Made by a program: the position numbers and the translations under genes. Of a stretch of 64,000 bases of DNA, positions 1-64,000 are shown piece by piece (within the stretch, counting starts at the first letter, position 1; each line of letters opens with the position of its first letter). The DNA comes from Elusimicrobium minutum Pei191. GTDB taxonomy: Bacteria > Elusimicrobiota > Elusimicrobia > Elusimicrobiales > Elusimicrobiaceae. The stretch is from NCBI RefSeq assembly GCF_000020145.1, contig NC_010644.1, positions 1,302,001 through 1,366,000 on the forward strand. The letters run 5' to 3'. The notes under the pieces are model-generated. The model made no database searches and was not told the DNA's origin. It was given only the letters and a program-made list of their open reading frames with translations.

Positions 1-592
1 TTGAAGGCCCGCTAAAAGATTCTATAACGCTGTCAAACTCGCTGTTAATAAGTTCCAGCGTAGGTATTAGAGAACGGCCCCTTCCGCTGAAACTGTCTTT
101 CATTGAATAAACTTTTCCGCCCAATTTAACAGGTGTGTTTAGCCTGTCTAAAGAAATAAGAAAATTAGCTTTAATAGTAATAAAATCAGAAGTAAGTTTA
201 TCTTGCGTTACTGTGGACTGTGTATCAAAAAGTTCTTCTGTCCTTGTAAGAAACTCATAAATATTGGCAAGAGATGTCCTCCACACGTCGGACTCGGTAA
301 GAGTAACCTTGTCTTTTTCATTATAAACAACAGCGCGCTGGTCCATTAACGGAAGTTCTTCTATAAGCCATTTGGGAATTTTTATGGGAGCTTTTTCGCT
401 GCCGCCGCATTTTTCCGGCAAAATAAAAGATTTGCTTTCAACCGGAACTTTGGAGTCTAACATTTGGTAAATAATATAAATTCTTTCACGGGCGCATGTA
501 ATAAGACGTTTTTCTTCCGCGCTAAAAGGCTCCGCAAAAGAAAACGCTGTAATCGACGCCAAAACAAAAGTAAATATTATTTTTCTTATCAT
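1..592 (-). CDS. Secreted hypothetical protein, 3' end outside window
   Basis: The reading frame opens with ATG at 592-590, two bases after the TGA of the upstream ATPase gene, and stays open to the left edge: 197 codons are visible and the C-terminus is missing. Residues 1-20 form a signal peptide (MIRKIIFTFVLASITAFSFA), so the product is probably exported. The mature part contains two cysteines early on (ITCAR and EKCGG) and is otherwise helical and charged, with no domain I recognise. The 2-base spacing suggests translational coupling and membership of the Tad-like operon. TadB/TadC-type platform genes usually follow the ATPase, but this product has only the N-terminal hydrophobic segment in its visible part, so it is not one of them. 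The function is unknown. Confidence 0.8.
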   Translation of the reverse strand, partial: MIRKIIFTFVLASITAFSFAEPFSAEEKRLITCARERIYIIYQMLDSKVPVESKSFILPEKCGGSEKAPIKIPKWLIEELPLMDQRAVVYNEKDKVTLTESDVWRTSLANIYEFLTRTEELFDTQSTVTQDKLTSDFITIKANFLISLDRLNTPVKLGGKVYSMKDSFSGRGRSLIPTLELINSEFDSVIESFSGPS

Positions 593-594
593 GT

Positions 595-2823
595 TCAGTT
601 AACCTTTGGCGGCGCGGGAGTATTAGGCGCGGCAAAAACACTCTCGTCAATATTAATGCCTTTTGATTTAAAATCATCATAAAAAGACGGTTTGTTACCG
701 GTAGCGGCAAAATGACCTTGCACCTTACCTGTTTCTTCATCAATACTTGTTTGTCTGTATCTGAATAAATCGTTGGTGTGAATAATCCCGTCTTTTTGCC
801 CCAGGATTTCCGTAATATAAGTAACTTTTCTCGACCCGTCCGAAAATCTTGAAAGCTGGACTATCATATTAACCGCCGATGACACCATTTCCCTAATAGC
901 CCAAATAGGCAAATCGGCGCTGCCCATCATACACATGGCTTCCAAACGAGTAAGACCGTCTTTAGGGTTATTGGCGTGGATTGTGGCCAAAGAACCGTCG
1001 TGGCCGGTGTTCATAGCCTGCAACATATCCAACGCTTCTTTGCCGCGGCACTCGCCTACTACAATACGGTCAGGTCTCATACGCAGACAGTTTTTAACCA
1101 AATCCTGAATAGTAATTTCACCTTTTCCTTCAATGTTGGCCGGCCTGCTTTCCAAGGAAATCCAGTGTACCTGCTGCAAGCGTAATTCAGCGGTATCTTC
1201 CACGGTAATAATACGTTCGTCCGAAGGAATATAAGTGGAAAGAGCGTTTAAAAATGTGGTTTTACCGGTACCGGTACCGCCGGAAATAATAATATTTTTC
1301 CTGATTTTTACACACTCTTTTAAAAAGTCCATACACTCGCGGCTGATGGTGCCAAATCTGTAATAATCTTCCGGGCCAAAAGGTTTTTGCGAGAATCTTC
1401 TTATAGTAAGCGAAGGGCCCGAAACCGCCAATGGAGCTATAATTGCGTTAACACGCGACCCGTCTTTTAAACGCGCGTCAACTAAGGGCACAGATTCGTC
1501 TATACGTCTTCCCAACGGGGCAACAATTCTTTTAATAACCTGCACAACCTGGTCATTATTTCTGAATCTGTATTTTGTTAAAGTTAATTTACCCTTTTGT
1601 TCAATAAAAATCTTATCAAAAGAGTTAACCATAATTTCTGTAACGCTAGGGTCTCTCATCAAACCTTCTAAAGGCCCTAAACCCAAAATTTCATCTAAAA
1701 GTTCCGTGGCGAACCTTACGCGCTGCTCCCTTGAAAATTGCAAATTAGGCTGCTTTTGCAAAATTTCCTCAATAATTTCCCCCACTCTTTTTCTGGTTTG
1801 CTCGCTGTTAGACTCATCGCTTATAACAATTCTTTCAAGTTCCAAAGCTTTAATAACTTCTTTATGCACTCTTTGTTTAAGCTCATCCCAAAAAGACATT
1901 CTGGCTTCTTCTTCCGCAGTAGCCTCATGGTTAAATTTGGGAACCGCGCCGCCGCCCCCCGCGCCGCCGCCTACAAGAGCCGTCCATATCTCTCTGGAAG
2001 CTTCGGTAAAATCTTCATCGGAGACGCTGCTCATCCAATCTCTTATGGAAGGCGTTACCGTTTCAATCCTGTGAATCAAAATTCTAAGACCTTCGCTAAC
2101 CCAGTCTGAATGGGGGTTTGAAACCGCTTCAATCTCACGCCTGTTTGAGGCCGCCATAACGCTGTCGTCCCACGGTAAAAAAACTGAAACGTCTTTTCCC
2201 AAACTTTTAAAAAATCTGTCAACTTCCTCATGCGCTATAGAGCCGGGCATATCATACATATTACAAACAACGTCAAGACGTTCCATAGGAAAACTCATTT
2301 CCTTATATTCGTTAAACATCTTAACAGTTGTATTTAAATGGTTTCTTGTAGCCTGGGTTATCCAAAAAACTTTATCCGCGATGTCAAAGGCAAATGACTG
2401 CATGGGGAAAGATGAGTCTATATCTAAAAAAATGTCAAAAGTCTGGGAAAGGCGCGCTAAAATAGGCATTAATATCCTAGGGCTCATAGCAGACACCTGG
2501 CCTCTTGTATTGCCAAGCGGCATCACGCCCACGCCGTATTGTGACATCGATATTTTACCACGTAAAAGCCCGCCCGCAACAGCTATTGTGGTTGCGCCTA
2601 AGCTTTTAACTATATCCGCAGCAGTTACCGGGGTTTTAATATCTAAATAAAAAGTATGCTCTTGTCTTGCCAAAGGATCTAAAGGAACTATCAGTACCGG
2701 ACGTTTTTGCATGCCCGCCCACAAAACAGCTAAATTAAGAAGCAAAGTAGTCCTTCCGGCACCTTCTTTAGGCCCTGAAAAAGCGATTACTTTACCTTCT
2801 GTTCTGCCCGATAGTTCTGACAT
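595..2823 (-). CDS. Fused TadZ/CpaE-like and TadA/CpaF pilus assembly ATPase
   Basis: A 742-residue protein made of two parts that are normally separate. Residues 1 to about 265 resemble the ParA/MinD-like CpaE/TadZ localisation factor: the P-loop at residues 17-26 reads [10 protein letters not shown], with Arg in place of the usual Walker A Lys, and a LDIDSSFP strand stands at the position of the second acidic motif. From about residue 310 onward it is a CpaF/TadA secretion ATPase, with an N-terminal helical domain, [12 protein letters not shown], Walker [10 protein letters not shown] near residue 514-523, VEDTAEL, a Walker B region ending in VVGECRG near 587, and the [11 protein letters not shown] histidine box near 613. 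It should power assembly of the Flp-type fibre from the cytoplasmic face of the inner membrane. A glycine/alanine-rich linker (about 285-295) joins the halves. It starts 4 bases after the secretin gene. The GXGRT change suggests weak or no ATP hydrolysis in the first half (inference). Confidence 0.93.
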
Positions 2824-2827
2824 GACG

Positions 2828-3574
2828 TTACTCCACTATTTCTACTGTAACAAATAAGAACAATGATCTCTGTTCGTCTAAAGTATCTTTGTTTCTAAAC
2901 AAAAGCCCTATTAAAGGAAGTCTGCCCAAAAGCGGAATTCTGTCAACGGACACGTTACGGCTGCTACTCTTTAATCCGCCTATAACAAGCGTTTCGCCGC
3001 TGTGAAGTTCAACCTGCGTCTCAACCCTTCTTTTGTTAATTGACGGAACTGTTGTTGAGCCGACTGAAACCGTTCGGGAATAGTCCGGCGCGGAAACCTC
3101 TAAATTAACCTGAAGGTTAATAAGATTGCTTTGTTCTGGAATAATAGTAGGCATTACGTTTAATATAACGCCGTAATCTAACATGCTTGTGCCCACGCCC
3201 TGGTTGTTAACTTCGGGGAAAGGTATTTGTCCGCCTACGGAAATATTGGCGTTTGTACCTGTTCTAGTAACGATTTTGGGGTTAGAAAGTATCTGCGCTT
3301 TACCTTCGTTTTCCATAAGTCTTAACCTTGTTGTAAGAGCCGTCTTTCTTTCAAAAGAGCCTATTTCCAAAACACCCGGTATTTCTTTTTCCGCAAAATC
3401 AAATATATTGTACCAGGAAAACCCGATATTGCTGTTTATCGAACCGCTTATCTCAACGATATCGGCGCTGACAGACACAAGGTTTGTTTTGCGGGCATGA
3501 AGCGCGCCTGGCATTACAAGTAATGCTGCTAGAATTGTTAAACAGACTTTTGATGCAAATTTTTTATTTTTCAT
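2828..3574 (-). CDS. Short secretin (CpaC/RcpA/GspD-type) of the pilus system
   Basis: A 248-residue protein with a signal peptide (residues 1-27, ending near LHA). The rest matches the C-terminal secretin domain: the lip-region motif VGGQIPFPEV, VMPTI, the GETLVIGGL stretch, and the diagnostic C-terminal LLGRLPLIGLLF followed by a final beta strand. Family members of Tad systems (CpaC/RcpA) usually exceed 400 residues because of periplasmic N-domains and often a BON domain. Here only about 20-50 residues precede the secretin core, so the periplasmic part is almost absent. It would form the outer-membrane pore for the fibre. It lies between cpaB and the fused ATPase in the operon. The family call is firm; that it acts as a full pore by itself is inference. 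Confidence 0.88.
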   Translation of the reverse strand: MKNKKFASKVCLTILAALLVMPGALHARKTNLVSVSADIVEISGSINSNIGFSWYNIFDFAEKEIPGVLEIGSFERKTALTTRLRLMENEGKAQILSNPKIVTRTGTNANISVGGQIPFPEVNNQGVGTSMLDYGVILNVMPTIIPEQSNLINLQVNLEVSAPDYSRTVSVGSTTVPSINKRRVETQVELHSGETLVIGGLKSSSRNVSVDRIPLLGRLPLIGLLFRNKDTLDEQRSLFLFVTVEIVE

Positions 3575-3592
3575 CTTATTATATTCCTGTAA

Positions 3593-4354
3593 TTATTTAA
3601 ACATTTCCGTAAGACTGGCTATTGCTATTGAATGTACGCCCTGGTCCTCACGTCTTCTTACTACAAGAGTTATTATGCCTTCTTCTTTAGCTAAGGCCAA
3701 ATACTGCGCGTCCCTGGGGTGTAATGCCAAGCTGATAGCGGAACTGTCGTTAAAAGCTGAAGCGCTTGCTTCTCTTTCTCTGGTAGCTCTGAGTTGGTTA
3801 GCGTCCATACCCTGCCCCAAATCATTACCCACGCCAAGCACTTTAATTCTTTGTAAAATTGTAGCGGTAATTTTTTCTTTCTGTCCGGTGTTCTTCATAT
3901 AAGCGTCGAAAGTTAAAAGCACGTCAACCCAATCGTCCGGCTTAATAAGGTTAGCCACGGAACTCGGAACATCGGTTAAAACAAAACCTCTCCATAAAGG
4001 AGATACCCTAGCGCTTAAACCCGCTTCAGGACTGAGTGAGGTTAAAGCCGCTTTGCTGACTTGGTTTCCTTTTGGAATAGCTATTCTTGTCACAAGGTTA
4101 TTTTCCAATTTTGTTATATCAGAATCTCTTGTAACTGTAAAAGCGTCCTTTTGCAAAAATTTATTAGGCATTTCAATAACGCCCAAATCACCTTTTGTAA
4201 TAACTTTTCTTTCAGGCAAATCCCTGATAGCGATAACAACTCTTTCAAGTTTGCTGTTTTCTTCAAACTTGCTCTGGTTTGAGAAAAGTATTATAAAGTA
4301 AACCACGGCCGCCAAAATAGCTATAACAAGCGGTAGAAATACACCTTTTTTCAT
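3593..4354 (-). CDS. cpaB: CpaB/RcpC-type Flp pilus assembly protein
   Basis: A 253-residue protein with one N-terminal membrane segment (about residues 5-24) and a SAF-type domain at about residues 35-105 (VVIAIRDLPERKVITKGDL, then a basic/hydrophobic RIAIPKGNQVS segment). This arrangement is characteristic of CpaB/RcpC, periplasmic partners of the Tad secretin. Residues 115-250 contain the RcpC-like second half (GFVLTDVPSSVANLIKPDDWVDVLLT). The gene ends 18 bases before the secretin gene and follows tadE in the same operon, which supports the role. Length is normal for the family. Confidence 0.9.
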   Translation of the reverse strand: MKKGVFLPLVIAILAAVVYFIILFSNQSKFEENSKLERVVIAIRDLPERKVITKGDLGVIEMPNKFLQKDAFTVTRDSDITKLENNLVTRIAIPKGNQVSKAALTSLSPEAGLSARVSPLWRGFVLTDVPSSVANLIKPDDWVDVLLTFDAYMKNTGQKEKITATILQRIKVLGVGNDLGQGMDANQLRATREREASASAFNDSSAISLALHPRDAQYLALAKEEGIITLVVRRREDQGVHSIAIASLTEMFK

Positions 4355-4406
4355 TTTAACTCCTCTTCTAAGTCCTGGTTAATAAAAATCACTAAAAAAT
4401 AAAATT

Positions 4407-4874
4407 TTAGTTAAGAAGCGGCCTTTCAACCGGCATCCTCACTGTCGCTCTAAGCTCTCTCCTGCCCAATCTTTTGGGAGGATCGGCAAAAATAAAACTT
4501 GTGCCCGGAAATACCAAACGCACCGGGTAATATACTTCAACAATAACGTCCTCGTTAGGATGCGCAGTAGACTGCGGGTCCATACTTGTTCTGTCTAAAG
4601 ATACTTTAAAAGTAATCTTATCCTGTCTGCCCGCAAACATTAAAGCGCTTTGCTCTTTAAGTTTGCTTTCTATACGTCCTTTGTCCGTAGGGGCGCCCGG
4701 CCTTGTTACGCCGACCATGCCTCCTACCCTTGCCATTTCATACGCTGCGTGGTGGGCTATAATCGTGTGATAGGCGATATTACCAAGTTCAAGAACAAGA
4801 AAAAGCATGAACATAAAAATCGGTAAAATCATCAATAACTCAACTACAGTCTGCCCTCCACGCTTGCGTATCAT
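4407..4874 (-). CDS. TadE-like pseudopilin
   Basis: A 155-residue protein with a short positive N-terminus, the processing-type motif GGQTVVELLMILP with the conserved Glu, and one long hydrophobic helix (about residues 9-32), followed by a periplasmic domain. This is the TadE/TadG minor pseudopilin layout. It lies directly downstream of the Flp pilin gene (11-base gap) and upstream of cpaB. No good Shine-Dalgarno sequence precedes the ATG, so translation may depend on coupling to the pilin gene. Confidence 0.87.
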   Translation of the reverse strand: MIRKRGGQTVVELLMILPIFMFMLFLVLELGNIAYHTIIAHHAAYEMARVGGMVGVTRPGAPTDKGRIESKLKEQSALMFAGRQDKITFKVSLDRTSMDPQSTAHPNEDVIVEVYYPVRLVFPGTSFIFADPPKRLGRRELRATVRMPVERPLLN

Positions 4875-4885
4875 AATGGGGTAAA

Positions 4886-5083
4886 TTACATTTGGCCTAC
4901 GCCGCCAAGAATCTTCGTTTTGATGTTATCAAAAAGCTCAGGCATGAACGCTTTTACGGCAGCGCCGGCTATAAGAGCGACGCCAACGATTACGCCAAGC
5001 ATAAGTAAGTATTCAACTGTACCCTGACCTTTTTTGCTTTTAAGCTGGGCTAAAGCAATTTGCATTTTTACGAAATATTTCAT
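4886..5083 (-). CDS. flp: Flp/Fap-type pilin
   Basis: A 65-residue class III (Flp) prepilin. The basic leader ends at the cleavage-type sequence KKGQGTVEYLLMLG: the Gly-X4-Glu-Tyr core needed for prepilin peptidase processing and fibre assembly is present at residues 20-26. A hydrophobic helix and a short C-terminal tail (LFDNIKTKILGG) follow. Length is typical. A strong Shine-Dalgarno sequence, CGGAGGA, stands 6-7 bases before the ATG, in keeping with a highly expressed major subunit. It is flanked by a second tiny Flp-like gene and by tadE. Confidence 0.93.
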   Translation of the reverse strand: MKYFVKMQIALAQLKSKKGQGTVEYLLMLGVIVGVALIAGAAVKAFMPELFDNIKTKILGGVGQM

Positions 5084-5124
5084 AACAATCCTCCGTTTAA
5101 TTTTAAATCTTTACTTCAATAAAT

Positions 5125-5304
5125 CTAGTCTTTTGACTCATACACCGTAAGTATAACTTTTGCGCCCTGTTCAAACTGCAACGGCACTGTTTTTGAATAA
5201 AAAATATAAAAAGACAAAAACACAAAAAACAACGCCACAGTGGTAAAAATATATTCAATAGCGGTTTGCCCGCTTCTACTCTTAAGAGTTTTTAACAGCT
5301 TCAT
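5125..5304 (-). CDS. Second Flp-like pseudopilin, 59 residues
   Basis: A short frame read directly from the minus strand: ATG at 5304, TAG at 5127-5125. The product starts MKLLKTLKSRSGQTAIEYIF, i.e. a basic leader, then GQTAIEY, the same Gly-X4-Glu-Tyr prepilin peptidase signature as the neighbouring Flp pilin, a hydrophobic helix (about residues 15-37) and a short C-terminal segment. An AAAGGGG ribosome-binding site precedes the start by about 6 bases. It sits between the PorV-like gene and the Flp gene on the same strand. It is probably a minor pilin or a TadF-like pseudopilin. Such a short gene is easily missed. Confidence 0.82.
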   Translation of the reverse strand: MKLLKTLKSRSGQTAIEYIFTTVALFFVFLSFYIFYSKTVPLQFEQGAKVILTVYESKD

Positions 5305-5335
5305 ATTTTCCCCTTTAAGAGCTGCCGCCTCTTAT

Positions 5336-6310
5336 TTAAAACTGTACGCCTACGGCAACGTTATACGTTGTGCCTAAGGCGCCGAACGGAGTCATGGCAA
5401 AATCAATTCTTGTGCCATAGCCGAAAACTTCATCACTGTATAAACCAAAACCGAAAGAAACTTTAGAAGTATTATCTAAACCGATTTTTTCCGTCCAGCT
5501 TTCATCACTTTTGCCGGTATCTTCGCGTGAGTAATAACCAGCGCGCAAGTCAAACCTGGCAACTTGCAGCAAATCTTCCGGTATATGTATTTCCAAACCT
5601 ACGCCATACTGTAATCTGTAGTCAGTATATTTAATTATTTCACCTACAACCGTCCAGTACTTTGTTTGGAAATGCGCGCCGCCACGCAAACCCGTGGGAA
5701 CTTCGTCAGAATCGCCTAAGTTAACAGCCGCAAAGCCTAAACCTACTTTATTGAAATCAAGTTTAGCGCCTACGTCAAAGGCTACGTTATTGTAATGTTC
5801 GCCGACGTTGTTTTCATTAATATACTTAAAAGTACCGCCAATTTGGAAAATATTATCAAAAAAACCGCGCGCTATAGAAGCCATGCCGACAAAGTTTCTA
5901 ACATCACCATCAACGCCTTCCGTCTGAGGAGTACCTTGGCTGTTTCTCCATTCAAAACCGTCCATGTCCATATAATTACCGGACAAAGCTATAATTGTTT
6001 TTCCCATAGGTTGTATATAAGATAATGTCCTTGCCTTATAGCCCTGCAGCCAGTCAAGATACGATAAGTGCACTTCTCTGCTGGTAGCCGTTGAAATACC
6101 GGCCGGGTTCCAAAAAAGTGAGTCGGCCCCGTCAGCTAAAGATACATACGCGTTACCCAAAGCCTGCGCCCTGGGGCTTCCGAATGGAAGTTTTAAAAAC
6201 GCACTTGCGCTTGTACCCGCACCTTTATATCCCCCCGATTGGGCATATAATCCCGAAGCACACAATACCGTTATTGCCAAAGTTACTAATATTTTAAAGT
6301 ATTTATTCAT
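5336..6310 (-). CDS. PorV/PorQ-family outer-membrane beta-barrel protein
   Basis: A 324-residue protein with a signal peptide (residues 1-23, ending LYAQ) and the typical start of the PorV/UPF0164 family: GAGTSASAFLKLPFGSPRAQALGNAYVSLADGADSLFWNPAG. The remainder alternates polar and hydrophobic residues as in a beta barrel and ends in an aromatic residue (VAVGVQF), the usual outer-membrane insertion signal. In Bacteroidota, PorV shuttles type IX secretion cargo, but related barrels occur in phyla without that system. It follows the 1397-residue surface protein by 13 bases, and that protein has a type IX-like C-terminus, so a cargo/barrel pair is plausible (inference). The family call is firm; the function is not. 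Confidence 0.85.
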   Translation of the reverse strand: MNKYFKILVTLAITVLCASGLYAQSGGYKGAGTSASAFLKLPFGSPRAQALGNAYVSLADGADSLFWNPAGISTATSREVHLSYLDWLQGYKARTLSYIQPMGKTIIALSGNYMDMDGFEWRNSQGTPQTEGVDGDVRNFVGMASIARGFFDNIFQIGGTFKYINENNVGEHYNNVAFDVGAKLDFNKVGLGFAAVNLGDSDEVPTGLRGGAHFQTKYWTVVGEIIKYTDYRLQYGVGLEIHIPEDLLQVARFDLRAGYYSREDTGKSDESWTEKIGLDNTSKVSFGFGLYSDEVFGYGTRIDFAMTPFGALGTTYNVAVGVQF

Positions 6311-6323
6311 ATTCTCATTTTAC

Positions 6324-9300
6324 CTATGGTATTAAGATTTTGACAACTCTTTGGCAATGTTCTTTGCCGCCGCCTGTCGCTTTAAATTCAACTAAACCGA
6401 AGTATACACCCCTGGCAACGGTTCTGCCATGGTCGTTTTTCTTATCCCATTCGCAGCGGAGTTCCGCGTTTCTGAGATTTGTAAAATCGCCCGTAGGTGC
6501 TGTGCCGCCCTGGGCGCCGTTATCGGGTTGTATGCGCAAGCTCGAGCCCATTGTGACAGTGTTATTATTATTATCAACACAAGAGTAGTTTTGGGTCCTT
6601 ATCTGGTCTCCCGCGATATTGTAAATCTTAACGGACATGTCGCCCGGCACGGGGATCTTTGTCACTTCAAAATATGCTTTATTGCTTCTCATGGGATTAG
6701 GGAAGAAGATTACGGATTTTTCCCAATCCGAGCAGACAAATTTACCGTCGCCTCTTGCAACCGTAAATTCCGTAGGCTGCATGTTAGCATATTTTTCCCA
6801 GTCGGCGATATTTCTTATATCATCGATAGTACCGTAAAAACTGTCCATATGGTTGGTATTACCCTGTGTTACGCTGACAAACCTGAAAGGATATAAACCG
6901 TCCGGAACGTCTTGCATAGCAAAGTCTTTACCGTCCCAAACATCTTCAATAGATAAAAGGTTGGGCCTCATACCCACAATGGCTTTAACAAGCAAGTCTT
7001 TTTCGCTTGATGAGCTTGACGTGGAACATGTTATTCTTCTGTTCGGCGCCGAACCTTCAATACTTGCGAATGTTCCGCTTGCCGTACAGAAAGAACTGGG
7101 CGCTAAAAGCTGCGCCGGGGTACAAACAGGGCTGCCCTGGGCCGGGTTTTCATAACAGCTTGAATTAACAAATGAGCCGTTGGCAACTTCACCCGTGGAA
7201 TAATCCTTAATATATGTACCGGGTTTAAAAATTTGTATACCCACTTTCATGGGAACCGAAGTCTGGTAAGCAAACAAGCCTACTTGCTGGCGTTCGGCTA
7301 TATCTTCTACATAAATGTCGAATATTTGGAATAAGTTGGCGTTAAGAAGCCTTGTTTCCGTTGCTTCGTAAGCGGAAGGACATACAAGTATTCTGTTTGG
7401 CGCTGTACCTGACACCTGCGCCGCGCTGCCGTCCGAACATAAGCCGGCTGGGGTTGCGAGTTCAGCAGTGGTACATCTTCTGTGCCCTATAATAGAGGGC
7501 GATTCGTAACAGTACGTCTCCGAACCCACAAAAGAAGGATTGCTTACTTCCAAAGGATAGCCGTTTGCTCTTAATCTTACGGTGTAAGCGCCGGAGGCGA
7601 CGTAGTTGCCAAAATTATCTTTACCGTCCCAGAATACTCTGGCCGCTTTATTACCTTCAAAAATATTTTGCAGGCCAAACTGGTTAAAACCGCTGTCCTT
7701 AATTGTGCGGCAAACAGGCTGTGAAACGTTACTCGCTATAGGATTGCCGTAACAGTCTTTGCCGTCTCTTGAAAGTATATCAATATCAACCTGAGCGGTG
7801 CGTGAAACCGTAAACTCTATAGTATAGGAAGGAACATTGTTAACTACTTCCGTAGAGTGATACAGTTTAGGCGTTGAGCCTGAAATTTTAATTGAGGCGG
7901 GCACAAAGTAAACTCCGCCGCGGGTAACGTTAATAAAGCCCGTTACACGGTCTGAAGAATATATGGAACCGTAACCGCCCACACTGCTGCCTGCCACAAA
8001 AGGATTCTGAGGGCTCATTGAAACAACAGGGAAAGCGCCGTCATAATAAATCGATCCGGGAGCGGTTGACGAGGCTATTATTATATAAGGATACTGCCCG
8101 TCGGCCACAGGACTCGCGTCGGCCTGATTGGTGCCGTCCCAAGTTTCTGTATTTGTCAAGCCTTCACCCGCTTTTACGCCTCTGTAAGATTTAAGCGGCA
8201 TATTGCCGTTATATTCACCCGTAACAAGGTTTAACCCCACGGGCGGCCATGTTGCCGTAATATCATTAGGAATACTTACGCTCTTATCATATATATATAT
8301 ATCAACATTTTGCGTTTTGGTAAGAGAGTATGATAATGTGGCAAAGGCATTTGTTTCACCCAAAAGCGGGGTGTCGGCAACGTCTACCACTCTAAAGATA
8401 TCAATGGGAAATAAAGCAGTTTGTGAGTAAACTTTATCCGGGAAAATAGGATCTCTGGTGGTAACTTCCAAAGAATATGTACCGGGTGAAGGATAGCGGC
8501 CGTAGTCGTCAAGGCCGTCCCACTTAAACTGATTCATTTGCTGGGCTACCTGTACCTGGTCTTTAATAATTGTTTTTACCACCACATTAGCGGTATTTTT
8601 AACAACAACCGTTGTAGGCGCTTCCCTTGAAATTGAATAGTTAAATTCAAACGGGTCTAAACCGTAAGCTATAGGGCTTGAACCCATTGTTGAGTATTTA
8701 ACAGGCTGTATTGTTATATCAACATTACCTCTGTCTATAGGTATAATACCGTTATGGTACATTCTTGTTTTGACAGCGTAGAAAACGTTGCCCGCGGCGT
8801 TTGTATAAGTATCGCCTGTATAAGGTATTTCAGCCCAGATAACGTACACATAGTTGCCATCAGGTAAATACTGGCCTAAATCATAAGCGCCGCCGCCTAT
8901 AGCGGTTGGGAAAGCACAGCCTCCCGCCATGCCACAGGTGCCGTCCCACTTGGTGTTGACAGTGTTTCTCTTACCCTTTTGCTCAATATTTTCATAAACT
9001 AAAACACCGCCGGTTACCGTGGGTTTTGTTCCCGCTGCTGTGGGGGCTACCGCGCCGGTTGTCGGATTGGTGTCAATATATACGTTTGATACTGTGGTGC
9101 CGGGAGTGTAAACCTGGAAGTATACTGTGGCTGCTTCGGTTAATAAATAGGAAATAGACGCATAAGCCGTGGACATTTGGTTTAAACCGGTAATAACACG
9201 GTCTGTTAATTTTAAAGGATCAAGGGTAAGGTCATAAGTTTTTTCTCCTGAAACGTCATTACCCCATTCGTCCGATTTTTGCGCTTTTATAGCAACCAAA

Positions 9301-10517
9301 TAGTTGCCGGGCGGCAGTAAGCGGCCCGTGTTATCCCTTCCGTCAAAAGGTTCTTCTTCCACAGTGGCGGTAACTTCAGGGTTGTTTGGCAATTGCCCGC
9401 CGTCGGGAGAGCCTTCACCCAGCCTGGGTTCATCATTAATAAGCGTTCTTCTTAAAGCGGTTGTGCTGCTTGTATCAACAGGAGTTGTTGCGCTTGAGTC
9501 AAAAATCCTCATCGTTACGTTAGCATCTTTAGACAAGCGGTATTTTATTTTATAAGGCTCGGTAGCAACGGCTTCAATGTTGCCAACAACGGTAGCTGTC
9601 GTACGTACAGAATGGACGTTTGTAACATCAATTAAAATAGGCTGCTGGTTTTGACCGGGATATACGGCTACATGGTCAATTTCAATAGGAGTTTCGGAAA
9701 TTGTTACAGGCGGCTGGAAAGTAGTTTGTATTCTTGCCCTTACGCCAAATGTTCCGTTTGTTTTGGCAAATTCGCTGTCAAAGTTATAAGCCCCGTCCCA
9801 CGCGGCGCAAAACCTAAGAACGTTGTCGGCGTCATTAATTGTTGTAGAAGCGGTGACCTGAGCGCCATGCGGGCAACTTGTTTGTAATGCCGGCGGAGTT
9901 CCCGCACCTGTGTCGCAATATATATTTGTACTGTTGGGGTCATTTATTTTATAACCGCCGCATCTGTAAACACCGCCCGTGGGATACAAATTTATGGTTC
10001 TGATAGCGGGGGTTGCTTTGTCATCTTCAGGGTTGCTTTGCTCTAAAAATTTAAAAATTTCAAACCTTACGGTTTGTATGGGATAAGACGGAGTAGGCGA
10101 CACATTGTCAGATATTGTTGAACATTGAACCGTAACGCAAAGCTGCAAACAATGGTTGGGATATCTGTACCCGGCGCTCCATAAAGGCGTGCCGGAAGCA
10201 GCGGAAGCTGAGGTCCAGTTAAACGGTTTGTCAAATTCAATAAGAGCGGAGTTTATGGTAGGGTCAATCACTCCTACAGGATTAATGGAATTTGTTGTGA
10301 TAAAACTAACTTCTTGCCCGGGGATTTGACTATCGCAATAAATAGGGCTTGTTAAACCGGTAGTAGGGTAGGCCGTAAAAACTTTACTTATTTGCGCTGT
10401 TTGAGCCGTCGCGGCCGCTGAAAATATTGTTGTAAATATTAAGGAAAAAATAATTTTTATGAGGATTTTTTTTCCGGAGAAAAGAGTTGAATAGTTGTTT
10501 TGTTTTTTACTGTTCAT
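6324..10517 (-). CDS. Giant secreted protein with seven FlgD-Ig-like repeats
   Basis: A 1397-residue protein, the first gene of the operon. A long basic N-terminus and signal peptide (to about residue 39, ATAQ) indicate export. Seven copies of a module built as a beta sandwich ending in WDG-x-D-x2-G-x4-GxY occur near residues 391, 523, 666, 793, 962, 1194 and 1356 (for example FWDGKDNFGNYVASGAY). This matches FlgD Ig-like domains. The last copy ends in ARGVYFGLVEFKATGGG and a basic beta strand, VVKILIP, very like type A sorting domains of type IX secretion cargo. Paired cysteines are frequent in residues 1000-1150, and several inserts contain SxCYENP/SxPxCTxAxL repeats. The probable place is the cell surface. 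It lies next to a PorV-like barrel. The specific function is unknown. Confidence 0.85.
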   Translation of the reverse strand: MNSKKQNNYSTLFSGKKILIKIIFSLIFTTIFSAAATAQTAQISKVFTAYPTTGLTSPIYCDSQIPGQEVSFITTNSINPVGVIDPTINSALIEFDKPFNWTSASAASGTPLWSAGYRYPNHCLQLCVTVQCSTISDNVSPTPSYPIQTVRFEIFKFLEQSNPEDDKATPAIRTINLYPTGGVYRCGGYKINDPNSTNIYCDTGAGTPPALQTSCPHGAQVTASTTINDADNVLRFCAAWDGAYNFDSEFAKTNGTFGVRARIQTTFQPPVTISETPIEIDHVAVYPGQNQQPILIDVTNVHSVRTTATVVGNIEAVATEPYKIKYRLSKDANVTMRIFDSSATTPVDTSSTTALRRTLINDEPRLGEGSPDGGQLPNNPEVTATVEEEPFDGRDNTGRLLPPGNYLVAIKAQKSDEWGNDVSGEKTYDLTLDPLKLTDRVITGLNQMSTAYASISYLLTEAATVYFQVYTPGTTVSNVYIDTNPTTGAVAPTAAGTKPTVTGGVLVYENIEQKGKRNTVNTKWDGTCGMAGGCAFPTAIGGGAYDLGQYLPDGNYVYVIWAEIPYTGDTYTNAAGNVFYAVKTRMYHNGIIPIDRGNVDITIQPVKYSTMGSSPIAYGLDPFEFNYSISREAPTTVVVKNTANVVVKTIIKDQVQVAQQMNQFKWDGLDDYGRYPSPGTYSLEVTTRDPIFPDKVYSQTALFPIDIFRVVDVADTPLLGETNAFATLSYSLTKTQNVDIYIYDKSVSIPNDITATWPPVGLNLVTGEYNGNMPLKSYRGVKAGEGLTNTETWDGTNQADASPVADGQYPYIIIASSTAPGSIYYDGAFPVVSMSPQNPFVAGSSVGGYGSIYSSDRVTGFINVTRGGVYFVPASIKISGSTPKLYHSTEVVNNVPSYTIEFTVSRTAQVDIDILSRDGKDCYGNPIASNVSQPVCRTIKDSGFNQFGLQNIFEGNKAARVFWDGKDNFGNYVASGAYTVRLRANGYPLEVSNPSFVGSETYCYESPSIIGHRRCTTAELATPAGLCSDGSAAQVSGTAPNRILVCPSAYEATETRLLNANLFQIFDIYVEDIAERQQVGLFAYQTSVPMKVGIQIFKPGTYIKDYSTGEVANGSFVNSSCYENPAQGSPVCTPAQLLAPSSFCTASGTFASIEGSAPNRRITCSTSSSSSEKDLLVKAIVGMRPNLLSIEDVWDGKDFAMQDVPDGLYPFRFVSVTQGNTNHMDSFYGTIDDIRNIADWEKYANMQPTEFTVARGDGKFVCSDWEKSVIFFPNPMRSNKAYFEVTKIPVPGDMSVKIYNIAGDQIRTQNYSCVDNNNNTVTMGSSLRIQPDNGAQGGTAPTGDFTNLRNAELRCEWDKKNDHGRTVARGVYFGLVEFKATGGGKEHCQRVVKILIP

Positions 10518-10879
10518 TTTGTTTTTACCGTAAACCTATTAATTTAAAATGCAGGCTTTAAGTGTAAGAAAATTTAAATACACCCGCAAAGCGCCTGTTA
10601 AAACTTTTACAATTTTACAAATCAATAAAATATTATAATCGCAAAATTACGCAAAAAACCAACCTCAGTTTTTGCATAACTATTTACACAATTAAACTTA
10701 CACTACTAAATTTTGACAACTTTTTAGTCACTTGTCAACAATAATTATGATAATTTATATATAAATAAGAACCCTTTGCTTTCGCCAAGCCCTTTTTTAA
10801 GCCCGCTTTATACTGTTAAAATTAATATCGCTTATTATAAAATTCTACTTTACCCCGCCCGATTCCGCTCTGCAAAAAA
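10518..10879. other. AT-rich intergenic region with the Tad-like operon promoter
   Basis: A 362-base gap without a convincing reading frame. It separates the diguanylate cyclase gene from the surface-protein gene, both on the minus strand. It contains two overlapping sigma70-type promoters (separate entry), leaving a leader of about 165 bases before the first gene. I see no strong terminator for the upstream gene and no recognisable riboswitch. Confidence 0.6.
10691..10738 (-). promoter_or_regulatory. Two overlapping sigma70-type promoters for the Tad-like operon
   Basis: Minus strand. One promoter has -35 TTGACA (10738-10733), a 17-base spacer and -10 CAAAAT (10715-10710). The other has -35 TTGTCA (10719-10714), a 17-base spacer and -10 TTTAAT (10696-10691). 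Both spacings are ideal. Together they would give two start sites about 19 bases apart, reading into the 1397-residue protein gene. Confidence 0.55.
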
Positions 10880-12370
10880 CTATTTACTTTCGGGAGGTAT
10901 TTCATTATAAAGAGCGTATGTGCCGCGTTCTTTGTTTTTAGCGTAATATAAAGCCCTGTCCGCTTTATTAAATAAATCAATAGCGTCTGAAGAATCCTGA
11001 GGGTACACTGCTATACCCTGGGTAATTGAAATGATATACTCCCGTCCGTTGGTGTACTGCTCCGGTATTTTGATTTTTTTAATACCCTCAGATAAACGTC
11101 TTGCGGTATACTTAGCTTCCTGCCCGCTTGTGCGCGGAAGCATAATCATGATTTCATCGCCGCCGTAGCGGCAGGGAAAGTCAGTCTGTCTTAAACTTTT
11201 TAATATAGTATCGCTTACGGATTTTAAAACAATATCGCCCGTACTGTGGCCGAAAGTATCGTTAATTGTTTTAAAATGGTCAATATCTAAAATAATAACC
11301 GACATTGTAAGCTCAAACCGCTCGGAGCGGTAAATTTCCTCTATCAGTTTTTCATTAAAATACCTTCTTACGGGCAGTTTGGTAAGTTCGTCATAATTAT
11401 AAAGGTCCTGCACGCGCTCGAACAAAACTGCGTTATCAACCGCCAGCGCGATTTGGGAGGAAAACTGTTTAACATGCAAAAAATCCAAATACGTAATATC
11501 GCGGCGGGAAAGAAGATTGTCAAAAATTAAAATACCCACCCTTTTCCCCTGCACATTAAGCGGCAGGTTAAGTACGCGCGAGCTGAAAGACTCTTCCATG
11601 TTTGAAACGTTTTTTATTTCGGCGGGGTCAATATTACCGTCCCTTCTGGAAACATTGCCCGCTATATCAGTGCTTAAAGAGGCGCGTATGTTTGCACCTT
11701 CATAATCAAACAAATACATTCTTACACGGTCAAATTTAAAAGTTTTTTGCACGCCGCGCAAAATAACTTCAATAGCGTCGTTAAAACGCATGGAAGAAGC
11801 AAACACCGCGGCTAAATCATTTAACGTGGTGGCAAGCCTAAGGCGTTCTGAGTTGTCCTGATCTATTTCCGTGTTAATCATATTATGGGAAATTTCGCTG
11901 ACAAGCCCCTTGATTAACCTGATTTCTTTTTCACTAAATTTTTTAGATTTGTTAAAACGTTCAAGCCTTAACACGCCAAACTTTTCCTGCATGGCGGAGT
12001 TGCCGCCGTTTTTACCGTAAGCGGCGGGCGCCTTCCATTGTAAAAAAACATAAATCGCGGGGTAGCTTAAATCACTTTTTAAGGAATACCCTTTCGCTAG
12101 AAGATCAGCCATGATTTCCTGCTTGCCTGTTGAGGAAATAGTTTCCTGCATGTCCATGCAGTAGCCGTCTTTGCAAAGCATGGTAAGTGAAAGAAGCTCG
12201 CGGTTTTTTTCCCAATTAAAAAAGTAAATACGGTCCAGCCCCAAAATTTTTTGCATAAAAGGCAAAGCCTGGTTTAACAAGGCGCTTGTATTTTGGAAAG
12301 TCTGGTTCAGCCTTTTATGAAAATGGTAAAGCTGCAATTTGGGCCTGTGCCTGTCATTAAAACCGAACAT
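10880..12370 (-). CDS. Diguanylate cyclase with GAF-type sensor domains
   Basis: A 496-residue cytoplasmic protein. Residues 335-490 are a GGDEF domain (DELTKLPVRRYFNEKL, ILDIDHFKTINDTFGHSTGD, RYGGDEIMIMLP, ITQGIAVYP), which makes cyclic di-GMP from two GTP. The active-site loop reads GGDEI rather than GGDEF; the catalytic Asp-Glu pair is intact. An RxxD product-inhibition site (RQTD) lies five residues before it, near residue 395. Residues 185-325 look like a GAF domain, and residues 25-170 like a more divergent GAF-like sensor. There is no membrane segment. It starts 2 bases after the solute-binding-like gene, so ligand sensing and cyclic di-GMP output may be linked (inference). A surface-fibre operon lies downstream on the same strand. 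Confidence 0.9.
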   Translation of the reverse strand: MFGFNDRHRPKLQLYHFHKRLNQTFQNTSALLNQALPFMQKILGLDRIYFFNWEKNRELLSLTMLCKDGYCMDMQETISSTGKQEIMADLLAKGYSLKSDLSYPAIYVFLQWKAPAAYGKNGGNSAMQEKFGVLRLERFNKSKKFSEKEIRLIKGLVSEISHNMINTEIDQDNSERLRLATTLNDLAAVFASSMRFNDAIEVILRGVQKTFKFDRVRMYLFDYEGANIRASLSTDIAGNVSRRDGNIDPAEIKNVSNMEESFSSRVLNLPLNVQGKRVGILIFDNLLSRRDITYLDFLHVKQFSSQIALAVDNAVLFERVQDLYNYDELTKLPVRRYFNEKLIEEIYRSERFELTMSVIILDIDHFKTINDTFGHSTGDIVLKSVSDTILKSLRQTDFPCRYGGDEIMIMLPRTSGQEAKYTARRLSEGIKKIKIPEQYTNGREYIISITQGIAVYPQDSSDAIDLFNKADRALYYAKNKERGTYALYNEIPPESK

Positions 12371-12372
12371 AA

Positions 12373-13581
12373 CTAACCCCCGTACAGATTAAGAAGATAA
12401 TCCGCCTCTTTGGATATGGGAACAAGCTCACGTTCAAGAAATTCTCTGTCGTAACGCCCGTTAATAATTTCCATAGAAACCTTTTCAAGCACCTCATTAA
12501 TCATTTTTGTAGCGCTGGCGGCAACCATGTTTGTGGAAATTGTTCTTGCCGTAGCAATAATTTTTGCGTATATAACCATACGCTTGGGGGAGGAGAAAAT
12601 AAATTCATCAAAAGTGTCTTCAACCGCCGGGAAAGCTTCCATAAGCGAGGCGTATTTAAGCTGCGCCTCACGCGTCATAAGCCAGTTTAAAAATTTAAGG
12701 GCCTCTTCTTTTTTAGAGCTTGATTTTGTTATAACCAAATTGATGCCTGATAAAAAGGACACGCTTTCTTTACCCGTGGCGGGAACATTTAAAGTGTTAA
12801 TTTGAAAAGGGGTTTTTGTAGCCTCAAACATGCTTAACCCCTGCCGCCTTGTTATAAACAAACTTGCCCTTCCCGATACCATAGTTCCTACAGATCCGCG
12901 CTCCCTAAGTACGGGCAGATACCCGCGGTCGGCCAGTTTAATATAATCTTCAAGCCCGTCTATAAAAGCGGGTTCCGTAAAATTGCAGCGTGAGCCGTCA
13001 TGCGAAAACAAGTCCGAACCTCTGCCCCAAATGCAAGGTAAAATACTTCTTACGGAAAGGTTTCCCCTCCAGTCGCTGTTTTGAATAGGGTAATAGTTGG
13101 GATCATGCGCGAACTCCGTTTTTAACCTGGCGCAAATATCAAGCATACCCTGCCAGGTGCCCAAGTCCGCCTCAGGGTTTTTGCTTACAGTAGCCAAATG
13201 GTCCGCGCGGTAGTGAAGCGCCATAACATCAAGCCACCAAGGCAAAGAATAAATATCTTTTGTGCCCTGCTTATAGCAATGAGAGACAAGCGGGGCCAAA
13301 TATTTATTTACAGTTAAAGAAGGTTCCAGTTCCGAAAGATTTTCTATTAAATCGGACGCGGTTAAAACAGGCGTCCATGTATGCGGGATTTCAATAATAT
13401 CTGGCAACTGTCCGGGATTTTTTTCAAACCTCAGTAAAAAAAGTTTATTCCACAAATTATGACGCGTAATATACTCAACCTTAATATTAATGCCGGGGTT
13501 GGCTTTTTTAAAAGGCAGTAAAAAGTTTTCAAAATCCTTTTTTGTGTTGGAGCCTGAGTCTGGCATCATCCAAAATAACAT
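12373..13581 (-). CDS. Family 1 solute-binding-protein-like, without signal peptide
   Basis: A 402-residue protein with the fold signature of MalE-type extracellular solute-binding proteins: FLLPFKKANPGINIKVEYI, LPDIIEIPHTW, the DIYSLPWW segment, FLSGINLVITKSSSKKEEALKFLNWL and a C-terminal helical lobe. The start ATG at 13581 overlaps the TAA of tsaD (TAATG), and an in-frame stop lies 6 codons upstream, so no signal peptide can be added. The N-terminus (MLFWMMPDSGSN) begins directly at the first beta strand of the mature fold. No permease or ATPase gene is near. It precedes a diguanylate cyclase by 2 bases, so it may be an intracellular ligand sensor instead of a transporter part (inference). 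Confidence 0.78.
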   Translation of the reverse strand: MLFWMMPDSGSNTKKDFENFLLPFKKANPGINIKVEYITRHNLWNKLFLLRFEKNPGQLPDIIEIPHTWTPVLTASDLIENLSELEPSLTVNKYLAPLVSHCYKQGTKDIYSLPWWLDVMALHYRADHLATVSKNPEADLGTWQGMLDICARLKTEFAHDPNYYPIQNSDWRGNLSVRSILPCIWGRGSDLFSHDGSRCNFTEPAFIDGLEDYIKLADRGYLPVLRERGSVGTMVSGRASLFITRRQGLSMFEATKTPFQINTLNVPATGKESVSFLSGINLVITKSSSKKEEALKFLNWLMTREAQLKYASLMEAFPAVEDTFDEFIFSSPKRMVIYAKIIATARTISTNMVAASATKMINEVLEKVSMEIINGRYDREFLERELVPISKEADYLLNLYGG

Positions 13582-14609
13582 TATTTCCCCCAGTTTTTAA
13601 TTCTCATGTTAGGGTTGATTCTAATATTAGCGTTAAACTTACCGGCAAACATAAATTTTTTATATCCGGCAAGGGCAATCATGGCGCCGTTATCGGAAGA
13701 GAGCGCCCTCGGTACGAAAGAAACATCCACTCCTTCCTTCTGACCGCGTTTTACCATGCTTTCTTTTAAAAGTTCATTAGCCGCGACGCCGCCGCCGACA
13801 GCCACATTTTTAACTTTATATTTTTTTACAGCCTGGAAAGTTTTAGCCACAAGAGTTTCCACCATCGCCGCCTGGAAAGAAGCGCACACATCTTCTTTTT
13901 TTATATCTTTATGGTCGCGCAGGTAATAGCTTACAGCTGTTTTAATACCGCTGAAAGAAAATTCAAAAGTTCCCTTCATCATCGGTCTTGGGAATTTAAT
14001 AGCCTCTGGGTTTCCTTTTAAAGCCTCTTTAGCGACAACAGGCCCGCCCGGATAACCAAGCCCCAAAAGTTTAGCCACTTTGTCAAAAGCTTCGCCCGCA
14101 GCGTCGTCCCTTGTGCGTCCCAGCATTTTATAATCGCCGTAATTTTTTACGTACCAAAGTTCGGTATGTCCGCCGGAAACTATTAAAGCTATTAAAGGAA
14201 ATTTAAGTTGTTTATCGGCTGCTATTTTCCCTTCTTTAGCGTCAAATTCACAGGCAAACAAATGTCCTTCCAAATGGTTTACTCCTATTATAGGAACATT
14301 TTTTAAAGCGGACACTGCTTCCGCAGCTACTCTGCCTACCATAAGACCGCCGGGCAAACCGGGGCCGCTTGCGAAAGCTACTAAATCTATTTTATGGTTA
14401 CCAAGCGCTTCTTTTACCACTTCTGCCACTTTAACCGCATGGGCGCGGCTGGCGAGTTCGGGCACTACGCCGCAATATTTTTTATGTATATCGATTTGGG
14501 TGTGCACCACGTTAGAAACTAAATCCCGCCCGCTTTTAAGTATGGCGGCGGAAGTTTCGTCACATGTGGTTTCTATACCTAAAATTGTTATATCTTTATC
14601 GGTTTTCAT
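13581..14609 (-). CDS. tsaD: tRNA N6-threonylcarbamoyladenosine transferase TsaD
   Basis: A 342-residue protein of normal length. It shows the family N-terminus (ILGIETTCDETSAAIL), the metal-binding HAVKVAEV-type helix and NHLEGH motif, FPLIALIVSGGHTELW, and the C-terminal LSSDNGAMIALAGY segment. With TsaB, TsaE and TsaC it installs t6A at position 37 of ANN-decoding tRNAs. The stop overlaps the start of the solute-binding-like gene. Its AAGGGG Shine-Dalgarno sequence lies inside the hairpin at 14620-14655, so initiation may be sensitive to that structure. Confidence 0.96.
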   Translation of the reverse strand: MKTDKDITILGIETTCDETSAAILKSGRDLVSNVVHTQIDIHKKYCGVVPELASRAHAVKVAEVVKEALGNHKIDLVAFASGPGLPGGLMVGRVAAEAVSALKNVPIIGVNHLEGHLFACEFDAKEGKIAADKQLKFPLIALIVSGGHTELWYVKNYGDYKMLGRTRDDAAGEAFDKVAKLLGLGYPGGPVVAKEALKGNPEAIKFPRPMMKGTFEFSFSGIKTAVSYYLRDHKDIKKEDVCASFQAAMVETLVAKTFQAVKKYKVKNVAVGGGVAANELLKESMVKRGQKEGVDVSFVPRALSSDNGAMIALAGYKKFMFAGKFNANIRINPNMRIKNWGK

Positions 14610-14617
14610 AAATATAA

Positions 14618-14655
14618 AAGCCCCTTAAAACAACACACCGGTCGCTTTAAGGGGC
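14618..14655 (-). terminator. Hairpin after ctpA that overlaps the tsaD ribosome-binding site
   Basis: A perfect 10-base stem, GCCCCTTAAA (14655-14646) with TTTAAGGGGC (14629-14620), a 16-base loop, then TTTTATATTT on the minus strand. It reads as an intrinsic terminator for the ctpA operon. The 3' arm contains AAGGGG, the only Shine-Dalgarno-like sequence for tsaD, whose ATG is 10 bases past the stem. Confidence 0.75.
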
Positions 14656-14662
14656 AATAAAA

Positions 14663-15997
14663 TTAATTTTTACCTTCCTCATTTTTTACTTTTTCTTCGG
14701 CTTCTTTTTTAGCCGGGGAATTTAGTAAAACATCTTCATATTTTTCAGGGTCTTTAAGAAGTTCTTTTGCCTTATCTAAAGCGGTGTCGTTAATATTGGC
14801 ATACTCTGTTTTTTTACCTGGAGTATGAACCGCGTTATTATAAAGAGTGTAAATTTGCTTTAAATCTTCCGCTTCGGGTTTAATTAAAATATCAGGCACT
14901 ATGCCGCCGGTATCTTTGGAATTTTTATCTTTATGGTTGCGGTGTATCAAACGGCCCAAAGGCGTATAGTAACGCGCTATAGTCAAACGTATGGCGGAAC
15001 CGTCCCCCAAGGGCTGCACCTGCTGCACGCTTGCTTTACCGTATGTTCTGGCTCCTATAAGAACCGCCCTGTTATGGTCTTGCAGCGCGCCGGCCACAAT
15101 TTCGCTGCCGGAAGCTGACGCTTCATTAACCAAAAGCACCATCGGAAGATCTTTATATTCCGCCTTTACCGGCGCTTTATACTCGTTATAGTAAATAGGG
15201 CGTCTGCCTTGCGTGTATACAACAAGTTTTTCTTCACCTAAAAATTTACCCGCCATATCAACAGCCGCGCCCAAAAGACCGCCGGGGTTAAAACGCAAAT
15301 CCAATACAAGCCCTGTCATGCCTTGTTTGTGCAAACTCTTTAAAGCCTGCTCTAATTTTTCCATGGTATGTCCGGAAAAATCTATAACATATATATATCC
15401 TATACCGTCTTCAAGCATTCTGTAGTAAACAACTTCCGGCACAATTTTAGCTCTTTTCAAAATAAAGTCAGGCAAAGTTTCAAATTCTTCGCTGTTTTCT
15501 TTTTTACGCATTATCGTAAGCCTTACTTTGGAACCTATCTTACCGCGCATTTTTTCAACTGCTTCTTCCAAAGTCATATTTGCAACACTTTCCTTATCAA
15601 TATGCGTAATGCGGTCCTTAGGCATGATTTCTGCCTCAAAAGCGGGCGTGCCGGGCATGGGGGAAGAAATTTCCAAATATCCGTCTCCCTGTGTTAAACG
15701 TATGCCTACGCCGCCGAACTCGCCTTTTGTTTCCGTCTTTAAATCTTTATAATCTTTCGGCGGAAGATATTCCGAAAACAAATCTAAATTATTAACAACC
15801 CCTTTTACCGCGTTGGTAACCAAATCCTCAAATTTGGTTTCCTCCACGTAATTTCCCTTTACAAATTCAATAACGTCAACTAATGTTTTTAATTTTTGCA
15901 ACCCGTTATCAATACCGCTGTAAGCATACGGGAATAAAGTCCCTAAAAAGAAAACCACCGCTATTATAACTGCCTGTCTGTTTATTTTATTCTTCAT
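14663..15997 (-). CDS. ctpA: Carboxy-terminal processing protease, S41 family
   Basis: A 444-residue exported protease with an N-terminal signal/membrane segment (about residues 8-27). A PDZ domain lies around residues 85-170 (GGVGIRL, GTPAFEAEIMPKDRI, VEKMRGKIGSKV) and the S41 catalytic core follows (VLDLRFNPGGLL; the nucleophile Ser in NEASASGSEIVAGALQD; the catalytic Lys in TYGKASVQ). The charged C-terminal tail is rich in Lys and Glu. It cleaves C-termini of envelope proteins. It is the last gene after FtsX- and EnvC-like genes, an arrangement that fits control of peptidoglycan hydrolases. Confidence 0.95.
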   Translation of the reverse strand: MKNKINRQAVIIAVVFFLGTLFPYAYSGIDNGLQKLKTLVDVIEFVKGNYVEETKFEDLVTNAVKGVVNNLDLFSEYLPPKDYKDLKTETKGEFGGVGIRLTQGDGYLEISSPMPGTPAFEAEIMPKDRITHIDKESVANMTLEEAVEKMRGKIGSKVRLTIMRKKENSEEFETLPDFILKRAKIVPEVVYYRMLEDGIGYIYVIDFSGHTMEKLEQALKSLHKQGMTGLVLDLRFNPGGLLGAAVDMAGKFLGEEKLVVYTQGRRPIYYNEYKAPVKAEYKDLPMVLLVNEASASGSEIVAGALQDHNRAVLIGARTYGKASVQQVQPLGDGSAIRLTIARYYTPLGRLIHRNHKDKNSKDTGGIVPDILIKPEAEDLKQIYTLYNNAVHTPGKKTEYANINDTALDKAKELLKDPEKYEDVLLNSPAKKEAEEKVKNEEGKN

Positions 15998-16027
15998 ATA
16001 TATCCTTTAAAACTAAGTATATAAAAA

Positions 16028-17191
16028 TTATTTAAGCCAAAGCTCCGGATCTACGGCGGTTGTGCCCTGTCTTACCTCAAAATAAAGCGCCGTCCTGCCG
16101 GTACCCATTGAACCTTGCTGGTTATCCATACCTACTATTCCGATAGGCGTTCTCGCACCTACAGTGTCGCCGTTTTCAACGTCTATCCTGTTCAAATATC
16201 CGTAAATAGTAAAAAACCCGTGCCCGTGGTTTATAATAACCACGTTGCCGTAACTTCTAAATGAACCCGCGTAAATAACGGAACCTTCAGCCACGCTGTA
16301 AACCGTTTCTCCTTTTTTGGCGCTCAGTTTAATACCGTCTCTAAAAATCCATGTGTTTAAATCTTTATTATATTCTTTACCGAACTTGCTTATAACCGTT
16401 CCGCTTACAGGTGCGGGCAAAGAATTTTTGCTTATATCAATTTGAGGCGCTGTTTTAGGCGCCTGGCTTTCGCCTTTCGCCTTAGCCTGCTTTATGGCTT
16501 CTTTCTTACGCTTTTCTTCCGCCGCCGTAAGAAGACTCATCATTTCTTTAGCTGATTTATTTATTTCATCAAGCTCGGCTTTGGCCGAATCATACTTCTT
16601 TTTTGTAGTGTTTAAATCCACTCTTCTTTTTTGAAAATCCTTTGTTATCATTGAGCGCTGTTCTTCAATTTTTTCATTCTCTTCCTGCAGCTTTTTATTG
16701 CGCGCCTCAAAAACTCCAATTTGGTCAACAGCTATTTTATTTTCTTTTTTTAACTCAACCACAAAAGCGGATTTATGATGCAAAGCCCGGTCCATTAAAA
16801 TTGCGCCTTTAAGATCGTCGCTGTCAAAATATTTGGAGGAATCTAAATTAGAAACAATATAGTACTCTGCTTCTTTTTGCAGCGAATCTTCCCATACCGG
16901 TAAAGAGCGTTCAAGCGCTTCTTTTTTATTGGCCGTGGTTATTTTACGTTGTTCAACTAAAGACATATCGTGCTCAAGCTTGTTCATCAACTGCTGCGCG
17001 GCAAGCCTTTTCTTTTCCAAATTGGAAAGTTCTCTATTTATTTTATTTTCTTCTTCTTTTATTTTTTTAAGTTCTTCTTCTTTTTCCTTTGCTTTGCTTT
17101 GCAAAGCGTCAAGATCTTGTTTTGTAGGCTCAGCCCACAAAAAAGAAGCTAAAATCAACGCCGAGCAGGTTAAAGTTAAAATCTTTTCCAT
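16028..17191 (-). CDS. EnvC-like murein hydrolase activator with degenerate LytM domain
   Basis: A 387-residue protein with a signal peptide (residues 1-20, ending LWA). Residues 22-240 are a long Lys/Glu-rich coiled coil, and residues 258-387 form an M23/LytM domain. The zinc ligands of active M23 peptidases are missing: the first His-x3-Asp site reads FRDGIKL, the Tyr-x-His position is YGYL and the last His-x-His is ALYFEVR. This is the EnvC pattern, in which LytM activates amidases without cutting itself. The start overlaps the ftsX-like gene by 16 bases, so the two are probably made together as a membrane complex spanning into the periplasm. Confidence 0.88.
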   Translation of the reverse strand: MEKILTLTCSALILASFLWAEPTKQDLDALQSKAKEKEEELKKIKEEENKINRELSNLEKKRLAAQQLMNKLEHDMSLVEQRKITTANKKEALERSLPVWEDSLQKEAEYYIVSNLDSSKYFDSDDLKGAILMDRALHHKSAFVVELKKENKIAVDQIGVFEARNKKLQEENEKIEEQRSMITKDFQKRRVDLNTTKKKYDSAKAELDEINKSAKEMMSLLTAAEEKRKKEAIKQAKAKGESQAPKTAPQIDISKNSLPAPVSGTVISKFGKEYNKDLNTWIFRDGIKLSAKKGETVYSVAEGSVIYAGSFRSYGNVVIINHGHGFFTIYGYLNRIDVENGDTVGARTPIGIVGMDNQQGSMGTGRTALYFEVRQGTTAVDPELWLK

Positions 17192-17979
17192 TTAGATAAA
17201 ACCCATCCCAAAAGAGCCGTAATAAACAAAATTATGCACTGCACTTCTAATATTGTAAAAACAAAAAAGTCGCCCGCTATAGTTTTTAAAGGCTGTAGAA
17301 GCCCGTAAAATACGCCTAAGGAAATACCAAAAGATAAAATACCTATAAAAACCGAAGGCCAGCGCACTCCCGGCGTTTTGATACTGTATCCTTCAACAAA
17401 AAACACAAAAGAGAACAGAACCACAAGCGTAAGCGCCGCTATTAAATTAAGCGCACGCACAATGTTTGAAGCATAAGCCGCCGCAAGCGCCTGTTCCTCT
17501 TTATAATGAGGCGTAACGTCAGGTATTTGCTTTACTATATTTTCCGTAATCCAGGCCGAAGCTTCAGGCAAAGCGTTTTCGCTCAAAGTAAGTTCAAAAT
17601 ATTCAGCCATGGGTTTGCGGCCTAAAAAAACAAAATTTTCCGCGAGTTTAGGGTTTTGTTCCTTTATTATTTGAAATCCGTCATCCGCGGAAATAAACTT
17701 TAAGCTTACAACATCAACGTTAGCGCTCAGCGCGTCGCCGATTTCATTTATTCTTGCGGGCGTAACGCCGTGGCTTACGGTAAGAATAATTTTAAAGTCC
17801 GCTATAAGCGTTTCGCTTACCGTTCTTACCTGCATATAAAAGAAACAAAAAGCCTGTAACAGAAGCGCCACAAACAAAGTTAAGAAAAATACCCTCTTAT
17901 ATCCTTTTGAGGCTGTCTGCGTCATCTGGCAAGCGTTTAGGGAAGCTTCCAAGTCCCTTACTCTGGCCGATTTTTCCAT
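17176..17979 (-). CDS. FtsX-like membrane protein
   Basis: A 267-residue protein with a topology like FtsX: a cytoplasmic N-terminus, a first membrane segment (about residues 30-50), a periplasmic domain of about 115 residues, then three membrane helices (about 172-195, 208-230, 238-258). Sequence similarity to classical FtsX is modest, but the position directly before an EnvC-like gene and ctpA is the usual one for FtsX of the divisome. No ftsE ATPase gene is adjacent, so it must lie elsewhere or be absent. It overlaps the stop of the phosphatase gene (position 17979). Confidence 0.75.
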   Translation of the reverse strand: MEKSARVRDLEASLNACQMTQTASKGYKRVFFLTLFVALLLQAFCFFYMQVRTVSETLIADFKIILTVSHGVTPARINEIGDALSANVDVVSLKFISADDGFQIIKEQNPKLAENFVFLGRKPMAEYFELTLSENALPEASAWITENIVKQIPDVTPHYKEEQALAAAYASNIVRALNLIAALTLVVLFSFVFFVEGYSIKTPGVRWPSVFIGILSFGISLGVFYGLLQPLKTIAGDFFVFTILEVQCIILFITALLGWVLSKWKRF

Positions 17980-19343
17980 TATTTAACCTCAAAACCAAAA
18001 CTCTTACGCATTTTCTTATTTAAATCCGTAGTATGGTAAAGGCCGCTGTAATTGGCTTGCGTAGGCCCCCACGCGGCGACTTCAACGGGCGTAGCCGTAT
18101 GCGCGCCGGTAGACCAAACTATACCTAAAGAATTGTTGTAATTTTTTAAAGCGCAGCTAAAAGTTTTACAGTCTTTGTAAATTTCCCCGGCTAATTGGTA
18201 GCCTACAACATCGCTTAACATTTTGCCCAAAGTTTTGCTTTTTTGTTTTCTTTTGGGTAAAGCGTTAAACTCTTTTTCAACATTATAAAGCAATGTTTTT
18301 TGTTTCATTATTTTTTCAAAAACCTCGGGGCTTACATAATCAGTGCCCGAGCCGTAAAGCACTTCGCCGCTTTCTTTTGCTTTTGTAAGTCTTTCACCTT
18401 TTAATTTATGGTAATTAAAACCAAAACCGCCGGTTTCATGGTCGGCCGTTAATATTACCAAAGTATCATTTCTTTTTTCAGCCCATTTTAACAGATATCC
18501 TAAAGTTTCGTCTAACTCTAAAATTTCATACAAAGAAGAAGCCGCGTCATTAGCGTGAAGAGCCCAGTCAATCCTGCCCGCTTCAACCATAATAAAAAAA
18601 CCTTTTTCATTTTGGCTTAAAATATCAAGCGCTTTTTCAGTCATTTGAGTAAGAGAAGGTGCGGAAATATCATTCATAATCACAAAAGGGATTTCATTTT
18701 CAGCAAATACGCCTAAAAGTTTTTTGCCTTTTTCAAGTTCAATGTTTTCTAATTCAACTCTGCTGTTTATAATTTTATAGCCTAAAGCTTCAATTTGACC
18801 CGCTATCGGCGCAAAATATTTCCTTCCGCCTCCAAGCATAACATCCACGCCCGTATTTACCATGTCGGAAGCTATTTCCGCTTTTTTATTTCTGTTGGGC
18901 TGGTGCGCGGCAAAAACAGCGGGCGTTGCGTCTTGTAAATATACTGTGGTTATAAGACCTGTGCTTTTACCCGCTTCTTTAGCGTATTCCAAAATTGTTT
19001 TTTGCGCATTACCCTGGTAGTCAACACCCACTGATTCAGGAGAAGAAAAATGTCCTGTCGCGATTTGAGTGCCGGAACAGGCGGAATCAGTTACTAAAAA
19101 ATTTTTCGGATTGGTAAGCGCTAAGCCTACATTAGATTTATTAAAAAACTTTTCAAGGTTTGACTGCCTGTCCGCATAAGGCGAGGACGGAGCGTAACGC
19201 GCGTACTGCGCCATTAAACCTACTTCCTGGGGGCCAAAGCCGTCGCCAATAACTAAAATAATGTTTTTTACATTTTTAGGATTTTGCGCAAAGATAAAAA
19301 CAGCGCAAAACATAAGTATTGCAACAGTGTATATTTTTTTCAT
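17979..19343 (-). CDS. Alkaline phosphatase (PhoA family), exported
   Basis: A 454-residue protein with a signal peptide (residues 1-19, ending IFAQ). Family motifs: the metal-binding N-terminus NIILVIGDGFGPQEV, the nucleophile in VTDSACSGTQIATG, the HQPNRN site, MLGGGRKYF, EAGRIDWALHANDA and the metal ligands LTADHETGGFGF and STGAHTATPVEVAAWG. It hydrolyses phosphate monoesters in the periplasm. Length is normal. It lies between glgA and the FtsX-like gene; I see no Pho-type regulatory element because it is inside an operon. Confidence 0.93.
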   Translation of the reverse strand: MKKIYTVAILMFCAVFIFAQNPKNVKNIILVIGDGFGPQEVGLMAQYARYAPSSPYADRQSNLEKFFNKSNVGLALTNPKNFLVTDSACSGTQIATGHFSSPESVGVDYQGNAQKTILEYAKEAGKSTGLITTVYLQDATPAVFAAHQPNRNKKAEIASDMVNTGVDVMLGGGRKYFAPIAGQIEALGYKIINSRVELENIELEKGKKLLGVFAENEIPFVIMNDISAPSLTQMTEKALDILSQNEKGFFIMVEAGRIDWALHANDAASSLYEILELDETLGYLLKWAEKRNDTLVILTADHETGGFGFNYHKLKGERLTKAKESGEVLYGSGTDYVSPEVFEKIMKQKTLLYNVEKEFNALPKRKQKSKTLGKMLSDVVGYQLAGEIYKDCKTFSCALKNYNNSLGIVWSTGAHTATPVEVAAWGPTQANYSGLYHTTDLNKKMRKSFGFEVK

Positions 19344-19353
19344 ATCTCCACCT

Positions 19354-20802
19354 TTATTTTGAAATAATTTTTTTGTACAAATCCTGATATTCCTGAGCGC
19401 TTTTTGTCCAGGAAAAATCTTTTTCCATACCGTTTTTTATAAGCATTCCCCAGCAGCGTTTATCCTGGTAATATTTTAAAGCGTAATCAAGGCTTCTTTC
19501 AATGCCCGTTTCGCTAAATTCCAAGATAAAAAATCCCGTAGCGTATTTGGTAATGCCGTCATAACCTTTTACGGTATCAAGCAACCCGCCCACACGCGAA
19601 ACTATGGGCACGGTGCCGTAACGCATTGAAATCATTTGGCTTAAACCGCACGGTTCAAAACGGGACGGCATTAAAAATATATCGGAACCAGCGTAAACCC
19701 TGTGGGCAAGCTCTTCGTCCACTTTAGCGACGTAGGCCACTTTACCCACATTATTTTTAGCTAAAGCCATAAAAGCCTTTTCCATACCCGAATCGCCTGT
19801 GCCTACTACAACAAACTGCACTTTATCTTTATATTTATTAACCACGCCCGGTATAAGATCAAGCCCTTTCTGGTAGTCCATTCTAGACACTATACCCACT
19901 AAAGGCTTGGAAGGGCTTACCTCAAGTCCGAGCATGTTTTGTAAAAATTGTTTACAGGCCGCTTTGCCTTTAACAGGCGAGAAACTTTCGTATGAATAAG
20001 GGATAAGGGGGTCATGCTCAGGGTCCCACACTCCGGTATCAAGTCCGTTTAAAATGCCGCAAAAAGTATCTTGTCTTGATCGCAAAAGGCCTTCCATGCC
20101 AAAACCCATTTTTTCGTCTAAAGTAATTTCTTTAGCGTAATTAGGGCTTACGGTATTAACATAATCCGCGTATACAATGCCGCTTTTTAAATAGCTTATG
20201 CCGCCGTAATATTCAAAACGCTCAGGCACATAATCAACAGTATGAAAACCTGTTTTAATGAATGTTGAGTACGGGTACTGCCCCTGGTAAGCCATATTAT
20301 GAATGGTAAACAAACTGCGTGTGCGGGTAAAAAAAGCATCCGTCTTATAAACAGTTTTAAGATACGCGGGTAAAAGCCCGGCCTGCCAGTCATGCGCGTG
20401 AATAATATCCGGCCTGTAGCCTATAAACTTACACGATTCCAATACAGCGCGGTTAAAAAATATAAATCTTTCGTCATTATCAAAATAATCGCCCGCCGCG
20501 GTGCGGTACAATTCCGGACGGTCAAAATATTTTGTGTTATTAATAAAAAACACCAAAACATTTCCCCAGCTTATATAGGAAAGGGAGGCCGTTTCCAAGC
20601 GGTCGCCTATGGGTATTAAAAAGGTGCCAGGAACAACCTTAAGAGACGCTACCCTGTTAATATTTCTATAATGGGGCAGAAATAAAATAACTCTGTTTCC
20701 TTTATGTTTTGACAGCTCTTTAGCGAGCGAGCCGGTAACATCGGCCAATCCGCCCGTTTTACAAAAAGGAAAAGCTTCACTCGCGGCTAAAACTATATTC
20801 AT
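19354..20802 (-). CDS. glgA: Glycogen synthase (ADP-glucose), GT5
   Basis: A 482-residue cytoplasmic enzyme. The N-terminal EAFPFCKTGGLADVTGSL contains the KTGGL nucleotide-sugar site. HAHDWQAGLLPAYL and the C-terminal SRFEPCGLSQMISMRYGTVPIVSRVGGLLDTV are diagnostic for GT5. It extends alpha-1,4-glucan chains from ADP-glucose. No other glycogen genes are adjacent, but a membrane-anchored carbohydrate-binding-like protein is encoded at 37923-38546. Confidence 0.96.
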   Translation of the reverse strand: MNIVLAASEAFPFCKTGGLADVTGSLAKELSKHKGNRVILFLPHYRNINRVASLKVVPGTFLIPIGDRLETASLSYISWGNVLVFFINNTKYFDRPELYRTAAGDYFDNDERFIFFNRAVLESCKFIGYRPDIIHAHDWQAGLLPAYLKTVYKTDAFFTRTRSLFTIHNMAYQGQYPYSTFIKTGFHTVDYVPERFEYYGGISYLKSGIVYADYVNTVSPNYAKEITLDEKMGFGMEGLLRSRQDTFCGILNGLDTGVWDPEHDPLIPYSYESFSPVKGKAACKQFLQNMLGLEVSPSKPLVGIVSRMDYQKGLDLIPGVVNKYKDKVQFVVVGTGDSGMEKAFMALAKNNVGKVAYVAKVDEELAHRVYAGSDIFLMPSRFEPCGLSQMISMRYGTVPIVSRVGGLLDTVKGYDGITKYATGFFILEFSETGIERSLDYALKYYQDKRCWGMLIKNGMEKDFSWTKSAQEYQDLYKKIISK

Positions 20803-20824
20803 AAAAAATCCTCCGCTATGGGAA

Positions 20825-21673
20825 TTATTTTTCGTCGGTATCCGTTATGTCTTCGTCCGTATCTTTTATTTCCTCGTCATCGGAAAAATCTTCCGCCTCT
20901 TTAACTTCGCTTTCCTGCGCGTATTGCTGCGCTGCAAATTCAGACGGTTCTTCATTTTTTACGGGCGTGCAACTCTCTTCTTCAAATGTTTCCCTTACAA
21001 AAACTTCTATTTCCTCTCCGTCTTCTTCAAGGGGAAGAATAGCGCCCCCGTTTTCAAAAGGGAGGTCGGCCTCTTCTGTTACAGGCGCCGTTTTAGCGGC
21101 GAAAATATCCATATCAGGCAAATCGGAAACTTTGTTAAGCCCGAATAACCTTAAAAATTCATCTGTGGTTCCGTAAACCATAGGTTTGCCTATAGTATCG
21201 CGTTTACCCAAAATTTTTACAAGACCTCTTTCCAAAAGTTTTTCCAAAGGGCCCGCGATATCAACGCCTCTTATAGCTTCAACTTCCGCTCTTGTAACAG
21301 GCTGTTTATAGGCTATAATCGCCAGCGTTTCCAAAGCGGCGTTAGAAAGCTTGGCCGTCATCTTTTCATTATACAGTTTTCTTACCCATCTGCCGTATTC
21401 GGGTTTTGTGGACATTTGAAAACCGCCCGCTATATCTAAAATTTGTATGGCGCGGCCCGTTTCCGAATATTCTTTTTGAAGGCCGGTAATAATTTCCATA
21501 ACGTCGGCCGCGTTAACGCCTTCAACAACCTCGGTAATACGTTTAACCGTTAAAGGACGGTCGGTAATAAAAAGCAGGTTTTCTATAATTTTCTTAGCGT
21601 CCTCGCTTTTAAGCATGTCCTCGTTTTCTATTTCTTCCAAAACTTCAGCGTTATTGTTCGTTTGGTTGTCCAT
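20825..21673 (-). CDS. scpB: Segregation and condensation protein B
   Basis: A 282-residue ScpB with two winged-helix domains (residues about 22-185: LLFITDRPLTVKRI, LAIIAYKQPVTRAEVEAIRGV, FLRLFGL). A strongly acidic C-terminal tail of about 80 residues makes it longer than many ScpB proteins. With ScpA and SMC it forms the bacterial condensin. I chose ATG 21673 because GGAG stands 7 bases before it; the ATG at 21679 would lie almost on top of the GGAG. The gene overlaps the end of scpA. Confidence 0.94.
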   Translation of the reverse strand: MDNQTNNNAEVLEEIENEDMLKSEDAKKIIENLLFITDRPLTVKRITEVVEGVNAADVMEIITGLQKEYSETGRAIQILDIAGGFQMSTKPEYGRWVRKLYNEKMTAKLSNAALETLAIIAYKQPVTRAEVEAIRGVDIAGPLEKLLERGLVKILGKRDTIGKPMVYGTTDEFLRLFGLNKVSDLPDMDIFAAKTAPVTEEADLPFENGGAILPLEEDGEEIEVFVRETFEEESCTPVKNEEPSEFAAQQYAQESEVKEAEDFSDDEEIKDTDEDITDTDEK

Positions 21674-22436
21674 CTTCATTCTCCTGCTTGTTAAATAGTT
21701 CTTTGTAATCCATATCTTTATTTTCGGGATTTAAGTAAATTCTGATTTCGCCGTTGCGTTCGTCCTGCCTGGCCATGATTTTTCTTATTTTCATAAGTTC
21801 TAAAAGTGCAAGGAAACAAGTTATAACGCCGCGTTTTTTAGTTTCACCGGTAAAAATATCGTCCAAAAGCACCCACGACCTGCCGGAAAGAAGTTCGGCA
21901 ATTTTGTCCATTTTCTTTTCAATGGGAAACTCTTCCATCTTTAACAACTCAACATGCTGCTTTTCATCTAGCCTGTCAAAAGCTCTTTTAACCGCGGCAA
22001 GCAAATCAAACATTTGAAGGTTAAGCACCCTTTCGCCCGAGTCAAAAATAGGCGCGGATTTATAAAAATTATCCTTAAACTCCTCAAACCTACCATCAAG
22101 ATATTTGCTGGCTTCTTTAAATTTTTGATACTCGACAATTTTATTAATAAGATCCTGCGTGGGGTTGGGGCCGTCCTCTTCCGTAGTGGGCGCCTGAGAA
22201 GGCAAAAGCTGTTTTGCCTTTATCTGCATAAGCGTGCTGGCCATAACCAAAAACTCACCCGCTACCTCAAGGTTTAAACTCTTCATAATCTCAAGATACT
22301 CTAAATACTGTTTGGTTATATCGGAAATATTAATGTCATAAATATCAAGGTTGTCCTTCTTGATTAAATGCAAAAGCAAGTCAAGGGGGCCTTCAAAAAC
22401 GTCTATATGAACATTTATTGAGGTTTCGTTTATCAT
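21651..22436 (-). CDS. scpA: Segregation and condensation protein A
   Basis: A 261-residue kleisin. The N-terminus VHIDVFEGPLDLLLHLIKK is diagnostic. LVMASTLMQIKAKQLLP follows, and the C-terminal winged helix contains ITCFLALLELMKIRKI. It bridges SMC heads together with ScpB. The start lies 3 bases after the trpS stop and the end overlaps scpB by 23 bases, so scpA and scpB are likely translationally coupled. Confidence 0.96.
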   Translation of the reverse strand: MINETSINVHIDVFEGPLDLLLHLIKKDNLDIYDINISDITKQYLEYLEIMKSLNLEVAGEFLVMASTLMQIKAKQLLPSQAPTTEEDGPNPTQDLINKIVEYQKFKEASKYLDGRFEEFKDNFYKSAPIFDSGERVLNLQMFDLLAAVKRAFDRLDEKQHVELLKMEEFPIEKKMDKIAELLSGRSWVLLDDIFTGETKKRGVITCFLALLELMKIRKIMARQDERNGEIRIYLNPENKDMDYKELFNKQENEDGQPNEQ

Positions 22437-22439
22437 TAT

Positions 22440-23561
22440 TTATGCAAGCCTCATTGTTTTTCTGACTTCGTCTAAAGTGACCTGGGCTGAGCGCATAGCT
22501 TCTTTAGCTTCGCCTTGTAAAAGTTTTTCAATTTCAGCCCTGTCGCTTGAAAATATTTTGCGTTTTTCGTTAAATTCTTTTACCTCAGGTTCCATAAAAG
22601 CAAACAAGTCCTTTTTACACTGCACGCATCCTAAAGCGCCGGCTTTACATTCGGCGCAGCGTTTTTCATAATCCGGGTTATAAATTTTGTGGAAAGAAAA
22701 TACTACGCAGCCGTCGGGATTCCCAGGGTCGTTGGCTCTTTTCTTGTTCGGGTCGGTAAACATGGTCATAACTTTCTTTCTTACCGCGTCAACATCTTCG
22801 CCAAGCTCTATTGTGTTATTGTAAGATTTGGACATTTTGCGCCCGTCCAAACCAGGTACTCTTGATACCTTTGTAAGCAAAGGTTTGGGCTCTACTAAAA
22901 TATCCGAGTGGTAAATATCTTTAAATCTGCGCACTATGTCACGCGCTATTTCCAAATGGGCAACCTGATCCTGTCCTACCGGAACCATAGACGCTTTGTG
23001 AATTAAAATATCCGTAGCCATTAAAACAGGATACCCTAAAAACCCGTACACGGCAAGCTCATTAAGCTCCTGCTCGGTAAGCTCGCTAAGCCCGCCCGCT
23101 AAAGTAACTTTTTGGGAAAGCTGTACAACGCCCCCCTCACGCTGTTCGGCGCGTTCTATTTTAATGTTAGCTTCCTGCCCGGCATATTTTTTCTTAAAAA
23201 TTTCCGTTAATTGTTCTTTGTAGGAAGGATTTCTTAAAAGCCAACCTACAGGCGTAATCATGCCCAAAAGCAAATTAAGTTCGCTTACCTGCGGTATGTG
23301 CGATTGTATAAAAAGAGTACATTTTTTAGAATCAAGCCCCGCAGTCAGCCAGTCAATAACCATTTCATAACTGTTGTTTGCTATGTTTTCCGTTCTGTCA
23401 TACGCGGTTGTTAAAGCGTGCAAATCGGCCACAAAAAAATAACATTTATATTTATCTTGTAAATCCACCCAGTTTTTTAAAGCGCCGTGATAGTTACCCA
23501 AATGCAATCTTCCAGTGGGGCGCATGCCCGAGACTATAATATTATTTTCTTCTTTACTCAT
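22440..23561 (-). CDS. trpS: Tryptophanyl-tRNA synthetase with a probable Fe-S cluster motif
   Basis: A 373-residue class I synthetase. The HIGH-type motif is HLGN in GMRPTGRLHLGNYHG, and KMSKS occurs intact in GRKMSKSYNN. It charges tRNA-Trp. Four cysteines at about residues 283-313 have the spacing C-x19-C-x6-C-x2-C (the last part reads CKAGALGCVQC). This resembles the C-x22-C-x6-C-x2-C site that binds a [4Fe-4S] cluster in Thermotoga maritima TrpRS. It is followed by scpA (3 bases) and preceded by the M50 protease gene (8 bases). Confidence 0.96.
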   Translation of the reverse strand: MSKEENNIIVSGMRPTGRLHLGNYHGALKNWVDLQDKYKCYFFVADLHALTTAYDRTENIANNSYEMVIDWLTAGLDSKKCTLFIQSHIPQVSELNLLLGMITPVGWLLRNPSYKEQLTEIFKKKYAGQEANIKIERAEQREGGVVQLSQKVTLAGGLSELTEQELNELAVYGFLGYPVLMATDILIHKASMVPVGQDQVAHLEIARDIVRRFKDIYHSDILVEPKPLLTKVSRVPGLDGRKMSKSYNNTIELGEDVDAVRKKVMTMFTDPNKKRANDPGNPDGCVVFSFHKIYNPDYEKRCAECKAGALGCVQCKKDLFAFMEPEVKEFNEKRKIFSSDRAEIEKLLQGEAKEAMRSAQVTLDEVRKTMRLA

Positions 23562-23569
23562 AATTAAAT

Positions 23570-24250
23570 TTACCTCAATAAACCAAATACAGGCTGTAGC
23601 CCGAAAGAAATTTCAATTAATTTTAAAATTAAACCGGCTATAGGCCAAACAATAAACCTTGCCCCGCCAATAACTATAAAAATTATAACAACCATCATGC
23701 CGTAACGTTCAGTGTGCCCGTATTTTAACTGCAGGTTATGCGGCAAAATTGACATTAAAACCCTGCCGCCGTCTAACGGCAAAATAGGCATCATATTAAA
23801 AACGGCAAGCATAATATTAATTTGCATAAAAAGAAACATCGTTAAAACAAAAATACCAGCCAACTGCGCGTGTTGCGGCCCGACTGACGTAAAATTATTT
23901 GTGGTTATAAGAGCTATTTTTAAAGCGAGCGCCGCTATAAGCGCAATAAGCACGTTTGTCATGGGCCCCGCTAAAGAAACTTTGCCCATGTCGGAATTGG
24001 GGTGTTCTAACCTTGCCATATTAATAGGCACGGGTTTTGCCCAGCCGAAAACAGGCATCCCCGAAAAATAACAAAGCAAAGGGATTATAATTGACCCTAC
24101 CGGATCCACGTGCGGTATCGGGTTAAGCGTAAGGCGGCCTAAATGGTACGCGGTGTCGTCGCCCCGTTTAAAGGCCGTATACCCGTGCGCCACTTCATGA
24201 AGCACAATTGATAAAAACAAAATGGGAAATGCAATCCAGTTTAAATTCAT
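23570..24250 (-). CDS. Site-2 protease family (M50) membrane metalloprotease
   Basis: A 226-residue integral membrane protein. The zinc motif HEVAH stands at residues 18-22 inside the first helix, and the second conserved site LPLDGGRVL lies near residue 158. The short form without PDZ matches the M50 rhomboid-like subgroup of unknown substrate that often precedes trpS and scpAB in bacteria. First gene of a long operon (M50-trpS-scpA-scpB-glgA-phosphatase-ftsX-envC-ctpA). No Shine-Dalgarno sequence precedes the ATG; a -10-like TAGAAT lies 9 bases upstream. Confidence 0.93.
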   Translation of the reverse strand: MNLNWIAFPILFLSIVLHEVAHGYTAFKRGDDTAYHLGRLTLNPIPHVDPVGSIIIPLLCYFSGMPVFGWAKPVPINMARLEHPNSDMGKVSLAGPMTNVLIALIAALALKIALITTNNFTSVGPQHAQLAGIFVLTMFLFMQINIMLAVFNMMPILPLDGGRVLMSILPHNLQLKYGHTERYGMMVVIIFIVIGGARFIVWPIAGLILKLIEISFGLQPVFGLLR

Positions 24251-24259
24251 ATATATGTA

Positions 24260-24265
24260 ATTCTA
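24260..24265 (-). promoter_or_regulatory. -10 hexamer close to the M50 protease start codon
   Basis: TAGAAT on the minus strand, 9 bases before the ATG at 24250. I see no convincing -35. Transcription would begin within about 2 bases of the start codon, giving a nearly leaderless mRNA. Confidence 0.35.
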
Positions 24266-24372
24266 CTAATTATTACCCCTTTATGGAAGGTTTTTAACAT
24301 TATTTTTAATCACCAGGCCCAAAGTTCTTTGTGTTTGAAAAAACTTATTTTAAAAACAAGCCTGAAATACAT

Positions 24373-24405
24373 AAAAAACCCCCTTTTTAAATAAAAAAGG
24401 GGGTT
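24373..24405 (-). terminator. Intrinsic terminator of the thrC-nusB-ligA-lipoprotein operon
   Basis: Minus strand: AACCCCCTTTTT paired with AAAAAGGGGGTT around a short loop, followed by a run of T. It lies about 20 bases after the stop of the small lipoprotein gene. Confidence 0.8.
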
Positions 24406-24425
24406 AAAAACGCTAAATTTATAGT

Positions 24426-24614
24426 CTACGGGACAAAAGTACAAACATTTGCAACGCATTCGCTTTTTACTTGAGCCGCAGCATGACCCGCGCAGTCCTT
24501 ATGCTCGGTACAGCTTTGTTTTGTTTTTGAAACCGGGTTTTGTTGTGAATTATCTTTACAAGCAGCCGTACATATAACTAAAACCGCGAAAAAGGTTAAA
24601 AATAATTTTTTCAT
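24426..24614 (-). CDS. Small cysteine-rich lipoprotein
   Basis: A 62-residue protein. The N-terminal hydrophobic segment ends in a lipobox-like TAAC (Cys at residue 19), so it is probably a lipoprotein. Four more cysteines in the last 30 residues (C-x5-C-x11-C-x4-C) suggest a small disulfide-bonded fold. It lies 9 bases after ligA and just before a terminator. No function can be assigned. Confidence 0.7.
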   Translation of the reverse strand: MKKLFLTFFAVLVICTAACKDNSQQNPVSKTKQSCTEHKDCAGHAAAQVKSECVANVCTFVP

Positions 24615-24623
24615 ACCAATACC

Positions 24624-26594
24624 TTATTTTATCAAATTTAAAAATTCCTCTTCACTTATCACGCTTACGCCTAAGCTTTGAGCCTTGGTAAGTTTGCTGC
24701 CGGCGTCCGCTCCGGCCACGACATAACTTGTTTTGGAAGAAACCGAGCCCGACACTTTGCCCCCGTGCGCTTTGGCAAGCGCTTCGGCCTGCGTTCTGGG
24801 CATATTGAGTTCACCCGTAAAAACAAGCGTTTTGCCCAAAAGCTCATTACCAGCCAGTTGCACTTTAGGCTGCGTGAAATTAACGCCAGCCGTTTTAAGC
24901 CTGGCAATTTCTTCTTTGCCTTTTGCGCTTTGCATAAAATCATAAACACTTTGACCTACCACCGGGCCTATTTCATTTATTTTTTGAAAGTCTTCTAAAG
25001 AAGCGGCAAGCATATTTTCAATATCCTCAAAATGGTTGGCGAGTATCTCACCCGTTTTCTGGCCTACGTGCCTTATGCCGAAAGCGTACAGAACACGGCT
25101 TAAAGAACGTTTTTTAGAAGCTTCCACCGCCAATAAAAGATTATTTACTTTTTTATCTTTAAAAAGGTCCAGCGTTAAAAGCTGCTCCGCTTTTAAATTG
25201 TAGATATCGGCAAAATCTTTAACATATTTTTTTTCAACAACCTGCTCGACCACGGCTTCGCCAAAACCGTCAATATCCATGGCCGCGCGCGAAACAAAAT
25301 GAAGCAAATGCCCCTTTATCTGCGCCGGGCAGGCGGGGTTTATGCATCTTATGGCAACTTCATCCTCATACCGGTAAACTTTAGAACCGCAGGAAGGACA
25401 GTTTTTAGGAGCCTTAACTTCATTGCCGCCGCCGTCTTTAACAACATTAAGAATTTTGGGTATAACTTCCCCCGCGCGCTCTACAATAACAGTGTCCCCC
25501 TCTTTTACGCCAAGGCGTTTTATTTCATCAAAATTATGAAGAGTAGCGTTTGAAATTATAACGCCCGCCACGGCAACAGGTTCTAACTCGGCAACCGGAG
25601 TAATAATACCCGTCCTTCCCACTGAAAAAATTATTTTATTTACAACTGTTTTGCCCTGCGGCGGTTTATATTTAAAAGCTATCGCCCAGCGAGGGCTTTT
25701 GGCGGTAACGCCTAAAATTTTTTGCTCGGCAAAACTGTTTATTTTAACGACAATGCCGTCAACGTCATAGGGCAAACCCGCCCTTAGTTCCTCAAACCTT
25801 TTATAAAAACTCGTTATTTCATTAATATCCGCCGTTCTTATTCTATTTGGCGTAACCGAAAATCCCCATGATTTACATAAATCCATAAACTCCGCAAAAC
25901 CTTTAACATCAACATCGCCGTAACCGAATGAATGGGCGAAAAATTTTAAAGGGCGCGAGGCGCTTATTTCCGCGTTTTTTTGCCTTATGCTGCCCGCCGC
26001 GGCGTTACGGGTGTTGGCAAAAATATTTTCCCCTTCGTTTTCCTGTATTTCATTAAGCCGCTTTAAGTCCGCTTTTTCTATATAAATCTCGCCCCGTATT
26101 TCTATTTTATTTTTAAAAGAAATATTATGCGGAATTGTTTTTATTGTTTTAATATTTGCGGTAACATCCTCACCTGTTTTGCCGTCGCCCCTTGTGGCGG
26201 CAACCGTTAAAACGCCGCCTTCATAAGTAAGCGAGCAGGAAACGCCGTCAATTTTAGCCTCGGCCACCATTTCAAAATTTCCGTGGCCCAAACTTTTTAC
26301 GCAGCGTTCATGCCAGCGCAAAACCTCTTCGGAGGAATAGGTGTTGTCTAAGGACATCATTTGCGAAGCGTGCGTAACAGACGTAAAAACGCGCGAAGCA
26401 GCGCCCCCTATTTTTTGTGTGGGCGACGCGGCGTCCGCATAGTCGGGGTTCATGGCTTCCAAAAATTTCAGCCTGGCGTATAAACCGTCATACTCCGCAT
26501 CCGAAATTTCGGCATTGTCCAAATTGTAGTAAAGGTTATTATGATAGTTGATTTTGCTTCTTAAATCTTCTATCTCTTTTTTAATTTTGTCCAT
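24624..26594 (-). CDS. ligA: NAD-dependent DNA ligase
   Basis: A 656-residue ligase of normal length. The adenylation domain has the nucleotidyl-acceptor motif AEAKIDGVS. An OB fold follows, then a four-Cys zinc finger ([11 protein letters not shown] with CINPACPAQ), helix-hairpin-helix repeats ([16 protein letters not shown]) and a C-terminal BRCT domain (residues about 580-656). It seals nicks in replication and repair. The N-terminus overlaps the nusB end by 14 bases. Confidence 0.97.
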
Positions 26595-27003
26595 TCTTGC
26601 GCTCTTTCTTAATTTGGTCTAAAAGACCGTTAATAAAGCGGCTTGAATTTTCCGTAGAGAATTTTTTTGCGAGCTCAATAGCTTCGTCTATAACGGCGGC
26701 GACGGGCGTGTTTTCCGGTGAAAACAGCATCTCGTAAGCGGCCATACGAAGTATGGAGCGGTCAACCACGCTCATGCGGTTGAGCGACCAGTTTTTCGCA
26801 TAAGCGGAAATTATTTTATCAAGCTCGGCCTGATGCTCCAAAGCGCCGTCAATTATGCCTGAACAGAACTCAAAGCCGGCGGCGTCAAGGCTGTCTTTAA
26901 AATCTTCTTTATACTCATTAATGTCCTTGCCCTGCGTTTTGCCGGTATCGGCGTAGTAAAGCGTTTGTAAGGCATGTTCTCTTGCAAGTCTTCTGTTACC
27001 CAT
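26581..27003 (-). CDS. nusB: Transcription antitermination factor NusB
   Basis: A 140-residue all-helical protein starting [17 protein letters not shown] and ending with [12 protein letters not shown], both typical of Nus[13 protein letters not shown] is the conserved core. It binds boxA RNA with NusE for rRNA antitermination. It sits between thrC (20-base gap) and ligA (overlap). Confidence 0.96.
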
Positions 27004-27023
27004 AATCCTCTTCCGTTATAATT

Positions 27024-28274
27024 TTATTTATCTGTTTTTATAAGCCCTTTTTCTTTGGCCGTTATTTTAAATGCTTCAAAATCTTTTGAAATTACTTCCG
27101 CTTTCTGTATGTTTTTAGCGTAAGAATACGTGTCTTTAAGTCCGTTGCCGCCTATAACAATAGCAACGGTTTCATCCTGTTCTATTTTACCTTCCTCCGC
27201 TAATTTTTTAAGAGCGGCGTAAACAGCCGCGCCCGCCGGTTCGGCAAAAATGTTGGCCTTTCTGGCAAACTCGGGTATAGCGGCAAGTATTTCTTCATCC
27301 GTTACCGTAACGGCGTACCCGTCTGATTCCTGCAAAGCCTGAACCGCAAGCTGCGCGTCACGCGGGTAATTAACTAAAATACTGTCAGCTATCGTATGCG
27401 CTTTAACGGCGGTAACCTCGCCTTTGTTTTCAAAAGCTCTTTTTATAGCGTCGCTGCCTTCTGCTTGCACAGCTATCATTTGCGGCATTTTTTCCAAAAT
27501 ACCAAGTTTTTGAAAATCAACAAAACCTTTCCACATACCGCTTAAAATAGTCCCATCGCCCACGGCGACAAGCACTTTATCCGGGGCTTCCCAGTTGAGC
27601 TGCTCGCATATTTCAAACGAGCATGTTTTCTTGCCTTCCCTTGTAAAAGGATTATACCCCGCCGCCCTGGAATACCAGCCGTATTCTTCAACCGCTTTTT
27701 TGCAAAGCTCAAAAGCATCGTCATAAGTGCCGTCTACGGTAAAGACATCCGCCCCATACACAAAAAGCTGAGTAAGTTTGGGATACGGCGCATCTTTGGT
27801 TGTAAAAACAATTGTTTTAATATCTAAACCGGCGGTTAAACAGGCCAAAGAATCACTTGCGTTGCCTGTGGAAGCGTCCGCTATTATATCTAATCCAAGT
27901 TCCAAAGCTCTTGCCACAGACACCGCGCTGCCGCGGTCTTTGATTGAACCTGTGGGGTTGCGTCCTTCGTCCTTAATTAAAAGTTTTGATATACCAAGTT
28001 CATCTGCAAGTTCTTTGTGGTCGTACATCGGCGTCCAGCCTACTTGCACATAGGGCAGTTTATCAAAATCGTTAACGGGCAGCAAATCTATATAACGCCA
28101 CATATCAAAGCGTTTTTTATCTTTAAAATTCTCTATTTTAAAACGTTTAGAAATTAACTTATAATCATAATTGACTTCCAGGTTGCTCCCGCAGGATAAA
28201 CAAAGAAAGTCCGTTGCGCTTGTTTTATATTCTTTACCGCAATTTATACATTGTAAGTTTAGTATCTTTTTCAT
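27024..28274 (-). CDS. thrC: Threonine synthase with N-terminal zinc ribbon
   Basis: A 416-residue PLP enzyme making threonine from O-phosphohomoserine. Two CxxC pairs (LQCINCG and FLCLSCGS) form an N-terminal zinc ribbon. The PLP Lys is in NPTGSIKDRGSAVSV, ASTGNASDSLA binds the phosphate, and VAVGDGTILSG lies in the core. I prefer the ATG at 28274 to an upstream TTG at 28292 because the -10-like TACAAT lies between them, leaving little or no leader. First gene of the thrC-nusB-ligA operon; it diverges from the pilin gene. Confidence 0.94.
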   Translation of the reverse strand: MKKILNLQCINCGKEYKTSATDFLCLSCGSNLEVNYDYKLISKRFKIENFKDKKRFDMWRYIDLLPVNDFDKLPYVQVGWTPMYDHKELADELGISKLLIKDEGRNPTGSIKDRGSAVSVARALELGLDIIADASTGNASDSLACLTAGLDIKTIVFTTKDAPYPKLTQLFVYGADVFTVDGTYDDAFELCKKAVEEYGWYSRAAGYNPFTREGKKTCSFEICEQLNWEAPDKVLVAVGDGTILSGMWKGFVDFQKLGILEKMPQMIAVQAEGSDAIKRAFENKGEVTAVKAHTIADSILVNYPRDAQLAVQALQESDGYAVTVTDEEILAAIPEFARKANIFAEPAGAAVYAALKKLAEEGKIEQDETVAIVIGGNGLKDTYSYAKNIQKAEVISKDFEAFKITAKEKGLIKTDK

Positions 28275-28282
28275 ATACTTGT

Positions 28283-28291
28283 ATTGTACCA
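28283..28291 (-). promoter_or_regulatory. Extended -10 for thrC, almost leaderless
   Basis: Minus strand TGGTACAAT, an extended -10 with 8 bases to the ATG at 28274. The -35 region is poor, as extended -10 promoters allow. There is no Shine-Dalgarno sequence. Confidence 0.45.
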
Positions 28292-28320
28292 ATTTTAGAA
28301 CATCCTTAAAGGAGACTCAT

Positions 28321-28857
28321 ATGAAAAAGGGCTTTACATTAATAGAACTTCTGGTTGTTGTAACAATTATAGCTATATTGGCCTTTATAGGCATTCCCCA
28401 ATATAATTTAACTATTGAAAAAGCAAAAGCGGCCGAGGTGCTTAAACTATCGCGCGATATTTATGACTCTGCGGAAAGATACGCTTTTCGCAATAATCTT
28501 TCATCCGCGCAGGCGACTGATATTTCACTTTTAGACATTACAACCGCGGGCGATATAACAAAAACAACAAACCTAAATGACACTTTAACTAATTACGCCG
28601 GGTATGTAGGCAGCTCCACTACCAGAGTGGTTAACAGCGTTTACAAACTTTTACCGGCAACGGTGGAAGGAACAAGAACATCAGGTTTCGGCACATATAA
28701 AATTGTAATTCCCAGGCCCGGGTCCGGAGCGGCAAATGTGGGCGCGGTGCAATGCTGGGCGCAGACAGGCACCGATGCTAAAAAAATATGTATGGGGCTT
28801 GGCGAAAGCAGATTACCAACCACAACAAACGGAAGTTTTACTGTTTTTTACTTATAA
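28321..28857 (+). CDS. Type IV pilin-like protein
   Basis: A 178-residue prepilin. A short leader, MKKG, is followed by FTLIELLVVVTIIAILAFIG: the prepilin peptidase site with Phe+1 and Glu+5 and the N-terminal hydrophobic helix. AAAGGAG 5-6 bases before the ATG supports this start over an upstream in-frame TTG. The C-terminal half is variable and has two cysteines (VQCWAQ, KKICMG) that could form a disulfide loop. A terminator follows at once, so it is a single-gene unit. There are no pilus assembly genes beside it. It may be a minor pilin, pseudopilin or competence pilin. Confidence 0.9.
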   Translation: MKKGFTLIELLVVVTIIAILAFIGIPQYNLTIEKAKAAEVLKLSRDIYDSAERYAFRNNLSSAQATDISLLDITTAGDITKTTNLNDTLTNYAGYVGSSTTRVVNSVYKLLPATVEGTRTSGFGTYKIVIPRPGSGAANVGAVQCWAQTGTDAKKICMGLGESRLPTTTNGSFTVFYL

Positions 28858-28868
28858 AATAACATAAA

Positions 28869-28899
28869 AAAGCCGCAGTTTTTAACCGCGGTTTTTTTA
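28869..28899 (+). terminator. Terminator of the first pilin gene
   Basis: AAAGCCGC pairs with GCGGTTTT (one G-T pair), and the 3' arm merges into TTTTTTT. It begins 11 bases after the pilin stop codon. Confidence 0.7.
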
Positions 28900-28920
28900 T
28901 TAAAAATATTAAAGGACAAA

Positions 28921-30378
28921 CTAGTTTGTTTCCTCAGCAGATTCTTTTATCTCACGGTCGGAAAGATACCCCCCCACAGCAAAACTGTAAATAATGTTTG
29001 ATGAAAACTTAAGGTGTTTAAAAAAGTCGGAAAGTTCTACATGCTCGTCCGCCGAATGACTGTGCCCGTCTATCTCCCTGACATCCGCAGGCGCGCCTAT
29101 ACCATAAGCAATAATTCCCTCCCTTCTTAAAAATTCACTGTCGCTTGAAGCGGGCGTCATACCTAAAAGCGTAATGGAACCTTCAAAAACTTCCTGCCCG
29201 GACAAAACAATGCTGCTAAAAAGGTCATCCCCTCCGTCCGGAAAAGGCGGCGCGGGCATTTTAGGTTTTTCCAAAACTTCTATTGAAATATTTTCATCCC
29301 CTTCAAAAAGTTTTGTTATTCTTGAAACAAATTCATCCGGTTCTGTTGAAGGTAAAAGACGGCAGTTTAAAATCGCCGTAGCTTCAGAGGATGTTGAAGT
29401 TACCTCATTTCCCGCTGAAATTATTGTAGGGGTAATAGTATCTTGCAGTTGTGTTTTAAAAAAATTGTCGCCGGAAATTATTTCCGCGGCCATATCAGAC
29501 TCGCTCTTACTTCCGCCAAGTAAAAGTTCAATTGTTGTTTTGCCGTCTTCATTTTGTATATGCGAAATTTGTTCAAAAAAACTTCTGGTAACCGGTGTTA
29601 AAACATAAGGCATGCGCAACTGTTCTATTTTTGATAAAGCCTGTGACAAATTGTAAACCGCGTTATTGCCAGACGCGCCCATTGATGAATGCCCGGCAGT
29701 TCCCGCTGCGGTTATCTTAATATCCATATACATTTTTGTAGCGCCTTCAACAAAAATGAGAGGAACGGAACCTTCCTCAATAATAACGCTGCCGCCTTCA
29801 TTAATAGCGTAACCCGGCTTTAGTTTTTTCCAACGCGGGCTGTTCATTACCCAGGATAATCCTTTTGAACTTCCGCTTTCTTCATCAGCCGTCAGAAGCA
29901 AAATTATATCCCTTTTAGGCGTTATGTTATTTCTTTTAATCCATGTAAAAAAAGCAAGATATATGGCTGCAAAATTTTTAGCGTCTGATGAACCCAGACC
30001 ATATATACGGCCGTTTTCCTCAGTGGCTTTTATGGGCGGGTATTTCCATGTGCCGGAAGGTGCCACAGTATCTAAATGTGCAAGCAGCATAAGCGGCTTT
30101 AGCGTTTTATCGCTTCCTTTTATAACTGCGGAAATGGAAGCGCGGCTTTTTTCGGGCCTGTAAATTTCCCAGTCTATTTTATGGCGGTTTAAAACTTTAT
30201 AAACATATCTTACAGCGTTAATTTCATTGCCTTCGGGCTGTGAAGTGTCTATATTAATAAGATTAATAAGATGTTTTTTAGCGTCTTGTTCTAAATCGGC
30301 CCAAACAAGCTCCTGCCCTTGCAGCGAGGCCGCAAAGCAAACGCAAAAAACACTAAATAAAATCTTTTTAAAACACAT
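28921..30378 (-). CDS. Exported M20-family metallopeptidase
   Basis: A 485-residue protein with a signal peptide (residues 1-21, ending LQGQ). M20 motifs: LMLLAHLDTVAPSG (zinc His and catalytic Asp), GLGSSDAKNFAA (bridging Asp), LLTADEESGSSKG (catalytic Glu pair) and DGHSHSADEHVEL near the C-terminus (last zinc His). A dimerisation domain lies in the middle. It hydrolyses peptides or amino-acid conjugates, probably in the periplasm. It follows the DUF192 gene by 3 bases. A peptide transporter operon diverges from this pair, which fits peptide scavenging. Confidence 0.92.
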   Translation of the reverse strand: MCFKKILFSVFCVCFAASLQGQELVWADLEQDAKKHLINLINIDTSQPEGNEINAVRYVYKVLNRHKIDWEIYRPEKSRASISAVIKGSDKTLKPLMLLAHLDTVAPSGTWKYPPIKATEENGRIYGLGSSDAKNFAAIYLAFFTWIKRNNITPKRDIILLLTADEESGSSKGLSWVMNSPRWKKLKPGYAINEGGSVIIEEGSVPLIFVEGATKMYMDIKITAAGTAGHSSMGASGNNAVYNLSQALSKIEQLRMPYVLTPVTRSFFEQISHIQNEDGKTTIELLLGGSKSESDMAAEIISGDNFFKTQLQDTITPTIISAGNEVTSTSSEATAILNCRLLPSTEPDEFVSRITKLFEGDENISIEVLEKPKMPAPPFPDGGDDLFSSIVLSGQEVFEGSITLLGMTPASSDSEFLRREGIIAYGIGAPADVREIDGHSHSADEHVELSDFFKHLKFSSNIIYSFAVGGYLSDREIKESAEETN

Positions 30379-30381
30379 TTA

Positions 30382-30813
30382 TTAAAACTCCAATTTTTGG
30401 CCGGGTTGTAAATTATTTTTGGCCGCTATTCCGGCGTTTACTTCCAAAACGTATTTTGAATTTTCACAAAAAGCGACCGCCACGTCCGAATCCAGCGTGA
30501 AAGGCGTTGATTTAGACACGTTAGAGTGCACGCATTTAACCTTTTTATCAGAGTCAAGAAAAACCATGTCTAAATCTATAAAAGTATTTTTCATCCAAAA
30601 TACTCTCACATCCTCTTCGCCAAAAGCAAAAAGCATGCCTTTATCTTCGGCAAGTTCTTTCCTGTACATAAGCCCCTTTTCCGTGAGGGCGGGGGTATCG
30701 GCTATTTCAGCTTTAATAATTTTTCCGTTAGGAAATTTAACTTCTACCGTTTTATATTCACCCAAACACGCGAACATGATAAAAATCAAAGTTAAAACGA
30801 ACATTCTTTTCAT
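30382..30813 (-). CDS. DUF192 protein, probable lipoprotein
   Basis: A 143-residue protein with an N-terminal hydrophobic segment ending IMFAC, so export and perhaps lipidation are likely. The remainder is a complete DUF192 domain (KGLMYRKELAEDKGMLFAF, VRVFWMKNTFIDLDMVFLD, VLEVNAGIAAKN). The function of this family is unknown. I chose the ATG at 30813 because an upstream start would lie inside the divergent promoter region and add a non-signal leader. Confidence 0.85.
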   Translation of the reverse strand: MKRMFVLTLIFIMFACLGEYKTVEVKFPNGKIIKAEIADTPALTEKGLMYRKELAEDKGMLFAFGEEDVRVFWMKNTFIDLDMVFLDSDKKVKCVHSNVSKSTPFTLDSDVAVAFCENSKYVLEVNAGIAAKNNLQPGQKLEF

Positions 30814-30820
30814 ATATACC

Positions 30821-30849
30821 AGTTTACAAAGTTTACGCAGCAAGTACAA
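30821..30849 (-). promoter_or_regulatory. Promoter for the DUF192-M20 operon
   Basis: Minus strand: -35 TTGTAC (30849-30844), a 17-base spacer and -10 TAAACT (30826-30821), then only 7 bases to the ATG at 30813. The expected start site falls on the start codon, so the mRNA may be leaderless. Confidence 0.45.
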
Positions 30850-30881
30850 TGAGCGTATAGGGGTGCATTTTTCTTTGTTTT

Positions 30882-30911
30882 TTGGCATAAAAACCTAACA
30901 CTTGCTATAAT
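30882..30911 (+). promoter_or_regulatory. Strong extended -10 promoter for the peptide transporter operon
   Basis: -35 TTGGCA (30882-30887), an 18-base spacer, and extended -10 TGC-TATAAT (30903-30911). Only 6 bases separate the -10 from the ATG at 30918, so the predicted start site is at the start codon. There is no Shine-Dalgarno sequence. Confidence 0.65.
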
Positions 30912-30917
30912 TTTTAT

Positions 30918-31892
30918 ATGGATACATTACTTCAGGTTAAAGATTTGTCTGTGTTTTTTAAAACGTCCGAAGCAAATATAAAAGTATTAAAAGAACTATG
31001 TTACCAACTTAATGCCGGCGAAACTTTGTCTATAGTGGGTGAGTCCGGCTCGGGCAAAACGGTACACGCTCTAAGTATTTTAAGGTTAATGTCTACAAAC
31101 GCAAAAATAACGGGTGAAATAATTTTTAAAAATGAGAACCTGTCCGTTTTACCTGAAAGCAAACTAAAAAATATACGGGGCAAAAAAATAGCCATGATTT
31201 TCCAAGATCCTATGACAAGCCTCAACCCCGTTATGACAATAGGTTCGCAAATTTACGAAACACTGCTTACGCATAAAAAAGCTACAAAAAAAAATATAAA
31301 GGAAAAAACTTTATCTCTCTTAAAATCAGTTGAAATACCTGACGCGAAAAAAAAACTTGACTCTTACCCGCATGAATTTTCAGGAGGACAGAGGCAGCGT
31401 ATTATGATAGCCATGGCCCTTGCCTGCGAACCGGACATTTTAATAGCCGACGAACCTACTACCGCCTTAGACGTAACCATACAAAAACAAATATTAGCTC
31501 TTTTGAAAAAATTACAGGAAGAAAGAAAAACAGCTTTAATTTTTATAACGCATAACCTTGCCCTGGTAAACGAACTAGGCGGAAGAGTGCTTGTTTTATA
31601 CGCGGGGCAATGCGTAGAAGAATGCACAACCGAGCAGCTTTTTAAAAGACCTCTTCACCCTTATTCACAAGGTCTTATCGCTTGCGCAGCGGGCATAACA
31701 CAAAAAGGCAGGTTAAAGACGATAGAAGGAACACCGCCTGCGCCGGGAACAATTTTTGAAGGCTGTCCTTTTGAGCCAAGATGCCCTAAAAAACTGGAAA
31801 GATGCAAATTCCAAAATCCGGAAATGTTTAATTTAGGACAAAGAAAATCTAGATGCTGGTTAAACGCTAATGAAGAATATCTTGGAGATTAA
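30918..31892 (+). CDS. dppD: Peptide ABC transporter ATP-binding protein (DppD/OppD type)
   Basis: A 324-residue ABC ATPase. Walker [10 protein letters not shown]-loop [12 protein letters not shown], signature FSGGQRQR, Walker [14 protein letters not shown] and H-loop ITHN are all intact. The C-terminal oligopeptide extension has the Cys-rich motif [14 protein letters not shown]. It couples ATP hydrolysis to uptake of di- or oligopeptides. First gene of a four-gene operon; probably translated from a leaderless start. Confidence 0.94.
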
Positions 31893-32682
31893 AGATTTAA
31901 ACAAGTCATATTTTAAACGCGGTTTGTTTTTAAAAAAAATAAAAACTGCCGATGTTCTTTTTGACGTAAATATCATAATACCGCAGGGCAAAGCGCTCGG
32001 TCTAGTTGGGAAATCGGGCTGCGGAAAAACAACTTTGGCAAAAATTATACTTGGCCTTGAGGACGCGCAAAAAGGCAGTGTTACAATAAACGGCAACGAT
32101 ATTTTTACTAAAGATAAAGCGCGAAAAAAAGCTATAAAAAAAGATGTGCAGGCAGTATTTCAAGATCCTTATTCAAGCTTAAACCCCAGAATGCGCGCGG
32201 GCCAAATTATAGCCGAGCCGCTTATAGTGCACAATATTTTTAAAAGTAAAAAAGATTTAAACGGAAAAGTCGCGGAGCTTTTAAACTCCGTAGGATTAGA
32301 GACTGCGGCGGCTGAAAAATACCCCCATGAGTTTTCAGGCGGGCAAAGGCAGCGCGTGGCTATAGCGCGCGCTTTAGCGCTTACGCCAAAACTTTTGATA
32401 CTTGACGAGCCTACCAGCGCGCTTGACGTTTCCGTACAGGCGCAGGTATTAAATTTAATAAAGGAATTACAAAGTAAATTTAATTTAAGCATCTTATTTA
32501 TTTCACACGATATTAACGCCGCAATGTTTCTGTGCGATAAAATAGCCGTTATGCATAAAGGCGTTATTGTTGAGGAAGGTGCGGCAAAAACTTTATTTAA
32601 ATCCCAAAAACAGGAATACACAAAAAACCTTTTTAAAGCGGTGCCAAAAATAAAATTACCAAAGGAGGCGTACAATGTTTAA
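31870..32682 (+). CDS. dppF: Peptide ABC transporter ATP-binding protein (DppF/OppF type)
   Basis: A 270-residue ABC ATPase with Walker A GKSGCGKTT, signature [10 protein letters not shown] and Walker B LLILDEPTSALD. It is shorter than usual DppF proteins and lacks the Cys-rich C-terminal extension seen in its partner, ending soon after the D-/H-loop region (KNLFKAVPKIKL). It overlaps dppD by 23 bases and dppB by 8, so the operon is tightly coupled. Confidence 0.93.
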   Translation: MKNILEIKDLNKSYFKRGLFLKKIKTADVLFDVNIIIPQGKALGLVGKSGCGKTTLAKIILGLEDAQKGSVTINGNDIFTKDKARKKAIKKDVQAVFQDPYSSLNPRMRAGQIIAEPLIVHNIFKSKKDLNGKVAELLNSVGLETAAAEKYPHEFSGGQRQRVAIARALALTPKLLILDEPTSALDVSVQAQVLNLIKELQSKFNLSILFISHDINAAMFLCDKIAVMHKGVIVEEGAAKTLFKSQKQEYTKNLFKAVPKIKLPKEAYNV

Positions 32683-33700
32683 ATTTATTTTAAGACGTTT
32701 AATAATGCTTCCTTTTGTTATGTTGGGAGCGACTTTTTTACTTTTTTTGCTCACCCAAACATTAAGTCCGCAAATGCGCGCTTCATTATATATAGAAGAC
32801 CCGAGGCAAATGGGCTCGCTTGAGGAAGTTATAGAAAAATACGGACTTAGGGATAATGTTTTTAAGCAATACGGCCGCTGGCTGGGCAATATAGTAAAAG
32901 GCGAATTCGGCTACAGCCCTACGGCTAACATGCCTGTGGCAAAAGCAATTAAAAAATATTTACCCGCCACGATAGAGCTTGCTTTGATAACAATGGCGTT
33001 GGTAATATTCTTTGGCGTATGGCTGGGCGTGGTAAGCGCGGTAAACAAAAACCGTTGGCAGGACAACCTTATAAGAATGTTAAGCGTGGCAACATTTTCT
33101 TTGCCTATATTTGTGCTTGGCCTTATACTTCTTATGATTTTTTACGGCAAGATGGGCTGGTTTGCTCCGGGCAGATATTCTTTCGCTTCCGATTTAATTA
33201 TATACGGGCCGGGTTTTAAACAACATACGGGGCTTTTGCTTGTAGACTCGCTTCTTAACGGGCAAATGTCTGTTTTTTGGGACGCGCTTAGGCATCTTAT
33301 TTTACCCGCCGTTACTTTATGTGCGGGCTCTTTTGCTTTAATGATACGCGTTATGAGAAGCAGTATGCTCGAAGAATTAGACAAAGATTATATACGCACA
33401 GCCAGAGCCAAAGGTTTAAAAGAAAAAGATATTGTTTATAAGCACGCAGCTAAAAACGCCGTTATACCCGTTATAACGCTTTCAAGCATTCAGTTTATAC
33501 GCCTTTTAGGAGGCACGGTTATTGTTGAAACCATTTTCGCGTTTCCGGGCATAGGACGTTTTGGCGTTGCCTGTGCGCAGCAACTTGATATAGCCGGAAT
33601 CTTGGGATTTTCCTGCATGGTAGCGTTTTTATTTGTTATAGGAAATTTGATGGCCGATATCCTTTATACAGCTTTTGATCCGAGGATACGCTATGAATAA
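32675..33700 (+). CDS. dppB: Peptide ABC transporter permease (DppB type)
   Basis: A 341-residue membrane protein with six predicted helices and the permease coupling motif (EELDKDYIRTARAKGLKEKDIVYKHAAKNA). A Shine-Dalgarno sequence, AAAGGAGG, precedes the ATG within the end of dppF. It forms the channel with DppC. Confidence 0.94.
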   Translation: MFKFILRRLIMLPFVMLGATFLLFLLTQTLSPQMRASLYIEDPRQMGSLEEVIEKYGLRDNVFKQYGRWLGNIVKGEFGYSPTANMPVAKAIKKYLPATIELALITMALVIFFGVWLGVVSAVNKNRWQDNLIRMLSVATFSLPIFVLGLILLMIFYGKMGWFAPGRYSFASDLIIYGPGFKQHTGLLLVDSLLNGQMSVFWDALRHLILPAVTLCAGSFALMIRVMRSSMLEELDKDYIRTARAKGLKEKDIVYKHAAKNAVIPVITLSSIQFIRLLGGTVIVETIFAFPGIGRFGVACAQQLDIAGILGFSCMVAFLFVIGNLMADILYTAFDPRIRYE

Positions 33701-34559
33701 ACTTTTAAAAAGAATACTTAAAAATAAAAGCGCCATGCTCGGTTTAGCTTTGGTATTATTTTTCCTTCTTATAGCCGTTTTCGCAAATCAGATAGCGCCC
33801 GCACAAGGGGCAAACCCTTTCCAACTTCCGCAAAACGGATATTCGGTTACTCCGCAGCCGCCTAACGCGCAAAATATTTTCGGCACAACAGAGTCTCAAT
33901 ACGATATTTTATACGCCATAGTATGGGGCAGCAGAATGGCTTTTAAAGTAGGCATAACCGTGGTTTTCTTCGCCATGCTTATAGGCATTTTAGTGGGCGG
34001 TATAGCCGCTTACGCCGGTGGCTGGGCGGACGAAATTATAATGAGGTTTACCGATATTATTTTTGCTATACCAAGCCTTGTTTTAGCCATGGTTATAGCG
34101 GCTATGCTTGGGCCGGAACTAAAAAACATGGTTATAGCTTTAACAGCTGTGGCCTGGCCCAGTTACGCCCGTCTTATCAGGGGCGATATACTTTCAGTAA
34201 AAGAACGCGATTATGTTTTAGCCGCGCGCACAATAGGCGCCGGCGGGCCCAGAATATTTTTTAAACATATTATTCCAAATTCGATTTATCCTTCAATAAT
34301 AGTAGGCAGTTTAGATATTGGTTACATTGTGCTTACTGCCAGCTCGCTTAGCTTTTTGGGGTTGGGTTCCCCTCCCGGAACGGCAGATTGGGGCCAGCTT
34401 ATAGCCATGGCTAGAAACTGGATTTTAGGAACGCAGGGTAACCCTTTTGCTTACGCGCATACCATACTTATACCCGGCGCCGCTTTATTTTTATTCGTAC
34501 TCGGTTGGAACCTGCTTGGAGACGCTTTTAGAGACATCTTGGACCCCAGGCAACATTAA
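33693..34559 (+). CDS. dppC: Peptide ABC transporter permease (DppC type)
   Basis: A 288-residue membrane protein with an N-terminal helix, the DppC-type periplasmic segment containing FGTTESQYDIL, and the EAA-like coupling loop ERDYVLAARTIGAGG. I chose the ATG at 33693, with GAGG about 9 bases upstream, over an ATG at 33675 deeper inside dppB. No substrate-binding protein gene follows; the next gene is an acyl-CoA ligase. Confidence 0.93.
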   Translation: MNKLLKRILKNKSAMLGLALVLFFLLIAVFANQIAPAQGANPFQLPQNGYSVTPQPPNAQNIFGTTESQYDILYAIVWGSRMAFKVGITVVFFAMLIGILVGGIAAYAGGWADEIIMRFTDIIFAIPSLVLAMVIAAMLGPELKNMVIALTAVAWPSYARLIRGDILSVKERDYVLAARTIGAGGPRIFFKHIIPNSIYPSIIVGSLDIGYIVLTASSLSFLGLGSPPGTADWGQLIAMARNWILGTQGNPFAYAHTILIPGAALFLFVLGWNLLGDAFRDILDPRQH

Positions 34560-34604
34560 TTTTATAGAATATATAAACATAATTTAAATTGAGGTTTTCT
34601 TTTT

Positions 34605-36206
34605 ATGATTAGAAAAAAAGATTTATACACCGCCCTTTCAGACAGCGCTTACAGATATCCCGAACGTGTGGCTTTTGTGTTTGAAGGCAAAAAATATACA
34701 TTTCACGAGCTTCAAATTCTTGTAGATAAATGCGCCGATATGTTTTGGACCTACGGTATAAGAAAAGGCGATTCTGTAGCCATAGCCCATAAAAACTCAA
34801 TTTGGTTTGTTATAACTTCTTTTGCTTTGTATAAATTAAGCGCAATAGCGGTGCCCATAAATTTTATGATTTCAAAACCGGAAGAAATCAAATTTATTAT
34901 TGAGGACAGCGGCGCCACAATGGTAATTTTACAAAACGAATTCCTGCGCGCTTATAAAAAAACGGCTGAAATAGCGCCCTCGCTTAAATATTTTTTCTGT
35001 TCAGATTACCCCGAAAATAATGAGGATGAAAGAGTAAAAGATTTACAAAAAGAAATTGAAAACAGCAAAATACAGTCTGAAATCTTAGAACATAAACCCA
35101 GCCTTGAGGATAACGCTTTTATTCTTTACACCTCAGGCACAACCGGCGCCCCGAAAGGAGCGGTGGTAACACACGGCAATTTAGCGGCAAATATTATTTC
35201 CTGCGCGCAGGTATTTAGAATAGCGGGAGACGACGCCATGATTTGCCTTCTTCCCATGTTTCACACCTTCGCTTGGATGACCTGCGTTATCCTTCCCATT
35301 TACCTGGGCTTAAAATCCGTTATCGCGCCAAGCATTACCCCTCCTTCAGCCTGGCTGCACTTAATGGGAGTTGAAAGAGTAACTCTTTTTATAGCAATAC
35401 CTCAAATATTTTATATTCTTGCGAAAGAAGCGCGCGGCATTAAAAGACTTTACCTGCAATATTGGGCGTTTAGAAAGGTGCGTTTTTGCATTTCGGGCGC
35501 GGCGCCGCTTAACAAAGAATCCCAGGATCATTTTGAAAAAAACCTCGGTATTCAACTTCTTGAAGGTTACGGCCTAACGGAAACAAGCCCCGTTATAAGC
35601 GTTAACCTTGAGGAAAAAAATAAAAAAGGCTCCGTAGGTCCGGCTCTTCCCAGCGTTAAAGTGGTAATATTAGACGACAATGAGAATGAGCTTCCCAGAA
35701 ATGCGGAAGGTGAAATTTCGGTAAAAGGCCCCAATGTTTTTAAACAGTACCATAATAATCCCGAAGGGACAAAAGAGGCTTTTAGCAAAGAAGGCTGGTT
35801 CAAAACGGGCGATATAGGCCTTGTTGACGATGAGGGTTTTATCTTTATTAAAGACAGAAAAAAAGACATGATTATTATAAAAGGCCTTAAAGTTTTTTCC
35901 GCCCAGGTGGAGGCTACCATTATGCAATTCCCCGGTATTGAGGAATGCGCCATTATAGGCGTGCCCGACGGCCGCGGCGGCGAATTTATTAAACTTTACG
36001 CCGTAAAAGCACCGGGCGTTGATTTTAATGAAACAGCTTTCAGGAAGTTTTTGAAAACTAATTTAGACAACTACAAACGCCCGCGTGATATTGAGTTTAT
36101 GACGGAGCTTCCTAAAAACTCTTTAAGAAAAATATTAAAACGAGAGCTTAGAAAAGACGCCGTGGAAAAACTAAAAGAACGTACCGTCGCCCCGGCGGAA
36201 GAATAG
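34605..36206 (+). CDS. Acyl-CoA ligase (AMP-forming, FadD-like)
   Basis: A 533-residue adenylate-forming enzyme. The P-loop is ILYTSGTTGAPKGAVVTHGN near residues 175-195, with LEGYGLTETSPVISVN, the KTGDIG motif in EGWFKTGDIGLVDDEG, and the C-terminal catalytic Lys segment KNSLRKILKREL. It activates a fatty or other carboxylic acid to its CoA ester via an acyl-adenylate. The exact substrate cannot be read from sequence. A GAGG ribosome-binding site lies about 10 bases before the start. Confidence 0.92.
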   Translation: MIRKKDLYTALSDSAYRYPERVAFVFEGKKYTFHELQILVDKCADMFWTYGIRKGDSVAIAHKNSIWFVITSFALYKLSAIAVPINFMISKPEEIKFIIEDSGATMVILQNEFLRAYKKTAEIAPSLKYFFCSDYPENNEDERVKDLQKEIENSKIQSEILEHKPSLEDNAFILYTSGTTGAPKGAVVTHGNLAANIISCAQVFRIAGDDAMICLLPMFHTFAWMTCVILPIYLGLKSVIAPSITPPSAWLHLMGVERVTLFIAIPQIFYILAKEARGIKRLYLQYWAFRKVRFCISGAAPLNKESQDHFEKNLGIQLLEGYGLTETSPVISVNLEEKNKKGSVGPALPSVKVVILDDNENELPRNAEGEISVKGPNVFKQYHNNPEGTKEAFSKEGWFKTGDIGLVDDEGFIFIKDRKKDMIIIKGLKVFSAQVEATIMQFPGIEECAIIGVPDGRGGEFIKLYAVKAPGVDFNETAFRKFLKTNLDNYKRPRDIEFMTELPKNSLRKILKRELRKDAVEKLKERTVAPAEE

Positions 36207-36227
36207 TTTTTAAACACGCAAACGGTT

Positions 36228-37730
36228 ATGAATAATATTGCAAAAATATTAAAAGAAACTTTACCTGAGCAGTCCTGCTACGTGGGCGGTTGTTTGCGGG
36301 ACAGTATTCTTAAACGTCCCAGCGGCGACGTTGATATCGCCCTTCCTAAAGAAAATATTAAAAAATACGCGCTTACATTAGCCAAAAAATTAAGCGCTAC
36401 CGCTTTTGAAATGGACGCAAAATTCGGCGTTTGGCGGCTTATTACAAAAAAAGGAAATTTACAAATTGACCTTACGGCTTTCCAGGGTAAAGATTTAAAG
36501 CAGGATTTACAAAGAAGGGATTTTACTATAAACGCGCTTGCTTACCCGGTATCCGCCCAGCCGGAAATAAAGCTTTTAACCGAAACCTCTAAAACTTTTG
36601 TTCGTATAACCAAACTAAAAAATAAAGAAATTATAGATCTGGCAACCTCTGTTAAAGATATTAAAAACAAAACGGTAAAAATGTCTAACAATAAAGTTTT
36701 TAAAGAAGATCCTTTACGCTCTTTAAGAGCTTTTAGAACAGCCACCGAACTTGGTTTTAAAATAGACAAAAAAACTTTAGAGCAAATTAAAAAAGACGCT
36801 AAACAAATAAACAAAAGCGCGGGCGAAAGAATACGCGAGGAACTTGTAAGGATATTTAACCAAAACAACACAAAAAAACACCTTGAGGACATGGACAGAT
36901 GCGGGCTTTTAACAGCGCTTTTCCCGATACTTGAGGACCAGCGCAGATGCGCTGAAGTTTATTACGGCAAAGGCGGCGTTTTAAAACACACTTTACTTGT
37001 TGTTGACGCGGCCGAATATCTGCTTAACAACACTAAAAAAGTTTTCCCTAAATACCATAAAAAACTTGAAAAATTTACAAAAGATAAAACGCTTTATAAA
37101 ATGGCCGCGCTTTTGCATGACGTCGCCAAACCTGCGACTGCGAAAGAAATGGAAGGACGTTTACGATTCTTTTTTCATGAAGCGGTAGGCGCAAAAATAG
37201 CTGAAGATATTTTAAAAAAGCTGCGTTACAGCACAGCCCAGACACGCATGATATGCGCAATGATACGTGAACATTTGCGTCCGAGCAATTTGGCAAGCAA
37301 TGACGTGCTTACCGACAAAGCTGTTTACAAATTTTTTAGAGATATGGGCGAGGCCGGCGTTCCTATGCTGCTTCTTTGCTGGTCCGACTATTGCAGTTAT
37401 ATAACAAGAAACCAGCTTTTTAAAATACTTCCGCTTACAACAAAACCTGTAATGACTATTGACGAAAGTAAAGAAAAGGGAAACGTAAGCAAAACCTTGC
37501 GCCACATGCAGGTTGTAAACCATTTGTTTAAAAAGTATTTTGAACAGACCCCAAAAATAAACCCACCGAAAATAATAGACGGAAAAGAAATAATGACGGC
37601 CTTAAAAATAAAACCCGGCCCGGTAATAGGCGAAATACTTGAAGCCGTAGCACTGGCGCAGGTTGAAGGAAAGGTTAAAAATAAATCAGACGCTGTTAAA
37701 TTTATAAAAACCTTAAAAATAAAAAGCTGA
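36228..37730 (+). CDS. CCA tRNA nucleotidyltransferase / poly(A) polymerase family, with HD domain
   Basis: A 500-residue class II nucleotidyltransferase. The head domain shows CYVGGCLRDSIL followed by GDVDIA (catalytic Asp pair). The RRDFTINALAY motif and a neck RAFRTATELGF follow. Residues about 255-410 carry an HD-type phosphohydrolase domain (HTLLVVDAAEYL, LLHDVAKPAT). In bacteria this layout belongs either to CCA-adding enzymes or to poly(A) polymerase I relatives. The tRNA gene just downstream lacks an encoded CCA, so the organism needs a CCA-adding enzyme; I favour that role. Confidence 0.88.
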   Translation: MNNIAKILKETLPEQSCYVGGCLRDSILKRPSGDVDIALPKENIKKYALTLAKKLSATAFEMDAKFGVWRLITKKGNLQIDLTAFQGKDLKQDLQRRDFTINALAYPVSAQPEIKLLTETSKTFVRITKLKNKEIIDLATSVKDIKNKTVKMSNNKVFKEDPLRSLRAFRTATELGFKIDKKTLEQIKKDAKQINKSAGERIREELVRIFNQNNTKKHLEDMDRCGLLTALFPILEDQRRCAEVYYGKGGVLKHTLLVVDAAEYLLNNTKKVFPKYHKKLEKFTKDKTLYKMAALLHDVAKPATAKEMEGRLRFFFHEAVGAKIAEDILKKLRYSTAQTRMICAMIREHLRPSNLASNDVLTDKAVYKFFRDMGEAGVPMLLLCWSDYCSYITRNQLFKILPLTTKPVMTIDESKEKGNVSKTLRHMQVVNHLFKKYFEQTPKINPPKIIDGKEIMTALKIKPGPVIGEILEAVALAQVEGKVKNKSDAVKFIKTLKIKS

Positions 37731-37795
37731 CTTTGATTTATAAATCCGGCGTCGGCTCACTCCTGATAATATACAAACAACCGGTGAAAATATTG

Positions 37796-37801
37796 TAGAA
37801 T
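37796..37801 (+). promoter_or_regulatory. -10 element of the tRNA-Gly gene
   Basis: TAGAAT lies 14 bases before the mature tRNA 5' end, leaving about 7-8 bases of 5' leader for RNase P to remove. The -35 region is not clear. Confidence 0.4.
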
Positions 37802-37815
37802 GAATTTGTGTAATT

Positions 37816-37886
37816 GCGGGCGTAGTTCAATGGTAGAACGAGAGCTTCCCAAGCTTTAGACGTGGGTTCGATTCCCATCGCCCGCT
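37816..37886 (+). tRNA. tRNA-Gly (anticodon CCC)
   Basis: A 71-base cloverleaf. The acceptor stem GCGGGCG pairs with CGCCCGC (37879-37885), discriminator T. D arm GTTC-AATGGTA-GAAC; anticodon stem AGAGC/GCTTT with loop TTCCCAA (anticodon CCC, reading GGG); T arm GTGGG-TTCGATT-CCCAT. The 3' CCA is not encoded. The gene has its own -10 and stands between two plus-strand genes. Confidence 0.97.
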
Positions 37887-37922
37887 TATTTAAATTTATA
37901 TTTCCTGAGCTTGGAGGGAATG

Positions 37923-38546
37923 ATGACGGACGAATTGGATTTGGAACCTAAGTTAGAAAGCAACACAAAAAAATCTAAAGATTTTTGGCTTTTTTTAATT
38001 TTTGTTGATATCATTGCCCTTGTTTTCTTTGGATTTATGATATACCAATCTTTATCCGAAAAATTTAATACCCCTGCCCAGGCTAAAGAAGCAGTTCAAA
38101 TAAAAGATACCGTTGTGTCTGAGCAGCCCAAACCCGAAGATAAAAAAGCGCCGCAGGAAACCACACCAAAACCACAGCCTAAAGAAGAGCCTGCTCCCGC
38201 GCCCGGCGCGGTCCCGGTTGAGCAGCCTCCCGTTTCACCTTTGCCCTCGGTAGTGCAGGCGGCCATGCCGGAACTTGAAAAAAAGCAAAGCGTTATCGTT
38301 GAGCCTACAAAAGGAAAGACCAGAAAGGTTACATTTAAATATTTCGGCGATGCCAAATCCGTAAAAATCGTAAGCGGATTTACAATGACAAAACCGCAGG
38401 ATTTAAAAAAGATAGGCGGAGTTTGGCAGGGCAGTTTTATAATTTACCCCGGCGAATATAAATATCTGTTTATTGTTGACGGAACGCAGACTTTGGACCC
38501 GCACGCGCCGGAAAAAGACGGAAGATCTTTTATAAAAATTGACTAA
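37923..38546 (+). CDS. Membrane-anchored protein with CBM48/AMPK-like glycogen-binding domain
   Basis: A 207-residue protein. An acidic N-terminus is followed by one membrane helix (about residues 21-42), a Pro/Glu/Lys-rich linker (about 55-115) and a C-terminal immunoglobulin-like domain (about 125-207: KVTFKYFGDAKSVKIVSGF, GVWQGSFIIYPGEYKYLFIVDG). The last part closely follows the pattern of E-set domains found in AMPK beta subunits and glycogen-branching enzymes. I chose ATG 37923, 5 bases after GGAGG. With a short cytoplasmic N-terminus, the domain probably faces the periplasm. Its partner is unknown. Confidence 0.8.
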   Translation: MTDELDLEPKLESNTKKSKDFWLFLIFVDIIALVFFGFMIYQSLSEKFNTPAQAKEAVQIKDTVVSEQPKPEDKKAPQETTPKPQPKEEPAPAPGAVPVEQPPVSPLPSVVQAAMPELEKKQSVIVEPTKGKTRKVTFKYFGDAKSVKIVSGFTMTKPQDLKKIGGVWQGSFIIYPGEYKYLFIVDGTQTLDPHAPEKDGRSFIKID

Positions 38547-38558
38547 GGCGGTAAACAC

Positions 38559-39164
38559 ATGGATTTTCATTGGCATAAAGGAATTGAGGAGTATATAGAC
38601 GCGTTAGCTTCGGACAACGCCACCCCGGGCGGCGGCAGCGCCGCGGCTGCTTCAGGCGCTATAGGCTGCGCTTTAGCTATTATGGCAATGCGCGTTACGG
38701 CTAAATTAAAAGCTACGGACCCAAACATAATTCCGGCGCTTAACAATGTTTCCGCCGAGGTAGAAACCGCTGAAAATACTTTAAAAAAATTCACTTTAGA
38801 AGACAGCGCCGCTTACCAAAACTATATAAACCTTAAAAAAGAACAAAAAACAAATCCTGAAATCTCTTTAGATAACGCTATTACCGATATGGCAATAGTG
38901 CCTGTCAACACCGCGCTTGAATGTATTAAAGTGCTTAAAACGCTTGATAATGTTAAAAACGGTATTTCACCTGTAATAGCGTCCGACATGCTTTGCGGAC
39001 AACACATGCTTTTTTGCACTATCAGATGCTGTATGGAAATGATGAGAACGAATTTGCCTTTTGTAAAAGTTGATGCCGTTATAACGCTTTTAGCCCAAAC
39101 AATTGAACACTGTGAACAATTCCTGGAGGCTACCCCAGAATGCCCAAAACAGCCGGAACTGTAG
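38559..39164 (+). CDS. Cyclodeaminase/methenyl-THF cyclohydrolase family protein
   Basis: A 201-residue protein of the FTCD-C/FchA family. The conserved start contains DNATPGGGSAAAASGAIGCALAIMAMR, and the helical rest fits (SAAYQNYINLKK, VPVNTALECIKVL). Family members either deaminate formimino-THF or hydrolyse methenyl-THF to formyl-THF. It is not fused to a formiminotransferase and no such gene is adjacent, so the FchA-like reaction is more likely. It ends inside the next gene. Confidence 0.87.
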   Translation: MDFHWHKGIEEYIDALASDNATPGGGSAAAASGAIGCALAIMAMRVTAKLKATDPNIIPALNNVSAEVETAENTLKKFTLEDSAAYQNYINLKKEQKTNPEISLDNAITDMAIVPVNTALECIKVLKTLDNVKNGISPVIASDMLCGQHMLFCTIRCCMEMMRTNLPFVKVDAVITLLAQTIEHCEQFLEATPECPKQPEL

Positions 39165-40732
39165 AAGTAAACCCGATAGAAGAACTTTTGGAAAGCGTTA
39201 CGGTAAGCCTGCCCAACGCGCCGCAAGACGTTGTTGAGAAAATTGTTATTGTATACAACGGCAAAAGAACCGCGCGCCAAATGTTTGAAATTATTAAACA
39301 GCTTAAAGAAGAAGTTGTTATCAACGTCTTTAATACCGATGATTTTATAGCACAAATACTTCTTGACAAAACAACCGTCCGCGCGGCGTCAAAAGAATTA
39401 AAAACCATAAAAAACAAAGAAGATATTTCCAAATTCCAAAAAATTTTAGGTTTTAGCGAAAAAACAAAAGATATTCTGGCGCAATTCTACGCTTCTGCAG
39501 GGGCTTTAATGTCTTTTGATGAAGAAATGTCATCAGCTTTAGCAGAAGTCGGATACAAAGAAAATCCTGAAACGCCCAAAGCGCTTGAAGCTATAAAAAA
39601 ACTTGAAGAAAAAGCCTTAACCGCGAAAAACCATAAAAACCATGCTGCGCAAAATAAAGAAGATATTACGCACTATGCTTTAAAATATAATTTCCCCTTT
39701 GCTTTAGCAAAAATTATGCTGGAAAGATTTAACCGCACAGGCGCAAGGCATTTTAAAACGGAATTAAATTTCCTAATGTCTGCGTTAAATAAAATAAGCC
39801 AAAATGAAAAAATAAATTCTTTTTTAGCCGCAAAAGTTCTATGCGGTTTTCTTACAATTGACGACGCCCAAAAATTCACTGAGATGAGCAAGGAATTAAC
39901 CTACTTAATTGACGGCGACGATATTTTTATTTTAGGCTGCCGCTATTTAAGAACAAAAACCGCTAAAGAAGTGCGCTATACTTTAGACGCTATTTTAAAA
40001 AGACTTCCTTTCGCGGAAATTAAAGAAGAAAATTTGGGCCTTGCCGTTTCCGTTTTAATAGACGGCACCCAGGAATCTTTGGAACAAGCCATGTTAAAAG
40101 CGCAAAAAGCTAAAGATATGTACTCTTTTAGAAAAAGCCTTGCAAAATATGATTGTTTTGACCCTTTTACTTATGAAATTTCTAAAAAATTCGCGGGCGT
40201 AATAACGGCAGGCCGGCTTGTTGAAAATTTTAATTCTATTTTAAACAGCCTGCCATTTTGCTCCTCCCCTGCGGAAAATAATGATTTAGCCTGCAAAGTT
40301 CTTTTAAACAAAATAAAACAGGAAGAAGCTGTCACCCAGGCTACTTACCGCCGTAATTTAAAAGCAAAAAGTTTAACCGAAGGGCTTGCGCCCGAGGTGT
40401 TAAAAAAATATCTAGGCACTATGAGTCCGGAAGATATTATCGCTATTTTTGACAAAGCGCTTTCGCATTATTCGTTTTGGAAAACGGACAGCAAGAAACA
40501 TCTTTACGCGTTGGAAGCGGTTATCGCGCAGCTTAACGGCACTTCAACGGAGGAAATTTCCCGCTTTGTTTTGGAATCTTTAGAAGAAGGGCAAAATATG
40601 GAAGAAATTTCAGATACTCTTATGCAAATTCCTTCCAAAGATAAACTTAAGTTAAAATATACGGATTTAAAAAATTTTCAACAAGACGGAAAGGCCCCGC
40701 CCCCGTCATCTTTATCCGACATATTTAACTAA
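39140..40732 (+). CDS. Unrecognised 530-residue helical protein
   Basis: I do not recognise a domain. The start at 39140 is supported by GGAGG 10 bases upstream, inside the end of the cyclodeaminase-like gene (25-base overlap), so the two are probably translated together. The sequence is soluble, with no signal peptide or membrane segment, and rich in Lys, Glu, Leu and Ala. Residues about 10-70 (VSLPNAPQDVVEKIVIVYNGKRTARQMFEII) have an alpha/beta character; the rest looks like successive helix pairs, as in helical-repeat scaffolds. It ends with a Pro-rich PPPSSLSDIFN. Codon use resembles its neighbours. It is followed by the promoter of the GYF-domain gene. Confidence 0.8.
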   Translation: MPKTAGTVEVNPIEELLESVTVSLPNAPQDVVEKIVIVYNGKRTARQMFEIIKQLKEEVVINVFNTDDFIAQILLDKTTVRAASKELKTIKNKEDISKFQKILGFSEKTKDILAQFYASAGALMSFDEEMSSALAEVGYKENPETPKALEAIKKLEEKALTAKNHKNHAAQNKEDITHYALKYNFPFALAKIMLERFNRTGARHFKTELNFLMSALNKISQNEKINSFLAAKVLCGFLTIDDAQKFTEMSKELTYLIDGDDIFILGCRYLRTKTAKEVRYTLDAILKRLPFAEIKEENLGLAVSVLIDGTQESLEQAMLKAQKAKDMYSFRKSLAKYDCFDPFTYEISKKFAGVITAGRLVENFNSILNSLPFCSSPAENNDLACKVLLNKIKQEEAVTQATYRRNLKAKSLTEGLAPEVLKKYLGTMSPEDIIAIFDKALSHYSFWKTDSKKHLYALEAVIAQLNGTSTEEISRFVLESLEEGQNMEEISDTLMQIPSKDKLKLKYTDLKNFQQDGKAPPPSSLSDIFN

Positions 40733-40761
40733 CATAAAAATGTTTTATATTTATAGAAAAT

Positions 40762-40790
40762 TTGCTATGCTAATTTAAAGACCGTATAAG
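40762..40790 (+). promoter_or_regulatory. Promoter for the GYF-domain protein gene
   Basis: -35 TTGCTA (40762-40767), a 17-base spacer and -10 TATAAG (40785-40790), about 30 bases before the ATG at 40821, with an AAGGGAA ribosome-binding site between. Confidence 0.45.
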
Positions 40791-40820
40791 TAGAATAAAT
40801 TAAAATAAGGGAATTATATT

Positions 40821-42968
40821 ATGAGATATTGGGTTTATATAAACAACAAGGTCATGGGACCTTATGAGGAAGGTAATATACCGGAACTGCAGGGGTTTAC
40901 TCCGGACACGTTAATATCTTCCGAAATTATTGAAGAAGGAGCAAGCCAGGAATGGATTCCGGCAAGAGCGGTCCTCCATATTCCCGACCCTATACTTGAT
41001 AACGTTTCCGAAAGACATTTGGACACAGGCTCCGTTACTAATACCTATGTCGCGGCCGGCGATTTAGCCAAAGGCGGGGAAATAGTTGGGGAAAAAGAAG
41101 AATATACCCAAAGCGCCGAAGAACTTTTAAATGAAATTTTTAGTCTTAAAAAAGAAGTACAAAATCTTAGAAAAGACGTTAACCGCATTATTAAAAACAC
41201 CGGGAAACCGGAAGATACCAAAGACGTTCCGGCGGCTGATCCTTTTGAAGAAACTTTAACGGAAAGAGCGCACCTCGGAAAAGTAATAGCGGGAAGCAAT
41301 TCTCTAGACTCTGCTGACGACGCGCTTGTAACAAAAGTAGAAAGTATAGCGGAAGACAATACCCCCCCGCAAATGGAAATGGCACCTGTTACAACAGTTG
41401 AACAAACAGAAACAGATTTAAACAATGAAAATATTGAAGGCAAGATTATTGATTCTTTCTCAGCTGTTTCTATAGTTCCCGAGCTTAATAATTTAAAGCA
41501 GGAAGAACCGGCGGAGCAACCTGCACAACAAATTGAAGAACCTGCCCCTAAACAGGAAGAACCCGCGCAGCAAGAACCGTTACAGGAAACTTTACCGCAG
41601 CAGCAGGATAATTTAAAAACGCAAGAAGAAACCGTGCAGAAAGAAACTGCGCAGGAGCAAAAGGCTCAAGAAATACAACACCCCGTCCAACAGCAAGAAC
41701 CTATGCCTGTACCCGAACTTGCGGACATGCAACCCGTAACTGACTCCGATTTGGGAAAGCAAAAGAACCCCGCCGAACAACACCAAATGCCACCCCAGCC
41801 TGACATAGAATCTATAAAAATAGAACCTATTTCTTTAGGCACGGAAGACGCGTTGCTTACTCAGACTTTTACGCAGCAGAACTCTTCTATTGAAGATGAC
41901 GCTGCGGTAGTGGCGTCGGCGCTTGATTCTCTTTATAAGGCACCCCCTGTAAAAAAGGAAGAACCTGCCAAAGAAGAAACCATTGAGTTTGAGGATTTAA
42001 TAGCTCCCAAAGACGCGCCTAAAGAGGAAACCGTGTTTGAAACAAAAATGAACACAGTTCCCGAAATACAGCTTAATGAAGCCACTTCTTTAATATCGGA
42101 CTTTATACCGCCAAGCGAAGTATCTAAAGAAGACGATAAAGCCGCTTCTGAAGACGTGCAGGAAATCGTCTCGCCGTTGGAAAGAACAAAAACCGCCGCC
42201 GGCCCCGTTAATGACGCGTCCGATAATATTGATTTAAACTCTCCGTTTGACACTCCCGTAGTTAAAAGGGTTAAGCCTACGGACATTAAAACAAGTCCGT
42301 TAATTTCAGCTAAAGATACGGCGGAATTTTCCGAAAACACCGAAAGGATTAACGATATTGACCAATTCGGCACAATAGAAGAAACAACTTCCTACAAGTC
42401 AGCTAAAGGTAATGGAGCGAAAAAAATAATGCTGGGTTTATTTGCTGTTTTAGCCATAGCTATAATATATATGGGACTGCTTTTTGTAGGAATAGCACCG
42501 GACTTTCTCAACCTTATGGGAAATAAAGAAGCGCCTGAAGAAGATATTTCACAACCTAACTCGGGACTGCAAATGCCACAATCCATCGATGATATTTTTG
42601 CAACTCAGGAGTTTAACGAAACTCCCGCTTCTGCAATGTCTGAAAGCTCTTCCGGTGACGGGCTGCCCTTCTCTTCTATACCTTCTTCATCAAACAATGT
42701 TGAATCTCAAGTCCTTTCAGACGTAAGATTCTATCTTTTGCCTACGGGGCAAATCCTTGAGAATGTTATAAACTTAAAACATCCTACTGCAACCTCCCAA
42801 ATAGAATGGACCACAAAAGAGTTTGATGCAGATAACTATGTCGTTACGGTGAAAATACCGCCGGAAACGCCAAACGGGCTTAATACAATATATAAATTCA
42901 ACTATAACCCGACAACAAGAATTATAACTCCTTTAACTTCAAGTTCAAAAAATATTTTAGGACAATAA
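40821..42968 (+). CDS. Membrane protein with N-terminal GYF domain and long acidic Gln-rich linker
   Basis: A 715-residue protein. Residues 1-55 form a GYF_2-type domain (YWVYINNKVMGPYEEGNI, EWIPARAV). A short coiled coil lies at about residues 92-115. Residues 210-330 are extremely rich in Gln, Glu and Pro (EEPAQQEPLQETLPQQQ type), and most of 330-525 is acidic and disordered. One membrane helix (about 534-557) follows, then a Ser-rich stretch and a small C-terminal beta domain (about 625-715). The long N-terminal part is therefore probably cytoplasmic and the last 150 residues periplasmic. GYF domains bind Pro-rich peptides. It could be an envelope or motility scaffold; this is not established. 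Confidence 0.85.
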   Translation: MRYWVYINNKVMGPYEEGNIPELQGFTPDTLISSEIIEEGASQEWIPARAVLHIPDPILDNVSERHLDTGSVTNTYVAAGDLAKGGEIVGEKEEYTQSAEELLNEIFSLKKEVQNLRKDVNRIIKNTGKPEDTKDVPAADPFEETLTERAHLGKVIAGSNSLDSADDALVTKVESIAEDNTPPQMEMAPVTTVEQTETDLNNENIEGKIIDSFSAVSIVPELNNLKQEEPAEQPAQQIEEPAPKQEEPAQQEPLQETLPQQQDNLKTQEETVQKETAQEQKAQEIQHPVQQQEPMPVPELADMQPVTDSDLGKQKNPAEQHQMPPQPDIESIKIEPISLGTEDALLTQTFTQQNSSIEDDAAVVASALDSLYKAPPVKKEEPAKEETIEFEDLIAPKDAPKEETVFETKMNTVPEIQLNEATSLISDFIPPSEVSKEDDKAASEDVQEIVSPLERTKTAAGPVNDASDNIDLNSPFDTPVVKRVKPTDIKTSPLISAKDTAEFSENTERINDIDQFGTIEETTSYKSAKGNGAKKIMLGLFAVLAIAIIYMGLLFVGIAPDFLNLMGNKEAPEEDISQPNSGLQMPQSIDDIFATQEFNETPASAMSESSSGDGLPFSSIPSSSNNVESQVLSDVRFYLLPTGQILENVINLKHPTATSQIEWTTKEFDADNYVVTVKIPPETPNGLNTIYKFNYNPTTRIITPLTSSSKNILGQ

Positions 42969-42972
42969 TAAA

Positions 42973-43003
42973 ATCCCCCGGACTAAAAGCCCGGGGGATT
43001 TTT
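42973..43003 (+). terminator. Terminator of the GYF-domain gene
   Basis: ATCCCCCGG pairs with CCGGGGGAT (9 base pairs) followed by TTTTT, 4 bases after the stop codon. Confidence 0.85.
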
Positions 43004-43083
43004 ACATAACCTCCGCTTTGATACCGCATAAAAAAAGTTCCCATACCCCAACTTACTCAAGGGTAAAGATTTTAACAAAAAGT

Positions 43084-43109
43084 AAAACCCCCGTTCAAAC
43101 GGGGGTTTT
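43084..43109. terminator. Bidirectional hairpin terminator
   Basis: AAAACCCCCG paired with CGGGGGTTTT around six bases, with T-rich flanks on both strands. On the minus strand it would end the 93-residue orphan gene; on the plus strand it is a second stop 80 bases after the first terminator. Confidence 0.65.
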
Positions 43110-43136
43110 ATTCTGTAATGTTTTTATAAAAAACAT

Positions 43137-43175
43137 GGAGGGTGTGTGTGGCACCCTCCACTGTGCTTTTAGTGG
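43137..43175. other. Tandem hairpins of unknown role between genes
   Basis: GGAGGGTG (43137-43144) pairs perfectly with CACCCTCC (43152-43159) around a GT-repeat loop, and CCACT (43158-43162) can pair with AGTGG (43171-43175). No T-run follows directly, so these are not plain terminators. A 10-base palindrome, AAGATATCTT, follows at 43184-43193. They lie in the 225-base gap 42969-43193, which otherwise holds only the two terminators. Confidence 0.4.
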
Positions 43176-43193
43176 GATAAGGGAAGATATCTT

Positions 43194-43475
43194 TTAAATA
43201 TGCATGTAGTCGAAACGGGAAAATCTGTTAAATATTTTTTTTAAAGAGTACATATTCAAAACTCTGTTTTCTTTAGTTTTTAAATAGGAATAAACAACTT
43301 TATTATTTGAATACTCTCCAAGCGGCTGCGCCTCTTTTATTAAAGAAATTTCTTGTTTCAAATTTTTGGCGTGCTTAACTGAAAGCAAAGTATAAATATT
43401 TCCGCTTTTACACCAAAGTAAAAGTATTCCTTCTTTAGGAATATTATTTGATTCTGTTTTATTCATATTTAACAT
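43194..43475 (-). CDS. Orphan hypothetical protein, 93 residues
   Basis: A lysine- and asparagine-rich soluble protein with no signal peptide and no domain I recognise (central motif ILLLWCKSGNIYTLLSVKHAKNL). A good promoter lies at 43500-43527 and a hairpin terminator downstream at 43084-43109, which supports a real transcription unit. The Shine-Dalgarno sequence is weak. AT content is higher than in neighbouring genes. Confidence 0.5.
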   Translation of the reverse strand: MLNMNKTESNNIPKEGILLLWCKSGNIYTLLSVKHAKNLKQEISLIKEAQPLGEYSNNKVVYSYLKTKENRVLNMYSLKKIFNRFSRFDYMHI

Positions 43476-43499
43476 CTTATAACCAATCCTGATTATAAT

Positions 43500-43527
43500 A
43501 ATATAATGTTTTTTATTTATTTGTCTA
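43500..43527 (-). promoter_or_regulatory. Promoter for the orphan 93-residue gene
   Basis: Minus strand: -35 TAGACA (43527-43522), a 16-base spacer and -10 TATATT (43505-43500), about 24 bases before the ATG. Confidence 0.45.
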
Positions 43528-43588
43528 GTGGTATTTTAGCTTTCCTTTACATTCTTTTAAACAGGGTATCAATTATTACATATTTTTA

Positions 43589-43594
43589 TATAAT
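43589..43594 (+). promoter_or_regulatory. -10 hexamer just before the lipoprotein pair
   Basis: A consensus TATAAT, 6 bases before the ATG at 43601. The -35 region is weak. A start site at the ATG would give a leaderless mRNA. Confidence 0.4.
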
Positions 43595-43600
43595 GGATAT

Positions 43601-44068
43601 ATGAATAAAAGACAGCTTTTTGTTTTTACCGTAGTTCTGGCCATGCCTATTATATCTTCAGGCTGCGGAGCGGATATCGCGCAGATAATTTTAAGTTATA
43701 AAAAACTGCAAAACTACATTATGCAACATTCTTTAAAGCAGCCTTCTAAAGGCGGCGTGTACGGGCAAAACGCCCTCCCTAAACAATCCGGCGGCGTAAC
43801 TATAACCAATAAGCAGACTGAAGTAAGGGTAAAAAAAGCTATCTTAGTATCTTCAATGTATACACAGGCATATATGCAAAAAGCCGCGGAAGAATGCACC
43901 GTACAAGGGCAAAAAGAAATGATCGCCGCGCTTAAAGATTTAAATACTTCTTTTATGCGTTCGGCGCAGTCCTCTAAAAATGACGAGGATTTTAAAAAAT
44001 CTTTAGAAAGGAATTTAGCCGCCGCGCAACCCAGATTGAATGCAATTTTGCTAAAATATAAAAAGTAG
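43601..44068 (+). CDS. Putative lipoprotein, 155 residues
   Basis: The signal sequence ends in the lipobox ISSGC (Cys at residue 22), so export and lipidation are likely. The mature part is helical and basic, with two further cysteines absent except in EECTVQGQKE. No family is recognised. It lies 9 bases before a second lipoprotein gene. A TATAAT hexamer 6 bases upstream of the ATG and the lack of a spaced Shine-Dalgarno sequence suggest leaderless translation. Confidence 0.75.
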   Translation: MNKRQLFVFTVVLAMPIISSGCGADIAQIILSYKKLQNYIMQHSLKQPSKGGVYGQNALPKQSGGVTITNKQTEVRVKKAILVSSMYTQAYMQKAAEECTVQGQKEMIAALKDLNTSFMRSAQSSKNDEDFKKSLERNLAAAQPRLNAILLKYKK

Positions 44069-44077
44069 GAGTTACCA

Positions 44078-44419
44078 ATGAAAAAATTATTAGCAGTAAT
44101 GTTAGTTTGTGTTTTATTAATCGCTTGCGGCGGCAACCCTAAAACCAATATCGTTATGTTAAGTAAAAGTGACCTCAACACAATGACAGGCGGGGAAGTT
44201 ACCTCCTTTTATAAAGCAAGTAATAAAGATTTATTAAACAGCCTTGTTTATAACTATGGCGGCGAAGCTTATGACAAACTTGTACCTGTTTTTAATAACA
44301 TGGATGCCGAACTTACGGCAATGTCTAAAGTAACAACAACAAAAGAAGAATATTACCTAAAACTTAAAGTTTTAGTAAAAAAATACCGCACCCAGGTTAA
44401 CAGAGCCTTGAAAAAATAA
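44078..44419 (+). CDS. Putative lipoprotein, 113 residues
   Basis: A short signal sequence (MKKLLAVMLVCVLLIAC) ends in lipobox LIAC at residue 17. The mature part of 96 residues is mainly helical, with no recognised domain. AGGAG 7 bases before the ATG is a good ribosome-binding site. It pairs with the preceding lipoprotein gene as a two-gene unit ended by the hairpin at 44441-44481. Confidence 0.78.
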   Translation: MKKLLAVMLVCVLLIACGGNPKTNIVMLSKSDLNTMTGGEVTSFYKASNKDLLNSLVYNYGGEAYDKLVPVFNNMDAELTAMSKVTTTKEEYYLKLKVLVKKYRTQVNRALKK

Positions 44420-44440
44420 ATTCAAAAATTTTGCTGGCCT

Positions 44441-44481
44441 AAATAAAACCACCCGTTTAATTTAAACGGGTGGTTTTATTT
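44441..44481 (+). terminator. Long perfect hairpin after the lipoprotein pair
   Basis: A 20-base inverted repeat, AAATAAAACCACCCGTTTAA, with its complement one base later. The 3' arm ends in GGTTTTATTT, giving a terminator in the plus direction. It could also act on the minus strand. Confidence 0.8.
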
Positions 44482-44620
44482 ATATTGCAAAGACACTTTG
44501 TTGCGTAAGCCTGCGGATAGGAATTTTTTTATTTGTGTGCCACCTCCGCCCTGTTTTCCGGTATGTGGCGCTGTTTGCCCGCCCGGGCAAAAAACAAACT
44601 TAGCTTTGGGAAAAAGAAAC

Positions 44621-44639
44621 CCCCGCCTTACAGGCGGGG
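44621..44639 (-). terminator. Terminator of metK
   Basis: Minus strand: CCCCGCC-TGTAA-GGCGGGG followed by GTTTCTTTTT. It lies 15 bases after the metK stop. The sequence between 44482 and 44616 holds no gene; it contains a GC-rich palindrome, TTTGCCCG/CGGGCAAA, at about 44574-44591. Confidence 0.8.
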
Positions 44640-44653
44640 TAGTTTTATTAAAC

Positions 44654-45814
44654 TTATCTTACAGCGTCGATAAGAGCTTTAGTTTTATCCGTTTTTTCCC
44701 ATGGGAAGCCCGCTCTTCCAAAGTGGCCGAATGCGGCGGTCTGTTTATAGACAGGCCTTCTTAACTTAAAATGCTCTATTATGCCTTTAGGAGTTAAAGG
44801 AAAAACCTTTTTAGCCGCCAAGGTAAGTTTTTCATCAGACACTTTGCCCGTGCCGTGCGTATAAACATAAACGCCTACAGGCTCGGCCTTACCTATAGCG
44901 TAAGCTATTTGAATAGTACATTCTTCGGCTAACTTAGCCGCCACTATATTTTTAGCTATGTAGCGGGCCATATAAGCCGCGCTGCGGTCAACTTTGGTAG
45001 GGTCTTTACCCGAAAAAGCGCCACCGCCGTGAGGGCAGCGTCCGCCGTAAGTATCAACAATGATTTTACGTCCCGTCATGCCGGTATCGCTTTGCGGGCC
45101 GCCTATAACAAATTTTCCGGTAGGGTTAATTAAAATTTTTGTGTTTTTATCACACCATTTTTTAATAACGGGCATAACGGCAGCGTCAATAATTTTCTTT
45201 TGTGCGGCCTCTGTTATAAACTGACCGCTTTTATCTAAAACATCGCTCGTATGTTGTGTGGAAACGACTACAGTGTCAATCCTTGCGGGTTTACCGTTAA
45301 TGTATTCAAAAGTTATTTGGCTTTTACAATCGGGGCCGGTAAATTTAAGTTTTCCGTTTTTGCGGCAAACGGCAAGGTTTTTAACTATTTCATTAGCTAA
45401 AACTATTGTAATAGGCATATATTCTTTGGTTTCATTTACCGCATAACCTACCATAAAACCCTGGTCGCCGGCGCCGCCCACGTCAACGCCTTGGCTTATA
45501 TCTGGCGACTGCTTGCCTATAACGTTTAAAATGGCGCAGGTTTCATAATTAAAACCGTATTTAGGGTCGGTATATCCTATTCTTTTAATCTCTTCTCTTG
45601 CTATAGAATCAACGTCTACCCATGTTTTTGTGGTAATCTCGCCGCCTATAACAACAAGCCCGCGGGTAACATAGGTTTCGCAAGCTACTCTTGCCGTGGA
45701 ATCTTTAGCTAAAATAGCATCTAACACGGCGTCTGAAATCTGGTCACACATCTTATCGGGGTGTCCTTCCCCCACTGATTCGGACGTAAAATAATATCTT
45801 CCTTCTTTTAACAT
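44654..45814 (-). CDS. metK: S-adenosylmethionine synthetase
   Basis: A 386-residue enzyme of normal length. Motifs: [25 protein letters not shown] at the N-terminus, the methionine-loop [12 protein letters not shown], the [21 protein letters not shown] block and [25 protein letters not shown]. It makes SAM from ATP and methionine. It is transcribed alone and diverges from xth. I looked for a SAM riboswitch in the 62-base upstream gap; the space is too short and none is visible. Confidence 0.97.
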
Positions 45815-45876
45815 AGCGCTTTAACCTCTTAAATTTTCTATAATTAATTTTAGCATTTTAAAAAGGGAGCGGCATA

Positions 45877-46644
45877 ATGACAAAACGCTTTATATCCTGG
45901 AACGTCAACGGCCTTCGCGCTGTGGCAAAAAAGGGGTTTATGGAGTGGTTCACTAAAGAATCACCTGATATTCTAGCTTTGCAGGAAACAAAAGCCTCGC
46001 CCGAACAGCTTGAGGGCGGGCTTAAAAACCCTATAGGATACCATTCCTATTTCAGTACGGCCGAACGCAAAGGGTACAGCGGCGTGGCCGTTTACAGCAA
46101 GGAAGAACCTTTATCCGTAAGCGAATCTATCGGCAACAGCACCATGGACGGTGAAGGCCGCACTCTTGTGTTGGAATTTAAAAATTTTTATTTTATAAAC
46201 ATTTATTTCCCCAACGGCGGACAGGGGGAACACCGCATAGAATATAAATTACGTTTTTATAATGAATTTTTAAAACTTACCCAAAAACTTATGAAGCAAA
46301 AAACCGTTATTGTCTGCGGCGACGTAAACACCGCCCACAAAGAAACGGACTTAGCAAGACCTAAAGAAAATGAGGGCAATACCGGTTTTTTACCAAAAGA
46401 ACGCGCCTGGCTTGATAAATTCTTTGAAAACGGGCTTACCGACACTTTCCGCCTTTTTACTAAAGACGGCGGACACTACACCTGGTGGGATTACAAAACC
46501 AAAGCGCGTGAACGTAACGTTGGCTGGCGTATAGACTATTTTATGATTGACACTCTTTCTAAGAATAAAGTAAAAAACTCTTATATGCTACCGGAAGTTC
46601 AAGGGTCAGACCATTGCCCCATAGCTTTGGAAATAAACTTATAA
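45877..46644 (+). CDS. xth: Exodeoxyribonuclease III
   Basis: A 255-residue AP endonuclease/exonuclease. Motifs: FISWNVNGLRAV, LALQETKA, GYSGVAVYSKE, CGDVNTAHKETDLARPK, the FRLFTKDGGHYTWWDYKTKARERNVGWRIDYF block (split here: HYTWWDYK, NVGWRIDYF) and QGSDHCPIALEI. It cuts at abasic sites and degrades 3' ends. A TATAAT at 45839-45844 and GGGAG before the ATG support expression from the divergent gap with metK. Confidence 0.96.
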   Translation: MTKRFISWNVNGLRAVAKKGFMEWFTKESPDILALQETKASPEQLEGGLKNPIGYHSYFSTAERKGYSGVAVYSKEEPLSVSESIGNSTMDGEGRTLVLEFKNFYFINIYFPNGGQGEHRIEYKLRFYNEFLKLTQKLMKQKTVIVCGDVNTAHKETDLARPKENEGNTGFLPKERAWLDKFFENGLTDTFRLFTKDGGHYTWWDYKTKARERNVGWRIDYFMIDTLSKNKVKNSYMLPEVQGSDHCPIALEINL

Positions 46645-46659
46645 AAGGTATAATTTATT

Positions 46660-47409
46660 ATGACAATATCGCTTATAATGATTACAAAAAATGAAGAAAA
46701 TAACCTTCCCGCCTGTTTGGACAGCGTAAAGGGCTTTGTTGACGAAATTATAATCGTTGACGGCGGCTCTTCGGACAGAACGGTTGAAATCGCAAAGTCT
46801 TACGGCGCGCAGGTATCTGTAAGACAATTTGATTCTTTTACCCTCCAAAAAGGCGCTGCGCTTGAAAAAGCCACTAAAGAGTGGGTGCTTAACCTTGATG
46901 CGGACGAATTTCTATCCGAAGAATTAAAAAAAGAACTGCTAGAAACAGAAAAAAACCCTAAATACGACGCGTACTACCTCCCTTCAAAAAACATATTTTT
47001 AGGCCGCAAAATGGAACACAGCGGGCTAAAAGGCAACTATAAAATAAGATTCGCCAAAAGAGAAGGGGCATCCTACCAAGGGGGCAAAGTGCATGAAGTG
47101 CTTATGCCAAGGGATAAAAACAGTTTAGGGTACCTTAAAAATGTTATAAACCATACTCCGTATAGAGATATCAGGCATTATTTTGAAAAATTTAATATTT
47201 ATACATCTTTAGGCGCGGAAACCATGCATGAAAGAGGCAAAAAGTTTAATCCGCTGCAATTACTGCGGCCGCCGTTTGAGTTTTTTAAAATTTACATACT
47301 GCGTTTAGCCGTATTAGACGGCATCCAAGGCTTTATGTGGGCTTTATTTTCTTCTTTATACCCGGCGGTTAAATACGCCAAATTATGGGAGTTAAATAAA
47401 AATAAATGA
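46660..47409 (+). CDS. Glycosyltransferase family 2 (WaaE/KdtX-like)
   Basis: A 249-residue GT-A transferase. SLIMITKNEENNLPACLDSV, IIVDGGSSDRTVEIA and the metal-binding NLDADEF match the family 2 group that adds glucose or heptose to the lipopolysaccharide core. The C-terminus has amphipathic, membrane-associating helices (FFKIYILRLAVLDGIQGFMWALF). It overlaps the next gene by 4 bases. It probably works in cell-envelope glycan synthesis. Confidence 0.9.
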   Translation: MTISLIMITKNEENNLPACLDSVKGFVDEIIIVDGGSSDRTVEIAKSYGAQVSVRQFDSFTLQKGAALEKATKEWVLNLDADEFLSEELKKELLETEKNPKYDAYYLPSKNIFLGRKMEHSGLKGNYKIRFAKREGASYQGGKVHEVLMPRDKNSLGYLKNVINHTPYRDIRHYFEKFNIYTSLGAETMHERGKKFNPLQLLRPPFEFFKIYILRLAVLDGIQGFMWALFSSLYPAVKYAKLWELNKNK

Positions 47410-48170
47410 TTTTATTTCTGTTTTTAACAGCTTTTACGCTATTACTTCTTATAATTATATCCTATCTGCTTTGGTGGATACCAAGGCCAAAACTGGTAGC
47501 GTTAATGTATCATCACATAGGCCCGGTTACCAACGAAGAAGAGAAAGATTTTTTTATAGAAGCTAAAACTTTTGAACAACACCTTAGCCTGATAAGAGAA
47601 AAAGGGTTTAATTTTGTATCGATTGAAGATATTGAAACGCACCAAGCCACAAAAAGTTATTTGCCTTACAAACCCGTAGTTATTACTTTAGACGACGGTT
47701 GGGAAGATAATTATACCTACGCTTTTCCAATACTTAAAAAACTTGGCGTAAAAGCCAATATTTTCCTGTCGGTAAGCCAAATCGGCACGCCCGGCATGCT
47801 TAATTGGGAACAGGTAAAGGAAATGAATGAAAGCGGGCTTGTATCATTCGGTTCACACGGGCTTACGCATAAGAGGCTGCGCTCTCTTACAAGTGAAAAC
47901 GTTTCTTACGAAATGCAAAACAGTAAAAAAATATTAGAAGAAAAACTTGGCAAAAAAGTGTTAAGCTTCTGTTACCCTTTTGGAGCGTTTGACAAAAGAA
48001 TAAGATATCTTTGCTTTAAAGCCGGTTACATCATAGATTACGGCACCAGAAAAGGCGTTAACGTAATGCCGTGGAACGGCAGACACCCCCTTCAACGCGC
48101 GCATGTAATGCGAAATAATTCTTTAAGGCATTTAAAAACACAGCTTATATTCGGAAGGGAAAAAATCTAA
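47406..48170 (+). CDS. Polysaccharide deacetylase, membrane-anchored
   Basis: A 254-residue carbohydrate esterase family 4 protein. Residues 1-24 form a membrane anchor. NodB-type motifs: VALMYHHIGPV, VVITLDDGWEDN (catalytic Asp pair), FGSHGLTHKRL (metal His pair) and LSFCYPFGAFD. It removes acetyl groups from a cell-wall or surface polysaccharide on the outer face of the inner membrane. It overlaps the glycosyltransferase gene (ATGA), implying a joint role. Confidence 0.92.
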   Translation: MILFLFLTAFTLLLLIIISYLLWWIPRPKLVALMYHHIGPVTNEEEKDFFIEAKTFEQHLSLIREKGFNFVSIEDIETHQATKSYLPYKPVVITLDDGWEDNYTYAFPILKKLGVKANIFLSVSQIGTPGMLNWEQVKEMNESGLVSFGSHGLTHKRLRSLTSENVSYEMQNSKKILEEKLGKKVLSFCYPFGAFDKRIRYLCFKAGYIIDYGTRKGVNVMPWNGRHPLQRAHVMRNNSLRHLKTQLIFGREKI

Positions 48171-48176
48171 TAATTT

Positions 48177-48204
48177 AAAAACCCCTCATAAGAGGGGTTT
48201 TTTT
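48177..48204. terminator. Bidirectional terminator between deacetylase and murG
   Basis: AAAACCCCTC-ATAA-GAGGGGTTTT with T-runs on both sides. It lies between two convergent genes and serves both. Confidence 0.85.
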
Positions 48205-49288
48205 ATAAAGATTCAACGGTATCTGCAATTATTTCAGCGGATTTCAAAGGATCGGGTAATTCAAGCATTTCGTATCCTCTTTCCATAAATTCTAGAATAT
48301 TTTTATTTTTTGAAATACCGGCTATATACTCATGCAATTTTGGGGCAAGGTTATCCCCCTCCACAAAAAGCTCCGCGCAACCCGCTTTTTTAAGAAGCAT
48401 GCCGTTATAATACTGGTGGTTGTCAGCCGCATACGGGAAAGGTATTAGTACAGCAGGTTTTCTGCAGGCGTAGAGTTCTGCTATTGTACTGGCGCCGCTG
48501 CGGCAAACAACAAAATCAGCCGCCCGCATAAGAAAATAAATATCATGACAGTAGGCGAACAAGCGTATATTTTTACATCCTCTGTATTCCTGTCTTAATT
48601 TATCATAACCCTTATCACCGCTTATGTGCACAAATTGTACGGTATCGTTTTTCTTAACTATTTTTTTTGCGGTTTTGCTTATAGCCATATTAAGTTTTTT
48701 ACTTCCTTGTGAGCCGCCGAAAATAAGCACCGTGGCAAGGTTAGGATTAAGACCGCGGGATTTTAAAACTTCCTCCCTGTTAAAATCAAGGCCGAACTCT
48801 TCCCTTATAGGAGTGCCGACCAACTTTGTATTTTTTATATTGTCTGAAGTAGGAAGACCTAGTAAAAATATATTTGTAAATTTCGCGCAAATTTTATTGG
48901 CAAGCCCTATTTTGGTATTAGAATCATGCACCGCGCTTTTAATGCCTTTTATTTTAGCCCATACAATAACAGGAAAAGATAAATAACCGCCCATACCTAC
49001 ACAAACATCCGGTTTAAAGGCGTTTATTATGCCCAATGTCTGCCAAAAGGAAACGATAAATTTATAACAAAAAATTATATGTCTTATAGGGTTTGCTGAC
49101 CTCGGAAACCCCGTAAAATTGATTTCTTTGTAGTTAAAATTATTTTTTGTAAGAGTTTTTATGGCCGCGTCTTCCTTTCTTACAACGAATAAAACTTCAT
49201 AACTTCTTTTACGTAATTCTTTACCAAGCGAAAACCCCGGGTAAAAATGCCCGCCCGTGCCGCCTGAAGCTATTATAAATTTTCTCAT
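48203..49288 (-). CDS. murG: UDP-GlcNAc:lipid I GlcNAc transferase MurG
   Basis: A 361-residue GT28 enzyme. The N-terminal glycine-rich loop SGGTGGHFYPG, VCVGMGGYLSFP, FGGSQGSKKLN and CRSGASTIAELYACRKPAVLIPFPYAADNHQ (split: CRSGASTIAEL, IPFPYAADNHQ) are diagnostic. It converts lipid I to lipid II at the inner membrane. It is the last gene of the mnmE-to-murG run. Confidence 0.97.
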   Translation of the reverse strand: MRKFIIASGGTGGHFYPGFSLGKELRKRSYEVLFVVRKEDAAIKTLTKNNFNYKEINFTGFPRSANPIRHIIFCYKFIVSFWQTLGIINAFKPDVCVGMGGYLSFPVIVWAKIKGIKSAVHDSNTKIGLANKICAKFTNIFLLGLPTSDNIKNTKLVGTPIREEFGLDFNREEVLKSRGLNPNLATVLIFGGSQGSKKLNMAISKTAKKIVKKNDTVQFVHISGDKGYDKLRQEYRGCKNIRLFAYCHDIYFLMRAADFVVCRSGASTIAELYACRKPAVLIPFPYAADNHQYYNGMLLKKAGCAELFVEGDNLAPKLHEYIAGISKNKNILEFMERGYEMLELPDPLKSAEIIADTVESL

Positions 49289-49315
49289 TATAACCCTCTT
49301 ATATAATTTATTATA

Positions 49316-50467
49316 TTATATCTTTTTATCAGCTTTATTCTCCACAGCCGAAATGTTTAAAAGCATGCCCATCATAGCCATTGTTATTAAAAAAGAAGAC
49401 CCGCCGTATGAAAAAAACGGGAGCGGAAGGCCTTTGGTAGGTAAAAGCCCAGTTGCCACGCCCATATTAAAAAAAGCCTGCAAAGTTATAGTAAGCGTAA
49501 GCCCCAGCGCAAGCATTGAATTGAAGGTGTTCTTTGATCTTCTGGCTATATTAACGCCGCATACAAGCAGCCACACAAAAAAAGCTATTATAATTAAACT
49601 GCCAAACAACCCAATCTCTTCCGATATAATAGCGAAAATAAAGTCAGTATGCGCGGCGGGCAAATATTGAAGTTTAAGTTCCGAATTACCCAACCCTTTA
49701 CCAAACCAGCCCCCCGAACCTATGGCTAAAAAAGACTGGAACAGCTGATAACCCGTTGTGCCGGCGGTTTCCTCCGGGTCTAAAAAGGAAAAAAGCCTTT
49801 TTAATCTATATGAATAAAAAATTAACTGGTGTAAAATTATAGGTACCGAACATGCTAAAACTAACAAAAGATGTTTTATTTTAGCGCCCGCCACAAATAA
49901 AAGCAGAAACACAACACAAAATAAAAGTACCGGCGTACCCAGTTCGGGCGCGAGCATCATTAAAAACAGAGTAACGCCTGTTATTATTAAAGGCGGCAAT
50001 ATTGTAGCAAAAGACTTACTTATGGAAACTGATATGTTTGACAGGTAATACGCCATATAAATCATTAAAGCCGGTTTAGCTACTTCGGAGGGCTGTAAAT
50101 TAAAAAAACCAAGGTTTATCCAACGATGCACATTTGCCACTTTCGGCATAAAAAGCACTATAATCAAAAGCGCCCAAGCGCCGTATATTATAAACATCGG
50201 GTTAATTTTTTCCTGTATTTTTAAATAAAACTGGGACAAAAACGCGGCAATGCCAAGACCTACAATATCGTATATTACCTGCCTTTTAAATAAATTGCCT
50301 GATTCAAACGCGCTGGAAGAATATGTGAAAATAAGGCCAAAAAGCATAAGCGCCGCCGTGATAAAAAGAAGGCTTCTGTCAGGAACTAAAAAAGTAAATT
50401 TTTTATTTTTTTGTTCGCTCTGTTTTCTTTTTGCCACTATCGGTTTAGCTAAATATACTTTGTTCAT
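49316..50467 (-). CDS. ftsW: SEDS-family peptidoglycan polymerase FtsW
   Basis: A 383-residue polytopic protein (about 10 helices) with SEDS motifs: MLAPELGTPVLL, GWFGKGLGNSELKLQYLPAAHTDFIFAIISEE (split: GKGLGNSELK, AAHTDFIFAIISEE) and GLLPTKGLPLPFFSYGGSS. In partnership with FtsI it polymerises septal glycan strands. Position between mraY and murG favours FtsW over RodA. It starts 1 base after the mraY stop. Confidence 0.95.
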   Translation of the reverse strand: MNKVYLAKPIVAKRKQSEQKNKKFTFLVPDRSLLFITAALMLFGLIFTYSSSAFESGNLFKRQVIYDIVGLGIAAFLSQFYLKIQEKINPMFIIYGAWALLIIVLFMPKVANVHRWINLGFFNLQPSEVAKPALMIYMAYYLSNISVSISKSFATILPPLIITGVTLFLMMLAPELGTPVLLFCVVFLLLFVAGAKIKHLLLVLACSVPIILHQLIFYSYRLKRLFSFLDPEETAGTTGYQLFQSFLAIGSGGWFGKGLGNSELKLQYLPAAHTDFIFAIISEEIGLFGSLIIIAFFVWLLVCGVNIARRSKNTFNSMLALGLTLTITLQAFFNMGVATGLLPTKGLPLPFFSYGGSSFLITMAMMGMLLNISAVENKADKKI

Positions 50468-50468
50468 A

Positions 50469-51557
50469 TTATCTTATTTTAAGTGAAGCTAAAGATATAA
50501 GCGTAAGCACTATTCCTATAATCCAAAATCTTACCGTAACCTTAGGTTCGGGCCAGCCTTTTAACTCAAAATGGTGATGCAGCGGCGCCATTTTAAAAAG
50601 CCTTTTGCCTCCGCTGACCCTGAAATAAAACATTTGCATCATAACGGAAAGCGTTTCTATTACAAAAATACCACCCGCTATAGGAAGCAAGATTTCCTGT
50701 TTGGAGCATAAAGCCGCAACACCCAATACTCCCCCCAAAAATAAGGAACTGGTGTCGCCCATAAAAACCTGCGCGGGATATGTGTTAAACCATAAAAAAC
50801 CCAAACACGCGCCCACTACCGCGCAAAGAAAAACGGCTATTTCGCCCGCGCCGGGTACATAAATAATTTTAAGATAATCGGCAAAGTTAAAGTTGCCCGC
50901 CAGATAAGCGAAAATGGCGTAAGTGCCGGCGCATAAAACCATAGAGCCGGCCGCAAGCCCGTCAAGCCCGTCAGTTAAATTTGTGGCGTTTGAAGAGCCC
51001 ACTATCAAAAGCATAGCGAAAATAAGATAAAAGAAAGAAAGGTTTATAATAAAATTATTAAAAAAAGGAATGCTTAATTTAAAAGCGAATTCCGCGTTTG
51101 GCGGATACATTGTTAAAAATAAAACCACTATAAAAGAAGTAAAAATTTGTATGCTGAATTTTACCCAGGAAGGCATTCCCGCCGGGTTCTTTTTAACAAG
51201 TTTTGTATAGTCGTCTAAAATACCGGCTATGGCAAGCATTATCGTTGTAAAGGTTAAAATCCATGTATAGGGTGAATCTAACCTGGCCCATAAAAACACG
51301 CTTACCAAAAGCGAGGCCAAAATCAAAACGCCGCCCATGGTCGGGGTGCCGTGCTTACTTAGGTGCGACGCCGGCCCGCAGTCCCTTTGGTACTGCTGTA
51401 TTTTATAAGAACTTAATTTTCTTATAACGGCGGGGCCTATAAAAAGCACAATAAGTAAGGCTGTTATTATAGCGCCGCCCGCCCTAAACGTAATATAACT
51501 GAAAACGTTTAAAAAAGATATATCGTGTTTCAAAAAAGACAGGTAGTAAAGCATCAA
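50469..51557 (-). CDS. mraY: Phospho-MurNAc-pentapeptide translocase MraY
   Basis: A 362-residue membrane enzyme. Motifs: HGTPTMGGVLIL, AIAGILDDYTKL (catalytic Asp pair), SSNATNLTDGLDGLAAGS and the His-rich FKMAPLHHHFELKGWPE. It makes lipid I from UDP-MurNAc-pentapeptide and undecaprenyl phosphate. Typical length. Confidence 0.97.
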   Translation of the reverse strand: MMLYYLSFLKHDISFLNVFSYITFRAGGAIITALLIVLFIGPAVIRKLSSYKIQQYQRDCGPASHLSKHGTPTMGGVLILASLLVSVFLWARLDSPYTWILTFTTIMLAIAGILDDYTKLVKKNPAGMPSWVKFSIQIFTSFIVVLFLTMYPPNAEFAFKLSIPFFNNFIINLSFFYLIFAMLLIVGSSNATNLTDGLDGLAAGSMVLCAGTYAIFAYLAGNFNFADYLKIIYVPGAGEIAVFLCAVVGACLGFLWFNTYPAQVFMGDTSSLFLGGVLGVAALCSKQEILLPIAGGIFVIETLSVMMQMFYFRVSGGKRLFKMAPLHHHFELKGWPEPKVTVRFWIIGIVLTLISLASLKIR

Positions 51558-51570
51558 AAACTCCTATTAA

Positions 51571-52923
51571 TTATTTTAAACAATCCAAAATTTTTTCATA
51601 ATTCATTGAGCGGGAAGCCTTTATAAGGCAGGTTCCTCCGTTTTTAAGCACTTCTTTTAAATCTTGCGCCCAATCTTTATATTCTAACGAATATTTTAAC
51701 TTAGCGGCGGGATTTTTGGTTTTAAGGGCTTCTGCTGCAGCCGCCATTTCCGGACCGGAAAGAAAAATATAGTCTATCTGCTTGCCTATTAATATTTTAG
51801 CTAAATGAGCGTGATATTTGGCAGAACAGTTTCCAAGTTCCTTCATATCGCCCAAAACGGCCACCCTCGGGCCCGCTTTCCTCTTGGCAAGAAGAGTAAT
51901 GGCGTTTTTCATGGAAGCGGGATTGGCGTTATAACAATCTAAAATAAAATCAACGTTTCCTATTTTACGTTCTTCCATACGCATAGGCATGGCTTCATAG
52001 GCGGCAAGGCCTTTTTCAATATTATCTTTATACAAGCCTAAAGCTATAGCGCCGGCGGCCGCGGCCGCGGCGTTAAGTTTGTTATGTTTTTCAAACTGCA
52101 AATCAAAGGAAAACACTTCCCCTTTATAAACAAACTCTAAGTTTTTTTTGTTTTTTATCTGTAAATCGGCTCCGCTTTTAAAGCCGAAGCTTATGGCTTT
52201 GCCTTTATATTCGGTTTTAAGTTTTTTAAGCATGGCGTCGTCAGAATTAAAAACAAGTATGCCGCCAAAGTTAAGGCAGTCTATAAGTTCGGTTTTAGTT
52301 TCGTAAACCGTTTTTAAATCCTTAAAAAACTGCAAATGCGCGGCCGAAACATTTGTTATTATAGCCACGTCGGGCAAAGTGGGTTTGCCTATTTCTAAAA
52401 TGTCGCCTTTTTTAGAAGCGCCCAATTCAAAAACGCCGAATTTATCTTTAGAGTCAATCTCCAAAAGCGAGAAAGGCAGCCCGAACTGGTTGTTTAAATT
52501 GCCCATATTAGCCCTTGCGGGGCCGGAAGTTTTGCATATTGAAAGAAGCATTTGTTTTGTTGTGCTTTTACCGTTTGATCCCGTGATAGCCACAACTTTA
52601 AGATCCGACCTTCTTCTGTGGTAAGCGGCAAGCGTTTGAAGGGCCGTTAAAGTATTTTCAACCTCAACTAAAGCGGTATTTTTTAAATCAATTTTATCAG
52701 CGAAAAACTTATCCGCCACAAGCGCGGACGCGCCCGCGTCAACCGCGTTTTGCAAAAAAGTGTTGCCGTCAAATTTTTCGCCTTTAAGAGCCCAAAAAAT
52801 ATCCCCTTTAGTTAATTTTCTGCTGTCGGTAATAAAAGCGTTAAACGGCATTAAAGGATTTCCTTGTATTATCCGTCCGTCAACTATTTTCGCAAAGCTG
52901 CCAAGCGTTAAATTAAGATACAT
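51571..52923 (-). CDS. murF: UDP-MurNAc-tripeptide:D-Ala-D-Ala ligase MurF
   Basis: A 450-residue Mur ligase. The ATP loop is VVAITGSNGKSTTKQ, followed by NLNNQFGLPFSLL, which is the MurF version of the substrate loop, and FELGASKKGDI. It adds D-Ala-D-Ala to the stem peptide. No murE precedes it and no murD follows mraY in this cluster. Confidence 0.95.
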   Translation of the reverse strand: MYLNLTLGSFAKIVDGRIIQGNPLMPFNAFITDSRKLTKGDIFWALKGEKFDGNTFLQNAVDAGASALVADKFFADKIDLKNTALVEVENTLTALQTLAAYHRRRSDLKVVAITGSNGKSTTKQMLLSICKTSGPARANMGNLNNQFGLPFSLLEIDSKDKFGVFELGASKKGDILEIGKPTLPDVAIITNVSAAHLQFFKDLKTVYETKTELIDCLNFGGILVFNSDDAMLKKLKTEYKGKAISFGFKSGADLQIKNKKNLEFVYKGEVFSFDLQFEKHNKLNAAAAAAGAIALGLYKDNIEKGLAAYEAMPMRMEERKIGNVDFILDCYNANPASMKNAITLLAKRKAGPRVAVLGDMKELGNCSAKYHAHLAKILIGKQIDYIFLSGPEMAAAAEALKTKNPAAKLKYSLEYKDWAQDLKEVLKNGGTCLIKASRSMNYEKILDCLK

Positions 52924-52934
52924 TTTATACTCCG

Positions 52935-54623
52935 TTATTTTTCGTCCCCGGGATTATCAGGAACTACTGCGTAAATTGTTATAAGTCTTTTAGCTATTTC
53001 GGCAAAAGCGGGCGCAGCGCTTTGCCCGCCGAATACGGGCTTAGCGGGCTGGTCCAAAACAAAAAGTATGGTAAACTCGGGGTCAGTAGCCGGAAAAAAA
53101 CCGCAAAAAGAAACTATGTGGCTTTTTTTGGCGTAGCCGCCTTCACCGCTCGCTTTTTCCGCAGTGCCTGTTTTGCCGGCAATCGTATATCCTTTTACCT
53201 GCGCTCTTTTACCCGTTCCCACGCTTACTACAGAACGTAAAATTTCCGTCATATCCTTTGATGTCTGAGGCTTTAAAACAGCTCTTATTCTATTAGCTTT
53301 TGCCTTATAAACAACCTTACCCCTTCCGTCTTGCATTTTATTTATTATATGGGGCTGCATTAAATAACCCCCGTTAGCTATAGCGGAATAAGCGTTAACA
53401 AGCTGTATACCCGTAAGAGAAATACCGTACCCGTAGCCCGCGCTGGCCGTATCCACACGGGTCCATTTGGCGTAAGGCCTTACGGTTCCCCTGGCCTCGC
53501 CCTGGAAGCCCACGTCGGTCTTTGTACCGAAACCAAAAGACTTAATGTAATAAAAAAAGTCCTTAGGCCCAAGTTCAACGGCAAGTTTAGCAACCCCTCT
53601 GTTGGAGGAAACCTCCATAATTTTTGTTATGGAAAGTTCATTGCCGTGCGCGGCTGTGGCGTCACGCACGGAAAAGCCGGAGCTTACAAGCCATCTGTCT
53701 TTTTCCTCAAATTTTAAAACGTCTTTTTTATTAGCGGTGCCGCTGTCTATGGCTGAAGCTGTTGTAATGGCTTTAAATGTGGATCCTGGTTCGTACGTAA
53801 ACTGAAAAGCCATTGACTGCCCGTCTTTTACCGGATATGAAGCCGCCGCTATAATATTACCTGTTTTTGGGTTTTGAACAATGGCCATGCCTCTTTCGGC
53901 GTCGTTTTCTTTAACGTATTTTTCTAAAATTTCTTCAACATGGTATTGGGCCAAAGAATCTATTGTGAGGTAAATATCAGAAACATTTGTTTCTTCTTTC
54001 ATACCTCTCTCATAAATAATTTGCCCTCTGCGCGCGCGCACAGCGCGCTTTTTACCTATATCTTGGCTGAGCTCTTTATTATAAAGCTGCTCAATACCCG
54101 AAAGCCCTAAATTTTTTGAATTGGCCGCCCCTATTAAATCTATACCCATTTTTTCATAAGGGTGTATTCTTTCATACTCAGGGCTAAGCTCAATACCAGT
54201 AAGCCTGTTCTTTCTTATTTCCTCGGTAAGACGGGTATAAGTTTCGGGTTTAATTTTTTTATCAACGTAAAAGAAATTATCTTTAGTAGACCACTTTTTT
54301 AAAATATCTTTTTTAGAAACTCCGAGCACGGAGGAAAGAACCGCTACGGCTTTATTTTTATCATTAACATATTTTTTTAAAACAGCGCAGGAATGGGTGC
54401 GCAAACTTTCGGCCATGAGATTGCCGTTAACGTCTAAAATATTGCCTCTTACTCTATCCTCAGCAAGATACGCGTAAATAGATTTTTCGGTTCTGGCGCT
54501 GAACTCGTCATGCTTAAAAGTTTGCAAATAGAAAAGCCTGCACGCCACCAGCAGCGCAGGAATAAGACAAATTATTCCGCAAATTTTTATTCTTGTTTTT
54601 GTGTTATAAACTATATTATTCAT
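52935..54623 (-). CDS. ftsI: Penicillin-binding protein, FtsI/PBP3 transpeptidase
   Basis: A 562-residue class B PBP. An N-terminal membrane anchor (about residues 14-32), a pedestal domain with VRGNILDVNGNLMAESL, and a transpeptidase domain with the three active-site motifs: STFK (in PGSTFKAITTA), SSN (VSSNRGVAKL) and KTG (AGKTGTAEKA). It cross-links septal peptidoglycan with FtsW. It overlaps ftsL by 4 bases. Confidence 0.96.
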   Translation of the reverse strand: MNNIVYNTKTRIKICGIICLIPALLVACRLFYLQTFKHDEFSARTEKSIYAYLAEDRVRGNILDVNGNLMAESLRTHSCAVLKKYVNDKNKAVAVLSSVLGVSKKDILKKWSTKDNFFYVDKKIKPETYTRLTEEIRKNRLTGIELSPEYERIHPYEKMGIDLIGAANSKNLGLSGIEQLYNKELSQDIGKKRAVRARRGQIIYERGMKEETNVSDIYLTIDSLAQYHVEEILEKYVKENDAERGMAIVQNPKTGNIIAAASYPVKDGQSMAFQFTYEPGSTFKAITTASAIDSGTANKKDVLKFEEKDRWLVSSGFSVRDATAAHGNELSITKIMEVSSNRGVAKLAVELGPKDFFYYIKSFGFGTKTDVGFQGEARGTVRPYAKWTRVDTASAGYGYGISLTGIQLVNAYSAIANGGYLMQPHIINKMQDGRGKVVYKAKANRIRAVLKPQTSKDMTEILRSVVSVGTGKRAQVKGYTIAGKTGTAEKASGEGGYAKKSHIVSFCGFFPATDPEFTILFVLDQPAKPVFGGQSAAPAFAEIAKRLITIYAVVPDNPGDEK

Positions 54624-54874
54624 TTATTTAAAATAACAATATTTTCCACGGGAGTAATTTTCATATTAAGCCTTTCTTCCGCTTTTTCCGTTACTACAGC
54701 GGGTGAAGAAAGAACAGTAATTCTGTATTTAAGATATTGGTTGCGCGATTCTTTGAGCGAAACTTCCCTTTCTATCTTACCTACCTCAATGCCAAGCCTT
54801 CGCTGTTCAACGCGTTCAACCGCTAATATTAAACTAAATACCGCCACCGCAAAGAGCCAAAAAAATGTTTTCAT
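54620..54874 (-). CDS. ftsL: FtsL-like cell division protein
   Basis: An 84-residue bitopic protein: a membrane helix (residues 3-18), then a coiled coil (VEQRRLGIEVGKIEREVSLKE) and a short C-terminal segment (ERLNMKITPVENIVIL). Sequence conservation of FtsL is low; the call rests on this topology and the position between rsmH and ftsI, with ATGA-type overlaps on both sides. It links the division core to FtsWI. Confidence 0.85.
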   Translation of the reverse strand: MKTFFWLFAVAVFSLILAVERVEQRRLGIEVGKIEREVSLKESRNQYLKYRITVLSSPAVVTEKAEERLNMKITPVENIVILNK

Positions 54875-55752
54875 ATCTTCTCCGCCACTCTTAATTTAGC
54901 GCTTCTGCTTCTTCGGTTATTTTTAACCTCTTCCCATTCGGGTTCAATTACGTGTTTATTAACTAGCTTTACTTCTCCCTCAGCGGACATTTGCTTAAAA
55001 ATATTTTTTACAATTCTGTCCTCTAAAGAATGGAAGGTTATTACCGCCGCCCTGCCGCCCGGTTTTAAAACCTCGGGCAAAACTTTTATAAAACGCTCAA
55101 CCGTACCGAGTTCGTCATTAACCTCTATTCTCAAAGCCTGGAATACCCTTGTGGCGCCGTGCGTTTTTCCTCTTCTTGGTAATACGGGCGCTAAAATATT
55201 AGCCAGTTCGGAAGTTGTTTTTATTTTTTTATCAACGCGCGCCCTTACTATAGCCGCGGCCGCATTACGAGCATTAGTCTCCTCACCATAGTTCGCAAAA
55301 ATTCTTTCAAGTTCCTCTGCTGTGTACGAATTGACTACATCAGCCGCGGTTTTTTGCCCGGAAATATCAAAACGCATGTCCAAAGGCCCCCCGCCCATAA
55401 AACTAAACCCGCGCGAGGCGTCGTCTAACTGATAGGAACTTAAACCTAAATCTAAAAGAACGCCGTCTGCTCCGCCTTGTATTTTTAAATCTTTTAAAAC
55501 TTTTGGGGCGGCCTCATAACTTAAATTTATAGCCGTAAGTCTGCCATCGGCAACATTTGCCTCGGCCATTTTAACCGCGTTATAATCTTTATCAAAACCT
55601 ATAATTTTGGCCTCTTTGCCAAGCAGTCCGAGCAAATATTTTGTGTGCCCGCCCAAACCTAAAGTGCCGTCGATATAAACACCGTTTATATCGGTAATAA
55701 GCATTTGGCCTATTTCTTTAGTCAAAACGGGAATATGAGTCCAGTTATTCAT
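54871..55752 (-). CDS. rsmH: 16S rRNA (cytosine1402-N4)-methyltransferase RsmH
   Basis: A 293-residue SAM enzyme. HIPVLTKEI near the start, GTLGLGGHTKYLL, DKDYNAVKMA, LLDLGLSSYQLDDASRGFSFM (split: LLDLGLSSYQLD, RGFSFM), the GPLDMRFD motif and VITFHSLEDRIVK are diagnostic. I chose ATG 55752 because family conservation begins there; the frame remains open 23 codons further upstream inside the neighbouring gene. Usual first gene of the division cluster; no mraZ is present. Confidence 0.95.
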   Translation of the reverse strand: MNNWTHIPVLTKEIGQMLITDINGVYIDGTLGLGGHTKYLLGLLGKEAKIIGFDKDYNAVKMAEANVADGRLTAINLSYEAAPKVLKDLKIQGGADGVLLDLGLSSYQLDDASRGFSFMGGGPLDMRFDISGQKTAADVVNSYTAEELERIFANYGEETNARNAAAAIVRARVDKKIKTTSELANILAPVLPRRGKTHGATRVFQALRIEVNDELGTVERFIKVLPEVLKPGGRAAVITFHSLEDRIVKNIFKQMSAEGEVKLVNKHVIEPEWEEVKNNRRSRSAKLRVAEKI

Positions 55753-56842
55753 TGCCGCCGCCCTGCGCGGAAGACGCGCCCTTTGACATATCATGCGCCC
55801 AAACGTCTTCCAACACTTCAAATCTTGTAAAAGGCAGGCCGTAAGCGCGGTACAGAGCCTGGTAATCAGGCATATTATTTTTTAAGTTTACGCAAAAAAC
55901 ATAATATTCGTTTTTGCTTCGCATATGCATCAAATAGCTTACCATGCTGTAAGCCTGCGCGTACCACATTTGGGTTTGGTCCGCCGTAAAATCTTTTAAA
56001 GAGTTTATTTCCACAAATTTTTCAAAAGGCATATATTCGCCTTTTTTAAACCTCTGCAAAGAATTTTCTAGCCACGGAGGTTTCCCTTCAGAGGTTTTTG
56101 ACTGCATATAAACAGCCATGCCTTCTGATAGCCAAAGCGGCGTTTTGGCGGGCAGAAAAAACCCGTCAAAATATAAATGTGTAAGTTCATGCACAGATAA
56201 CGGGTAAAATTTATTGTTTTCAATAACATAAAGAGTGTCGCTTTCTATATCGCAAGAAGCCCCCGACCAAGCGGGCCTTTGCGTAAAATTTTGGTAACTC
56301 TGCGGCTCTCCAAATAACATAATCAATATTCTGTTAGGTTTATACGCCATGCTAAAAGGAAGAAGATCCAAAATCAAATTGCCATGTATCTTGTCAAGCA
56401 CGGTTACTACTTTTGGCGTTACGGGTTGATTCTCACGGTAAATCATAAAGTTATACCCTCTCCCGGTAAAAAACCCCTTGGGCGGGCCTATCCACTTTAC
56501 TTTTCGGGTAACAGGTTTAGAGTCAAAAACAAAAGGCAGGTCAGGCGTATACGGTTGTTCATTATATGTTTTGGCCATATCCTCAAGAATATTAATCCTC
56601 TTTTTTATATCTTTTTTTTGTTGTTCTACATCAACACTCTGCGCAATGCCCCTTTGAAAAGCTTCGTTAATATCCTCTTCGTTAATTTCATTACGCTCTA
56701 ATTTTGCCTCTTTGGGAGGCAAAAGCAAAAGCTTACGCACGGTAGTGCCTACAGGTATATTAAAATACTGCAACGCCGGAGATATTAACAATATCCCCAC
56801 TAAAAACCAGAAAACCGTTTGCAATTGTTTAATTATGTCCAT
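55745..56842 (-). CDS. Membrane-anchored gluzincin-type peptidase (Peptidase_MA-like)
   Basis: A 365-residue protein with an N-terminal membrane segment (about residues 10-27) and a periplasmic domain. The zinc motif SVHELTHLYFDG (HExxH) near residue 218 and a downstream LSEGMAVYMQS that supplies the third ligand Glu place it in the peptidase MA/gluzincin group. The substrate is unknown. It overlaps rsmG (14 bases) and rsmH (8 bases), so it is embedded between an rRNA methyltransferase and the division cluster. A role in envelope assembly is inferred from context only. Confidence 0.85.
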   Translation of the reverse strand: MDIIKQLQTVFWFLVGILLISPALQYFNIPVGTTVRKLLLLPPKEAKLERNEINEEDINEAFQRGIAQSVDVEQQKKDIKKRINILEDMAKTYNEQPYTPDLPFVFDSKPVTRKVKWIGPPKGFFTGRGYNFMIYRENQPVTPKVVTVLDKIHGNLILDLLPFSMAYKPNRILIMLFGEPQSYQNFTQRPAWSGASCDIESDTLYVIENNKFYPLSVHELTHLYFDGFFLPAKTPLWLSEGMAVYMQSKTSEGKPPWLENSLQRFKKGEYMPFEKFVEINSLKDFTADQTQMWYAQAYSMVSYLMHMRSKNEYYVFCVNLKNNMPDYQALYRAYGLPFTRFEVLEDVWAHDMSKGASSAQGGGNE

Positions 56843-57437
56843 TTTTATTTATCACAAAAATGTGTCTTTCTTTATCTTCTAAAGGCAAAGTATAATTTAT
56901 TGTTTTAAACCTGCCCGCGTTGCCGGCCTCGCTCTGGAACGGAAGGAAAAAGCCCCCATCTTTAACATATTCCATACATACAGGCAAAATATCGTCAAAT
57001 TTACCCATGGCCCGCTCTGTCACTACGTCATATTGTTCAGGCTCCGCCTGTCCGGCCCTCTCATTTAAAATGGTAACATTTTTTATATCCAGTTTTAAAA
57101 CGCACCAATTTAGAAAAATTGTTCTTTTTTCAAGGCTTTCAATTAGCGCGGCGTTAGTTTTTGGCAAAGCTATGGCGGCGGCTAAACCTATATAGCCCGC
57201 GCCTGAGCCGATATCCGCAAAAGAGCCTTCCTCAAAGCCCAAATCTTTTACCGCTTTAGCGAATTGAAGGCCGTCGGCTATATGCCTGCCCCAAATTTCT
57301 TCTTTACTGCTTACGCTTGTAAGGTTCATAGAGTTCTTTTTATCCCATACCAAATCAACGTAAGCGCTTAAGGCGTTCATCTGCCCGTCGGTTAAATTTA
57401 GATTAAGATTATTAATAAACTCTAAAATTTTTTTCAT
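56829..57437 (-). CDS. rsmG: 16S rRNA (guanine527-N7)-methyltransferase RsmG
   Basis: A 202-residue protein. NLTSVSSKEEIWGRHIADGLQF, FADIGSGAGYIGLAAAIALP and TERAMGKFDDIL are RsmG motifs. I chose ATG 57437, one base after the mnmG stop; a TTG 33 bases upstream is a weaker alternative. It methylates G527 of 16S rRNA. Part of the conserved mnmE-mnmG-rsmG string. Confidence 0.94.
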   Translation of the reverse strand: MKKILEFINNLNLNLTDGQMNALSAYVDLVWDKKNSMNLTSVSSKEEIWGRHIADGLQFAKAVKDLGFEEGSFADIGSGAGYIGLAAAIALPKTNAALIESLEKRTIFLNWCVLKLDIKNVTILNERAGQAEPEQYDVVTERAMGKFDDILPVCMEYVKDGGFFLPFQSEAGNAGRFKTINYTLPLEDKERHIFVINKNGHN

Positions 57438-57438
57438 A

Positions 57439-59202
57439 TTATTTGTTTTTAGAAAGTCTGTAACGTTCAATATGCACGGCTAAAAGTTGTATGTCGGCAG
57501 GCGTAACGCCGGGTATTCTGCTTGCCTGGCCCAAAGTTTGCGGACGCACTTTTTTTAATTTTTGGCTGCTTTCAATTAGTATGCCTTTTACGGCGGAAGG
57601 GTCAAACCCTTCGGGTATAATTATTTTATCCGCCTGCGCCAGTTTCTCGGCGTCTTTTTTAAACCTATCATAATAACCGCTGTACATTGCGTCTATAACG
57701 GCTGTTTTACGCGCGCTTTCAACACGCCAGGCGGGCATATTAACAGCCTCAAACTCCGCCTTGGGGTTTGATTTAAAAACTTCCACCGCTTTTTTGTATT
57801 CCTCAAAACTTTGTTTATATTCCTTTGCCACCAAACCTGTTTTAAAGCCTATGTCCGTAAGCCTTAAATCCGCGTTGTCTGAACGGAGCATAATGCGGTA
57901 TTCCGCACGGGAAGTAAACATTCTGTACGGCTCATTAACGCCTTTATTTACCAAATCGTCAATCATAACACCGGTGTAAGCGGTATCGCGCCCTAAGATA
58001 ACAGGCTCTTTACCGTTTATTTTTAATACGGCGTTAAGCCCGGCTATAAGACCCTGCGCGCCCGCTTCTTCATAACCTGTTGTACCGTTAATTTGCCCCG
58101 CGTGGTAAAGTCCGGGTATTTTTTTTACTTCCAAAGTAGCATAAAGTTCCATAGGGTCAACAAAATCATACTCTATGGCGTAACCCGCCCTTGTAAGTTT
58201 GGCTTTTTCCAAACCGGGGACGGAAATCAAAAGTTCGCGCTGCACATCTTCCGGCATGCTGGTTGAAAAGCCTTGAATGTAATATTCCTGCGTGTTAAAA
58301 CCTTCAGGCTCTAAAAATATCGGGTGCGAAGGAGCCTGGTCAAACTTTACGATTTTATCTTCAACCGAAGGGCAGTATCTGGGCCCCAAGGCTGTTATTT
58401 GGCCTGAATAAAGGGCGGAGCGTTTCATATTCCGCTTTAAAATTTCATGCGTTTTTTCAGTTGTCCTCGTTATGTAGCAGGATAAAAAGTTTCTTTCAAA
58501 AGGAGCCGTAAAAATAGACATGGGCTCAAAAGGATTATCCGAAGGCTGCTCGCGAAAAACCGAAAAATCAACGTCTTTCGCGTTTATTCTCATCGGCGTG
58601 CCTGTTTTAAAACGTAAAACGTTCAAATCCGTTTTTTTAAGGCTTTCAGTTAAAAAATTGCTAGGCGTGTCGCCGTATCTGCCGCCGGGAAAACTTACGC
58701 CGCCTATATGTATAACGCCGCCTAAAAAAGTGCCTGTTGTAAGTATAACAACTTTTGACAAATATTTTGTTCCGCGCAGAGTAACAACACCTTTTAAAAC
58801 GCTTCCTTCAAAATAAAGCTCTTTAACTTCATCTTGTATGAGTTCAAGATTAGGCTGTTTTTCAAGCGTATGTTTATATTCCGCCTGGTATATTTTTTTA
58901 TCGCATTGCACACGGGGCGAGTGAACGGCCGGGCCTTTACCCGTGTTGAGCATATGGTAGTGCAAACCCGCGGCGTCCGTAATTTTACCCATGGCGCCGC
59001 CTAAAGCATCAATTTCCCTTACAATCTGTCCTTTGGCCACGCCGCCTATGGAAGGATTACACGACATTTGTGCTATAGTGTCTAAATTTTGCGTAATTAA
59101 AAGAGTTTTCGCTCCAAGACGCGCGGAGGCAAGGGCGGCCTCGCACCCGGCATGCCCGCCGCCTACGACAATTACGTCATATTGGATATCGTATGTATAC
59201 AT
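57439..59202 (-). CDS. mnmG: tRNA uridine-34 cmnm5 modification protein MnmG
   Basis: A 587-residue FAD protein, somewhat shorter than the usual 620-630. The FAD motif [21 protein letters not shown] begins near residue 9 (split here: [14 protein letters not shown]). [23 protein letters not shown] (split: [19 protein letters not shown]), the family block [15 protein letters not shown] and [20 protein letters not shown] (split: [13 protein letters not shown]) are present. With MnmE it modifies U34 of several tRNAs. It starts 16 bases after mnmE. Confidence 0.96.
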
Positions 59203-59218
59203 GTTTTTTTAAAAGTTT

Positions 59219-60568
59219 TTATTTGCCTACGCAAAATTTTGAAAATATTATTCCCAAAATATCGTCGGCGTAAACTTCGCCTATAATTTCTTTAAGGTGC
59301 AGTAAAGCCCTTCTTACATGCTCGGCCAAAAATTCAAGGCCGAGGTCTTTCTTTAAAGCTTTAAGCGCTTCTTCCAACTCTTTTTCAGTTTTCACAAGCA
59401 TGTCATAATGTACGGCCGAGGTAATTAAATTAGAATCCGCTTTAATATCACCGGCGTCTAAAAGTGAGATAACGCTGTTTTTAAGCTCCTCAACGCCCTC
59501 GCCTGTTTTAGAGGAAACATTTACCACTTTGTCCGCTTCATACAAAAATTCGGGCGGCGTAAAATTAATATCTTTTTTATTACAAGCCAAAATTATTTTT
59601 TTGCCTTTTATTTTTAAAGAATTCCAAAGTTCGTGATCAGCCTGCAGATGCTTTTTAGAAGTATCCGCCGTAAAAATAATAATGTCGGACTTGTCGGCCG
59701 CGTTTAAACTGCGGCGCATTCCTTCCCGTTCGGCCACATCAAGCGCGCCTTCTTTTATTCCCGCGGTGTCGGTTAAAATAATTTTATGTCCTTTAAAATC
59801 CGCTATTTCCTCAACAGTGTCTCTTGTGGTACCGCTGTGCTCGGACACTATGGCTCGGTCAAACCCCACTATAGCGTTAAGCAAACTGCTTTTACCCGCG
59901 TTAGGCACCCCTAAAATGGCCACTTTAATGCCTTCTTTTACAAATTTACCTGTGGAAAACGTGGATGCCAAATCACCCGCGCGGAGTTTGACATCATTTA
60001 AAATTTTTTTGGTATAGCCGGGGTCTAAAGGCTGCATTTCTTCATCAACGTCGTCTATACGCACTTCAATTTGCGCCAGCAACTCCGATAAAGAATTTTT
60101 TATTCTCTTAAACTCAGCCGATAATTTGCCTTCCATACTGTTCATAGCCGCACCGTGTGACGCGGCATTGTCGGAGGCTATTAAATCGCAAAGCCCGTTA
60201 GCTTCCACAAGGTCCATTTTACCGTTGATAAAAGCCCTCATGCTAAATTCGCCGTTTTTAGCGGGGCGTACGCCCATGTCGGACAGAATTTGCAACAAAC
60301 GCCCTTTTATATAATTTGAGGCGTGGCAGGCAAACTCCACGGTATCTCCGCCGGTAAAACTTTTAGGCGCTTTAAAATATGTTACAAGCGCTTTATCAAG
60401 CAAAAAATCTCCGTCAAAAAGCTTTTGGTGATATACGCGGTTTACCTCAGGTCCGTTTGAAGATTTTGTAAGTTTTAAGGCGCATTGCCAAGCCTCCGGC
60501 CCGCTTACACGTATTACCGCTACAGCCCCGCCAGAACCCGTTATTACCGCACAAATAGTATCGTTCAT
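59219..60568 (-). CDS. mnmE: tRNA modification GTPase MnmE
   Basis: A 449-residue protein. An N-terminal THF-binding domain (DTICAVITGSGGAVAVIRVSG) precedes a helical domain and an inserted Ras-like GTPase with G1 GVPNAGKSS (near residues 219-227), G3 DTAG and G4 NKKD. The C-terminal redox/catalytic tail IFSKFCVGK keeps the CxGK motif. First gene of the run; a TAAAAT hexamer lies 9 bases before the ATG and there is no Shine-Dalgarno sequence. Confidence 0.97.
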   Translation of the reverse strand: MNDTICAVITGSGGAVAVIRVSGPEAWQCALKLTKSSNGPEVNRVYHQKLFDGDFLLDKALVTYFKAPKSFTGGDTVEFACHASNYIKGRLLQILSDMGVRPAKNGEFSMRAFINGKMDLVEANGLCDLIASDNAASHGAAMNSMEGKLSAEFKRIKNSLSELLAQIEVRIDDVDEEMQPLDPGYTKKILNDVKLRAGDLASTFSTGKFVKEGIKVAILGVPNAGKSSLLNAIVGFDRAIVSEHSGTTRDTVEEIADFKGHKIILTDTAGIKEGALDVAEREGMRRSLNAADKSDIIIFTADTSKKHLQADHELWNSLKIKGKKIILACNKKDINFTPPEFLYEADKVVNVSSKTGEGVEELKNSVISLLDAGDIKADSNLITSAVHYDMLVKTEKELEEALKALKKDLGLEFLAEHVRRALLHLKEIIGEVYADDILGIIFSKFCVGK

Positions 60569-60577
60569 AGAATATAT

Positions 60578-60586
60578 ATTTTACCA
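60578..60586 (-). promoter_or_regulatory. Extended -10 for mnmE, almost leaderless
   Basis: Minus strand TGGTAAAAT with 9 bases to the ATG at 60568. The -35 is weak. It would drive the whole 11-gene run down to murG. Confidence 0.45.
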
Positions 60587-60614
60587 TTTATGTAAATTAA
60601 TATATATTATGCTA

Positions 60615-60643
60615 TTGTAGCTTTTTTACATATTTTTTATACT
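60615..60643 (+). promoter_or_regulatory. Promoter of the second orphan pilin gene
   Basis: -35-like TTGTAG (60615-60620), a 17-base spacer and -10 TATACT (60638-60643), about 19 bases before the ATG, with AAGGAG between. Confidence 0.45.
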
Positions 60644-60662
60644 TCTAAACAAGGAGTTAATT

Positions 60663-61169
60663 ATGAAAAAAGGATTTACTTTAATAGAGCTTTTAGTAGT
60701 TGTGCTTATTATAGGTATACTTGCGGCTATTGCCCTGCCCCAATACATTAATGCTGTTAATAAGAGCAGATTTAGCCAAAATTTTATAATGGCAAAAGCT
60801 ATGAGAGACGCTAATGACAGGGTTTTCCTTGCCACGGGTAACTATGCCTCAAGTTTTGACGAGTTTGATATTCAAATTCCGGGTACAACAGCTACCTGCC
60901 CGGGCGGAGCCATAAGCTGTTTAAAAGACGGAAGATACGGATACTTGCTTTTTTCTTCAGGTCTTGTGCAGGCGTACTTACTTAAAAGCGCTTCTGACTC
61001 TGTTGAGTTTGGCACCGTTTTAGCTTTAATAGAAATTCCTAACCCGGGGCCAAACGCAAAAACTTATTGTATAACAGGAACAACCGAGCCGGAAAAAGGC
61101 GAAAAATTGTGCAAATCGCTTGGCGGTAAACAACGAGCCGGTTATCCTAGATACTTTGAAATAAATTAA
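60663..61169 (+). CDS. Type IV pilin-like protein
   Basis: A 168-residue prepilin starting MKKGFTLIELLVVVLIIGIL, with the same leader and Glu+5 as the pilin at 28321. The C-terminal part contains two cysteine pairs (TATCPGGAISCL and TYCITG with EKLCKS), compatible with disulfide loops. AAGGAG lies 6 bases before the ATG. It is a single-gene unit between mnmE and jag, on the opposite strand from both, with its own promoter and terminator; no assembly genes are near. Confidence 0.92.
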   Translation: MKKGFTLIELLVVVLIIGILAAIALPQYINAVNKSRFSQNFIMAKAMRDANDRVFLATGNYASSFDEFDIQIPGTTATCPGGAISCLKDGRYGYLLFSSGLVQAYLLKSASDSVEFGTVLALIEIPNPGPNAKTYCITGTTEPEKGEKLCKSLGGKQRAGYPRYFEIN

Positions 61170-61205
61170 ATATATATTTAATAAAAACTTAGTAAAACAC
61201 AAAAG

Positions 61206-61233
61206 AAACCCCCGCTTAATTGAGCGGGGGTTT
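61206..61233. terminator. Bidirectional terminator between pilin and jag genes
   Basis: AAACCCCCGCT paired with AGCGGGGGTTT around six bases, with a T-run on the plus strand and TTTCTTTT on the minus strand. It separates two convergent genes. Confidence 0.85.
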
Positions 61234-61248
61234 TAAAATAATTTTTAG

Positions 61249-62661
61249 TTAAGGAGCGGGTGTTTCTTTATTTTCTTCTTTGGTCTGCTCGGCTTCCGCT
61301 TCTTTTACTTCCTCCGTGACATCTCCGCCCGGTTTAAGTTCAACTTCCAGCATACCGCAGGAAGTCCCTTCAACCTGGTCTTGTGAAGAAGGCGCTTCTT
61401 TTAAAACAACTTCCTCTTTTTCAACTTCAACCGTGCAAATTGAAACCTGCTCGCCGTTTATTTCAACATTTTCAGAACAAGAGGAGGCTTCCTCCTCAAC
61501 CCCGGCGGGGCTTTGCGTAGCGGCGCTTATGTCAGCCGCGTCTAAAACGGGCGTTGCCGCTTGGGCTTGTGCGCGGGCAGCCTTTTCAGCAGCTCTTTCC
61601 GCTTTAATTTGTTCATCAAGGTTTTCTTGGGCGGCATCAACTTCTTTGTCAAGCTGTTCGGAAGCGCATTTTTCAGGCGTTCTGGCCGCGGCGTCGGCCG
61701 CTTTTTCGGCCTCTGTAACAACCTTAGGCTCAATGGTGGAGACTCTTTCTTTTATAACAACCTTTCTCCATTTGCCTTCACCTTCGGAAGCCGTTTCGAC
61801 AAACTCATTTGTTTCCAAAGCTCTGTGTATAAAACGTCTCATCTGCGCGGGCATAGGTTTTAAGCGGTAAACATTGGCGCCGCGCTTGATAGCGTTTACA
61901 GCCCTGTCAATTTCAGCGTAAAGTTTGTCTTCTGATTTCCTCCAATAATTCTGTGTGTCCGCAACTACAGATATCGGCGTGGAAAAATGGCGGCTTAAGG
62001 AAAGCGTAAGAAGATATTGTATGGCTTCTAAAGTTTTGCCTTCTTTACCTATAACTATGGCCGGATGGTCGCAGTCAAAGGTTAATAAAATTCTTTGCTG
62101 GGCCGAGTCCCACCAAACGTTAAGGTTCTCCGTTTTAATACCCATTTGCTCAAGCATTTTAAAAAGCATTTCCTTTCCTTCTGCCATAGGAGCTTTAAGG
62201 TTTTCGGGTATAACGGCGTTTTGTATGGCCTGGGAAGGAAGCAGCTGCGCTTCGTTTTCTTTAGGCGCTTTAGGCTCGGTAGAAACAGGTCTTTGTTTTC
62301 TTATTTTATCTTTTCTGCCGAAGTTCTTCTTGCCGCCTCTGTTATTAGAAGTTTTTTTATTTACTCTGCTGCCTTCGGGGTCGCGTTTAAAGTCATCTTC
62401 TTTTTTTCTATTGTTATTTCTTTTGTTAAAACCGCCTCTTTTTTTAGGAACGTCCATATAAATCTGAGCGTCTAAATTGCCGCCCCAGCGTTTTTGCCTT
62501 ATTTCAACAACTGCGGGTTTAGCGCCTATTCCCCAAAAACCTTTTGTGGGGCGAGCGAGTACGGATACTTCAACCTGATCTCTTCTTAAACCTATTTCTT
62601 TTAAACCGTTGTTTATTGCGGTGTCAACGTCTTTTGCTTCTATTTTAATTTTTTTTGGCAT
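61249..62661 (-). CDS. jag: Jag/KhpB-type RNA-binding protein with long acidic tail
   Basis: A 470-residue protein, about twice the usual length. Order: Jag_N domain (residues 1-55, DTAINNGLKEIGLRRDQVEVSVLARPTKGFWGIG; split: IGLRRDQVEV, TKGFWGIGAKP), a Lys/Arg/Asn-rich linker (about 70-130), a KH domain with VIGKEGKTLEAIQYLL (near 205-220), an R3H domain with MRRFIHRALETNEFVET and a C-terminal region of about 160 residues rich in Glu, Ala and Gln. The first four parts are standard. It binds RNA in the cytoplasm and is linked to membrane protein insertion by its position after yidC. The acidic tail is unusual. Confidence 0.92.
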   Translation of the reverse strand: MPKKIKIEAKDVDTAINNGLKEIGLRRDQVEVSVLARPTKGFWGIGAKPAVVEIRQKRWGGNLDAQIYMDVPKKRGGFNKRNNNRKKEDDFKRDPEGSRVNKKTSNNRGGKKNFGRKDKIRKQRPVSTEPKAPKENEAQLLPSQAIQNAVIPENLKAPMAEGKEMLFKMLEQMGIKTENLNVWWDSAQQRILLTFDCDHPAIVIGKEGKTLEAIQYLLTLSLSRHFSTPISVVADTQNYWRKSEDKLYAEIDRAVNAIKRGANVYRLKPMPAQMRRFIHRALETNEFVETASEGEGKWRKVVIKERVSTIEPKVVTEAEKAADAAARTPEKCASEQLDKEVDAAQENLDEQIKAERAAEKAARAQAQAATPVLDAADISAATQSPAGVEEEASSCSENVEINGEQVSICTVEVEKEEVVLKEAPSSQDQVEGTSCGMLEVELKPGGDVTEEVKEAEAEQTKEENKETPAP

Positions 62662-62681
62662 AAAATTTTCCTCTTTTTATA

Positions 62682-64000
62682 TTAAGCTTTTGCCATTTTT
62701 CTTTTCATGTAAAGCTGAATACCTAAACTTATAATACTGTTTGTTAACCAATACAAAACCAAGCCCGCCGGGAAGTTAATAAACACAAACGTAAATATTA
62801 CCGGCATCCACTTAAGCATTGCCGTTTGCGTCGGATCGCTGCCTACGGGAGCTGTAATTCTTTGCTGAATAAACATTACGCCGCCCATAACTATAGGCAG
62901 AACATAAAAAGGATCTTTAGCGGACAAGTCCGTAATCCACCAAACAAACCCGGCGCCGTGAAGTTCCCATGATGTTCTAAATGCGTTAAAAAGCGCAATG
63001 AATATAGGAAGCTGTATAAGCAGCGGCAAGCAACCCATAAAAGGATTAAATTTATGCTTTTTATAAAGAGCAAGCATAGCTTGTTGCTGCGCGGTCTGGT
63101 CATTTTTATATCTTTCCTGAATGCTTTTCATTTCCGGCTGGATTTTTTGCATTACCATAGAAGACTTGTGCTGCATAATGGTAAGCCTTAACATGGTAAT
63201 TTGGAATAATACGGCAAGTATTATTATGGCTACGCCGTAGTTGCCGGTAAACCTGTACAATGTTTCTAACACCCAACGCACCATTTTCCCAAGCGCTCCA
63301 AAGAACCCGAACTCAATTGATTTGTCCAAACTATAAGGCATTGTCTGGAATGTTTTGTAGTCTTTAGGCCCGAAATAGAAATCAGACTGTAAAACCGTTT
63401 TAGATTTCGGAGGTAAAGACATTGCCGGCACCGTAATTTTAAGCATGGGGCCTTCCACTTTGGCTTTACCTAATAAACCAAAAAACCTCGGGTGCGAATC
63501 AACAATAACTTTCTCTGTTTCCAATAAACCCGATTTCCAATTTTGCGGGATTAAAACCGCAAGAAAATATCTGTTATTAAGGCCGGCCCAAATCCAATTG
63601 CCGTCCTTAACGGAATCTTCAATTTTTTCTTTACTTCTATTATGAAAGGTTGGAAATTTTTTCCCTTCTTCTTGCGTAATGTAAACAGCTTTCATTTCGC
63701 GGCTGTTGTCGCTTTTTTCACTTTCAACAGTACCTATACCGGGGCCGAAGTTAAAGTAAAACTGGTCCAGTGTTTGTTCTTTTGTACTTCTGTTTTCTAT
63801 TGAAAGGGATAAATTATTTATACCATCATCATTAAAGGTATAAGTTTTGTTTATCCTTATATAACCTTCTTCGACAGTAAAGGTTATACTGTTCTCCGTT
63901 CTGCCGGCTTCTTTAAAGGTAAGCCTCGGAAAGGTTGTGTAAAAACCTTCCTCAGTATAAGGCGTTAAATTAACGTCTCCTACGCAGTCTTTAAAAATAT
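62682..64000 (-). CDS. yidC: Membrane protein insertase YidC, 5' end outside window
   Basis: The frame is open from the right edge to the stop at 62682: at least 439 codons. The upstream part (for example LDQFYFNFGPGIG) belongs to the periplasmic P1 domain, so an internal ATG near 63695 is not the start. The C-terminal 60TMP domain has the helices YGVAIIILAVLFQITMLRL (groove Arg included), the cytoplasmic loop KIQPEMKSIQERY, LPLLIQLPIFIALFNAF and a final FPAGLVLYWLTNSIIS. It inserts proteins into the inner membrane. It stands 20 bases before jag. Confidence 0.96.
   Translation of the reverse strand, partial: IFKDCVGDVNLTPYTEEGFYTTFPRLTFKEAGRTENSITFTVEEGYIRINKTYTFNDDGINNLSLSIENRSTKEQTLDQFYFNFGPGIGTVESEKSDNSREMKAVYITQEEGKKFPTFHNRSKEKIEDSVKDGNWIWAGLNNRYFLAVLIPQNWKSGLLETEKVIVDSHPRFFGLLGKAKVEGPMLKITVPAMSLPPKSKTVLQSDFYFGPKDYKTFQTMPYSLDKSIEFGFFGALGKMVRWVLETLYRFTGNYGVAIIILAVLFQITMLRLTIMQHKSSMVMQKIQPEMKSIQERYKNDQTAQQQAMLALYKKHKFNPFMGCLPLLIQLPIFIALFNAFRTSWELHGAGFVWWITDLSAKDPFYVLPIVMGGVMFIQQRITAPVGSDPTQTAMLKWMPVIFTFVFINFPAGLVLYWLTNSIISLGIQLYMKRKMAKA

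What the first reader, a model, noticed from the sequence alone, without database searches (positions are those of the whole stretch)
595..2823. TadZ/CpaE-like domain fused to the TadA/CpaF ATPase
The Tad localisation factor and the motor ATPase are normally separate proteins. Here one 742-residue chain carries both, with Arg replacing the Walker A Lys in the first P-loop (GAGRTT). This could tether the motor directly to a pole- or membrane-locating domain.
Basis: partly seen in the sequence, partly recalled or inferred. Interest (0 to 1): 0.7.

Follow-up and report, generated by a model that had tools for sequence, protein, structure and literature searches.

The report
TadZ domain fused to TadA motor
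In this gut bacterium the motor that builds a sticky surface pilus and its positioning partner are joined into one protein, and the same joined protein recurs in at least four bacterial phyla, in some of which the partner has lost its ATP-binding motif but is still kept.

Summary
Window 595-2823(-) is one open frame of 742 aa. Residues 7-255 are a ParA/MinD-fold domain, closest in structure to TadZ-like 3ea0. Residues 310-735 are a complete CpaF/TadA, joined by a glycine-rich linker inside a tad operon. The genome (1,643,562 bp, apparently Elusimicrobium minutum) has no other TadZ. It is not a sequencing error: full-length fusions recur across Elusimicrobiota in many independent assemblies. 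Nor is it phylum-specific: 129 of 144 Bdellovibrionota and about 54 of 145 Omnitrophota genomes carry it, and one WOR-3 contig. The Walker A Arg is a local change (3 of 30 loci of the family); about half of ordinary TadZ proteins also lack that Lys. In other Elusimicrobiota classes the P-loop is gone, yet in Endomicrobiia, where tested, the ParA fold remains under purifying selection. The fused domain lacks the ~140-aa N-terminal (receiver) part of most separate TadZ proteins. Best reading: TadZ has become a fixed 1:1 structural part of the Tad motor, and its ATP cycle is dispensable. The pole- or membrane-locating role is untested; no clear amphipathic helix was found. I found no description of this fusion in the open literature searched. 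New variant of a known kind.

The parts
595..2823 (-). tadZ-tadA fusion gene, 742 aa
   Evidence: single frame, ATG start, stop at 595; full-length homologues in many genomes
2050..2799 (-). residues 9-258: TadZ-like ParA/MinD-fold domain, no receiver domain before it
   Evidence: CbiA hit; profile hits to FleN, 3ea0, MinD and ErTadZ 3fkq; model residues 7-255 match 3ea0 with Z 24.2, rmsd 2.6, 239 aligned
2746..2769 (-). first P-loop KEGAGRTT (residues 19-26), Arg24 in place of Lys (codon 2752-2754)
   Evidence: sequence; alignment with relatives
1897..1977 (-). linker, residues 283-309, Gly-rich
   Evidence: pLDDT under 50 for 283-301; length and sequence vary among relatives
619..1896 (-). 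residues 310-735: complete TadA/CpaF motor including NTD1
   Evidence: TIGR03819; CpaF structures 9e24, 8rjf, 8rkd with Z 34-37 over residues 80-503 of CpaF
1255..1281 (-). TadA Walker [10 protein letters not shown] (residues 515-523), intact
   Evidence: sequence; GKT core conserved in the aligned relatives
2..592 (-). N-terminal part of the TadB-like platform protein; the gene is 535 aa and runs out of the window
2828..3574 (-). short secretin (RcpA/CpaC-like), 248 aa, 4 nt upstream of the fusion
   Evidence: Pfam Secretin 1.1e-42
3593..4354 (-). CpaB/RcpC
   Evidence: TIGR03177 1.1e-32
4407..4874 (-). TadE-like pseudopilin
   Evidence: Pfam TadE 2.8e-10
4886..5083 (-). probable Flp pilin, 65 aa (GQGTVEYLLML motif)
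   Evidence: frame and motif read by eye; not profile-tested
5125..5304 (-). second small Flp/TadF-like pilin, 59 aa (GQTAIEY motif)
   Evidence: frame and motif read by eye; not profile-tested

Best explanation
The gene encodes a real TadZ-TadA fusion that works as the motor of a Tad (Flp) pilus. Shown: a receiver-less TadZ (ParA/MinD fold) is joined by a flexible linker to the NTD1 of an intact CpaF/TadA ATPase, in the operon position where separate tadZ and tadA usually lie next to each other. Inferred: the motor assembles as a hexamer like CpaF, so each ring carries six tethered TadZ domains at a fixed 1:1 ratio on the NTD1 side. There they act mainly as a structural scaffold or clamp that holds the motor against its platform and site, with the ParA-type ATP switch reduced (Arg24 here) or lost (Endomicrobiia and others), while TadA does all the ATP-driven work.
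For: Domain identities by profile and by fold. The same full-length fusion across Elusimicrobiota with conserved gene order cpaB-[secretin]-fusion-tadB-tadC. No other TadZ in the genome, nor in the fused loci from other phyla. The separate arrangement with tadZ directly upstream of tadA, 99 nt apart and in the same frame, exists in Paraburkholderia terrae, and 44 of 51 plain TadA loci have a TadZ within the fetched flanks (my count). The Endomicrobiia N-domain has no P-loop and no Pfam ParA match, but folds as ParA/MinD (pLDDT 88.5; 3ea0 Z 18.8), is linked by profiles (A3 v A4 E 5e-14), and has dN/dS well below 1 (about 0.11-0.32), so the fold rather than the ATP site is what is kept. The TadA Walker A is intact in the aligned relatives. 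In Caulobacter, CpaE dimers were modelled as a ring around the CpaF hexamer (PMC13170226), and CpaF residues 1-79 are disordered with NTD1 at the top of the ring (PMC11300603), which leaves room for such a tether.
Against: No experiment and no multimer model: hexamer assembly, 1:1 stoichiometry and docking are inferred. Most of the class keeps Lys in the first P-loop, so ATP binding may still matter there. The 1:1 ratio conflicts with the 12:6 CpaE:CpaF ratio modelled in Caulobacter. Whether the chain stays whole in the cell is unknown.
Confidence: 0.62

Rival explanations
1. Localisation tether: the fused domain keeps the classical TadZ task and brings the motor to a pole or patch of membrane; the fusion only makes recruitment obligatory.
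For: TadZ/CpaE is required for polar localisation of Tad machinery (PMC6581867; PMC6668835). The fused domain is a TadZ relative.
Against: The receiver part of separate TadZ is missing. No strong amphipathic helix after the domain. The P-loop needed for an ATP switch is gone in several classes. Compatible with the scaffold reading rather than exclusive of it.
Confidence: 0.25
2. The polypeptide is made as a fusion but acts as two proteins: an internal start (for example Met307) or cleavage in the disordered linker releases free TadA, giving mixed hexamers.
For: Disordered, variable linker; purine-rich stretch upstream of Met307 in this genome.
Against: Met307 is not conserved: Ile or Leu codons other than common starts in the closest relatives examined. 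Fusion kept in four phyla.
Confidence: 0.08
3. Neutral operon compaction: the two neighbouring genes fused without functional consequence and the N-domain is decaying.
For: Neighbouring same-frame tadZ and tadA exist; the P-loop decays in many lineages; the N-domain diverges faster than TadA.
Against: dN/dS well below 1 in the P-loop-less N-domain; fold retained; length retained across the sampled classes.
Confidence: 0.05

Closest known systems
TadA/CpaF of Caulobacter crescentus (8rjf, 8rkd, 9e24)
   Same: whole motor, NTD1 to CTD, 42-43% identity over residues 310-735
   Different: its N-terminal ~79 residues are disordered (PMC11300603); here a TadZ domain takes that place
TadZ/CpaE (Eubacterium rectale 3fkq; Chlorobium tepidum ParA-family 3ea0)
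   Same: ParA/MinD fold; atypical P-loop Lys position
   Different: the fused domain lacks the receiver domain and is covalently attached to TadA
FHA-TadA motors, e.g. KilF of Myxococcus xanthus (PMC8460266)
   Same: TadA with an extra N-terminal domain in the same place
   Different: the extra domain is FHA, not TadZ; no TadZ was found near the 16 FHA-TadA loci examined
FlaH-FlaI of the archaellum (Denise et al. 2019, PMC6668835, compares TadZ with FlaH by gene order)
   Same: a motor ATPase with a second P-loop partner encoded beside it
   Different: separate proteins; FlaH is another P-loop family (own knowledge); comparison by analogy only

Membership tests
TadA/CpaF motor ATPase | T2SSE core with Walker A GxxGxGKT | tested here: met
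TadA/CpaF motor ATPase | NTD1 + NTD2 + CTD fold of CpaF | tested here: met
   Z 34-37 over CpaF residues 80-503
TadA/CpaF motor ATPase | NCBIfam TadA model TIGR03819 curated cut-off (373 bits) | tested here: not met
   329.8 bits, best of all models but under the cut-off; that hypothetical-equivalog model describes a subset of the family and is not itself a defining feature; the fold test above is met
TadA/CpaF motor ATPase | lies in a tad operon with CpaB, secretin, TadB, TadC, pilins | tested here: met
   (pilins by motif only)
TadA/CpaF motor ATPase | hexameric, powers extension and retraction | not testable with these tools
   no multimer modelling or assay
TadZ/CpaE | ParA/MinD (CbiA) fold | tested here: met
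TadZ/CpaE | sequence relation to known TadZ (3ea0, 3fkq) | tested here: met
   profile A1 v 3ea0 8e-11, v 3fkq 9e-6; A2 v 3ea0 1e-26; FleN scores slightly better with A1, so family placement rests also on gene context
TadZ/CpaE | N-terminal (atypical) receiver domain | tested here: not met
   the ParA domain starts at residue ~9; separate TadZ have a median of 139.5 residues before it, Response_reg in the two tested; 8 of 50 separate TadZ are also short, so the domain is common but not universal in the family
TadZ/CpaE | polar localisation hub | not testable with these tools
   needs microscopy
ParA/MinD ATPases | deviant Walker A KGGxGK[ST] | tested here: not met
   KEGAGRTT in the window; KEGxGK[ST] in most of the class; lost in other classes

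The most novel reading that the evidence does not exclude
TadZ is in essence a non-catalytic, stoichiometric subunit of the Tad motor (a clamp or coupling ring on TadA), and ATP-driven polar positioning through a receiver-ParA protein is an elaboration of one branch. Whole lineages run Tad motors with an ATP-site-free pseudo-ParA domain fused to TadA, or swap it for FHA.
Probability: 0.3. Interest if true: 0.7.

Novelty: new variant of a known kind. Interest (0 to 1): 0.5.

Why it matters
What TadZ/CpaE does at the Tad motor is unsettled: positioning, scaffold, or part of the engine. A covalent fusion kept across several phyla argues for direct and constant contact between TadZ and TadA, fixes their ratio at 1:1 (against the 12:6 modelled in Caulobacter), and provides natural versions without an ATP site. 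Since nearly every sampled Bdellovibrionota genome has it, the idea can be tested in Bdellovibrio, where genetics exist, by deleting or changing the N-domain, and the single chain may ease structural work on the complex.

Tried and rejected
Sequencing or frameshift artefact: rejected, many independent assemblies. A second TadZ in the genome: none (best other match E 0.19). Internal start at Met307: not conserved. Membrane-targeting helix after the ParA domain: weak (best window rank 27 of 729 by hydrophobic moment), acidic, not convincing. Arg24 as a key feature: rejected as lineage-specific. Elusimicrobiota-only fusion: rejected. Plasmid records: only 2 of the 5,000 records kept cover 80% or more of the query, and both are unfused P. 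terrae. Single v multiple origin: the TadA tree puts all fused and FHA forms apart from 51 plain TadA except two FHA rows (SH-aLRT 91), needs 4 changes for the TadZ-fused label, and does not rule out one origin. The N-domain tree agrees except for a long-branch WOR-3 row; I do not claim a single origin. Two papers on TadZ (Xu 2012, Perez-Cheeks 2012) were not held.

Full report
Observation. The 742-aa frame at 595-2823(-) is intact. Its N-terminal half is a ParA/MinD domain and its C-terminal half a TadA/CpaF ATPase. An AlphaFold2 model from 38 relatives gives two confident halves and a linker with pLDDT under 50 at 283-301. Against the PDB, residues 310-735 match CpaF (Z 34-37) and residues 7-255 match the ParA-family 3ea0 (Z 24.2).

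Context. The fusion sits in a tad operon on the minus strand: PorV-like protein, two small Flp-like pilins, TadE, CpaB, a short secretin, the fusion, TadB, TadC, and a TPR protein. The same order holds in nearly all fetched loci of the class, and cpaB-fusion-tadB-tadC holds in other classes. No other TadZ homologue was found in the genome.

Distribution in the phylum. In a sample of 294 Elusimicrobiota genomes the listed matches, nearly all full-length, have 52-84% identity over the whole chain. Deeper lineages carry mostly 660-840 aa frames, with 39-57% identity over the whole chain or over the motor part. Endomicrobiia keep frames of about 630-700 aa conserved among themselves. A few lineages (for example family f6, L084-L085) have a TadA with a different N-terminal part.

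The N-domain changes. Most of the class has KEG[VA]GK[ST]. Arg occurs only in the window's genus and one more locus of the family (3 of 30). Two families have KGGVGQT. In the remaining classes the P-loop is unrecognisable, while the TadA Walker A is intact. Profiles still link these domains to each other (class v Q-type 3e-24, Q-type v degenerate 8e-56, degenerate v Endomicrobiia 5e-14). The Endomicrobiia N-domain, with no ParA hit in Pfam, is modelled at pLDDT 88.5 and matches 3ea0 best (Z 18.8, rmsd 3.2, 224 aligned). Its dN/dS is about 0.11-0.32 in the pairs examined; some pairs have dS near or above 1, so these values are rough.

Outside the phylum. A scan of GTDB genome contigs with a TadA alignment returned 80 diverse loci. 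Seven carry a TadZ-like domain in the TadA frame: two Elusimicrobiota, and Bdellovibrionales, Oligoflexia, a groundwater Deltaproteobacterium, Omnitrophota and WOR-3 (CbiA or AAA_31 in the four checked with Pfam). In a sample of 144 genomes of the Oligoflexia locus's phylum (taken here as Bdellovibrionota), 129 have a nearly full-length fusion (count by hand). In a sample of 145 genomes of the Omnitrophota locus's phylum, about 54 do. Plain TadA loci usually have a separate TadZ nearby (44 of 51), with about 140 residues before the ParA domain, a response-regulator receiver in the two tested. FHA-TadA loci (0 of 16) and TadZ-fused loci (0 of 7) show no separate TadZ within the fetched flanks. 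The FHA-TadA form is already described for Myxococcus KilF (PMC8460266).

Evolution. The TadA tree groups fused and FHA forms apart from plain TadA except two FHA rows (SH-aLRT 91); the TadZ-fused label needs 4 changes on that tree and starred branches force only one. The N-domain tree separates fused from separate TadZ except the long-branched WOR-3 row. One ancient fusion with later spread, loss and FHA replacement is possible but not shown. Three unfused Elusimicrobiota TadA copies beside secretins fall near the fused ones.

Mechanism. In Caulobacter, CpaE dimers were fitted as a ring around the CpaF hexamer and thought to contact each other through receiver domains (PMC13170226). CpaF's first 79 residues are disordered and NTD1 protrudes at the top (PMC11300603). 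The fusion puts a receiver-less TadZ exactly there. Loss of the ATP site with the fold kept suggests a structural task. This step is inference.

Novelty. In the open-access papers searched I found no description of a TadZ-TadA fusion. Denise et al. 2019 reports Tad systems in Elusimicrobia without mentioning it in the passages found. Subscription papers and domain-architecture databases were not available, so an earlier mention cannot be excluded. It is a new variant of a known kind.

Noticed in passing
L143-L148, L150-L152, L156, L157, L160, L163, L170, L179, L181, L207: TadA proteins with an N-terminal FHA domain (Pfam FHA or a profile built from such rows) lie in loci where no TadZ was detected within the fetched flanks, in Gamma-, Beta- and Deltaproteobacteria, Lentisphaeria and others: FHA may substitute for TadZ.
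   Followed up: partly
window 2828-3574: The Tad secretin is very short (248 aa), like the short KilC secretin of Myxococcus reported to lack N0 (PMC8460266).
   Followed up: no
window 2-592 and L006 9986-11593: The TadB-like protein is ~535 aa with a signal-peptide-like start and ~220 extra N-terminal residues in this class; other classes have ~300 aa.
   Followed up: no
window 5336-10517: A PorV/UPF0164-like protein lies directly upstream of the pilin genes in almost all class members, next to a 1397-aa protein with FlgD-Ig and type IX sorting-like domains.
   Followed up: no
L007 6712-7781 (G000 C1 ~84.7-85.8 kb): A PilT-like ATPase appears broken into two adjacent frames (178 and 151 aa).
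   Followed up: no
L091 16388-17608, L092 6420-7520, L099 6490-7560: Unfused TadA copies directly downstream of a secretin in some Elusimicrobiota that also have a fused copy; function unknown.
   Followed up: partly

What the first reader, a model, noticed from the sequence alone, without database searches (positions are those of the whole stretch)
5336..10517. PorV-like barrel paired with a giant cargo-like protein inside a Tad-type operon
A PorV-family barrel sits 13 bases after a 1397-residue surface protein whose last module looks like a type IX sorting domain (ARGVYF..., ending in a basic beta strand). The same transcription unit then encodes Flp pilins, TadE, CpaB, secretin and motor. 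This mixture of type IX-like cargo logic and a Tad-type machine could be one combined surface-export system. No PorU, SprA or GldKLMN gene is in the window.
Basis: partly seen in the sequence, partly recalled or inferred. Interest (0 to 1): 0.75.

Follow-up and report, generated by a model that had tools for sequence, protein, structure and literature searches.

The report
Type IX-like cargo pair in pilus operon
A giant surface protein and the outer-membrane barrel that probably escorts it out of the cell are built into the genes for an adhesive (Tad) pilus throughout a class of bacteria, and the large export channel they would need (SprA, known from Bacteroidota) turns up elsewhere in the same genome, so a stripped-down version of that secretion system seems to exist in another phylum.

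Summary
A PorV-family barrel (5336-6310, minus strand) lies 13 bases behind a 1397-residue secreted protein (6324-10517), at the head of a Tad pilus operon. This is not chance: all 32 loci examined that carry the PorV orthologue, from five families of class Elusimicrobia, show it as far as their contigs reach; none of 74 Tad loci from other phyla does. The giant's last module resembles a type IX (T9SS) type A sorting domain and ends exactly at the C-terminus.

PorU is practically absent; GldL/GldM were not detected (weak test). Elsewhere in the phylum, PorV-like genes often sit beside sorting-domain genes; this genome keeps one clear pair, the Tad-linked one.

Best reading: a reduced, PorU-less type IX-like pathway (SprA plus dedicated PorV shuttle) whose one clear remaining cargo is wired into a Tad operon. 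Export through SprA is inferred, not shown; a physically combined T9-Tad machine is possible but rests on linkage alone. New variant of a known kind.

The parts
10710..10738 (-). Promoter-like site upstream of the giant gene (TTGACA, 17 nt, CAAAAT)
   Evidence: Consensus match only; lies in the 362-base gap before the giant gene, the longest gap of the run
6324..10517 (-). Giant secreted protein, 1397 aa, chain of FlgD-type Ig-like modules; presumed cargo
   Evidence: ORF; FlgD_ig PF13860 above cut-off in internal modules; orthologues in all 32 block loci where the contig reaches
6327..6755 (-). C-terminal sorting-type domain of the giant protein (residues 1255-1397)
   Evidence: Aligned in 31 family members, ends at the C-terminus; 29/31 match TIGR04183 T9SS type A sorting domain, 25 PorZ, 20 PorU C-terminal regions, 6 FlgD; beta-sandwich model pLDDT 78.5
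5336..6310 (-). PorV/PorQ-family outer-membrane barrel, presumed dedicated shuttle
   Evidence: NF033709 E 3.5e-24; 14-strand model; fold matches FadL and PorV of the type 9 translocon
5125..5304 (-). Flp-like pilin 1
   Evidence: Sequence and position; orthologues in block loci
4886..5083 (-). Flp-like pilin 2
   Evidence: Sequence and position; orthologues in block loci
4407..4874 (-). TadE-like pseudopilin
   Evidence: PF07811 E 2.8e-10, above cut-off
3593..4354 (-). CpaB/RcpC
   Evidence: TIGR03177 E 1.1e-32, above cut-off
2828..3574 (-). Short secretin, 248 aa, nearly secretin core only
   Evidence: PF00263 E 1.1e-42 over residues 87-248
595..2823 (-). TadZ-TadA fusion (ParA/MinD-like part plus pilus ATPase)
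   Evidence: PF00437 E 3.7e-63, TIGR03819 E 1.8e-98, CbiA/ParA-type N-terminus
2..592 (-). Start of TadB; gene continues past the window edge, followed by TadC, TPR and HAMP-like genes (L001)
   Evidence: orthologous order in relatives

Best explanation
The giant protein and the PorV-family barrel are a cargo and its dedicated outer-membrane shuttle in a reduced type IX-like secretion pathway. The giant protein reaches the periplasm by its signal peptide; its C-terminal sorting-type domain is taken by the PorV-like barrel at the side opening of the SprA channel (encoded at 112,984-118,089 of the genome) and the protein is drawn to the cell surface. The barrel may keep holding it, since neither PorU nor an M6 protease is found that could cut the domain off. 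The pair stands at the head of the Tad operon, so the surface protein is made together with the Flp pilus, probably as a co-acting adhesin. Shown: gene order and its conservation, the family relationships of SprA, barrel and domain, and co-occurrence in genomes. Inferred: one transcript, export through SprA, the shuttle role, retention of the domain, the adhesin role, cooperation with the pilus, and some energy source other than GldLM.
For: Class-wide conserved order. SprA homologue in this genome: TIGR04189 E 3.3e-33, 1358 bits to the phylum profile, and that profile, built without this protein, finds solved F. johnsoniae SprA at E 3.8e-33. Last module matches T9SS sorting families in most orthologues. 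Barrel is PorV/PorQ family. Six of 8 PorV paralogue loci outside Tad operons have a sorting-domain protein directly beside PorV, and in L016 and L095 that domain passes the curated T9SS cut-off. SprA and the domain are kept or lost together in family f10 (29/34 against 4/18, p 1.2e-5) and within genus g24 (10/12 against 3/15, p 0.002). In Bacteroidota, type B cargo needs a barrel encoded directly downstream (PMC12618676) and PorV docks at the SprA side opening (PMC10994853).
Against: PorU family in 1 of 150 genomes; GldM and GldL not detected, without a working positive control. The window's own domain and barrel score below curated cut-offs, and weak TIGR04183 matches also occur in genomes without T9SS. 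FadL is the top fold match of the barrel and the domain fold is generic. SprA is nearly universal in the phylum, so its presence beside the Tad-linked pair is not independent evidence, and genome reduction could remove SprA and the domain together.
Confidence: 0.55

Rival explanations
1. The pair is exported and displayed through SprA as above, but works independently of the pilus; the operon merely co-expresses two surface structures needed under the same conditions.
For: Similar cargo-PorV pairs elsewhere in the phylum are not in Tad loci; SprA is encoded far away.
Against: The linkage is kept in five families with the pair always at the head of the operon, more than loose co-expression would need.
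Confidence: 0.2
2. The pair is a lineage-specific outer-membrane part of the Tad machine, independent of SprA: barrel and giant protein support or gate the very short secretin.
For: The Elusimicrobia secretins are about 240-280 aa, those in most other phyla's Tad loci about 410-590 aa, and only Elusimicrobia have the pair; PorV distances also track CpaB and secretin.
Against: The domain resembles T9SS sorting domains, SprA is present, and the same kind of pair occurs without Tad genes. Sorting-domain distances track PorV, not TadE, CpaB or secretin.
Confidence: 0.17
3. Ordinary FadL-type porin next to a FlgD/Ig-repeat surface protein, with no type IX relation.
For: FlgD_ig is the Pfam family with the best and repeated match in the giant protein; FadL is the first fold match of the barrel; the domain fold is generic.
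Against: FlgD_ig matches lie in internal modules, while the last module matches T9SS families in most orthologues; a real SprA is present; NCBIfam puts the barrel in PorV/PorQ, whereas two other barrels of the genome match FadL.
Confidence: 0.08

Closest known systems
Type IX secretion system (T9SS) of Bacteroidota: SprA/Sov translocon with PorV shuttle and type A C-terminal domain
   Same: SprA homologue, PorV-family barrel, C-terminal beta-sandwich domain resembling the type A sorting domain, signal peptide on the cargo
   Different: No PorU found, GldL/GldM not detected; one PorV-like barrel beside a cargo instead of one PorV for all type A cargo; located in Elusimicrobiota; cargo gene sits in a Tad operon
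Type B cargo with its own PorP/SprF-like shuttle (sprB-sprF of Flavobacterium johnsoniae)
   Same: Large surface protein followed directly by the gene of a dedicated outer-membrane barrel
   Different: Barrel is PorV/PorQ family, not PorP/SprF; the domain resembles type A models more than type B in NCBIfam
Tad (tight adherence) pilus locus
   Same: Flp pilins, TadE, CpaB, secretin, TadZ, TadA, TadB, TadC, TPR protein in one run
   Different: Giant-PorV pair at the head, very short secretin, TadZ fused to TadA, TadB of about 500-540 aa
FadL/OmpP1 outer-membrane transporters
   Same: Same 14-strand barrel type; FadL is the first fold match
   Different: Sequence families place the barrel in PorV/PorQ, while two other proteins of this genome (L022, L024) match FadL

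Membership tests
Type IX secretion system | SprA/Sov translocon | tested here: met
   1752-aa homologue in this genome; TIGR04189 E 3.3e-33 (114 bits, below the curated cut-off of 200), phylum profile to solved SprA E 3.8e-33
Type IX secretion system | PorV shuttle | tested here: inconclusive
   PorV/PorQ family E 3.5e-24, 4 bits under cut-off; PorV equivalog model 19 of 250 bits; shuttle role untested
Type IX secretion system | Cargo with C-terminal sorting domain (type A) | tested here: inconclusive
   29 of 31 orthologues match TIGR04183, the window's copy at 18.2 of 23 bits; other Elusimicrobiota cargo passes the cut-off
Type IX secretion system | PorU sortase (Peptidase_C25) | tested here: not met
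   None in this genome, 1 of 150 in the phylum
Type IX secretion system | GldL/GldM motor | tested here: inconclusive
   GldM 0 of 150, GldL only weak sub-cut-off matches and none in this genome; no positive control rang
Type IX secretion system | GldK/GldN ring, SprE/PorW, Plug | not tested
Type IX secretion system | Export of cargo through SprA | not testable with these tools
   Needs experiment
PorP/SprF type B cargo pair | PorP/SprF-family barrel and type B domain | tested here: not met
   NCBIfam lists only PorV/PorQ families for the barrel and chiefly type A models for the domain; Pfam CHU_C also matches 26 of 31
Tad pilus system | Flp pilin, TadA ATPase, TadB/TadC, CpaB, secretin, TadZ, TadE | tested here: met
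   Flp, TadB and TadC assigned by sequence and position
Tad pilus system | Prepilin peptidase (TadV/CpaA) | not tested
   Not looked for in the genome

The most novel reading that the evidence does not exclude
A physically combined machine: the SprA-exported giant protein, held by its PorV barrel, anchors, gates or tips the Flp pilus at the short secretin, so that a type IX-like pathway and a Tad machine act as one surface apparatus, running without PorU and GldLM and on another energy source.
Probability: 0.15. Interest if true: 0.9.

Novelty: new variant of a known kind. Interest (0 to 1): 0.72.

Why it matters
Type IX secretion is described as specific to Bacteroidota in several papers found here (PMC7463736, PMC8564354, PMC5445135); from my own knowledge parts of it are also annotated in related FCB phyla. 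An SprA-like translocon in most Elusimicrobiota, with PorV-like shuttles beside cargo genes and almost no PorU, points to a simpler version of the system and asks what drives and what ends transport when the sortase and the known motor are missing. Genomes such as this one, with one SprA, one Tad-type PorV and one clear cargo, would be a minimal natural case. The conserved wiring of that cargo into a Tad operon makes a testable link between two surface systems studied apart so far. No paper naming SprA together with Elusimicrobia was found, but the library is incomplete and the second search required the whole word 'Elusimicrobi', so it is weak.

Tried and rejected
Pfam Por_Secre_tail and SprA_N searches of this genome gave nothing; the SprA negative was false and was overturned by a profile from relatives. 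A PorV alignment was too diverse for the genome-contig scan, so a TadZA profile was used; its first version held one wrong gene and was rebuilt. The apparent giant-PorV fusion in L086 was not used as evidence: at the joint the last residues of the sorting domain are replaced and the PorV signal peptide remains, which looks like a frameshift. Other PorV_fam matches of this genome were not counted as shuttles: two match FadL better, the third is weak. The 1872-aa protein with a weak FlgD_ig match is an alpha-2-macroglobulin. A 782-aa protein with a sub-cut-off sorting-domain match (18.6 bits) remains a possible second cargo. The E. minutum genome paper is not held. The species name rests on memory: 1,643,562 bases is what I recall for Elusimicrobium minutum Pei191; not verified here. 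Fold comparison of the last module does not decide between PorU-type and other Ig-like domains.

Full report
What is there. On the minus strand, reading leftwards from 10517, the order is: giant secreted protein (1397 aa), 13 bases, PorV-family barrel (324 aa), two Flp-like pilins, TadE, CpaB, a short secretin, a TadZ-TadA fusion, and past the window edge TadB, TadC, a TPR protein and a HAMP-like protein. Gaps within the run are short; the longest gap, 362 bases, is upstream of the giant gene and holds one of the best promoter-like sites (10738-10710; consensus only). The genome is one contig of 1,643,562 bases.

The barrel. It matches the PorV/PorQ family over its length (E 3.5e-24, four bits below the curated cut-off) and PorQ; all 29 aligned orthologues and paralogues match both. 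A six-sequence AlphaFold2 model has 14 strands and moderate confidence (pLDDT 64.4). Foldseek places FadL first and the PorV chains of the solved type 9 translocon second and third, at 17-18% identity. PorV is itself a FadL-like barrel, so the fold alone does not decide; the sequence families do.

The giant protein. It is a chain of Ig-like modules of FlgD type (pattern hits at residues 391, 524, 666, 963 and 1357). In this protein only the last module carries the PNP start, and in the family that module ends at the C-terminus (31-member alignment). In NCBIfam, 29 of 31 members match the T9SS type A sorting domain, 25 the PorZ and 20 the PorU C-terminal regions, 6 FlgD. Pfam gives CHU_C 26, Por_Secre_tail 21 and FlgD_ig 15. 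The window's own copy stays below the cut-offs, and weak TIGR04183 matches also appear in genomes without T9SS, so this alone is suggestive. The modelled fold is a beta-sandwich with generic matches; PorU is eighth and FlgD thirty-sixth.

Conservation. Thirty-two loci with a high-scoring PorV orthologue (L062-L093), from families f1, f2, f5, f7 and f8 of the class, show the order giant-PorV-Flp-Flp-TadE-CpaB-secretin-TadZA-TadB-TadC-TPR-HAMP as far as each contig reaches, with small local departures such as a pilin not found by search in one locus. Giant and PorV frames overlap by four bases in several. Named Elusimicrobia contigs fetched by another route (L102, L103, L105-L107) agree, whereas 74 Tad loci from other phyla show no PorV-giant pair; one Bacillota locus has a weak domain match.

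SprA. Pfam SprA_N finds 29 of 150 Elusimicrobiota genomes but not this one. A profile of 13 of those proteins finds 132 of 150 genomes, including this one at 112,984-118,089, one open frame of 1752 aa, 1358 bits. That protein matches TIGR04189 SprA/Sov at E 3.3e-33, though below its curated cut-off, and the profile, built without it, finds the solved F. johnsoniae SprA at E 3.8e-33. It lies beside comF-like and lptF/lptG-like genes (names by reading of the sequences). PorU's peptidase family is found in 1 of 150 genomes; GldM in none and GldL not convincingly, with no positive control.

Cargo-shuttle pairs. PorV-like proteins occur in 121 of 150 genomes, mostly singly in Elusimicrobiaceae and in larger numbers in other families of the class. 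Of 8 paralogue loci outside Tad operons, 6 have a protein ending in the same kind of domain directly beside the PorV gene; in L016, near SprA, and in L095 the domain passes the curated TIGR04183 cut-off. This recalls sprB-sprF, where type B cargo needs the barrel encoded directly downstream, while type A cargo shares one PorV (PMC12618676). In F. johnsoniae PorV sits at the side opening of SprA and leaves with the cargo (PMC10994853).

Co-occurrence. In family f10 the domain is found in 29 of 34 genomes with SprA and in 4 of 18 without (Fisher p 1.2e-5); within genus g24, in 10 of 12 with intact SprA and in 3 of 15 where it is missing or a remnant (p 0.002) (counts read, tests). These tests treat genomes as independent and do not remove genome reduction as a common cause. 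In Elusimicrobiaceae genera g1-g4, 31 of 41 genomes have exactly one domain match; in the window's genome it is the giant protein, with one weak further candidate of 782 aa. All 66 sampled genomes with a Tad-type PorV orthologue have SprA, but SprA is nearly universal in the phylum.

Interpretation. The most economical account is a type IX-like pathway without PorU, in which SprA exports a giant surface protein handed over by its own PorV-family barrel, the pair being expressed with the Tad pilus. M6 proteases with such domains sit near SprA in many genomes, but none is found here, so the domain may stay on and the barrel may hold the protein. Cooperation with the pilus is inferred from conserved linkage alone. 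A mirror comparison (23 loci) gives the sorting domain a partial correlation with PorV of 0.39 against 0.05-0.10 with TadE, CpaB and secretin once TadZA/TadC distance is removed; PorV itself also tracks CpaB and secretin at 0.36-0.38. This is descriptive, without a significance test; it fits a cargo-shuttle pair but does not exclude a Tad role for the barrel.

Standing of the claim. The stronger claim of one combined export machine is not supported beyond linkage. Tad systems in Elusimicrobia are already reported (PMC6668835); no paper found connects SprA with the phylum.

Noticed in passing
G000:C1:112984-118089 (L031:9981-15239) and 131 other Elusimicrobiota genomes: SprA/Sov-like translocon gene in 132 of 150 genomes of the phylum, missed by the Pfam model in most of them.
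   Followed up: yes
L008, L010, L013, L016, L018 and other SprA neighbourhoods: M6-family metalloprotease with a sorting-type C-terminus, often beside a PorV-like gene, near SprA in about 20 genomes: a conserved cargo or a stand-in for PorU; absent from this genome.
   Followed up: partly
window 2828-3574 and L062-L093: Very short secretin (about 240-280 aa, near core only) in all these Tad loci, against about 410-590 aa in most other phyla.
   Followed up: no
window 595-2823; L001:14985-16463: TadZ fused to TadA, and TadB of about 500-540 aa, longer than the roughly 300 aa seen in other phyla.
   Followed up: no
L064:1465-9911, L072:1567-9377, L105: Two giant genes in tandem with near-identical C-termini; many relatives' contigs end inside or just upstream of the giant gene, suggesting repeated or variable sequence there.
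   Followed up: no
L019:643-11815: In genome G064 (genus g24) Tad genes lie next to SprA itself, with only a comF-like gene between.
   Followed up: no
L182:3166-5514 (G000:C1:895166-897514): 782-aa secreted protein with a weak C-terminal sorting-domain match (18.6 bits), possible second cargo without a neighbouring PorV.
   Followed up: partly
L086:9568-13692: Giant and PorV read as one 1374-aa frame; the joint looks like a frameshift rather than a true fusion.
   Followed up: partly
window 10880-14609: GGDEF-type protein, substrate-binding-like protein and tsaD upstream of the operon are kept in place in several relatives.
   Followed up: no
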